From positions 1-35,275 of the forward strand of contig JACNKA010000131.1 of the NCBI GenBank assembly GCA_014382285.1: a stretch of DNA of 35,275 nucleotides, in the 5' to 3' direction. Shown one piece after another: positions 1 to 35,275 of the stretch (positions are counted from its first letter, which is position 1; every line of letters begins with the position of its first letter). A program made the translations under genes and the position numbers. Below the pieces are notes generated by a model. That model made no database searches and was not told the DNA's origin. It saw only the letters and a program-made list of their open reading frames with translations. This DNA comes from Nitrospinota bacterium (GTDB taxonomy: Bacteria; Nitrospinota; Nitrospinia; Nitrospinales; VA-1).

Positions 1-66
1 CTTTGAGAAAATTGACTTGATTTATAAATTTTTTTGTTCATACAATTGATAGTTCTCAACAAAAAT

Positions 67-72
67 AAAGGA
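67..72 (+). promoter_or_regulatory. Ribosome binding site of mpa
   Basis: AAAGGA lies seven bases before the ATG at 80. The leader upstream (1-66) is very AT-rich. TTGACT (12-17) and TACAAT (41-46) resemble promoter boxes, but their 23-base spacing is too wide to call a promoter with confidence. Confidence 0.5.
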
Positions 73-79
73 TTCATTC

Positions 80-1696
80 ATGGGAGACCAGATCCATATT
101 GTAGAGTTGATTGACCAGGTTTTAAATGAAACTCAGGATCGACCTCAATTGCAGGAAAAGATCTTTGATCTCAGGGACGCTTTGTTCCAGGCCCAGCAGT
201 CTGCCCAGCAGTATGCATTGAAAATTAAGACGTTGGAGGAGGCTATTGAAAAGCTGAAATCTCCTGCCCACCGCATCGGCACGATTCTGGGGCAGGGGGA
301 GGATGGCTTGGCGCGTCTGGTTTCTGGGGGCACGGAATACCAGGCTGCGGTCGTCCCGGAACTGACGGAAAATGAGGGGCTGAAAACCGGGGACCAGGTC
401 GCGCTGAATGAAGGATTCGTTGCCATTGCCCGGCTACCTTTCCCCGCTCAGGGGCCATTGGCGAAAATTTCCGGAAAGTTGGCAGGTGGGCAATGGTTGG
501 TGCAGGCGGCGACCGGCAACAGCGAAACCCTTGTTCTGGCTCGCGATGGCCTGAATGAAGCCGAACTGAAAGAGGGCGAAGAAATTTTTCTCGATAGCAA
601 CCAAAGGGTTATTTTGGGAAAACTTCCGAAACGGGAGTCCCGCACCCTGATTGAAGACGATTATGACCAGGTGGAGTGGTCACAGGTGGGTGGACAGGAA
701 AAAGTAAAAGAGGAGGTGCGGAAAGTCCTCGAATACCCGCTTCTGCACAAAGAAATTCTGAGTCAGATGGAATATCAGGTGCCCAAAGGATTTTTGTTTT
801 ATGGTCCTCCGGGTTGCGGCAAAACTCTCATCGGAAAAGCGATTCTCACCGAAGTGATCCGCAAGCTTTCCGAGCACGAAGGCTCGGAACTTGAGGGCCG
901 GTTCATTCATGTTAAAGGACCGGAGATTCTCAATATGTGGCTGGGAGAATCGGAGCGTAAAATCCGCGAAATTTTCAAGAAAGCTCGGGACTATAAAGAA
1001 AAAGGCCAGATTCCGTTCATATTTATAGATGAAGCGGAATCCATTCTGGGAACCCGGCAGGCCTGGCGCGGATCGAACATCAGCAATACAGTGGTTCCCA
1101 TGTTTTGCGCGGAGATGGATGGCATTCAATCTCTGCGCGAAACGGTCGTGATTCTGGCGACCAACCGGCCCGACCTGATTGACCCCGCTGTCATCCGGCC
1201 CGGCAGAATTGATAGAAAGATCAAAGTGTCGCGTCCCAACCGCGAAGAGTCTAAGGCTATCCTGCGGGTTTACCTGAAAGAAGGACTGCCTCGTGAACAT
1301 GAGGACTTTGATGCGATGGCCGAACCGTTTCTGGACCGCCTTTTTGACCAAAATTCCAAACAGGAAGTATTGGTGCTGACATTGCGAAGCGGCAGTAACC
1401 GAAAAATGTATTGGAGCGATTTTATTTCTGGTGCGGTCATTGAGGGCATCATGAAACGCGCTAAAGAACGGGCCATCGAACGGACGATTCGTGGCGAAAC
1501 GCTATGCCTGACGGTGGACGATCTCGTGATTTCTCTGGAGGCCGAATTTGAGGAAGGCAGTCTGCTACCCGCTGAATCGAACATGGAAGACTGGCTTCAG
1601 CTTTTGGATATGGACTCGAAGAATGTTGTGCGGGTAAGACGACCTAACGAGTCAGATAAAGCCACCGAAAACACGATGCGCCGGTCCATCATATGA
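80..1696 (+). CDS. mpa: Proteasome-activating AAA+ ATPase (Mpa/ARC family)
   Basis: This is the hexameric unfoldase that recognises modifier-tagged proteins and threads them into the 20S proteasome. The 538 residues follow the family layout: an N-terminal coiled coil (about 22-62) that in Mycobacterium binds Pup, two OB-type domains (about 65-185), and one AAA module. Visible motifs are Walker A GPPGCGKT (242-249), a pore loop with WLGE (287-290), Walker B IFIDEAES (314-321), sensor-1 Asn362 and arginine fingers in RPGR (373-376). The start is supported by AAAGGA at 67-72, seven bases upstream. The stop overlaps the dop start by four bases (ATGA), implying translational coupling. The C terminus ends in RRSII and lacks the penultimate tyrosine used by actinobacterial Mpa to dock on the alpha ring. 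Length and motifs leave little doubt about the family. Confidence 0.95.
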   Translation: MGDQIHIVELIDQVLNETQDRPQLQEKIFDLRDALFQAQQSAQQYALKIKTLEEAIEKLKSPAHRIGTILGQGEDGLARLVSGGTEYQAAVVPELTENEGLKTGDQVALNEGFVAIARLPFPAQGPLAKISGKLAGGQWLVQAATGNSETLVLARDGLNEAELKEGEEIFLDSNQRVILGKLPKRESRTLIEDDYDQVEWSQVGGQEKVKEEVRKVLEYPLLHKEILSQMEYQVPKGFLFYGPPGCGKTLIGKAILTEVIRKLSEHEGSELEGRFIHVKGPEILNMWLGESERKIREIFKKARDYKEKGQIPFIFIDEAESILGTRQAWRGSNISNTVVPMFCAEMDGIQSLRETVVILATNRPDLIDPAVIRPGRIDRKIKVSRPNREESKAILRVYLKEGLPREHEDFDAMAEPFLDRLFDQNSKQEVLVLTLRSGSNRKMYWSDFISGAVIEGIMKRAKERAIERTIRGETLCLTVDDLVISLEAEFEEGSLLPAESNMEDWLQLLDMDSKNVVRVRRPNESDKATENTMRRSII

Positions 1697-3153
1697 GCGT
1701 TCCTCTCCTCGGTATGGAGACCGAGTATGGGATAATCCGGGAAGACATGGAAAACTCCGATCCGGTTGAAGAGTCCATGAAACTTTTACAGGCCTGCGAG
1801 CGCAAAAGTGTTTTTGGTAAATGGGCGTATTCACAGGAGAACTCGCATCTGGATATGCGAGGGTTTAAGGTGAAATCTTTGGCTCAGGATGAAGAGGAGG
1901 ATGCTTTTTGCGCTGAAGATCGCAAAAGGCCCTACTCCTATCTGGATATGAAATGCGACCGGGTTTTGACAAACGGTGCACGTTTTTATAATGACCATAC
2001 TCATCCTGAATACAGCACCCCGGAGTGTCGGTCTGTGTTGTCGCTGGTGGCGCATGATGTGGCGGGGGAGAGAATTGTCGCCGAATGTGTGACCCTTCGT
2101 AACCGAGAGTTGGAGGGCAAACCGCTTCAGGTATTCAAAAATAATACCGATTACAGCGGTCATAGTTATGGAACGCATGATAACTACCTCATCCCCAGAG
2201 AAACGCCATTTGAGGATTTGGTAAAAGGACTGGTTCCTTTTCTGGTGACGCGCCAGTTGTATGCCGGGGCGGGGAAAGTGGGGTCAGAGAGTGCTACAGA
2301 TTTTCAGGGTTTGCAGTTGGCGCAGCGGTCTGATTTTATCGAAACGGTTTTAAGCATCGAGACCATGACGAACCGCCCTCTCATTAATACCCGGGACGAA
2401 CCGCATGCGGTGAGTAGCCGGTATCGGCGTTTGCATTTGATTCTCGGCGATGCCAATATGTCGGCTTATGCCACGGCCCTGAAGGTGGGCAGTACATCGC
2501 TGGTTCTCAATCTAATTGCCAGGGGTGAAAAATTTCCCGACTTGGAATTAGCGGATCCTGTCTCCGATGTGTTGAAAGTGTCTCTCGATAAAACCGGGGC
2601 TTTGCAACGCAAGGCCCTTGGCACCATCACGGCTTTTGAGATTCAGGAAACTTATCTGGAGGCGGCAGAAAAAGCTTTTGCCGGAAAAGACCCGGAGTGG
2701 GACTGGATTCTTGCAGAATGGAAAAAGACGATGGATGAACTCAGGCACAGTCCTGAAAAATTATCTGATCGCATTGACTGGGCGATCAAGGAGAAATTGT
2801 TTACTGAGTTCATGCAGTCCGAGGGCATTGGCTGGCAAGACCCCTTGCTCAAAAGCCTGGATTTGGAATACCATAATCTGGATCCTGATCGCGGGTTGTA
2901 TCGGGGGTTGCAGCAGGAGGGGGAAGTCTATTCCCTGCTGAGTGAGGAAGAAATTGTTCGTGCTATTGAGTCACCTCCTGCAGGAACCCGCGCCCAGATA
3001 AGAGGGCAAGCGGTGGCTCAAGGCGCAGAGAATATAAAACGTATTCATTGGACGGGTGTTGAGTTTGTAAATGGAGAAATTCTGGATTTAACCGGAGTCA
3101 TTAGTTCCGAAGAAGTTGAAGCGATTCTCAATTCCAGTAAACAATTGGTTTGA
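1693..3153 (+). CDS. dop: Deamidase of the Pup-like modifier (Dop family)
   Basis: This is a member of the Pup ligase/deamidase family with a glutamine-synthetase-like fold. I assign it as Dop, the enzyme that converts the modifier's C-terminal Gln to Glu and can also remove the modifier from substrates. The ATP/Mg motif MET-EYG contains Glu9 and Glu11. The catalytic Asp101 sits in FYNDHTHPEYS. An insertion of roughly 40 residues before the LTNGAR motif contains DMRGF, matching the DARGF of the mycobacterial Dop loop; the second family member in this locus lacks it. The KNNTD, SYGTHDNYL, QRSDFIE and INTRDEPHA blocks match Dop more closely than PafA. The 486-residue length is normal. The start overlaps the mpa stop. 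The other possible name is PafA, but the Dop loop argues against that. Confidence 0.88.
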   Translation: MSVPLLGMETEYGIIREDMENSDPVEESMKLLQACERKSVFGKWAYSQENSHLDMRGFKVKSLAQDEEEDAFCAEDRKRPYSYLDMKCDRVLTNGARFYNDHTHPEYSTPECRSVLSLVAHDVAGERIVAECVTLRNRELEGKPLQVFKNNTDYSGHSYGTHDNYLIPRETPFEDLVKGLVPFLVTRQLYAGAGKVGSESATDFQGLQLAQRSDFIETVLSIETMTNRPLINTRDEPHAVSSRYRRLHLILGDANMSAYATALKVGSTSLVLNLIARGEKFPDLELADPVSDVLKVSLDKTGALQRKALGTITAFEIQETYLEAAEKAFAGKDPEWDWILAEWKKTMDELRHSPEKLSDRIDWAIKEKLFTEFMQSEGIGWQDPLLKSLDLEYHNLDPDRGLYRGLQQEGEVYSLLSEEEIVRAIESPPAGTRAQIRGQAVAQGAENIKRIHWTGVEFVNGEILDLTGVISSEEVEAILNSSKQLV

Positions 3154-3184
3154 GAGTTAGCCTGTTTATTGCGCGGGAGGTTTT

Positions 3185-3261
3185 AAATCACCCCAGCCCC
3201 TCTTTAAAAAAGAAGGGTCCATTGAAGCTCCCCCTTCTGCGAAGAGGGTTAGGGGGGATTT
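3185..3261. repeat. Imperfect inverted repeat element between dop and prcA
   Basis: The dop-prcA gap holds a 77-base element. Its left end (3185-3204, starting AAATC and ending CCCCTCTT) matches the reverse complement of its right end (3242-3261, AAGAGGG to GGATTT) at roughly three quarters of positions. An inner CTTCT/AGAAGG pairing adds to the potential stem. In RNA it would form a long hairpin inside the operon. The composition resembles the C/G-run palindrome near 28628-28652, so it may be a small dispersed repeat (REP- or MITE-like) rather than a locus-specific control element. Confidence 0.5.
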
Positions 3262-3311
3262 GATTAACTGCTTGAAACAACTCGTTACAGAACCTAGAGG
3301 AAAAGTGAAAC

Positions 3312-4049
3312 ATGTTTGAAGAGCCGTATCGATGGATGGAAGCGGTTTCCACCCGCCATAATTATGTTCAGGAAAAACTGAAAATGGGTCAGCCGGTGTT
3401 GTCGGTTCCTTACGATGACGGGGTGCTGATTATGGGGTTTTCCCCTCAGCCAGGCAAGATTTTCGAAGTCTACGATCGCATTGCCTTGGGGGGTGTGGGT
3501 CACCCTGCTGATGTGGAACGGTTGCGCATGACCCTTTTAGATATGGCACATTTGGAAGGCTTCAACCGCTCGGCTCAGGATGTGACTTTGGCAAGGCTTC
3601 TGCAATTTGGAATTGCCCCCGCACTCAAACAAAACTTTGAAGAAATTCAACGCGCACCTTATATCATTTGCCTCCTTCTTGTCGAGCTGGACGGTGCAGG
3701 CCATCCCAACTTTTTCCGAGTGAATTATGACGGGCATTGGGAGACATTTAAAAGCGGAACCGTTATTGCCGGCAACGAAAAAGTCATGGATGAGGTGCAG
3801 AAGAAAATTCAAGACACGCCCTTTGCAACGTTTACGCTGGATAAGGCGTTGGAAGAAACCTGTCGTCTTTGGGCTGAAAGTAGAAAACAGTATGAAGAGG
3901 ACGATAAAAGTATCCCCATGACTTTGAAAGAGGCTTTTGATCAATGGTATTTTGAGGCCGCTGTGTTGTCGGGAAAAGTGGAGCGGAGAGCTATATACCG
4001 AGCGCTCACCAAGGAAGAGATTGGCAAGTTAAAATCATCGGTTGGTTGA
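3312..4049 (+). CDS. prcA: 20S proteasome alpha subunit
   Basis: This is the structural, non-catalytic outer-ring subunit of the 20S core. The protein is 245 residues, close to other bacterial PrcA proteins. It aligns by eye with actinobacterial PrcA: an N-terminal helix region (YRWMEAVSTRHNYVQEKL), the strand block VPYDDGVLIMGF, KIFEVYDRIALGGVGHPADVERLR, SAQDVTLARLL, and the late segment FFRVNYDGHWE. It lacks the GTT catalytic start of beta subunits, as expected. An AGAGGA (3296-3301) lies ten bases before the ATG. It sits between dop and the modifier gene. Actinobacteria usually have prcB before prcA, with the modifier before both, so the order here is different. The N-terminal gating residues differ from the mycobacterial protein. 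Confidence 0.88.
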   Translation: MFEEPYRWMEAVSTRHNYVQEKLKMGQPVLSVPYDDGVLIMGFSPQPGKIFEVYDRIALGGVGHPADVERLRMTLLDMAHLEGFNRSAQDVTLARLLQFGIAPALKQNFEEIQRAPYIICLLLVELDGAGHPNFFRVNYDGHWETFKSGTVIAGNEKVMDEVQKKIQDTPFATFTLDKALEETCRLWAESRKQYEEDDKSIPMTLKEAFDQWYFEAAVLSGKVERRAIYRALTKEEIGKLKSSVG

Positions 4050-4082
4050 TGCCTGGTGATGAGGCAGAGACAGCCTGATAAC

Positions 4083-4090
4083 AAAAGGAG
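4083..4090 (+). promoter_or_regulatory. Strong ribosome binding site of the modifier gene
   Basis: AAAAGGAG lies eight bases before the ATG at 4099. It is among the best Shine-Dalgarno matches in the locus. This supports real, high-level translation of the short ORF and decides its start over the in-frame ATG at 4105. Confidence 0.7.
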
Positions 4091-4098
4091 TTGATCCC

Positions 4099-4275
4099 AT
4101 GGAAATGAATGATCCCTTAAGGAGGGAAGAAAAAAAAGAAACCAGTCCGGATCGCGATGCGTCCGGCCCTTCCAGCCCGGAACCTTCACGGCCAGGAAAA
4201 GATAGTCTCTTGAAACGGATGAAAAAAGTGGACCCAAAACAATCTGAAAAATACAAACAGAGAACCGGTCAATGA
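4099..4275 (+). CDS. ubact: UBact/Pup-like protein modifier, 58 residues
   Basis: This small ORF encodes the probable protein tag of the locus. The protein starts MEMNDPLRREEKK. It is hydrophilic, with many Lys, Glu, Pro and Ser, no Cys or Trp and one Tyr, so it is probably disordered like Pup. A Pro/Ser-rich middle (about 15-33) is followed by a basic amphipathic stretch (KDSLLKRMKK, 34-43) that could dock on the Mpa coiled coil. It ends KYKQRTGQ. The terminal Gly-Gln parallels the Gly-Gly-Gln end of Pup that Dop deamidates to Glu before ligation. AAAAGGAG (4083-4090) lies eight bases before the ATG. The stop overlaps the prcB start (ATGA, 4272-4275). Family membership rests on context, size and C terminus, because tags of this type diverge strongly. 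The RTGQ end is what I know of the UBact group. Confidence 0.9.
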   Translation: MEMNDPLRREEKKETSPDRDASGPSSPEPSRPGKDSLLKRMKKVDPKQSEKYKQRTGQ

Positions 4276-5087
4276 ACGCTGACCCCAATGTATCGCCGGG
4301 AGATTTTTTTGGCTTGCTGGAAAAATCCGGTTATCGCTGGCATGCCCGAATTGATCCTTCGCAGGCACAAAACGCTATTACCGTGACGCATGGCACAACA
4401 GTTCTTGCCTTCCACTTTAAGGATGGTGTGATTGTTGCCGGTGATCGGCGCGCCACGGCGGGTAACAGCATTATGTATGAGCGTTGCGACAAGGTCATTC
4501 CTATTGATGATTATACGCTCATGGCGATTGCCGGGGTTCCGGCCACGGCTTTTGAGATGGCACGGGTTCTCACTCATAACTTTGAATATTACCGGCGCTC
4601 GCAAATGCAGGTTATGAGTGTGGAAGGGAAAATCCGCGCCTTGTCGAAACTGCTGAAAGAGAATGTCGGCATGGCGGTTCAGGGGCTGGGGGTGGTGAGC
4701 CCGATATTCGCCACTTACGATATAAAATCCAAAAAGGCGGCGATACATTTTTACGATATGCTGGGAGCGGATTTTAAGATCAGCACCCATACCGCAACAG
4801 GGTCTGGTTCGCCGACCATTCGAGGAATTCTCGAACATGAAGACCTCTGGGGCGAGAAGCCCTTATTGGAAAGGTCAGAAAGCGATGCCGTCACTCTAGC
4901 CATCCGGCTCTTGCAGACTGCGGCGCAATTTGATTCCGCTACCGGTAAAGCCCGGCCGGAAGATAATATTTTCCCGACTGTGGCATTGGTCACTGAGGCG
5001 GGTTACCGTTTTTTGAATGATGAGGAGATGGCGGGGTTATGTCAGGCATCCTTAAAGCGGGGCCGGGCAACGCCCGGTGGCAACTAG
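4272..5087 (+). CDS. prcB: 20S proteasome beta subunit (catalytic)
   Basis: This is the proteolytic inner-ring subunit, an N-terminal-nucleophile threonine protease. The 271 residues include a 41-residue propeptide, then G41-T42-T43, so autocleavage would expose Thr42 as the catalytic Thr1. The partner residues fall at the expected spacing: Asp17 (residue 58, in AGDRRAT) and Lys33 (residue 74, in CDKV). The late DSATG motif is also present. These residues predict an active enzyme. The ATG lies inside the modifier's stop (ATGA) with only a weak Shine-Dalgarno, so translation is probably coupled to the modifier. A 7-bp hairpin overlaps its stop codon and lies before pafA. Confidence 0.95.
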   Translation: MNADPNVSPGDFFGLLEKSGYRWHARIDPSQAQNAITVTHGTTVLAFHFKDGVIVAGDRRATAGNSIMYERCDKVIPIDDYTLMAIAGVPATAFEMARVLTHNFEYYRRSQMQVMSVEGKIRALSKLLKENVGMAVQGLGVVSPIFATYDIKSKKAAIHFYDMLGADFKISTHTATGSGSPTIRGILEHEDLWGEKPLLERSESDAVTLAIRLLQTAAQFDSATGKARPEDNIFPTVALVTEAGYRFLNDEEMAGLCQASLKRGRATPGGN

Positions 5088-5109
5088 CAATGGCGAGCAT
5101 CGTTGCTAG
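5084..5109 (+). promoter_or_regulatory. Intra-operon hairpin between prcB and pafA
   Basis: CTAGCAA (5084-5090) pairs perfectly with TTGCTAG (5103-5109) across a 12-base loop, and the prcB stop codon lies in the left arm. No T run follows, so it is more likely an mRNA-stability or partial-attenuation element than a full terminator. It could lower pafA output relative to the proteasome genes. Confidence 0.4.
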
Positions 5110-5175
5110 CGGTAAAAATACATGGCACCTTGACCGCACGCCTGGCGGGGAGTTAAATATTAGAGACGCACTGAA

Positions 5176-6687
5176 ATGAAAAAACGCATCTTCGGCATCG
5201 AAACGGAATATGGACTCCTGATCAAAAATGATGCCGAGTTTCCCCTCGATTCCATGGAAGTGGCCAACAAGGTCAAGAACCATGTTTTCTCAAAAAACCA
5301 GGGTGTGTTGGATCTTCACTACCGGGCCAACGATGAGCCACCGGGTAACGGCGGGTTCCTGCTTAATGGCGGGCGCCTGTATCTCGACATGGGACATTTG
5401 GAATACGCTTCTCCAGAATGCTCCAACCTGGTCGATCTGGTGACTTATGACCGTGCCGGAGACACGATGATTCAGGAAGCGGTGGAAGAGTTGGGCTGGG
5501 CGGATCATGTTTCGTTCATCAAGAATAATGTGGATCTTGAAACCAACGCGACCTTCGGGTGCCACGAGAATTATCTGGTTGGCAGGGGATTTCCTTTCGA
5601 TGAGCAGGACAACCTGAAACTGCTTTCTTGCTTTTTAACGACCCGGCAGATTTTTTGCGGTGCAGGTCGCATCGGTTCCTGCGATCCCCACCCGTTCCGG
5701 GATTGGGATGGTGTCACGCCTTATGAAAGTCAAGCTGATGAGCAGGTGAACTTTCAGCTTTCACAAAGAGCCGATCATATCCCCAACGAATTTTATCGGT
5801 GGGTGCAGTACAACCGGGCTATTGTCAACACCCGCGATGAACCGTTGTCGGACCCCAGCAAATACCGGCGTATTCATCTTCTGGTTGGCGACTCTACGAT
5901 GAGTGAGTTTGCCACCGCCATGAAGATGGGAACCACAACCCTTATGCTGGAAATCATGCAACTGGGGGTCGCCAAACGCGAATGGATTCTTGCCGACTCG
6001 GTTTTTGCCATGCGTTCTATTTCCCGCGATCCGGATTTTAAATGGCATGTGAAACTGGCTTCGGGAAAGACTTCCAGTGCTTTGGAGCTGCAACTGGATA
6101 TTCTTAATACCTGCAAAGAACATCTGGCAGGGAAGAACCGGGAGACAGACTGGATTTTGCAAGGCTGGGAATCGGTCTTGACCGATTTACCAAAAGGACC
6201 GGAAGCAGTGATCGGCAGAGTGGACTGGGCCAGCAAGTACTGGATGCTTAACGAATTCAAAAATGAAGAGAACCTCGAATGGAACGACCCCTGGCTCAAA
6301 AGCCTGGACCTGGAATACCATAACCTGAATAAAAAAAACGGTCTGTTCTGGGGGTTGGAAGCCAGTGGCGATGGTTACCGAAAAACTACCGATGAAGCAG
6401 TTGAATTTGCAAAAGCCAATCCTCCAAGAGGAACCCGGGCGCATGGCCGGGGAGAACTCATCAAACGACTCATCAATCAGTATTCCCACATGAGTTATCT
6501 TATAGACTGGATTGGCTTTCGCTTGAGCAAAACAGACGAGCCATTTCTGATGCTCGACCCGTTCATCTCCTATAAAGAAGAGGTCATAGAGCATCTTAAG
6601 CAGTTTGATACTCTACCCCATGAGAAAAGCAAACCGGGATCGGATATGAAAAACCCGGAACCACGCGGGAAAAAAACTTATGAGTGA
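5176..6687 (+). CDS. pafA: Ligase for the Pup-like modifier (PafA family)
   Basis: This is the second member of the Pup ligase/deamidase family, 503 residues, assigned as the ligase that joins the C-terminal Glu of the modifier to substrate lysines using ATP. It starts MKKRIFGIETEYG, with Glu9 and Glu11 for Mg-ATP. Asp71 in RLYLDMG is the equivalent of the catalytic base. GCHENYL, CGAGRIG, LSQRADHI and VNTRDEP follow in the family order. It lacks the Dop-loop insertion, which places it on the PafA side. The CGAGRIG block is followed by an extra stretch (about 178-195, DPHPFRDWDGV) that is absent from mycobacterial PafA. The tail after about residue 480 is charged and probably flexible. Its end overlaps the HIT gene by eight bases. 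Confidence 0.88.
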   Translation: MKKRIFGIETEYGLLIKNDAEFPLDSMEVANKVKNHVFSKNQGVLDLHYRANDEPPGNGGFLLNGGRLYLDMGHLEYASPECSNLVDLVTYDRAGDTMIQEAVEELGWADHVSFIKNNVDLETNATFGCHENYLVGRGFPFDEQDNLKLLSCFLTTRQIFCGAGRIGSCDPHPFRDWDGVTPYESQADEQVNFQLSQRADHIPNEFYRWVQYNRAIVNTRDEPLSDPSKYRRIHLLVGDSTMSEFATAMKMGTTTLMLEIMQLGVAKREWILADSVFAMRSISRDPDFKWHVKLASGKTSSALELQLDILNTCKEHLAGKNRETDWILQGWESVLTDLPKGPEAVIGRVDWASKYWMLNEFKNEENLEWNDPWLKSLDLEYHNLNKKNGLFWGLEASGDGYRKTTDEAVEFAKANPPRGTRAHGRGELIKRLINQYSHMSYLIDWIGFRLSKTDEPFLMLDPFISYKEEVIEHLKQFDTLPHEKSKPGSDMKNPEPRGKKTYE

Positions 6688-7024
6688 TTGTCTGTTTTGT
6701 AAAATCAGCGAGGGGACTATCCCTTCAGATAAGGTGTATGAGTCGGATACGTTGTTCGCGATTAATGATGTCAACCCGCAAGCCCCCACACATATTCTGA
6801 TCATTCCCCGAATCCATCAGGCCACTTTACTGGATGTCGAGGAAAAGGATCATACGTTGATGGGGTCGGTGATTGGTGTGGCGAACCAACTGGCTAAGGA
6901 AAGGGGCCTCGACACATCAGGATACCGGCTGGTGGTTAATTGCGGTGCCGGAGCCGGACAGTCGGTGTATCATATCCATTTTCATCTTTTAGGCGGGCGT
7001 GCCTTGAACTGGCCACCGGGGTAG
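6680..7024 (+). CDS. HIT family nucleotide hydrolase (HINT/PKCI-like)
   Basis: This is a histidine-triad protein of 114 residues, the usual size for the HINT branch, which hydrolyses nucleoside phosphoramidates such as AMP-lysine. The triad is His98, His100 and His102 in YHIHFHLLGGR. Cys4 and Cys7 near the N terminus match the metal-binding pair of many bacterial homologues. It begins within the last codons of pafA and ends five bases before nadA, so it is probably co-transcribed with the proteasome genes. A role in clearing adenylated by-products is possible but is my inference; HIT genes sit in many unrelated operons. Confidence 0.9.
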   Translation: MSDCLFCKISEGTIPSDKVYESDTLFAINDVNPQAPTHILIIPRIHQATLLDVEEKDHTLMGSVIGVANQLAKERGLDTSGYRLVVNCGAGAGQSVYHIHFHLLGGRALNWPPG

Positions 7025-7029
7025 AGAAA

Positions 7030-8043
7030 ATGGTTACTGCAGAACAATTATACAAAAAACTCAAAGATATTCAGGTGGGCAATCCGATTTGCCGGTTTAC
7101 TCAGGAAAATTGTGAGCTATTGCTCCCCACCATAAGAAAGATTGAAGATCTCAAGCGCGAAAAAAATGCCATCATCCTTGTTCATAATTATGTTGCGCCG
7201 CAAATTTATTATAGTGTCGCCGATCACACCGGCGACTCTTATGGTCTATCGAAAAAAGCCAAAGAATCCAACGCTGATATCATCGTTTTTGCAGCGGTTC
7301 GTTTTATGGCGGAGACCGCCAAGATTCTCAACCCAGGGAAAACAGTGCTCGACCCTAACCCCAATGGCGGTTGCTCTCTGGCCGATGGCATAACGGCGGA
7401 TGATGTTATCCGGCTCCGCAAGCAGTTTCCTGGTCATACATTTGTCTGCTATATCAACACGACTGCCGAGGTAAAAGCCGAGTGTGATGTGTGTGTCACC
7501 TCTTCGAATGTTTACGCCATCATTGAAAAAATTCCCAACGACAAAATTTATTTCCTGCCTGACCGGCTCATGGGCGAGAATGTGATCAACCATTTTAAAA
7601 CCCGGGGAGTGAAGAAAGATATTCAACTCTGGGATGGCACCTGCTATGTGCATGAGGAATACCAGCCGGAAAATATAGATCAGGTGAGGAGAAACTTTGC
7701 CGGTGTGGAAATTCTTGTGCACCCCGAATGCGATTCTTCAGTGGTGGACAAGGCCGATTATGTTGGAAGCACCAGCCAAATGCTCAATCATGTCAGGGAA
7801 TCCAACAGCGACTCCTTTTTTCTGGTGACGGAATGCGGGCTGACCGGTGTTTTACAGTCGGAGTTTCCGCAAAAAACCTTTGCCGGAAGTTGTACACTCT
7901 GCAAATATATGAAATCCAATTCTTTGGAAGACATACTCAACGTTCTTGAAAACCCCAGTCCCGAAAGCACCATCACTCTCGATCCTGAAACTCAGAAGCG
8001 TGCTCTTAAATGTGTCGAACGTATGTTTGATTTTACACTGTGA
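7030..8043 (+). CDS. nadA: Quinolinate synthase NadA
   Basis: This is an iron-sulphur enzyme that condenses iminoaspartate with dihydroxyacetone phosphate to form quinolinate, a step in de novo NAD synthesis. From the ATG at 7030 the protein is 337 residues, typical of the long NadA type. Family blocks include ILVHNYVAPQIY (49-60), DHTGDSYGLS, VRFMAETAKIL, NPNGGCSLAD with Cys115, CYINTTAEVKAECDVCVTSSN, HPECDSSV and TECGL. Conserved cysteines able to hold the 4Fe-4S cluster are present. A longer reading frame begins at 6940 inside the HIT gene, but the family N terminus and the position just after the HIT stop favour 7030. I see no nadB or nadC in the window. Confidence 0.95.
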   Translation: MVTAEQLYKKLKDIQVGNPICRFTQENCELLLPTIRKIEDLKREKNAIILVHNYVAPQIYYSVADHTGDSYGLSKKAKESNADIIVFAAVRFMAETAKILNPGKTVLDPNPNGGCSLADGITADDVIRLRKQFPGHTFVCYINTTAEVKAECDVCVTSSNVYAIIEKIPNDKIYFLPDRLMGENVINHFKTRGVKKDIQLWDGTCYVHEEYQPENIDQVRRNFAGVEILVHPECDSSVVDKADYVGSTSQMLNHVRESNSDSFFLVTECGLTGVLQSEFPQKTFAGSCTLCKYMKSNSLEDILNVLENPSPESTITLDPETQKRALKCVERMFDFTL

Positions 8044-8049
8044 GAATCT

Positions 8050-9297
8050 ATGGACCACGAATTACTTCATAGTCTGCAAAAGTTTTCTGAAAAAAACCCA
8101 GACCCCATCTTCAGTGTAAACAGGGAGGGGTGCATTGTGCAAACCAACCGGGCTTGCGCAAAGGAGTTGGACGGCTGGAGGCTTGAGAAAGGAGACCCTG
8201 CTCCCGAAGTATTGACAAACCTGATTGATTCGGCTTTTGAGTCGACCCGCCCGCAAAAACAAAGTTTATCCTGCGCCAATCATTTATATGATTTTGAAGT
8301 TATACCGCTTATGGTGTTGGATTGTAGTTTCGCCCTGATCCATGGGCATGCCCCTGAAAACCCTTATGAGAAAAGATTGAAGTCTATTGAACGGCTGGAT
8401 GCTTTTCTTTTCACTGAGAAAAAAAACAAATTACTGATCCAAAAGGCTTTGGATGGAATCATCACCATAGATGATAAGGGTGTGGTGCAATCTTTTAACC
8501 CTGCGGCAGAAAAAATCTTTGGTTACTCCGCCATGGAGGTGGTGGACAGAAATATCAACCAATTGATGCCGGAGCCGGAGAGTAGCCAGCATGATGGATA
8601 CCTTGAAAAATATTTCAAAACTGGAGAGTCAACCATTATTGGTTTTTCCAGAGAGGTGCTGGGGTTGAAAAAAAATGGTGATTGCTTTCCTCTTGAGATT
8701 AATATCAGCGTTATGGATTGGGAGGGGAAAAGCGAATTTGTCGGGATAGTGCGTGAAATTACCGAGCGCAAGCAGATGGAGGAAAAACTGCAAAGGTTAT
8801 CCGTTTTGGATGGATTGACGGGAATTGGCAATCGCCGCCTTTTTGATGAAACTCTGGACAATGAATGGAAAAGGGTCAAGAGAGATCAGCTACCCATTTC
8901 ATTGATATTGCTGGATATTGATTTTTTCAAACTTTATAACGATAGTTATGGGCATCAGGCGGGGGATGCTTGCCTGAAACAGGTTGCTACAGCTTTTGAC
9001 CAATGTGTTCAACGCCCGGCCGACCTGGTAGCCCGTTATGGCGGAGAAGAGTTTGCGGTGATCCTTCCCGAAACAACCTTGGAAGGAGCCTCCGCTCTGG
9101 CAGAATCCATTCGGTCGTCCATTGAATCTCTGAAAATAGAGCATAATAAAAGTACGGTCAGCTCTCATGTTACCGTGAGCATCGGCGTATCTACTTTGAT
9201 GCCAGAACGTGGAGCTTCATGTGAACAATTAATCTTAAATGCTGACAAGGCACTTTATCGAGCCAAAGAAAAAGGTAGAAATCAGATCAGGCATTAG
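8050..9297 (+). CDS. PAS-GGDEF diguanylate cyclase
   Basis: This predicted cytoplasmic enzyme makes cyclic di-GMP. The 415 residues contain an N-terminal PAS-like segment (about 8-100), a clear PAS/PAC domain (about 130-245, ending in the typical VREITERKQMEEKL linker) and a C-terminal GGDEF domain. The active site is GGEEF (331-335). An RxxD inhibitory site (RPAD, 322-325) lies five residues upstream, so product feedback is expected. No EAL domain and no membrane segment are visible. It starts six bases after nadA and ends before a terminator, making it the last gene of the proteasome transcript if no internal promoter exists. The ligand of the PAS domains cannot be read from the sequence. 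Confidence 0.93.
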   Translation: MDHELLHSLQKFSEKNPDPIFSVNREGCIVQTNRACAKELDGWRLEKGDPAPEVLTNLIDSAFESTRPQKQSLSCANHLYDFEVIPLMVLDCSFALIHGHAPENPYEKRLKSIERLDAFLFTEKKNKLLIQKALDGIITIDDKGVVQSFNPAAEKIFGYSAMEVVDRNINQLMPEPESSQHDGYLEKYFKTGESTIIGFSREVLGLKKNGDCFPLEINISVMDWEGKSEFVGIVREITERKQMEEKLQRLSVLDGLTGIGNRRLFDETLDNEWKRVKRDQLPISLILLDIDFFKLYNDSYGHQAGDACLKQVATAFDQCVQRPADLVARYGGEEFAVILPETTLEGASALAESIRSSIESLKIEHNKSTVSSHVTVSIGVSTLMPERGASCEQLILNADKALYRAKEKGRNQIRH

Positions 9298-9338
9298 GAT
9301 CGCGGAGTGATGATGGTGTTTAGGCTCCTTGTTTTTGT

Positions 9339-9357
9339 GGCTACTAGTAGCCTTTTT
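9339..9357 (+). terminator. Rho-independent terminator after the diguanylate cyclase
   Basis: GGCTACTAGTAGCC (9339-9352) is a perfect palindrome giving a five-base stem and four-base loop, followed directly by TTTTT and then AAAT. It closes the plus-strand gene run that begins with mpa. Confidence 0.75.
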
Positions 9358-9459
9358 AAATAAAAGCTCATGGACTTTTTTGTGGTTGCCGTTAAGAGAC
9401 TAAGGAAACGTGAGAGCGTTTGCTTATGACTAACTTTTCATCCGGTGGAGGGCGACTCA

Positions 9460-9939
9460 ATGGTCGGAGGCAGTGAAGGGCTCGGTTCAACCATTCTTAA
9501 CAGTTTTACCCAGAAGGCGTTCCAACAGGTACAGAAATCAGATGCCAACCGTTCAGGTGGCTTGGATCTCGGTGAAATTCAGGACAATATAGATGTGACC
9601 GGGAGCGGTCAAGATCTGGTGGATAATTTTGATTCGATTGACACCGATCAAAGTGGAGAACTATCGGCAACGGAACTGATCGCGTTTCGAGCCAAGTCTG
9701 GAGAAGGACTGGACGAACTATTAAACCAGCTGAAAAATATTTTTGAGCAATCGGGAATTTCTTCCAACAGCATTGTTGAGTTCTTGGGCAACAAGGCAAA
9801 TCCACAAAACGATTTAAGCTCGCTCCTGCATTCCAGCACAGATTTGAACGCTTTGATTGAATCAAGAGTTCAGGAAATTCTGGTGGGTTCCGGTGAAGGA
9901 TCTGAGTCTCAACTCATAGATTCCATAACCAGGGTCTAA
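9460..9939 (+). CDS. EF-hand calcium-binding protein
   Basis: This is a small acidic protein of 159 residues if it starts at the ATG at 9460, which has GGAGGG (9448-9453) six bases upstream. A GTG at 9445 would overlap that site and is less likely. Two EF-hand loops are visible: DANRSGGLDLGE (about 28-39) and DTDQSGELSATE (about 60-71). Each has acidic or polar residues at positions 1, 3, 5 and 12 and glycine at 6. The N terminus (GGSEGLGSTILNSF) has no clear signal peptide. The C-terminal half is rich in Ser, Asn and Leu and unrecognised. It may be a calcium sensor or a secreted calcium-stabilised protein. Nothing in the neighbourhood fixes the role. Confidence 0.8.
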   Translation: MVGGSEGLGSTILNSFTQKAFQQVQKSDANRSGGLDLGEIQDNIDVTGSGQDLVDNFDSIDTDQSGELSATELIAFRAKSGEGLDELLNQLKNIFEQSGISSNSIVEFLGNKANPQNDLSSLLHSSTDLNALIESRVQEILVGSGEGSESQLIDSITRV

Positions 9940-10016
9940 AATTCAACCAACCGCCCTTTGGCCGATAATGGGGTTCAAACAATTGGAAGTTTTTGCAGGG
10001 GCCTTTTTTTGTCCGG

Positions 10017-10877
10017 TTAAACCAGCCGGTAGCTTCCTTGTTTCTCTTTTCGTATGACCAGCAAGGTGCCCTGAAATTCTTTTTGGGTGCCTTTTTTCAT
10101 GACCAACTCCTGCGGCACACTCCACATCCCGGTGGCAGTCACCATAAAATCTATACAGCGACAGAGATCGTACAGGGTGGACTGTTGGTTGACGGTCAGG
10201 GAAATTTCATAATCTGTGGTGGTTCTGGGGCCGACACGCCGGGTTAAAACATGGGCTCTGCTGGTATCGCTGAAATTGTCCTCGCAAAAACTTATAAAGT
10301 TCTGGCCGATCAGGTCGAACACATCATACCCCAAAAAACTGACCGCTTTATTGGCGAAAACAATTTTACCATCGGCATCGGTCTGGATAATAATGTCTGA
10401 TGACGAGTCGACCACTCTGCGATATTTCTCCCGGCTGTTCCTGATTTCCTGATAACTGGCGACAATGACATCCAGATCCTCCCTGTTTCTGGCTGAGATG
10501 ACCTTTAAAATTTCCCAAATCACTTTCGGGTTCGGGACAAAATAAGCAAAGAAGGTTTCTTTGTCGATTTCCAGCACATCCGCATCGGTAAGAGCCCGAA
10601 CACTGGCTGAACGAGGCTTGGATTCGAGCAAGGCCATTTCACCCACAAAATCTCCAGCCCCCCGAACCGCGATGCGGTTTTGTTTTTTGTAAACTTCCAT
10701 GCTTCCCGAAAGGATGATGTACAGGGTTTCCTGAACTGCATGTTCTGAAAAAAGAACCTGATCTTTTTTCAGGTGCATCATTCTTCCGGAGCTATAAACA
10801 CATTTTAATTCCGCTTCCTGAAAAAAAAGGCAAATGGGCACCTTCTTCAAGGCTTCTAAATCCTTGAGAATGTTCAT
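10017..10877 (-). CDS. Cyclic-nucleotide-binding domain plus PAS protein
   Basis: This cytoplasmic protein of 286 residues has two recognisable parts. Residues about 10-130 form a CRP-type cyclic-nucleotide-binding fold with the blocks LYIILSGSMEVYKK, GAGDFVGEMALLESKPRSASVRAL and VLEIDKETF. Residues about 148-225 form a PAS domain (YRRVVDSSSDIIIQTDADGKIVFANKA). There is no helix-turn-helix, kinase or GGDEF domain, so it is not a CRP-type transcription factor. It may be a stand-alone sensor or partner protein. It is convergent with the EF-hand gene (77-base gap) and divergent from the CBS gene. Confidence 0.8.
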   Translation of the reverse strand: MNILKDLEALKKVPICLFFQEAELKCVYSSGRMMHLKKDQVLFSEHAVQETLYIILSGSMEVYKKQNRIAVRGAGDFVGEMALLESKPRSASVRALTDADVLEIDKETFFAYFVPNPKVIWEILKVISARNREDLDVIVASYQEIRNSREKYRRVVDSSSDIIIQTDADGKIVFANKAVSFLGYDVFDLIGQNFISFCEDNFSDTSRAHVLTRRVGPRTTTDYEISLTVNQQSTLYDLCRCIDFMVTATGMWSVPQELVMKKGTQKEFQGTLLVIRKEKQGSYRLV

Positions 10878-11198
10878 GGCATTAAAACCGAGTTATGTAA
10901 GTGTTAATTTGATAGTGTAAATCTAACTATTAAGTGCTATAAATGCAAGGAAATAAGAAGGAATTGGGAGACGAGCCGAAGGAGACCAAACTGATTTTCT
11001 TGAGATTTGCCCATTAGAGGGTAAGTTGTGAGCGACTCGGAAATGAATAAGAGCCTCGTTTTTCAATGCACTTCAGGCATTCTCTTCGGCTGGGGGAGCT
11101 GGGAAGTTATTTCTGTTCCTATATATTTTCAGAGGGGTGCTTGCGGGTTTCTGTAATATAAAAGCATATTTTATAACAGAAATGGAAGGGACACAGAC
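10878..11198. other. Divergent intergenic region with possible RNA structure
   Basis: This 321-base gap lies between the cNMP/PAS gene and the CBS gene. I see no ORF worth calling. AGCCGAAGGAGA (10974-10985) can pair with TCTCTTCGGCT (11081-11091) with one bulge, which would close a roughly 118-base domain. A near-palindrome at 11149-11181 is described separately. No known riboswitch family is convincingly matched. Confidence 0.3.
11149..11181 (+). promoter_or_regulatory. AT-rich inverted repeat upstream of the CBS gene
   Basis: TTCTGT (11149-11154) and ACAGAA (11176-11181) are perfect inverted arms around an AT-rich core, centred 34 bases before the CBS start. The core holds TATAAA- and TATAAC-like hexamers, so the repeat probably overlaps the promoter and could be an operator. 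The CBS ribosome site GGAAGGG (11184-11190) follows directly. Confidence 0.4.
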
Positions 11199-11561
11199 AT
11201 GCCTTTAATAGGAAGGATTGCTTTGCCTGCGCCGACTCTGGATTCCAAACTCAGCGTTTCTGAAGCGATTGAGTACCTTGTCATCAATAGCTGCGACCAT
11301 GCTTTTGTCCAGCATGAGGGAGAAATGATTGGCATTGTGTCGGCCGAGCGACTGCTGGAGGGTTTTAAATCACAAGCCAGTGCAACCATCCCGGAATTTA
11401 TGGGGCCTATTATAACGATTAAGGACACTGAGCTTCAGGCCCGCGCGGCGGAAATCATGATCAAAAACAGGGCCGAATGTGTGGCCGTGACCAACCAAAA
11501 CGGGGTGTTTGTCGGGGTCGCGGCTTTTAAAAAGTTAGACCCTCCTCATCAGGAACTATGA
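11199..11561 (+). CDS. CBS-domain pair protein
   Basis: This 120-residue protein consists almost entirely of two CBS motifs, about 15-60 (LSVSEAIEYLVINSCDHAFVQHEGEMIGIVS) and about 70-118 (LQARAAEIMIKNRAECVAVTNQNGVFVGVAA). CBS pairs usually bind adenosine nucleotides and act as energy or ionic sensors. The start has GGAAGGG eight bases upstream. No fused catalytic domain is present, so the partner is unknown. It is convergent with the fumC run and has its own terminator-like hairpin. Confidence 0.82.
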   Translation: MPLIGRIALPAPTLDSKLSVSEAIEYLVINSCDHAFVQHEGEMIGIVSAERLLEGFKSQASATIPEFMGPIITIKDTELQARAAEIMIKNRAECVAVTNQNGVFVGVAAFKKLDPPHQEL

Positions 11562-11568
11562 AATCCCG

Positions 11569-11604
11569 CACCCTGCATAATTTTCAATGCTGCCGGGTGG
11601 TTTT
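11569..11604 (+). terminator. Terminator-like hairpin after the CBS gene
   Basis: CACCC (11569-11573) pairs with GGGTG (11595-11599), and an inner GCAT/ATGC pair extends the stem across a bulge. GTTTT follows. It begins eight bases after the CBS stop. Confidence 0.5.
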
Positions 11605-11619
11605 CTAATCCGATCACGA

Positions 11620-11703
11620 TCAATACAGTTTTTTAAGAATGATGGGCAGCAAGATAGCCAGCACAACCACAATTCCTAAGAAAGTTTCCCAACCTTGAAT
11701 CAT
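11620..11703 (-). CDS. Possible 27-residue membrane miniprotein coupled to fumC
   Basis: A 28-codon ORF begins with an ATG that overlaps the fumC stop by four bases (ATGA on the minus strand, 11700-11703). The protein starts MIQGWETF, has one hydrophobic helix ([15 protein letters not shown]) and ends KKLY. The arrangement is typical of a single-pass inner-membrane miniprotein with positive residues after the helix. There is no separate Shine-Dalgarno, which is consistent with coupling to fumC. I do not recognise a family. Chance is possible at this length, but the start overlap plus a clean transmembrane helix make it worth listing. Confidence 0.45.
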
Positions 11704-13091
11704 CCTTTCGGACCGGTCATTTTTTCAGGTCGCACTTTTTCATCAAACTCCTCGGGCGTGAGCAAGTTCAAAGCCACCGCCGCTTCTTTCAAAGTGCTGT
11801 TATCCTCATAGGCCTTCTTGGCCACTTTCGCAGCGTTGTCATAGCCGATATGTGGGTTGAGGGCCGTGACCAGCATGAGTGAACCATTAAGATGTTTTTT
11901 GATCTGTGTTCTATTAGGCTCAATGCCGACGACGCAATGGTCGTTGAAGGACCGGCAGGAGTCGGCAAGCAGGCGAATGGACTGGAGCAGGTTGTAAATC
12001 ATCACCGGTTTGAAAACGTTGAGTTCGAAATTACCGGAAGATCCGCCGACATTGATGGCGGTGTCGTTGCCGATCACCTGCGCCGCGACCATGGTCATTG
12101 CTTCCGACTGGGTCGGGTTGACTTTGCCTGGCATGATCGAGCTTCCCGGCTCGTTGGCGGGTAAAACAATTTCCCCGATTCCGCATCGCGGGCCAGACCC
12201 GAGCCAGCGAATATCGTTGGCGATTTTCATCAGCGAACAGGCGATGGTTTTTAAAACACCGCTGGCTTCGACAATGGCATCGTGTGCAGCAAGAGACTCA
12301 AATTTATTCGGTGCGGTGACAAAGGGGCAACCCGTGAGGTCGGCAATTTGCTTTGCCACCTTCACGGCGAAATCCTTGTGCGAGTTGAGGCCGGTTCCCA
12401 CTGCGGTTCCACCCAGAGCGATTTGATACATTCTAGGCATGCAACCATTAATGCGGTCGAGCGCGTATTCCAACTGAGTGGTGTACCCGCTGAACTCCTG
12501 CCCCAAAGTGAGAGGGGTGGCATCCATCAGGTGGGTGCGGCCAATTTTTATGATGTCTTGAAACTCGTCGGTTTTTTTGCGGAACGATTCGGCCAGGGTC
12601 GATATGGAAGGGATGAGTGCTTCACGAATGCGTTCCACCGCTGAGATATGCATCGCTGTGGGGAAGGTGTCGTTGGAAGACTGCCCCATATTAACGTGGT
12701 CGTTAGGGTGCACCGGGTCTTTGGAGCCGATGGTTCCACCCGCTATTTCAATGGCCCGGTTGGCGATGACTTCGTTGGTATTCATGTTGGACTGAGTTCC
12801 GCTACCGGTTTGCCAAACCCTCAGAGGAAAATGTTCGTCCAGTTTTCCTTCGATGACTTCATCCGCCGCCTGGCAGATCAGGTCTTTGATGTTTTCAGGC
12901 ATGAGCCCTAACTCGGTATTGACCATGGCCGAAGCCTTTTTCAGGATGCCCATTCCCCTGATGATTTCGCGTGGCATGGTTTCGCTGCCGATATCAAAGT
13001 GGATCAATGATCGCGCGGTTTGGGCGCCATAATAACTGCTGGCCGGGACATCAATCTCTCCCATGCTGTCGGTTTCGGTTCGGGTACTCAT
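11700..13091 (-). CDS. fumC: Class II fumarate hydratase FumC
   Basis: This is the iron-independent fumarase of the TCA cycle, which interconverts fumarate and malate as a homotetramer. The 463-residue length is standard. Diagnostic blocks include the N-terminal [64 protein letters not shown] and the superfamily signature [13 protein letters not shown] with its catalytic serine. The aspartase signature is similar, but the [12 protein letters not shown] and [12 protein letters not shown] blocks fit fumarase. The start is 11 bases after the rpoH-like stop, and an AGGAGGAGC element precedes the ATG, so the two are probably co-transcribed. Confidence 0.95.
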
Positions 13092-13102
13092 AATGCTCCT
13101 CC

Positions 13103-14026
13103 TCAGGTTTTAAAATAGTCTGCCGCTTCCGGCATATTTTCTTCGATGAAAATTTTAAATTTCTTTAATAGTCGTTGTTCGGCCTGACGCACGGCTTCTC
13201 GGGTGACCCCTCTCTGGTCGCCAATTTCCTGTAGCGATAAAGGGTCTTCGGAAAGGACACGTTGGCTGAGAATTTCTATTTCGTTGGCATTCAGCTCGGT
13301 TTTAAAGCTTTCAATATTTTTATTGAGAATTTCCCGGAACTGGTTGAGCTCCGCATTGGCTTCAATAGATTTTCCATCCGTAAGAGTTTGTGCCGGAGTC
13401 ATGGTGCTACCGGCGTGGGCGGGGGTGTCGATGGAAACATCCATCGCGCCAATGCTGGCGGAGACGTCAATGATTTCTCCTTCATCAACCCCGAATCGTT
13501 CAGCCAGCAGTTTGGTGGTGGGGTCAAATCCTTCCCGCTCCAGCTTTTCCTTTTCTTTTTTCAGGTTGAACAAAAGCTTTCGCCGGGAATTGGTGGTGCC
13601 CACCCGTACCAGCCGCCAGTTGTCGAGAATATGTTTCAGGATATAGGATTTGATCCACCAGGTGGCATAGGCAGAAAGACGTACCCCGCGAAAAGGGTCG
13701 AAATTTTTAACCGCTTTCATCAGTCCCACATTCCCTTCCTGAATCAAGTCCATCAGGTTCTGCCATTCGCGTTTGAAGGTCATGGCAATTTTAATCACCA
13801 GCATCAGGTTGGCGGTGGTTAGTTTATAGGCAGGATCATGATCACCCGTTTCTTTATAACGGATGGCCAATTCCTTTTCCTCCTTTTCCGTCAGGAGTGG
13901 ATATTTGCGAACTTCCTGAAGGTAAGCGGAAAAAGAATCAAGTGGAACCAGTGACCCTTTGGCTCGGACTGCCGGCAACCGGGACTTATTCTGATCAGAT
14001 TCGTCTGTGCTTGTTTCGTCGTTCAT
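13103..14026 (-). CDS. rpoH: RpoH-type sigma-70 family sigma factor
   Basis: This is an alternative sigma factor of 307 residues with region 1.2 ([24 protein letters not shown]), region 2 ([57 protein letters not shown], split at the expected core-binding and -10 recognition helices), region 3 and region 4 ([28 protein letters not shown]). The [13 protein letters not shown] stretch between regions 2 and 3 matches the RpoH box that distinguishes heat-shock sigma factors. It lacks the long region 1.1 of RpoD. A role in heat shock or proteostasis is expected from the family. It precedes fumC by 11 bases. Orthology to E. coli RpoH is not certain, because some phyla use RpoH-like factors for other responses. 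Confidence 0.85.
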
Positions 14027-14105
14027 AAGATTTGGGATTTAATAACAAAGCTGGGCCGGTTTCTACCGGCTTGTATTTCGTGCGGTAAAACTTTAGAATG
14101 CGTGT

Positions 14106-14345
14106 ATGGCCCGTTTAGCACTATTTGGAATTGCCGTAATCATCTTGATTCTTGTTGCGCGTGCGATTTTTCCTGAAAAAAAACCGTCTGCGGAGCAGGA
14201 ACCTACAGAAATGGTCATGGACCCCAATAATGGGGTGTATATCCCGAAATCTGAGGCTATCAAAAAAACCGTCAACGGCAAGGAATATTTTTTTTCAAGC
14301 GAACAAAGCGCTGAAGAGTTCATTAAAAAACAAACGACCCCATAG
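14106..14345 (+). CDS. Small membrane-anchored protein with a YHS-like tail
   Basis: This 79-residue protein has an N-terminal transmembrane helix (about 3-20, LALFGIAVIILILVARAIF), a short charged linker and a C-terminal segment reading MDPNNGVYIPKSEAI, then VNGKEYFFSSEQSAEEFIKK. The tail resembles small YHS/PP0621-type domains, in which a metal-binding cysteine usually follows the MDP or CxxC position; here no cysteine remains. It is divergent from rpoH across 79 bases. Its function is unknown. Confidence 0.65.
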   Translation: MARLALFGIAVIILILVARAIFPEKKPSAEQEPTEMVMDPNNGVYIPKSEAIKKTVNGKEYFFSSEQSAEEFIKKQTTP

Positions 14346-14414
14346 AAAGATAAATCGGGTTGAACTATTATAACAGAGGATTTACCTCAAACCGGAGAAA
14401 CAGGGAAATTGACG

Positions 14415-14996
14415 ATGCAATTAAAAAAACAGTGGTTCAGTGAATTATTGGGGCAGTTTGGAACACGAGTGATACCTGTTTTGATGGTTTTGGCGATAGT
14501 GGGCGTGTCTCCAGTATTTGCTGAGGAAGAATGCGAACCCGTCGATAAGAAACGCATCAAAATTGAGGGCTATATATCCAAATCCTTCCGCAAACATAGA
14601 AAGCAGATCTTTAAGGAATTTGGCGAGATTGGCTCCACACGTGTGGCTTTGAGGGTGTATCCCATGGGCGAGACCTCAAAAGTGATCGCAGTGGGGCGAT
14701 GTGTGCCCGCCTATATCGCCCAGCATATCATCAAAAAATCCATAGAATACAGCACCGGTGTAGAAAGCCTGGTGCAACAGCAGTTTGTTCATTCGCACTG
14801 GGTGGGGGTTGGTGTCACGATGTTTGATGAACCCTCGCAACAATTCGTTTCTGTGGAACAGGTTAAGCAATTGTTGCGCCCGGATATTTCCGATGAAGAG
14901 TTTCATGTTTTGTATCGGAAACTGTCCGTACCCGATGATCTGGTGCCATTTTTTGGTTTGAAGTCGCCAAATGTGAAAATTGCGCAACCAAACTAA
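14415..14996 (+). CDS. Secreted or periplasmic protein of unknown function
   Basis: This protein of 193 residues starts at the ATG at 14415, preferred over an upstream TTG because AGGGAA (14402-14407) lies seven bases before it. A signal peptide is clear: basic N terminus (MQLKKQW), hydrophobic core (VIPVLMVLAIVGVSPVFA) and an Ala-type cleavage site before EEECEP. The mature part is mixed alpha/beta with two cysteines (in EEECEP and GRCVPAYIA). I do not recognise a family. It lies 69 bases after the small membrane protein, so the two may share a transcript. Confidence 0.7.
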   Translation: MQLKKQWFSELLGQFGTRVIPVLMVLAIVGVSPVFAEEECEPVDKKRIKIEGYISKSFRKHRKQIFKEFGEIGSTRVALRVYPMGETSKVIAVGRCVPAYIAQHIIKKSIEYSTGVESLVQQQFVHSHWVGVGVTMFDEPSQQFVSVEQVKQLLRPDISDEEFHVLYRKLSVPDDLVPFFGLKSPNVKIAQPN

Positions 14997-15008
14997 GTTT
15001 AATCTGAA

Positions 15009-15056
15009 GAAATTTCATGCGCCCCTGACCTCTCATATGTCATCGCGAATTTCTTG
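15009..15056. terminator. Possible bidirectional terminator in a convergent gap
   Basis: AAGAAATT near 15007-15014 and AATTTCTT near 15047-15054 are inverted arms in the 63-base gap between two convergent genes. The stem is short and AT-rich, so this is only a weak candidate. Confidence 0.25.
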
Positions 15057-15059
15057 CTC

Positions 15060-16379
15060 TTAAGCAGGGAAGCACTTGCCAAATTTCGCCAGAAGGCGAG
15101 GGTCGCCATTTAGTCTTAGTTTGCGGGTTAGTAAAGCCCAAACCAGATTTTTTTCCTGACGCAAAAATCCTATCCACGTTCGTGCATCAGCGTTGACTGT
15201 CAGGTCGGCTTTGCCAACAAGCCCATCTTCAACCTTAAGGGTTTTGCCCCGAATACTGATTGTGGCATCTCTTTCTTCCGCTCCTGAAAAACGGAAATGA
15301 TAAACCGCATCGATTCCATTTGCTTGATGACGGTTGAAAACAAGCTGCAAGCCCATCAAAAACTTTTCTACAGAGTTGGGCCGGATAGCATTGGCCACGT
15401 TGCGGATAGATTTGTTGGGGAATCGTTTTATAACATGGGCTTCTGCATCTGAATTTTTAACCACATAAATATTTTCCACCTTGTCGGCCAAAGGCTTTAA
15501 GGTGGATTGCTTGAAGGCACCTTTGTCTTTAAGATAAGGGCCAATCACATCCTCTCCCGCAGGACAAACAGCAAGACAGTATGCCGCTTTGTAGTTTGCA
15601 CCAAAAGATAAAGACTGCCACCAGGAACCATGCTCTGAATCGGTCACCTCATTACGTAATGCCTTGCCACTTGTTGCATCAACAATCGTTTCCACATAAC
15701 TCTGAAATCCGCCCATGAATTCTTTGTAATTGTGGTTCATACAGGCCCCAAAATCAAAACTACCATTTATGCCGATAGCTCCCACCGGGCAGGCCGCGAC
15801 ACATAATTTGCATTGCAAACAAGGATTGAAATCAATGGGCTGAGATTGCTCAGTGACTTCGGCTTCAATAAAAATTGACCCCAGAAGGACAAAATTACCA
15901 AATTTGGGGTGAATGATATTGCGGTGAATTCCCATTCTTCCAAGGCCAGCAGCTTCGGCCACAAGCTTGTGCGACACGGTCCATATTTTTCCTGGGTAGC
16001 GGTCCATTTCCATGGGAAAGCCCATGGACGGATAGACACCGCGCACACCCTTTTCGGCAAGACGGTGTAATATAGTCCGCGCGATATGCTCCACTCGATC
16101 ACCGGAACTATGGAATTCTACATTGGCGATAGATCGCAACGGAGTGCGTATGTTGTCAGGAAGCATACGGGAAACGAACCCGATAAGGGTGCGGGTTCGA
16201 GGGAAAGCTAACATTATATCTTCGCGGTCATTATTCAGTTCTATTCGGTCAATGGCAATAAATCCGACATCATCTGCGCCGCAGTCCAGACAAAGCTTGC
16301 GCAACTCTTCTATGTTTATCGCGGAAGGATTGTTGGATGATGTGGTTGCCTGGGTCGTTTGAATTTCTGCAAGATTCAT
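15060..16379 (-). CDS. Iron-sulphur QueG/dehalogenase-like protein fused to an SCP2 domain
   Basis: This 439-residue predicted redox protein has two parts. Residues about 20-285 resemble the fold shared by epoxyqueuosine reductase and reductive dehalogenases (AAGLGRMGIHRNIIHPKFGNFVLLGSI, 143-169). They include a classical 4Fe-4S ligand set, Cys187, Cys190, Cys193 and Cys197. A second, reduced set is Cys268 and Cys272, perhaps with Cys213. Residues about 335-435 look like an SCP2 sterol/lipid-carrier domain (ATISIRGKTLKVEDG, ADLTVNADARTWIGFL). There is no Tat signal, so it is probably cytoplasmic and not a classic respiratory dehalogenase. AAGGAGG precedes the ATG. It follows a MarR regulator by 46 bases and has a TGTATATACA palindrome upstream. 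The substrate is unknown. Confidence 0.75.
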   Translation of the reverse strand: MNLAEIQTTQATTSSNNPSAINIEELRKLCLDCGADDVGFIAIDRIELNNDREDIMLAFPRTRTLIGFVSRMLPDNIRTPLRSIANVEFHSSGDRVEHIARTILHRLAEKGVRGVYPSMGFPMEMDRYPGKIWTVSHKLVAEAAGLGRMGIHRNIIHPKFGNFVLLGSIFIEAEVTEQSQPIDFNPCLQCKLCVAACPVGAIGINGSFDFGACMNHNYKEFMGGFQSYVETIVDATSGKALRNEVTDSEHGSWWQSLSFGANYKAAYCLAVCPAGEDVIGPYLKDKGAFKQSTLKPLADKVENIYVVKNSDAEAHVIKRFPNKSIRNVANAIRPNSVEKFLMGLQLVFNRHQANGIDAVYHFRFSGAEERDATISIRGKTLKVEDGLVGKADLTVNADARTWIGFLRQEKNLVWALLTRKLRLNGDPRLLAKFGKCFPA

Positions 16380-16396
16380 TATGCCTCCTTATTTAA

Positions 16397-16406
16397 TGTA
16401 TATACA
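16397..16406 (-). promoter_or_regulatory. TGTATATACA palindrome before the iron-sulphur/SCP2 gene
   Basis: A perfect 10-base palindrome lies 18 bases upstream of the gene start and next to AAGGAGG. A related half, GTGCATATAC, overlaps the -10 box of the adjacent marR-type gene. It could be the operator bound by that regulator, or part of a -10 element. Confidence 0.4.
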
Positions 16407-16425
16407 CTTATTTCCACAAAAAAAA

Positions 16426-16887
16426 CTAGTATGGGTTCAGTTTGTTAACGGTGAAAGCCAGTCGGCTCATCAAGTCGTCCCAATTCCCTTTTCCAAGAGT
16501 TTTTACGACCTGGGTTTGTATTTCTTTCCAATAAACCATTGCGTGGTTCAAAATCATTCTTCCTGAGCGGGTTAAAGATAGTGTCCTTGTCCTTTTATCC
16601 TCACCGGGTGTCACTTCAACCCAACCCCTTTTTTGAAGAGGACTCAGGTTTCGAGTTAAGGTCGTCCGGTCCATGATCAATGCTTGCGATAATTCCGTAA
16701 TAGTGGCTTTATCCTGAGAGGAAATGGCGGCCAATAACGTGAATTGAGTTGAAAACAATCCGGCGGGTTTCAAGGCTTCGTCAAATAATTGCGTCAAGGC
16801 CCGGCTCGCTTTTCTTAAATTAAAGCAAGTGCAGTTTTGCACAAGTTGGCTCCGGCTTTTTCGAGCATCTTTATTATTTTTGCTCAT
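16426..16887 (-). CDS. MarR family transcriptional regulator
   Basis: This winged-helix regulator has 153 residues when started at the ATG at 16887. The core FDEALKPAGLFSTQFTLLAAI, ATITELSQALIMDRTTLTRNLSPLQKRGWV (recognition helix) and the wing VTPGEDKRTRTLSLT are typical of MarR. Two cysteines in the NCTCFNLRKASRA segment near the N terminus could serve as a redox switch, as in some family members; this is inference. An upstream in-frame ATG at 16908 falls between the -35 and -10 boxes and would not be in the mRNA. The gene next to it is the likely target. Confidence 0.85.
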   Translation of the reverse strand: MSKNNKDARKSRSQLVQNCTCFNLRKASRALTQLFDEALKPAGLFSTQFTLLAAISSQDKATITELSQALIMDRTTLTRNLSPLQKRGWVEVTPGEDKRTRTLSLTRSGRMILNHAMVYWKEIQTQVVKTLGKGNWDDLMSRLAFTVNKLNPY

Positions 16888-16893
16888 ATTGGG

Positions 16894-16922
16894 AGTATAT
16901 GCACGCATTTGCCGCTTGTCAA
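16894..16922 (-). promoter_or_regulatory. Consensus sigma-70 promoter of the MarR gene, leaderless start
   Basis: On the minus strand TTGACA (16917-16922) and TATACT (16894-16899) are separated by exactly 17 bases, a near-perfect housekeeping promoter. Transcription would begin about seven bases further on, at or next to the A of the ATG at 16887. No Shine-Dalgarno precedes that ATG. The arrangement predicts a leaderless mRNA. Confidence 0.7.
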
Positions 16923-16981
16923 CAGCTTATCTCGAGAATTCCTAAGTGCATTATCGTGTCAGGGGGAGGTGGTTAGATTTT

Positions 16982-17665
16982 TCAGAACTCCGCTTCGTCT
17001 GTTTTGTTGCCGTGGCGGATGATTTCCCCCGTGACCAGATAAATCACGTCTTCGGCAATATTGGTGGTGTGGTCGGCCATTCGTTCGAGGTAACGGGAAG
17101 CGGAGAGTAGCTGGATATAGCTGTTCAGATTATCCAGATCTTTTTTAATGGCTTGTTCGACGCACATATACATTTCACGATTCAGATCGTCAACGGCATC
17201 GTCATCTTCACAAACCTGTCGCGCAAGTTTATCATCGCGATTCACCAGAGCATCCAGCGAGCGTTTTAACATGGACCGAACTTTTTCGGCCATATCCTGC
17301 AAGTCAAGGGGCAGATCGACTTTCACTTTGGTGGAAAGATAAACTGCCCGTTCCGCAATGTTGACCGAAAGGTCGCCGATGCGTTCCAAATCGTTATTGA
17401 TTTTTAAAATAGCGATGATCAAACGCAGGTCGTTGGCGACCGGCTGGTGCAGCGCCAGAATTTTGAGACACTCCTCCTCGACAAACACTTCCCGTTGATC
17501 AATTGCGTAATCCGCTTCAATGACTTTTTTTGCCTGCTCAGATTTTCTTTGTGTCAAAGACTGGACTGAAAGCCGGACGCTCTCCTCCACATCCGCGCCG
17601 AGAGACAGTATTAAGCGCTTGAGTTCGTCAATAGCTTTTTCAAGGTGTATGGCATGTCGAGACAT
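16982..17665 (-). CDS. phoU: Phosphate signalling protein PhoU
   Basis: This is the negative regulator that links the Pst transporter to PhoR. The 227 residues form the two tandem three-helix PhoU repeats (about 1-115 and 116-215). Repeat motifs ADYAIDQREVFVEEECLKILALHQPVANDLR and the later DDDAVDDLNREM with MADHTTNIAEDVIYLV carry the acidic metal-binding positions of the family. It lies ten bases after pstB, the usual place. PhoU is also known to affect persistence and metal homeostasis in other bacteria, but nothing here speaks to that. Confidence 0.95.
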   Translation of the reverse strand: MSRHAIHLEKAIDELKRLILSLGADVEESVRLSVQSLTQRKSEQAKKVIEADYAIDQREVFVEEECLKILALHQPVANDLRLIIAILKINNDLERIGDLSVNIAERAVYLSTKVKVDLPLDLQDMAEKVRSMLKRSLDALVNRDDKLARQVCEDDDAVDDLNREMYMCVEQAIKKDLDNLNSYIQLLSASRYLERMADHTTNIAEDVIYLVTGEIIRHGNKTDEAEF

Positions 17666-17675
17666 TTTTTACCCC

Positions 17676-18458
17676 TTAACCGAATCGACCGGTTATGTAA
17701 TCTTCTGTTTTTTGAACAGAAGGGTTGGTGAATAATTTTTCCGTCGGACCAAATTCAATCAACTCACCCAGTAGCAGGAACCCGGTAAAATCTGCCACCC
17801 GGGCGGCTTGCTGCATATTATGAGTCACAATCACGATGGTGTACTGCTCTTTCAGTTCCACCATCAGCTCTTCAATTCTTGCTGTGGCAATAGGGTCGAG
17901 GGCCGAGCAGGGCTCGTCCATGAGTAGCACCTCTGGTTCCACCGCGATGGCACGGGCGATACAAAGCCTCTGTTGCTGGCCTCCTGAAAGAGCCAGCGCT
18001 GTGGAGTGGAGCCGGTCTTTGACTTCATCCCACAGGGCAACCGACTTCAGACTTTTTTCTACAATTTCGACCAGTCGTTTTTTATCTTTCATCCCGTGAA
18101 TCCGCGGTCCGTAGGCCACGTTCTCAAAAATTGTCTTTGGGAAGGGATTAAATTTTTGAAATACCATGCCGACATTTTTTCTCAGTTCGCTGACATCCAA
18201 AGCTGGGTCTGTGGTGTTCATTCCCCCTACCCGTATTTCTCCATGCATGCTTGTTTCTTCGACCAGATCGTTCATGCGATTGAGGCAACGGAGCAGGGTG
18301 GACTTGCCGCAACCTGATGGGCCAATGAAAGAGGTGATCATTTTTTCAGGAAGGCTCATGTTGATATTTTTGAGCGCCTGGGTTTCGCCGTAGAAGAAGT
18401 TTACATTTTGAATTTCGATCATCGCCGTTTGATTGTTTCTGGGTTCCGGCTTTTTCAT
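17676..18458 (-). CDS. pstB: Phosphate ABC transporter ATP-binding protein PstB
   Basis: This is the ATPase subunit that drives phosphate import. Walker A is GPSGCGKST, the Q-loop region is [22 protein letters not shown], the ABC signature is LSGGQQQRL and Walker B is [13 protein letters not shown]. All are intact and of PstB type. I choose the ATG at 18458 (260 residues, MKKPEPRNN) because GGAAGAAAC precedes it. Starts at 18422 (MIEIQN, 248 residues) and 18512 are possible. A much longer frame to 18902 runs back into pstA and is not needed for any domain. The gap to pstA is 95 bases. Confidence 0.92.
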
Positions 18459-18553
18459 GTTTCTTCCACCAAAAGATCGCCCAACAATGGCTGTGTTCAA
18501 ATTTTTCATCTTGTGTTCTCTTTTTGTTGCAAGCATTTTTTCATTTCCCGGTA

Positions 18554-20188
18554 TTAAACCGCTGAGGCGGTGAGTTGTTTTCGCAGACGGTTTCTCAGGA
18601 ATATAGCCGCCAGGTTTAAAAGAATGACCATCACGATGAGCAATAATGTTGTGGCAAAAACCATGGGCCGGGCGGCATCGACATTGGGGGATTGAAACCC
18701 GACATCGTAAATATGGAACCCCAGGTGCATGAATTTTCGCTCCAAATGGACGAAGGGCCAAAGGCCATCTACAGGCAGAGAAGGCGCTAGCTTCACTACC
18801 CCGGTGATCATCAGCGGCGCGACTTCTCCTGCGGCCCGAGCCATGGCGAGAATGAGTCCGGTCAAAATGGAAGGCATGACCGCCGGCAGCACCACCCGCC
18901 ATGTGGTTTCAAATTTTGTCGCTCCCAAAGCGAGTGAGGCTTCCCGGGCTCCTTTAGGAACTGCCGCCAAACCTTCTTCGGTGGAAACAATCACGACCGG
19001 TACTGTGAGCAAAGCCATGGTTAGTGATGCCCATAAAATTCCTCCGGTTCCAAAAGTCGGGGTAGGAAGAGACTCGGGAAATAATATCTGGTCGATGGAG
19101 CCACCTATAAAATAAATGAAAAACCCAACCCCAAATACCCCAAACACAATGGATGGAACTCCGGCAAGATTGTTCACCGCGATCCGCACTATGCTGACGA
19201 GTGCCCCCTGCCTGGCATATTCCCGCAGGTAAAAAGCCGCCAAAACTCCCAATGGAGTCGCCAACAGGCTCATCATCAATACCATCAAAACGGTGCCGAA
19301 AATAGCAGGAAAAACTCCTCCCTCCGTGTTGGCCTCTCTTGGGTCCTCCCAGAGAAAATTGAAGGTTCTCTTGAAAAAATACCCCAGTTTGTCGAGCAAA
19401 GAAAATTGGTTGGGATTATAAATATCCAGCACTTGCGAAAGCGGAAGCGATTTTTCACGGCCTTCTACAGTTTGGAAAATTATTTTCGCAGTCTGCGAAG
19501 AGCGGAGCTGATGCAGTTTTTTCTCAAGCGCTTTATATTGGGATTGCAGTTGTGGAACCTCCTGGTTCAAGGCTTCCACTTTTTCTCCCTGGGTTAAACC
19601 TTCCAAAGCCAGCTTCTTTAACTTCAGGCGGACCCGTTCCAACTTGTAGTTAATGGCACCTACTTCCTTTTTCCCAATTCTTTCTATGTCTTTATTTCGG
19701 GCCGCGACAACCGGCAAAATATTTTGCGTTACTTTTAACCCCTCTACAGTTCCTTGGGCAATCACCTTGTCTCCATCAAGAACCTCTTTGATAAAGCCAA
19801 AGAAATAGCCCCATTCCCTTCGTTCTACTGCCACAACCTTTTGTGGAAGCTGTATGGTTTTAATTTTGTCTTCATCGACCCAGGTGAAATCAGAACCATA
19901 GATATCTCGATTGGCTTTCTTAATCTGAATGCGATAGCGTTCTGGTTTTGTATTGCTTGGGCCAAAGTCAGGGATTTTTTCACGACCCACCTGCATTCCT
20001 AAAACCTGAGATCCGTCATTGAGGGTCAGGACCTGTATCTCCCCCGGCCAGAAAGAGCCTACGGCGTTGACCACAATAGCCATAATCAGAGCAGTGGTCA
20101 TAATGAGAGACAGGGCCAGACCGGCTCCGGTCCACCAGATGAAGAGGTCGCCACGCTTCCAGATTTTTTTCCCGGTAGCAATCAACAT
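18554..20188 (-). CDS. pstA: Phosphate ABC transporter permease PstA, long form
   Basis: This is an inner-membrane permease subunit of 544 residues, against about 280-300 for E. coli PstA. The N-terminal extension has a transmembrane helix (about 17-43) and then a large periplasmic region that includes a likely coiled coil (about 170-245, Lys/Leu/Glu-rich). The C-terminal part (about 295-535) is the normal PstA permease with the EAA-type loop [40 protein letters not shown]. The long form is known in several Gram-negative lineages. The start is nine bases after pstC. Confidence 0.93.
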
Positions 20189-20197
20189 TGATTCACC

Positions 20198-22453
20198 TTA
20201 AAGGCCCTGATAGCGTTTGCGTAATCGCAAGCGCACCAGTTCGGCCAGGGTATTAATAAAAAACGTCATGGCAAACAGCAGAAACGCCGCCAGAAAAAGA
20301 ATGCGGAACAAGGTTCCGCCCTCGGGGGCTTCTGGCAGTTCCACCGCAATATTTGCAGACAAGGCCCGGAAGCCATTAAAAATACTCCACTCCATGATCG
20401 GGGTATTTCCTGTGGCCATGAGAACAATCATGGTTTCACCAATAGCCCGCCCGAACCCGATCATGATTGCCGAAAAAATTCCAGGGCTGGCAGTTGGGAG
20501 AATCACGTTGAGGGCTGTTTGCCAGGGAGTGGCTCCCAATGCGAGTGAAGAAGCTTTGAGATGCACGGGAACATTGGACAGGGAGTCTTCTGCGATTGTG
20601 AATATGATAGGGATGACGGCAAACCCCATAGCCAGGCCCACCACAAGAGCGTTCCGCTGGTCGTAGGTCACATCAAGAACCTGCTTCAACCAAACACGAT
20701 GATCGCCTGACAAGAGCGAAGACTCAATTAAAGTTCCTCCATAGAATGATAGCGTCCCCCCCAGAAAAGTAACGACGATCAACAAATAAATTTCCCTGCC
20801 ATCTTTTGCTAAAAAACGTAATCCGGGGAATATTTCGTAGGCCAGCAAAACGCTCACTATCAGAACTGTAATAACGATTGGCATGATGATGATTCCCGGC
20901 AAAAATGTTTCCACCTGGGGAGCAATGACCAAAGCGGCAAAAAAACCAAGCACCACACTTGGAAGTGCCGCCATAATTTCTATCGTCGGTTTGATAATCC
21001 GTTTTAAGTCGGGCTTCATAAATTGGGACACGTAAAAGGATGCGAACAGAGCCATAGGCATGGCAAAAAGCATTGCGTATACGGTTCCTTTAAGTGTCCC
21101 GAATATTAAGGGAACCAGGCTGAACTTGGATTCGAACTCATCGGTTCCGCCTGTCGATTGCCAAACATAGGAAGGGCGCTCATAGCCCTCATACCAGATT
21201 TCACTCAACAAACTTGTCAGAGAAACCTGCGGATAAGGATTGTCCATTTTCCATTGACGCAGGGTTCTCGAATTATCAGCGGTCAGGATTCCGTCAAATT
21301 TCGGAGCTAAAATTATTGCCGTGTAGTTTGAGTTTCCGTGAGCAGGAAATTCAAGCTGACTCTCACCCGTCGTGCCGTAATGCAATCGAACCATTTCTTT
21401 TGAACCGGTGAGGAATCCTTTATTTCGAAGTGAATAACTGAAAAGTTTTGGAGGATTTTTATGGGGTAGAAATTCATGAATTTTCTTCAGAGTGAACTTG
21501 CCGTTCTGAGACTTCTGTAATTGAAAGGACTTGACGCTGCCTTCCGAATCCGTCACGACCAATGTGTATCCGCCAAGAGCAAAACCCAGATGCGACACCG
21601 CTATTTCTGGTTTGCGGGTTGCCCCGATTAGCTGGGCTGGGCTTTGAGAGTCCTCCAGATCAATGCGAAACACCTGCCCAAAAGAAGTTCCCAGCAGCAG
21701 ACTGCTATAGGCCTCGTCAAACACCATTGATGTGATTTCACCTTCAATGGGGACGGTTATCGTTTCTTGTGATACGGTTTTTCGGACTGTCCCCATCATG
21801 GTTTTACGCAAACCAACCCGAACTAGGGAAACCTCGCCAGGCCCCGACTGGGCAGCAATCTGGTAGCCTTCTTCATTGCTAATATGTGTCAATAACGTAA
21901 CAGGATATCCATCAGAACGAACCTGAACCGGAAACTCAGGTTTTAGTTGCGGCTCAATAGAGCGTCGGCTTTCTGAATCATAAACAGGACGAAACTCGAT
22001 CTCAATCGGATACACTCTGCCATCAGAAAGACCGAGAACAGGAAAGTTTTTCAGAGAAGGAGAAACGCTGGTGACCTTGGCCGAACCCCAGGAGGGAAGT
22101 TCGGGATGGGATTCAAATTTTCTTTCCTGTAGAGAATATAAACGCAGACCATCGCTTTCTACCGTATAAACTTTCTCCTGATAGGGGCCCATTCCTATTG
22201 TCAATGGTATGCTTTGCGCTTTAAATACGGCAACCAGAGAGGCCGAAGGTTTTTTTAGTAACGGATAAATTTCTGCGATGATGATAAAAAGAATGGCAAG
22301 AATGGAAGCGATAATGATCCACCCTCCGGCTGTCACTACAGCACGGGCTATTCCATCGGCAAACTGTCGTTGAACAAGACTTTTACCAAAAAAAGCCCGG
22401 CCGGATTTTGTGGATTTCGGGCCAGGCTCAATGGTTTGTGCGTTCTGGTTCAT
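20198..22453 (-). CDS. pstC: Phosphate ABC transporter permease PstC, long form
   Basis: This is the partner permease of 751 residues, more than twice the size of E. coli PstC. Residues 38-63 form the first membrane helix. Residues about 67-440 form a large extracytoplasmic domain with repeated beta-rich units (for example SDGLRLYSLQERKFES, YSSLLLGTSFGQVFRIDLED, GILTADNSRTLRQWKMDN) that look like beta-propeller or WD-type blades. The C-terminal part is a standard permease (ALGATPWQTALNVILPTASPGIFSAIMIGFGRAIGETM). It lies four bases after pstS. The propeller-like insertion could meet PstS or the PhoR periplasmic domain, but that is inference. Confidence 0.93.
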   Translation of the reverse strand: MNQNAQTIEPGPKSTKSGRAFFGKSLVQRQFADGIARAVVTAGGWIIIASILAILFIIIAEIYPLLKKPSASLVAVFKAQSIPLTIGMGPYQEKVYTVESDGLRLYSLQERKFESHPELPSWGSAKVTSVSPSLKNFPVLGLSDGRVYPIEIEFRPVYDSESRRSIEPQLKPEFPVQVRSDGYPVTLLTHISNEEGYQIAAQSGPGEVSLVRVGLRKTMMGTVRKTVSQETITVPIEGEITSMVFDEAYSSLLLGTSFGQVFRIDLEDSQSPAQLIGATRKPEIAVSHLGFALGGYTLVVTDSEGSVKSFQLQKSQNGKFTLKKIHEFLPHKNPPKLFSYSLRNKGFLTGSKEMVRLHYGTTGESQLEFPAHGNSNYTAIILAPKFDGILTADNSRTLRQWKMDNPYPQVSLTSLLSEIWYEGYERPSYVWQSTGGTDEFESKFSLVPLIFGTLKGTVYAMLFAMPMALFASFYVSQFMKPDLKRIIKPTIEIMAALPSVVLGFFAALVIAPQVETFLPGIIIMPIVITVLIVSVLLAYEIFPGLRFLAKDGREIYLLIVVTFLGGTLSFYGGTLIESSLLSGDHRVWLKQVLDVTYDQRNALVVGLAMGFAVIPIIFTIAEDSLSNVPVHLKASSLALGATPWQTALNVILPTASPGIFSAIMIGFGRAIGETMIVLMATGNTPIMEWSIFNGFRALSANIAVELPEAPEGGTLFRILFLAAFLLFAMTFFINTLAELVRLRLRKRYQGL

Positions 22454-22457
22454 TCCG

Positions 22458-23432
22458 TCAATTGGTCATAACCGCTGAGATTTTTTGAAGATCTTCATCG
22501 GTCACGGCTTTGGCAATTGGGTAATAGCCCCCCTTGACGACCACCTGCTGGCCCTCTTTAGAGAGAATCATTGTTACAAATTCCCGGGTCAAGGGATCAA
22601 GAGATTTTCCCGGTGCCTTGTTCACATAGATGTAGAGGAATCGGGCTAGAGGATATTCTCCGGTCAGGGAGTTCTCAGCCGAGGGTTCTACAAAATTTGT
22701 TCCCGATTCGGCCAAAGGCAGGGCACGCACACTGGAAGTTTTATATCCGATGCCACTGTATCCGGCAGAGAATGGGTCTACGCTAACACTTTGAACAACT
22801 GAGGCGGAACCGGGTTGTTCTTTCACTGTGTCTTTGTAGTCGCCTTTTTTCATGACCAGTTTTTTGAAAAAACCATAAGTGCCGGATGCGGAGTTACGGC
22901 CATAGGCACTGATGGGCCGGTCTGCCCAGTTTCCTGTAATGCCCAGGTCACCCCAGGTTTTTATTTCTTTATGACCGCGTCGGCGGCTTTTGGAGAACAG
23001 CGCATCTATTTGCCCCATGTTCAATCCCTTGATCGGATTGTCCTTGTTGACAAAAACTGCCAAGGCATCAACCGCGACCCGAATCGGGGTAGGTTTGTAG
23101 CCAAATTTAGATTCGAAAGCATCTATTTCTTTTTGCTTCATTCCACGCGACATCGGGCCCAACTGTGCGGTGGCCGAGATCAAAGCCGGCGGAGCGGTGG
23201 AGGAACCTTTACCCTCGACTTGAATATTTACATTTGGATAAAACTGCTTGAACTTCTCACTCCACAAAGTCATGAGGTTATTCAGGGTATCCGATCCAAC
23301 ACTTGAAATACTTCCGCTGACTCCTTCCTGCTTGCTGTAGGTTGAAAGCTTGGAATCCACCGTAACCGGTTCGCCATAAGCCGTGCCCACCCAGGATAAA
23401 GCCAGTAAAATAACTGCTAATTTTTTAAACAT
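22458..23432 (-). CDS. pstS: Phosphate-binding protein PstS
   Basis: This is the periplasmic phosphate receptor of the Pst importer. The 324 residues start with a signal peptide (MFKKLAVILLALSWVGTAYG). The mature protein carries the PstS-type ligand loops ISSVGSDTLNNLM, EGKGSSTAPPALISATAQLGPMSRGMK and YGRNSASGTYGFFKKLV. AAGGAGT lies six bases before the ATG. It is followed after four bases by pstC; many bacteria instead have a gap or terminator here to let PstS be made in excess. Confidence 0.95.
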   Translation of the reverse strand: MFKKLAVILLALSWVGTAYGEPVTVDSKLSTYSKQEGVSGSISSVGSDTLNNLMTLWSEKFKQFYPNVNIQVEGKGSSTAPPALISATAQLGPMSRGMKQKEIDAFESKFGYKPTPIRVAVDALAVFVNKDNPIKGLNMGQIDALFSKSRRRGHKEIKTWGDLGITGNWADRPISAYGRNSASGTYGFFKKLVMKKGDYKDTVKEQPGSASVVQSVSVDPFSAGYSGIGYKTSSVRALPLAESGTNFVEPSAENSLTGEYPLARFLYIYVNKAPGKSLDPLTREFVTMILSKEGQQVVVKGGYYPIAKAVTDEDLQKISAVMTN

Positions 23433-23906
23433 GGTTTACTCCTTAAAAGATTGCTGTTTATTCGTACAGGCAATCTATCTATTCTTTATTAGATTTATAA
23501 CTAATCAATGTTAGTTTTGTGTGAGGTTTCGAAAAGTGGAGGAAAATCAGAGGAGGTGGGAAAGGAAACAACCGCTGTCCCGATTTGAAGGTGCCGGGAC
23601 AGCGGTCTTTGAGAATTCAATCCTTGGAGGAGATTGAATTTGAAATCAACAGGTTACTGGAATTCATACCTCAGAAAGGTCGAGCATCCTTGCCTTGGAA
23701 ATTGTGGAAGGCCAAGAAGACTCCGTAGGCGCCAAATTCGCATATTTTGCGAACCTTTTAAGCACCTGAACCGGCTGAATTGTTATCAAGGTTACAAGAC
23801 ATGTGTTGGGAAAATATTAGGAGGGAGTTAGAAATGTATTAAAAGACTGGGGGGGAAATTTAATTCTGTTCCGAGTGGACGACTCAAATCATAAAACAGC
23901 CCGAAC
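23433..23906. other. Intergenic region between phoR and pstS
   Basis: This 474-base gap contains no convincing gene. It must hold the pstS promoter and probably PhoB sites, but I cannot see a clear pair of direct repeats matching the E. coli Pho box. Two hairpins are visible: the 12-bp stem at 23571-23606 and a short one, TTCGCA/TGCGAA (23737-23742 with 23748-23753), followed on the plus strand by CCTTTT. Confidence 0.5.
23571..23606 (-). terminator. Strong hairpin between phoR and pstS
   Basis: ACCGCTGTCCCG (23571-23582) pairs perfectly with CGGGACAGCGGT (23595-23606) across a 12-base loop. On the minus strand it is followed by TGTTTCCTTT. It is the most stable hairpin in this stretch and probably separates the phoBR and pst transcripts, although it lies 300 bases beyond the phoR stop and could instead belong to an unrecognised small RNA. 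Confidence 0.55.
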
Positions 23907-25682
23907 CTAGGTAATGGGAAGGCGGATGGAGAATCGGCTGCCTTTGCCGAGGGTGCTGTTGACCGAGACGGAGCCACCGTGCGCCTGGGCGATATGCTTG
24001 ACGATGGCGAGTCCTAGTCCTGTGCCTCCCAGTTGGCGGCTTCGGGCTTGATCGACCCGGTAAAACCTTTCAAAGAGTCTGGGAAGATGTGAAGAGTCGA
24101 TACCGCATCCCCGATCCTGAACTTCAATCACGATTTCTGTTTCGGTTGCCAGGGCTTCTACTTCGATTTGCCCGCCGGGTTCGCTGTATTTCAGTGCATT
24201 GTCCACGAGGTTAAGAACAGCCTGGCTCATTAAAGGCGGATTGGCAAGCACCTCTAATTCGCTGGAACAATTCAATTGGACAGTTGTATTCTTGTCCTGG
24301 GCCTTCAACTCGCAATCGCGGATTGCCGATTCCAGAATTTGCTGGACTGAGGTTTTCTCCATACTCATTTCTGGTTTTCCGGAGTCCTGCTCCAGTCTGG
24401 AAAGACTCAGTAGATCCTCAATAATGGCGTTCAACCTTTCAACTTGCTTGACCATGATATTCAGGAAGCGCTCGGCTTCCTCCCGGTCATCCAAAGCACC
24501 CTGCTGAAGGGTTTCTAAAAAACCTTTGATTAAAGTAATGGGGGTTTTTAGTTCGTGAGATACGTTGGCGACAAAATCCTTGCGAACGGTTTCCAGACGG
24601 CGCAGGCGCGTCACATCATTTAAAACAATGACCGCGCCTATAGAATTTCCCCGTATGTCTTTTAGAGCCGCGCCATGGGCTTGAAGAAAAATTTCATTTT
24701 GATTTCCAATCGTCAAGTCGGTTTCCACGTTTGCGATGCCACCCAGAGTGCGTTCAATAAATTCACGCAGGTGAGAATTTCTGACGACCTGCTCGATGGG
24801 GCGACCTTCGGCTGTACTCGGTTCGATTTCAAGGAGCTTCCCCGCCGCTTTATTTAAGCGAATTACCTTTTCCATAGCGTCCACCGCCAAAACTCCTTCG
24901 ACCATGCTGGAAAGAACGGCCTCGCTCTCATTGCGTTGATGGGTGATGGTTCTAATCCGCTCTGCCAATTGCACCGCCATTTGGTTCAAGGCATCGGACA
25001 AGGCTGAAATTTCAACCGAGTCGCTGGCTACCGGCAATTTTTCCTTCCACTCTCCTTTAGCAATCGTTTCGGCGACGTGTTTCATCTGTTCGAGGGGTCG
25101 GCTGATTCTACGTGAGACCAACAAGCTAATTGCGCCTGCCAGTAAAGCCACCACCAAACCCACACCACCAATTTTCAACTCAACAGTTCGTAATGCCCGG
25201 TCGATGAAGGTTGTCGGAATGGATGTCCGGACAACGCCGGATAATATGTCCTCACGAATGATGGGTACAGCAAGGTACATCATCTGCTCTTCCAGGGTAT
25301 TGCTGAACCTTAAAGCCATGCCGATTTCCCCTCGAAGGGCGGTTCTGAATTCTGGTCGGTCTGCGTGATTGTCCATGCGGGAAGGATCTTCATGGGAATC
25401 CCCTAAAACTTTTCCCGAAAGGTCGATAATTGTAATGCGGGTGTTTGTTTTTGTTCCCAGATCGCGGCTCAGGGTGTTCAAAAAAGAAGGGTCGAAGGGA
25501 GAAGTCTTTCTTACAACCTGACGCTCAACCAGCCAGGCGCGGGCTTTTAAATCTTCTGCTGTTCGGTCGTAATAAAATTCTCTGAGCGAATTCGATGTGT
25601 AGACACCGACTGCAAGCAGCACCGTAAAAATAATCAACAGATAGGAGGGGAAAAGCTGCCAGAGAATTCTTTTTTTAGCCAT
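23907..25682 (-). CDS. phoR: Phosphate-regulon sensor histidine kinase PhoR
   Basis: This is a membrane histidine kinase of 591 residues. It has a first membrane helix (about 10-29), a periplasmic region (about 30-165), a second helix (about 170-190), a HAMP linker (about 191-245), a PAS domain (about 250-365), a HisKA domain with His376 in VSHELKTPITLIKGF, and an HATPase domain with DNALKYS, DRGCGI and GGTGLGLAIVKH. The HisKA/PAS arrangement and position beside phoB and pstS identify it as PhoR. The real periplasmic domain is unlike E. coli PhoR, which has almost none, so it might sense an extracytoplasmic signal directly. Confidence 0.92.
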   Translation of the reverse strand: MAKKRILWQLFPSYLLIIFTVLLAVGVYTSNSLREFYYDRTAEDLKARAWLVERQVVRKTSPFDPSFLNTLSRDLGTKTNTRITIIDLSGKVLGDSHEDPSRMDNHADRPEFRTALRGEIGMALRFSNTLEEQMMYLAVPIIREDILSGVVRTSIPTTFIDRALRTVELKIGGVGLVVALLAGAISLLVSRRISRPLEQMKHVAETIAKGEWKEKLPVASDSVEISALSDALNQMAVQLAERIRTITHQRNESEAVLSSMVEGVLAVDAMEKVIRLNKAAGKLLEIEPSTAEGRPIEQVVRNSHLREFIERTLGGIANVETDLTIGNQNEIFLQAHGAALKDIRGNSIGAVIVLNDVTRLRRLETVRKDFVANVSHELKTPITLIKGFLETLQQGALDDREEAERFLNIMVKQVERLNAIIEDLLSLSRLEQDSGKPEMSMEKTSVQQILESAIRDCELKAQDKNTTVQLNCSSELEVLANPPLMSQAVLNLVDNALKYSEPGGQIEVEALATETEIVIEVQDRGCGIDSSHLPRLFERFYRVDQARSRQLGGTGLGLAIVKHIAQAHGGSVSVNSTLGKGSRFSIRLPIT

Positions 25683-25760
25683 AATTTTTTAACAATGTGG
25701 ACATTTTTCAGGCACCGCATCTGCGGAAAGGGATCAGGTAAAAACGATAGCTCATTAAAC

Positions 25761-26450
25761 TCAACCTTCGGCGAATCGGTACCCGACTCCACGCACTGTT
25801 TCTATATGTTCAGAAGCCGTACCTAGTTTTTTACGCAGACCCACTATTTGGAAGTCGACCGCCCTGTCGGTGATCGCGTAACCGTCCCCGCGCACCGCAT
25901 CGACAATTTGCCCACGGGTAAAAACCCATCCCGGACGCCGAGACAGGAACTCAAGAATCATAAACTCGGTGTAGGTTAATTTTACAAGCTCTTCTTTAAC
26001 CCGCACCTCATGTTTTCCTAAATGGATTTGCAAGTCCGCGAAACTCAGGATGCCGGATTCGGTAGATTCGGCCTCTTGTTTACGCCGTAGAACGGCCCTC
26101 ACCCGGCTTAGAAAAACCTGAATGCTGAAAGGTTTGGTGACATAATCGTCCGCGCCCATCTCCAGCCCCAGTACAATGTCTGATTCTTCTCCCTTTGCCG
26201 TTAGCATTATTATGGGAACAGGATGGGTTTTTGAATCATTTTTTAATTGGCGGCATACTTCCAGTCCATTCATTTCCGGGAGCATCAGATCCAGAATCAG
26301 CAAATCAGGCAACATTTTTCGGGCTTCCTGTAACCCTGCTTCCCCGGAGCCCACGCAATGCACTTGATAGTCCTCTTTGCTTAAGTTGTATTTGAGCAAT
26401 TCCTGAATGTCTTCTTCGTCTTCGACAATAAGGATCTTTTTTTGTGTCAT
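25761..26450 (-). CDS. phoB: Phosphate-regulon response regulator PhoB
   Basis: This OmpR-class response regulator has 229 residues. The receiver domain (1-120) has the acidic pocket EDEED (10-14), the phosphorylation site Asp54 in LILDLMLPEMNG and the Lys of VTKPFS. The C-terminal winged helix (about 135-227) contains TYTEFMILEFLSRRPGWVFTRGQIVDAV and DRAVDFQIVGLRKKL, close to PhoB. It lies 78 bases upstream of phoR in the same direction. A TATACT (26483-26488, minus strand) lies upstream of its start, but I see no good -35 partner. Confidence 0.92.
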   Translation of the reverse strand: MTQKKILIVEDEEDIQELLKYNLSKEDYQVHCVGSGEAGLQEARKMLPDLLILDLMLPEMNGLEVCRQLKNDSKTHPVPIIMLTAKGEESDIVLGLEMGADDYVTKPFSIQVFLSRVRAVLRRKQEAESTESGILSFADLQIHLGKHEVRVKEELVKLTYTEFMILEFLSRRPGWVFTRGQIVDAVRGDGYAITDRAVDFQIVGLRKKLGTASEHIETVRGVGYRFAEG

Positions 26451-26614
26451 GGCTGAAACCTGCCTTAGCGGTTGTTAAAGAAAGTATAGCCTTAGTTTAG
26501 GTCTGGCGGGTTAGATTTTGGTTAGCTTTTCAAACTTTAATTTGTGCGGGGCGATCCAAGGGGGCAGGAAAAAGCAAAAAAGTTGCGGAACCCGATATCG
26601 AGTTTGCAGTGGGG

Positions 26615-28453
26615 TTAGTGTTGATCCAGGGAAGGTGTATCCTTGTTGGGTTCCTGGGGTAAGCTGATATGAAATGTGGTGTCGTTGCCGGGGCTACTTT
26701 CGACGTCGATGAGCCCGCCATGACGTTCGACAATTTTATCGCAGATGGCCAGTCCCATCCCACTCCCTTCATATTCTGTGCGTCCGTGTAAACGTTCAAA
26801 AGGCTTTAAAATTTTGCTGGTGTATTTGGTGTCGAACCCCACACCATTGTCTTTGATAGAAATTTTCCAGAAGCCATCTGGGGTAAGTTGACTTTTTATT
26901 TTGACTTTTGGAAGTGAGTCTTCTTTGTGAAACTTGATTGCGTTACTGATCAGGTTCAGAAAAAGCTGTCGAATTTGGAATCTATCGGCCAGAATTGTGG
27001 GTAAAGTTTCGACATCCACTGTTCCTCCGGTTTGTTCGATTTGTGTTTCCAGGTCAGACAACACTTCTAAAACAATTTTATTTAAATCCACCTGTTTAAA
27101 CTCTCTCGGTTTGGCGTTAATCTTAGAAAATTCAAGCAGATCTTGGATAAATGTTTGCATCCTTTTTGTTGCTGACTCCATACGCTCCAGATAGTTACTT
27201 TCACGCTCTTTCAAGGCAGCGTTCTGTTTGATCCTGGTGCTAAATGTGATGATTTTCCGTAAAGGCTCCTGCAGGTCATGGGAGGCTATTGCTGTAAAGT
27301 TTTCCAGTGCATCGTTGCTTCTTTTTAAGTCGGCAGCATGGTCTTTAAGCTGTTTTCTTAACGAGTTGCTTTCGGAAATCTGGCGCTTCAGTTTTCTGTT
27401 GATGAAAAAATAAACTATGGCAACAATTGAAATAACTATTAATATAAGGCTGATCGCAATGATCACATTATAAAACTTACTGTTATCTGGTTCAGGTTTA
27501 TAAATAAACGAATCAAAGTCTACCGGCCCTTTAATCATGCCGACAGATTTGTAGATTTCATAAATATGTTTCCACCGGTCTTCGTGCATGTAACCCACTT
27601 CTACGAGATTGGACAGTACGAGGTCCATCGTTATTTGTGCTTCGAAGAGCAAGTGCTCCCGGCTATGCCTGCTGCCATATTGTTCCTGTATGTAGTTTAC
27701 TATTTCATCTGAATGGGAAAGGGCGTAATTCCACCCTTTTATTGAAGCTTTGCGGAATTTTTCGACTAAATCAGGCTGCTCTGTAATCATCTTTTCTGAT
27801 GTGAATAGAGTATCCCCATAAAAGTCTATGCCATAGTTTCGTGGGGAAAACAGGCGGTATTTGAAATTTTCCTGACGTAGTAAAAAAATTTCATCTGAGG
27901 TGTAGACAGACATGGCGTCTACTTGGCCGGTCAGTAGATCGTTTGGATTAAAGTGGTGATCCGTTACCTCAAGAAGGTGTTTCGGCAGGGTTGCTGTTTT
28001 CAACATTGCATAGATATCGGCAGAATGTGTTTCAAGAGATACCCGTTTCCCAGTCAGATGATGAAGCTCTGTTATTCCAGAAATCGAGCTGGCAACCAGA
28101 GCTAAAGGGGAATGCTGGTAAATAACGCCAAGGGCAACGACTGGAATGCCCTGACTTCTACTTCTTATTAGATCGGAATCCATGATTCCAAAATCTGCTT
28201 TTCCACCGATGATCGTGTCTACAACATTTGAGTCGGGGGCGAGTTCTTTTAAATGAACCTTCAGACCGACTTCGCTATAAAACCCTTTTGCGACAGCGGC
28301 GTAGTAGCCGGCAAATTGAAACTGATGCTTCCATTTAAGCTGTAAGATAACTTCTTTGGCTGGGCTGCTATCCAGATTGCCGGCCAGCGCAAGAGAAGAA
28401 AACGAAAGGCTGGTAAATAGAATAATAAGGGAGCAGGTAAACGTGTGTTTCAT
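26615..28453 (-). CDS. Sensor histidine kinase with NMT1/THI5-type binding domain
   Basis: This hybrid membrane sensor has 612 residues. A signal peptide (1-24) leads to a periplasmic solute-binding domain of NMT1/THI5 type (about 33-310; LQLKWKHQFQFAGYYAAVAKGFYSEVGL and GKADFGIMDSD are diagnostic). A transmembrane helix (329-351) follows, then a coiled linker, a HisKA domain with His392 in SHDLQEPLRK, and an HATPase domain (LISNAIKFHK, DNGVGFD, GSGMGLAICDKIVERHGG). NMT1/THI5 domains elsewhere bind pyrimidine thiamine precursors and similar small molecules, so this kinase may sense such a compound. No response regulator lies next to it. The kinase half is closely related to that of the split gene at 29489-31887. 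Confidence 0.9.
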   Translation of the reverse strand: MKHTFTCSLIILFTSLSFSSLALAGNLDSSPAKEVILQLKWKHQFQFAGYYAAVAKGFYSEVGLKVHLKELAPDSNVVDTIIGGKADFGIMDSDLIRSRSQGIPVVALGVIYQHSPLALVASSISGITELHHLTGKRVSLETHSADIYAMLKTATLPKHLLEVTDHHFNPNDLLTGQVDAMSVYTSDEIFLLRQENFKYRLFSPRNYGIDFYGDTLFTSEKMITEQPDLVEKFRKASIKGWNYALSHSDEIVNYIQEQYGSRHSREHLLFEAQITMDLVLSNLVEVGYMHEDRWKHIYEIYKSVGMIKGPVDFDSFIYKPEPDNSKFYNVIIAISLILIVISIVAIVYFFINRKLKRQISESNSLRKQLKDHAADLKRSNDALENFTAIASHDLQEPLRKIITFSTRIKQNAALKERESNYLERMESATKRMQTFIQDLLEFSKINAKPREFKQVDLNKIVLEVLSDLETQIEQTGGTVDVETLPTILADRFQIRQLFLNLISNAIKFHKEDSLPKVKIKSQLTPDGFWKISIKDNGVGFDTKYTSKILKPFERLHGRTEYEGSGMGLAICDKIVERHGGLIDVESSPGNDTTFHISLPQEPNKDTPSLDQH

Positions 28454-28709
28454 AACCAGTAGAGTAAGGGGGGCGACTTGATAACTATCGCGAACACTTT
28501 GTTCGCATTATACTTTCGGCACATCGGTTCCATGTACCTTAGCCCCTCCTGAGTTGCGAAAGCAATGGAAGAATGCCAAGGCTCGGCATCACGCTGGTCG
28601 GGCCTCGTCCAGTGGAAATAGCCATCAGAGACCCCCCCTCTTTTAAAAGAGAGGGGAACCTTCTTAAGCCGAGATTGGCAGAAAGAGCATTTGCACATTG
28701 CCTCAATGG
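28454..28709. repeat. Intergenic region with a palindromic C/G-run element
   Basis: The 256-base gap contains CTCTTTTAAAAGAG (about 28634-28647), a perfect 14-base palindrome flanked by C and G runs. It has the same flavour as the 3185-3261 element. An ORF of 82 codons (28450-28698) crosses it but looks random, so I do not call a gene. Confidence 0.4.
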
Positions 28710-29138
28710 CTAATTGTCGCGGCGGACGAGGCGTGCTCCATGGGAAATAGTTTGATCGTCCTTGCCGTACCAGTAGGCACAGCCGTTCATGTAGAACAGG
28801 ATCTGCGCTTCTTTGCCACGGGTGGATGAAGTCCAGGTGCAGTTGCCCGCACCAAGCGGGAACACGGAATCAAGATGAATATCTGCACCTTTGAAATCCT
28901 TGTTCAATTTTTCTTTATCGAAAATGGACGATGCCTCGTGAACGGTCGGAAGGCGCCAGTCATCATATCCGCCCACTTTTTTTTCGTTTATTTTTTTTAC
29001 GTATTCTTCTGTTTCTGCATAAGAAACCTCTTTATCCAGATCCAAGCGCGAATCGTTTGCCATCCAGGTGACGCTGGTCAGAGAATCGTAAATAGTTCCA
29101 TCATCCCTTTTTAAAAACCTTGATTTTTCGTTACTCAT
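28710..29138 (-). CDS. DUF1566 (Lcl C-terminal-like) domain protein
   Basis: This 142-residue single-domain protein has the DUF1566 pattern: DGTIYDSLTSVTWMANDSRLD near the start, the central GGYDDWRLPTVHEASSIFD, then WTSSTRG and a C-terminal HGARLVRR. DUF1566 domains are common in secreted or surface proteins, but no signal peptide is visible here. The function is unknown. It sits between two sensor kinases on the minus strand. Confidence 0.82.
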   Translation of the reverse strand: MSNEKSRFLKRDDGTIYDSLTSVTWMANDSRLDLDKEVSYAETEEYVKKINEKKVGGYDDWRLPTVHEASSIFDKEKLNKDFKGADIHLDSVFPLGAGNCTWTSSTRGKEAQILFYMNGCAYWYGKDDQTISHGARLVRRDN

Positions 29139-29488
29139 TCTATTCCTCTCAGTAATAACAGGGCTTCTTTTCCCGTTCGGGGAAGCCTAATATCTTCAAG
29201 TTATCCTCAAATGTTTTCTAAAAACCAAAAATTGCCATAGGTTGCAAAAAATGAAAAGAGTTAGCAAATGGCAAGCTCTTGAACTTCAAGCTAATAGCGG
29301 TTTCTTTAAGCCTTCATTTTAACCCATGTGCAAGGGATTTCAAATATCTACTAAAATTTGGTAAGGGTGTAAAAAGAATATTACTTACTATGTAATGGTA
29401 GTGCGCTTATAATAGTACCCAGGTTGCATAAAATCCAATTTAAAAATTACTCAATATTGACTAGTGAAATGATGAGGTAAATAGGGCA
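29139..29488. other. AT-rich divergent intergenic region
   Basis: This 350-base region separates the DUF1566 gene and the split kinase. It holds a stem-loop at 29162-29187 (GGCTTC with GAAGCC, plus inner CCCG/CGGG pairing) that lies in the minus-strand leader of the DUF1566 gene. It also holds a TATAAT at 29408-29413 on the plus strand, with only a poor -35 match (TTACTA, 29385-29390). No ORF is supported. Confidence 0.45.
29162..29187 (-). promoter_or_regulatory. Stem-loop in the leader of the DUF1566 gene
   Basis: GGCTTC (29162-29167) pairs with GAAGCC (29182-29187), with additional pairing of CCCG and CGGG inside. It ends 24 bases before the DUF1566 start on the minus strand, so it would form in the 5' leader. 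Confidence 0.35.
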
Positions 29489-30412
29489 ATGTCCATATTT
29501 TCAATATTCAGAAACATAATCATCATTATAGTTGTTCTATTTCCCTTGGTTAGTTTTTCTGTTTACAGAATGAACACGTTTGAAAAAGCCCATAACCAAG
29601 CAGTATCTCGGCAGGAAGAATTGAAGATGCTAGGGGAAAAACTGGCATTGGGTTCTGATTACTTGACAGATGAAATTCGCCGTTATGTGCAGTTTGGAGA
29701 CATGTCGCACTATGACAATTTCTGGAATGAAGTAAATGTTCACCGGTCCCGGGACAAGGCCATAGAGAGGCTAAAGGAACTTGATGTATTGCCGAGCGAA
29801 TTGGCCTACATAGAAAAAGCCAAAGAATATTCTGACCACTTGCTCAAGACAGAAGCAATAGCCATGGATGCTGTTGAAAGAAGTGATTTTGATGCAGCAA
29901 GAAGACTGGTGTTTGGCGAGTATTACGGTGAGCAGAAGGCCTTGATCATGGGCAATATTAAAAAGTTTCAGGATATAATTAATGATCGGACGCAGAACCA
30001 GGCAAAAAATTTCCATGAAGAAATCTCATTCTTCATGATGCTCACAAATATCCTGCTGTTTTTTTGCGGAGCTCTTATTTTGTTTATTGTGTGCGGCATT
30101 GGGATCAGGCACTTTCTCAATCCGCTAAAATATTTGACCAGGGCCATGCAGGAGCTGGCAAAGGGAAACCTGGAGGTCCCGATTCAGTTATCGGTAAAAA
30201 ATAACGAGATGTTGGAAATGGCTCAGGCCCTGAAGATTTTTAAAGAAAATGCAATCAAGAAAAATATTGCTGAACTCGAACTCTCCAAGGCCAATAAGTC
30301 CAGAAGTCTTATCATGGATAGCAGTTTCAATGAAATTTACATTTTTGATGGGGTAACTCTTAAGTTTAGGCAGGTGAGTCGGGGGCTTGTAGAAACCTGC
30401 AATACAGCATGA
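29489..30412 (+). CDS. Sensor histidine kinase, 5' part of a frameshifted gene
   Basis: This is the N-terminal half of a membrane sensor kinase, 307 residues in this frame. It has a first membrane helix (about 8-27), a helical periplasmic sensor (about 28-182), a second helix (about 185-208), a HAMP domain (about 209-262) and the beginning of a PAS domain (SLIMDSSFNEIYIFDGVTLKFRQVSRG). The frame then drifts into LVETCNTA and stops. Adding one base to the G run at 30381-30385 would make the protein continue as RGACRNLQYSMKEL, the normal PAS sequence, into the next frame. It is therefore one gene of about 799 codons broken by a single-base deletion, or by a sequencing error. Confidence 0.85.
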   Translation: MSIFSIFRNIIIIIVVLFPLVSFSVYRMNTFEKAHNQAVSRQEELKMLGEKLALGSDYLTDEIRRYVQFGDMSHYDNFWNEVNVHRSRDKAIERLKELDVLPSELAYIEKAKEYSDHLLKTEAIAMDAVERSDFDAARRLVFGEYYGEQKALIMGNIKKFQDIINDRTQNQAKNFHEEISFFMMLTNILLFFCGALILFIVCGIGIRHFLNPLKYLTRAMQELAKGNLEVPIQLSVKNNEMLEMAQALKIFKENAIKKNIAELELSKANKSRSLIMDSSFNEIYIFDGVTLKFRQVSRGLVETCNTA

Positions 30413-31887
30413 AAGAATTAATGTGTTTGACACCGCTGGACTTTAAACCGGAATACACCTTGGAAACCTTTGAAAAATTAATCAAACCCCTCAGGTTGAA
30501 AAAAGTACCTATTATTGTTTTTGAAACAATGCATAAACGGAAGGACGGAACTTTATATCCTGTGTCGATACGTTTACAGCTCATGCATGAAGAATTCGAC
30601 CCTGTATTCGTTGCAGTTATTGAGGATATTTCCGAACGCAAACATGCTGATGCAGTGCTCAAGCAAATCGTTGTGGGGACCTCTGCGGCTATCGGGGATG
30701 ATTTTTTAAAATCACTGGTCAAGAATCTGGCGACATCACTCGATGTTAAATATGCTTTCATTGGGGAACTGACCGGGGATCAATGGGAAAGAGTTACAAC
30801 CCGTGCAGTATGGGCAAATGGAGCACTGGCTGAGAATTTTGAGTACGATTGGAAGGGAACCCCCTGTGAAAACGTAATGGTTGATAATATTTGTTACTAT
30901 CCGAATAATGCTCAAGCGCTTTTCCCGCAGGATCTGTTATTGGTGGAGATGGGCGTAGAAAGCTATCTGGGTGTGGCGTTGTATGACAATGAAAAAAAGA
31001 TTGGGGGATTCTTAGTGGTTCTGCATGATGAGGAAATATCGGAAGGCATGGATCCCAAAGCCATTCTACAGGTATTTGCCAACCGAGTCGAAGCCGAACT
31101 GGAACGTCGCAAAGCGGAGAGGAAACTGGAAAAATACCTTGGCGACCTTGAAAGACTGGTCAGTGAGCGCACAGCCGCCTTGGAGAAGAGCAATCAAAAC
31201 CTCAGTGATTTTGCCTTCATAGCCGCCCACGATCTGCAGGAACCTCTGCGTAAAGTGACTATGTTTGGAAATATGCTGAAGAAGTCTAATCAGGATTTGG
31301 ACGAGAAAAGCTGTGACTGTATCGATCGAATGCAAAGTGCCATAACCCGGATGCAGAGCCTTATTGATGACTTGCTAGTGTATTCAAAATTATCAACCCA
31401 AGATTTGCCTTATGTGAAAATTGATCTCAATAGAATCGTTGAGAACACTTTGACAGACCTTGAGACCCAGATACATCAAGCTCGAGGAACCATAAATGTA
31501 GATAAATTGCCGGACTTAGAGGCCAACCCTGTTCAAATGCATCAGTTGTTTCAGAACCTGATTAGCAACGCCCTCAAATACCGCAAAGAAGATGTTGACC
31601 CTGTTATCAATATTTCTTCCCGATCCAATGACAATGGAGTGGTGACCATAAGCGTTGAGGATAATGGCATTGGGTTTGATGAAAAATATAAGGATAGAAT
31701 TTTCCAGCTCTTTCAGCGCTTGCATGGGAATAATGCCTACGGAGGAACGGGGATAGGACTGGCGATCTGCAAGAAAATAATTGATCGTCATCATGGAACC
31801 ATAACTGTCAACAGCACTCCGGGTGGTGGGGCAATCTTTAAATTCAGTCTGCCTGAAATGCAAGCCCGGAACGTGGAAGGAAATTAA
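30409..31887 (+). CDS. Sensor histidine kinase, 3' part of a frameshifted gene
   Basis: This is the C-terminal half of the split kinase, 492 residues if read from the ATG at 30409. It contains the rest of the PAS domain (1-78, ending VIEDISERKHADAVL), a GAF domain (about 88-235), a coiled linker and a HisKA domain with His274 in AHDLQEPLRK. An HATPase domain follows (LISNALKYRK, DNGIGFDEKY, GGTGIGLAICKKIIDRHHG). The apparent start lies in the middle of the PAS domain and overlaps the previous stop (ATGA), so it is not a natural gene start. The kinase core closely resembles that of the NMT1-type kinase at 26615-28453. If the frameshift is real, this half would be soluble and detached from its sensor. 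Confidence 0.85.
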   Translation: MKELMCLTPLDFKPEYTLETFEKLIKPLRLKKVPIIVFETMHKRKDGTLYPVSIRLQLMHEEFDPVFVAVIEDISERKHADAVLKQIVVGTSAAIGDDFLKSLVKNLATSLDVKYAFIGELTGDQWERVTTRAVWANGALAENFEYDWKGTPCENVMVDNICYYPNNAQALFPQDLLLVEMGVESYLGVALYDNEKKIGGFLVVLHDEEISEGMDPKAILQVFANRVEAELERRKAERKLEKYLGDLERLVSERTAALEKSNQNLSDFAFIAAHDLQEPLRKVTMFGNMLKKSNQDLDEKSCDCIDRMQSAITRMQSLIDDLLVYSKLSTQDLPYVKIDLNRIVENTLTDLETQIHQARGTINVDKLPDLEANPVQMHQLFQNLISNALKYRKEDVDPVINISSRSNDNGVVTISVEDNGIGFDEKYKDRIFQLFQRLHGNNAYGGTGIGLAICKKIIDRHHGTITVNSTPGGGAIFKFSLPEMQARNVEGN

Positions 31888-31938
31888 CAAAAGTCGTCAC
31901 GCTGAGAGCATCGCTGTTACTGGCTCCCCAAGTCAGTG

Positions 31939-32727
31939 TCAGTGATAGAGGTCTGTGCGGCGATCGTTGAAAATGTGGTTGTGGGGATTGAGAAATTTAT
32001 TACGGGCTAAACTGAGGTCTAACTCGACCACATGAACCTCTTCATCGGTCATCGAGGCGCGGACTAAAATATTGCCGTTTGGGTCTATAACCTGACTCTG
32101 GCCCATGAAGTGAAGAGTTTCTCCCTCAACACGATTTTCCATTCCGACTCGGTCAGCGGTGACAGAAAAGACACGGTTCTCCAGAGAACGGGTGATCATG
32201 GCTTGCGGGCAGTGGGTTAGAACCAGGCTGGAGGGATGAGCAATCAGGTCTGCCCCCATAAGCGACAGCGTTCGGGCGGTTTCAGGAAATCGCCAGTCGA
32301 AACAAATCATAACCCCTACCTTCGCGCCGGCAATATCAAAAACCTGAAGCGGCAGGTTGCCCTCTTGGAAGCAGGCTTTTTCTGTGTCGAAAAGATGTAG
32401 CTTGCGGTATTTTCCAATATAACCACTGGGGCCAGTGACAACTGCGGAATTGTAGACTTGGTTCTCTTCGATTTCGGCAAGGCCGGCGATGATATAGGAA
32501 TTGGTTTTATTGGCAAGGGCGGTCAGCATGCTAGTGGTGACACCTTCAGGAACTAGTTCCGCCAGACTGCGGGACTCTTCCATGTCTTTGAACTGATACC
32601 CGGTGGCAAAAAGTTCGGGCAGAACAAACAGATCGGCACTTTGGCCTTTAAGAAGATATTCAATCCGATTAAGATTCTCCTGAACGCTTGCAAAAACAGG
32701 ATTGTTTTGAACGAATCCAACTCTCAT
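31939..32727 (-). CDS. Carbon-nitrogen hydrolase (nitrilase superfamily)
   Basis: This is an amidase-type enzyme of 262 residues with the catalytic Glu-Lys-Cys triad: Glu38 in LPELFATGY, Lys109 in YRKLHLF and Cys142 in MICFDWRFPE. The length and blocks fit the omega-amidase/aliphatic-amidase branch, which hydrolyses small amides such as alpha-keto-glutaramate or carbamoyl compounds; the exact substrate cannot be read. It lies 24 bases downstream of aroC in the same direction and is convergent with the split kinase. Confidence 0.88.
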   Translation of the reverse strand: MRVGFVQNNPVFASVQENLNRIEYLLKGQSADLFVLPELFATGYQFKDMEESRSLAELVPEGVTTSMLTALANKTNSYIIAGLAEIEENQVYNSAVVTGPSGYIGKYRKLHLFDTEKACFQEGNLPLQVFDIAGAKVGVMICFDWRFPETARTLSLMGADLIAHPSSLVLTHCPQAMITRSLENRVFSVTADRVGMENRVEGETLHFMGQSQVIDPNGNILVRASMTDEEVHVVELDLSLARNKFLNPHNHIFNDRRTDLYH

Positions 32728-32751
32728 AACAGGCTCAGTTCGTCGAGAGGG

Positions 32752-33822
32752 TTAGGTCAACTGGGAAGTTTTGTTTCTCAGTAGATGGTCGATGAGGGTC
32801 AGGGCAACCATGGCCTCGGCAATAGGAACGGCCCTTGGGGCAACGCAGGGATCGTGTCGTCCTTCGACACGGATTTTAGAATTTTTCCCCTTTTGGGTGA
32901 TGGTGTCCTGTGCTTTATTGATAGATGAAGTGGGTTTCACCACCAACTTAACAACGATATCCATTCCATTGGAAATGCCACCTAAAATTCCTCCGGCATT
33001 ATTGGTTTGAGTCGTCACCTTTTTATTTTTCATAACAAAGACGTCATTACATTCCGAGCCGGTCATGGTGGCGGTCTGGAACCCCGCGCCAATTTCCATC
33101 CCTTTTACAGCGGGGATGCTCATGACCGCCTTGGCCAGATCGGCATCCAGTCTGTCGAAGACGGGTTCTCCCAGTCCGGCGGGCACTCCTCGGGCAATCA
33201 CTTCGACGATGCCTCCCAGCGAGTCGCCATTTTTGCGCGCTTGCATGATAGCGTCCACCATTTTTTTTGCGGTTTTTGCATCCGGGCAACGCACGATATT
33301 TTTTTCTATTTCTTTGAAGTTTACGGTTGTTGCCGAGTGGTGTCCGATCTGCCGGGTGAATCCGGTGACGGTGATATTATCCCGGGCCAACAGTTTTTTA
33401 GCGATAGCTCCGGCGGCTACTCTGCCTACGGTTTCCCTGGCGCTGGATCGTCCTCCACCTCGGTAATCCCGAAACCCATATTTCATGTCATAAGTGTAGT
33501 CTGCGTGACCGGGACGGTACAGGTGTTTGATCAACTCATATTTTGAGGAGTCGGCATCCTTGTTATCGACCCGCATGGAAATAGGGGTGCCAGTGGTCTT
33601 GCCCTTAAAGACACCGGACATAATTTGGATTTTGTCGCCTTCCTTGCGGGTGGTGGTGACTTTGCTTTGACCGGTTCGTCGCCGGTCCAGATCTTTTTGG
33701 ATGTCAGATTCTTTAAGGGCTAATCCGGCGGGGCAACCTTCTACGACAACCCCAACGCCATCGCCGTGAGACTCGCCCCAGGTGGTAATCTTAAACAGTT
33801 TTCCGAACGTGCTTCCAGACAT
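32752..33822 (-). CDS. aroC: Chorismate synthase AroC
   Basis: This is the last enzyme of the shikimate pathway, which converts EPSP to chorismate using reduced flavin. The 356 residues show the family signatures GESHGDGVGVVVEGCPAG (N-terminal), RPGHADYTYDMKYGFRDYRGGGRSSARETVGRVAAGA (split by conserved Arg and His residues) and the late NNAGGILGGISNGMDIVVKLVVKPTSSI. It is complete and of normal length. It precedes the nitrilase gene by 24 bases. Confidence 0.97.
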   Translation of the reverse strand: MSGSTFGKLFKITTWGESHGDGVGVVVEGCPAGLALKESDIQKDLDRRRTGQSKVTTTRKEGDKIQIMSGVFKGKTTGTPISMRVDNKDADSSKYELIKHLYRPGHADYTYDMKYGFRDYRGGGRSSARETVGRVAAGAIAKKLLARDNITVTGFTRQIGHHSATTVNFKEIEKNIVRCPDAKTAKKMVDAIMQARKNGDSLGGIVEVIARGVPAGLGEPVFDRLDADLAKAVMSIPAVKGMEIGAGFQTATMTGSECNDVFVMKNKKVTTQTNNAGGILGGISNGMDIVVKLVVKPTSSINKAQDTITQKGKNSKIRVEGRHDPCVAPRAVPIAEAMVALTLIDHLLRNKTSQLT

Positions 33823-34030
33823 AAATTTATAGGTCGAATGTAAATCTTTCTGTCAAAACCTTACAGGATAACAGAACGTCCACTCGCGTATTTATTGGAT
33901 AAAGTTATTGAAAAATAAAGATTAATTGTTCTTGGGCGGGGAGGGGTGTGTGCAGGAGCCAAGGCCAGAAGACCTGGCGGCCCCGGTGTCGATACAAATG
34001 AGGTGGAGATTTTAACTTTAAAATCCCTTA

Positions 34031-34336
34031 TTAGGACTCCGCTTCTTCTTGAGATTTTTCGTGTTCGTCCACCAGTTCCCTCAATTCTTTCCCGGCCTTA
34101 AAAAAAGGCACTTTTTTAGAAGGAACTTCCACTTTTTGCCCAGATTTGGGATTGCGTCCAACCCTAGCATTTCTCTGTCGAATTCGAAAACTTCCAAAGC
34201 CTCTCAATTCGACTTTTTTTCCTTCAGCCAACGATTCAGTAATGCTAGAAAAAACAGTATTGACTACAACCTCAGTCTGTTTTTTTGTCAGATTAATCTG
34301 GTTGGCTACTCTTTCAACAAGTTCTGCTTTAGTCAT
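34031..34336 (-). CDS. ihfB: IHF/HU-family DNA-binding protein
   Basis: This is a small nucleoid-associated protein that bends DNA. I choose the ATG at 34336 (101 residues, MTKAELVERV) because GGGGAGA lies about eight bases before it; a GTG at 34354 would cover that site. The family arm is clear: GFGSFRIRQRNARVGRNPKSG, then a C-terminal helix KVPFFKAGKELRELV. The acidic tail EHEKSQEEAES extends past the usual end. The N terminus MTKAELVERVA and the arm suit the IHF beta type, but HU cannot be excluded. The gene name is provisional. Confidence 0.88.
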   Translation of the reverse strand: MTKAELVERVANQINLTKKQTEVVVNTVFSSITESLAEGKKVELRGFGSFRIRQRNARVGRNPKSGQKVEVPSKKVPFFKAGKELRELVDEHEKSQEEAES

Positions 34337-34579
34337 TAAAAAGTCTCCCCCCACCGGTAAACATTTTAACTGCCTCTAAAAAAAGAATTCGGGAAAGTAT
34401 ATCATCAGGTCGTATTAAGTCAAGTTCAATATTTTAATGGGTTTACCCGTTTTTGAGGAGTGATTTTAGTGTTTAAAAAGCCCTTTACAGGAGTCTGAAG
34501 TGACGAGGTTCCGTGATCTGAATTGAAGAGGACAGTTTTAGTTTTTACGCGAGAGGAATATTCCCAACCAATTGTTTTT

Positions 34580-35275
34580 TTAGGGGAACCAGAGGTATTG
34601 CAGGCGGGGGGGGGGTGATGGCATTAAGGTCTCGGCCAGTCCGCTGGAAAAAGAGCCTCGCAGAAGCCAGTCGAGAAAGGGTGTTTTTTCTTTTTGTTCA
34701 ATGATTTTAGGCCTTCCAGTGACACCGATTTTTTTTGCCAGCAGTTCGATGGTCTTTTCGAGCCCACCCACCTCATCAATCAGTTTGAGCCTGAGTGCTT
34801 GCTGGCCGGTCATGATTCTTCCATCAGCAATCTTATGAACTGCTGAAAGAGGCAGGTCGCGGCCTCTGGCAATGGCCTGAACAAATTGCTCATGCACATC
34901 GTCCACGACATCTTGTAAAAGGTTTTGTTCTTCTGGGGTCATGGCCCGAAGAGGGGAACCCACATCTTTGAATTTACCGCTTTTAATGATATTGGGCTTA
35001 ACGCCAACTTTCTTTGTCAGCTCTTCAATATTATTAAAAGCCATCACGGCAGAGATGCTTCCGGTCAAGGTGCCGGGATTCGCCAAAACGTAGTCGGCTG
35101 CACAGGCTATATAGTACCCGCCTGAGGCCGCCACCGTTCCCATGGAAGCATAAACAGTTTTATGATCGGCCCGGAGCTTCATGATCTCGCTATAAATCTC
35201 CTGGGCTGGGGCAACGGCTCCACCTGGAGAATCAATACGTAGAATAATGCCTCGCACTTGTGGATTGTGGCGATA
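34580..35275 (-). CDS. sppA: Signal peptide peptidase SppA, partial
   Basis: This is the C-terminal part of a membrane serine protease that degrades leftover signal peptides. The frame is open to the window edge (35275), so the N terminus and membrane anchor are missing. The visible part has ILRIDSPGGAVAPAQEIY, the catalytic serine in GTVAASGGYYIACAADY and the lysine of the Ser-Lys dyad in IIKSGKFKDVGSP, typical of the short (about 300-residue) SppA. A run of ten C on the coding strand (34606-34615) encodes the Pro stretch near the end. The present frame ends LQYLWFP, the usual style of SppA ends, so the tract length looks correct. Confidence 0.9.
   Translation of the reverse strand, partial: YRHNPQVRGIILRIDSPGGAVAPAQEIYSEIMKLRADHKTVYASMGTVAASGGYYIACAADYVLANPGTLTGSISAVMAFNNIEELTKKVGVKPNIIKSGKFKDVGSPLRAMTPEEQNLLQDVVDDVHEQFVQAIARGRDLPLSAVHKIADGRIMTGQQALRLKLIDEVGGLEKTIELLAKKIGVTGRPKIIEQKEKTPFLDWLLRGSFSSGLAETLMPSPPPRLQYLWFP

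Follow-up and report, generated by a model that had tools for sequence, protein, structure and literature searches.

The short gene at positions 4099-4275 of the window, which is the whole 35,275-nucleotide stretch of Nitrospinota DNA analyzed here, is best explained as encoding UBact, the small modifier of a Pup-like conjugation system that would feed the proteasome, and this explanation is held with high confidence. The gene lies in an operon of the order mpa-dop-prcA-UBact-prcB-pafA, followed by HIT and nadA genes, with these features:

80-1696, + strand: homologue of the mpa/ARC-type proteasomal ATPase, 538 aa, ending in -MRRSII
1693-3153, + strand: dop homologue (deamidase/deconjugase) with a Dop-loop and the catalytic Asp D101 (codon 1993-1995)
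3186-3265, no strand assigned: dispersed palindromic repeat of 80 bp in the dop-prcA spacer (incidental)
3312-4049, + strand: prcA homologue (20S alpha subunit), very divergent
4085-4090, + strand: AAGGAG ribosome-binding site, spaced 8 nt from the UBact ATG downstream
4099-4275, + strand: UBact gene, 58 aa
4099-4197, + strand: UBact residues 1-33, less conserved in the alignment and predicted to be unstructured (AF2 block pLDDT 54-61, no secondary structure)
4198-4266, + strand: basic C-terminal part of UBact with two predicted helices, residues 34-44 and 46-56 (AF2 block pLDDT 79-93)
4261-4272, + strand: terminal R-T-G-Q, with the Gln codon CAA at 4270-4272
4272-5087, + strand: prcB homologue (20S beta subunit) with the catalytic Thr in HG/TTVLAF, PF00227 106 bits
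5176-6687, + strand: pafA homologue (ligase) without a Dop-loop, catalytic Asp D71 (codon 5386-5388)

A 58-codon ORF with a strong ribosome site had been proposed between prcA and prcB in the first-pass annotation, and both points were borne out. The ORF translates to MEMNDPLRREEKKETSPDRDASGPSSPEPSRPGKDSLLKRMKKVDPKQSEKYKQRTGQ*, and its AAGGAG site is also found in most Nitrospinaceae relatives. Its stop codon overlaps the start of prcB (..CAATGA), the A of the prcB ATG serving also as the third base of the Gln codon. The product matches both curated UBact models, NCBIfam NF033388 with 72.5 bits (cut-off 35) and Pfam PF20513 with 70.6 bits (cut-off 27.8). Among ungapped Nitrospinaceae sequences, the summed pN/pS is 0.16 and third codon positions account for 984 of the 1533 substitutions (64%), a pattern that points to strong purifying selection. 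A reading in which the ORF is mere spacer, or in which the true gene is the antisense ORF at 3941-4288 (115 aa), could appeal to the shortness of the UBact ORF and to the greater length of the antisense ORF overlapping it; it conflicts, however, with the profile matches and the pN/pS ratio, and all 41 aligned Nitrospinaceae sequences keep the sense frame open, compared to 8-19 for the antisense frames. Its probability is considered practically nil, both versions being ruled out by pN/pS and by frame openness among these relatives. These comparisons show a genuine 58-residue gene of the UBact family, which has been described before.

UBact was reportedly named by Lehmann et al. in 2017 (BBRC 483:946), who are said to have already listed Nitrospinae. 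Homologues of Dop and PafA in Nitrospinae have also been mentioned (PMC7947786). The gene is an expected member of a known family and its discovery itself is not new. The novelty that the first-pass annotation implied for the tag does not hold, since UBact was published in 2017 and curated Pfam and NCBIfam models exist; annotation pipelines using these models would therefore find the gene.

The same annotation was right in proposing a UBact/Pup-like tag, the profile matches giving UBact, not Pup, as the exact family. Were the ORF a true Pup (PF05639), from an actinobacterial-type pupylation operon transferred to Nitrospina, the similar neighbors, the two-enzyme logic and the small tag with a G-Q end would be accounted for, as would the register in which hhalign places the C termini of UBact and Pup. 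However, this hhalign match has a probability of 0.5% (E 0.13), BLASTP of UBact against Pup gives no alignment, and the ORF protein does not match PF05639 at E<=1; the best PF05639 score in the genome, 13.2 bits (cut-off 27), lies elsewhere, and the C. glutamicum control was positive. In addition, the end is RTGQ instead of GGQ, and Pup and UBact are separate genes in Nitrospira. The charge of the tag is also opposite: the last 28 residues carry a net +7 in the window UBact (+5 to +7 over the last 22 residues in its relatives), compared to -8 in Mtb Pup and -5 in Nitrospira Pup. Membership of the Pup family is ruled out by Pfam, BLASTP and hhalign, and such a transfer is regarded as very improbable.

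The likeness between UBact and the Pup of Actinobacteria is one of architecture, with no detectable sequence homology: both have a disordered N-terminal part, two C-terminal helices, a terminal G-Q/E and Dop, PafA, Mpa and 20S partners. In Pup bound to Dop, two helices precede the C terminus, and the N-terminal portion is not involved in the interaction (PMC8599861). The two tags may have a deep common origin. With eukaryotic ubiquitin and other beta-grasp proteins, UBact shares only the functional analogy of a covalent tag for proteasomal degradation. Unlike ubiquitin, it has no beta strands in its AlphaFold2 model, where the two helices are the only predicted elements, and its system involves no E1/E2/E3 chemistry, the enzymes being glutamine-synthetase-like.

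The AlphaFold2 model, built on a 17-row alignment, places a hinge at D45-P46 between the two predicted helices. The tag had been described as rich in lysine and glutamate and probably disordered, and each description stood in part: lysine is abundant (9 K, along with 7 R), but glutamate is moderate at most (6 residues), and disorder is predicted for the N-terminal half but not for the helical C-terminal part. The latter contains the invariant residues LKRM..VDP.Q...Y.QR. A structure search with the model found nothing in the PDB, which is unsurprising given two short helices, and a PDB search with the UBact sequence gave a single chance match (E 0.62).

Every one of the 69 relatives whose C terminus is intact has an R[TS]G[QE] end (60 Gln, 9 Glu), a set that takes in Nitrospira, Verrucomicrobia-like and Armatimonadota-like loci. 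A loss of the reading frame or of the C terminus in close relatives, which would speak against a tag, was looked for and none was found: all 57 other genomes of the phylum with a readable UBact end keep RTG, followed by Gln in 56 (always CAA) and Glu in one. A tree built from 61 Dop sequences gives at least seven changes of the terminal Gln/Glu state. Switching is seen for locus L047 compared to L048, L049 and L053, and also involves L046 and L050, L054, L064, L065 and L070. Dop is kept in the loci whose UBact ends in Glu. In species encoding Pup with a terminal Gln, Dop is also the deamidase (PMC8599861); by analogy, the standing job of Dop may be tag removal.

The genes that the first-pass annotation had placed alongside the tag, mpa, dop and pafA, are present, with the catalytic Asp in both Dop and PafA and the Dop-loop in Dop alone. 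The Mpa homologue has the AAA domain and both proteasomal ATPase OB domains above the Pfam cut-offs, and its best PDB match is Mpa (5kwa, 2.6e-82); it scores 380 bits against the NCBI equivalog cut-off of 505. The window Dop matches PF03136 with 508 bits and can be aligned with A. cellulolyticus Dop, Dop-loop included; it scores higher with the Dop model than with the PafA model (428 vs 354 bits), the former value lying below the TIGR03688 equivalog cut-off of 492. For PafA, the scores are 428 bits with PF03136 and 333 vs 551 bits for TIGR03686, and the top Foldseek match of its model is the PafA-Pup complex (4bjr, 1.4e-26). PrcA passes PF00227 (24.5 bits, cut-off 22.4) and reaches 54 bits with 20S_bact_alpha (cut-off 139), and the GTTVLA motif of PrcB is found in its relatives. 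All five UBact partner proteins score below their NCBI equivalog cut-offs and are therefore named here by Pfam-level homology together with diagnostic features.

A promoter and terminator scan gave nothing above chance. The palindromic repeat in the dop-prcA spacer recurs in the genome, with 32 matches of which about 20 are close to full length, and the spacer hairpin folds no better than shuffled sequences (z -1.2). Near the operon lie a cNMP-binding/PAS regulator (10017-10877) and a PAS-GGDEF diguanylate cyclase (8050-9297).

Tag and enzymes were also compared across the phylum. UBact is encoded by 58 of 77 genomes, all from one order, and by none of the 13 genomes from other orders. A Pup_ligase gene is missing from 17 of the 19 genomes that do not encode UBact, and the other two have one each, which in one of the two (G021) starts at a contig end; as UBact-less genomes almost always lack the enzymes, tag and enzymes come and go together. 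In nearly all UBact loci, the dop and proteasome genes adjoin UBact. The window genome is Nitrospina-type, its closest relatives being Nitrospina MAGs (UBact 97% and Dop up to 93% identical), and contains one UBact and exactly two Pup_ligase genes, both in the operon. Besides PrcA and PrcB, a third protein of this genome matches the Proteasome family, with a length close to that of HslV. Within the family of the window, Nitrospinaceae, two fairly complete genomes (G049, 95%; G027, 90%) contain neither UBact nor Pup_ligase, and a loss of the whole pathway is possible there.

Motif alignment distinguishes the two Pup_ligase genes. The first encodes the Dop-loop (W-[AD]-Y, then D.RG[FY]) and the D-H-x-HPEY motif of Dop, the second is without the Dop-loop, and both retain the catalytic Asp. 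The partners of UBact also differ from those of Pup. The alpha-loop of UBact-side PafA is constant across Nitrospinota, Nitrospira and related loci and contains W-[VI]-Q-x-[NS]-R-A, where Pup-type PafA has S-T-T-x-S-R; in the window PafA, this loop reads FYRWVQYNRA (residues 206-215, positions 5791-5820). The two Thr conserved in the alpha-loop of Pup-type PafA are missing from the window PafA (WVQ vs TT). In M. smegmatis PafA, mutation of the alpha-loop Thr slows ligation (PMC7947786). A helix is predicted at residues 205-215 of the window PafA, as expected of a ligase, but with a pLDDT below 50. UBact-side PafA proteins also share an additional HxRxxDEPxxNGGF segment. Similarly, the C terminus of Mpa differs between the two systems. 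The GQYL end of Mpa opens the mycobacterial proteasome. This end has been found to be required in mycobacteria (PMC12288473). UBact-type Mpa proteins end in -RSII, -NQII or similar (-VI, -VV), never in GQYL among those compared, and neither GQYL nor an HbYX motif is present at the C terminus of the window Mpa.

The sequences directly show the UBact gene with its family, selection and invariant terminus, the operon, the catalytic residues and the co-occurrence of tag and enzymes. A mechanism for this system can be proposed from Pup biochemistry, from which deamidation, ligation, recognition, degradation and tag removal are all inferred here. Translation would yield a UBact tag ending in Gln. 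Dop would deamidate this residue to Glu by ATP/phosphate chemistry, after which PafA would phosphorylate the gamma-carboxylate of Glu and transfer UBact to lysine side chains of target proteins. In both enzymes, the basic two-helix C-terminal part of UBact would dock in the groove. Mpa would then recognize the tagged protein through its N-terminal coiled-coil region, unfold it and deliver it to the PrcA/PrcB proteasome, and Dop could also take the tag off again. UBact would in this way be the substrate of the Dop and PafA of this operon, as the first-pass annotation had supposed. Points that weigh against this account are the partner scores below the equivalog cut-offs, the missing alpha-loop Thr of PafA, the missing GQYL end of Mpa and the lack of detectable sequence homology between UBact and Pup. 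It is conceivable, but highly unlikely, that UBact is not, or not only, a conjugated tag and acts as a free regulator or adaptor of the operon enzymes or of the proteasome, for example as a ligand of PafA or Dop or as an assembly or gating factor of the 20S particle. This would be in line with an Mpa that has no known docking motif and with the fact that the function of the UBact family rests on bioinformatics. Yet all 69 relatives retain the Q/E end that the chemistry requires, catalytic residues are kept in both enzymes, and the tree changes Gln to Glu or back and to nothing else, which fits a deamidated and ligated end better than a mere binding peptide. Conjugation of UBact by Dop and PafA is therefore the preferred reading.

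Four Nitrospira genomes (G097-G100) allow the two types of tag to be compared within one genome. Each encodes four Pup_ligase genes and, beside the UBact operon, a Pup ending in KGGE (66.9-75.9 bits) with its own complete Mpa-Dop-PrcB-PrcA-PafA cluster (loci L171, L173, L175 and L176 with L166-L169; UBact loci L047, L048, L049 and L053). In the three Nitrospira genomes compared for all enzymes, Dop and PafA have a net charge of -4 to -8 on the Pup side and -17 to -23 on the UBact side, and Mpa ends in GHYL on the former and in NQII or SQII on the latter; net charge is a crude measure, for which the comparison within a genome controls for proteome-wide acidity. These sequences suggest that the Pup and UBact pathways may be kept apart by charge. 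In a broader proposal, to which somewhat less than an even chance is given, UBact and Pup would be parallel, electrostatically opposite and non-cross-reacting systems, both of which some Nitrospira run in one cell, with a separate Mpa and 20S proteasome for each. Basic UBact would be paired with the more acidic Dop and PafA and acidic Pup with the less acidic ones, and the Mpa of UBact would dock by its -II, -VI or -VV end instead of GQYL. Two copies of the whole system have been reported in Leptospirillum ferrooxidans (PMC3511204), so that the dual arrangement as such is not new.

No earlier description was found of the distinct alpha-loop of UBact-type PafA, of UBact-type Mpa without GQYL, of four Nitrospira with complete Pup and UBact systems whose tags are oppositely charged, or of at least seven terminal Gln/Glu changes while Dop stayed. 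At the level of genes, a complete Pup-like tagging pathway is confirmed in an abundant Gram-negative group, the marine nitrite-oxidizing Nitrospinota. Of more use are the comparisons: the residues that never vary, the repeated exchange of Gln and Glu and the dual-tag Nitrospira genomes offer testable handles on the evolution of tag specificity and on the two jobs of Dop, deamidation and deconjugation.

The window shares with the UBact family the two profile matches above cut-off, the R[TS]G[QE] end, the mpa/dop/pafA/prcA/prcB cluster and a Gram-negative host, but differs from most other Nitrospinales and Nitrospira loci in the position of the gene between prcA and prcB. The order in its clade is dop-prcA-UBact-prcB-pafA, compared to dop-UBact-prcB-prcA-pafA in most other Nitrospinales and in Nitrospira. 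A sister group (L006, L011 and L017) has the order dop-prcB'-prcA-UBact-prcB, in which the additional, divergent prcB' between dop and prcA keeps GTTVLAF (at 4327 in L006, 4327 in L011 and 4220 in L017); in L010, the extra prcB is broken into fragments (736-1500). All three gene orders would be accounted for by a tandem duplication of prcB and subsequent losses that differed between the groups. The PrcB tree neither proves nor rejects an ancestral duplication (p-AU 0.77, long branch).

In the Dop tree, L060, L062 and L067 group with Verrucomicrobia and L028 and L039 with Nitrospinota, and the UBact of L058 is nearly identical to that of the L060/L062/L067 group. The record titles of these six loci (Klebsiella pneumoniae, Akkermansia, Proteobacteria, Nitrospirae) do not match this grouping, and they are probably misnamed MAGs.
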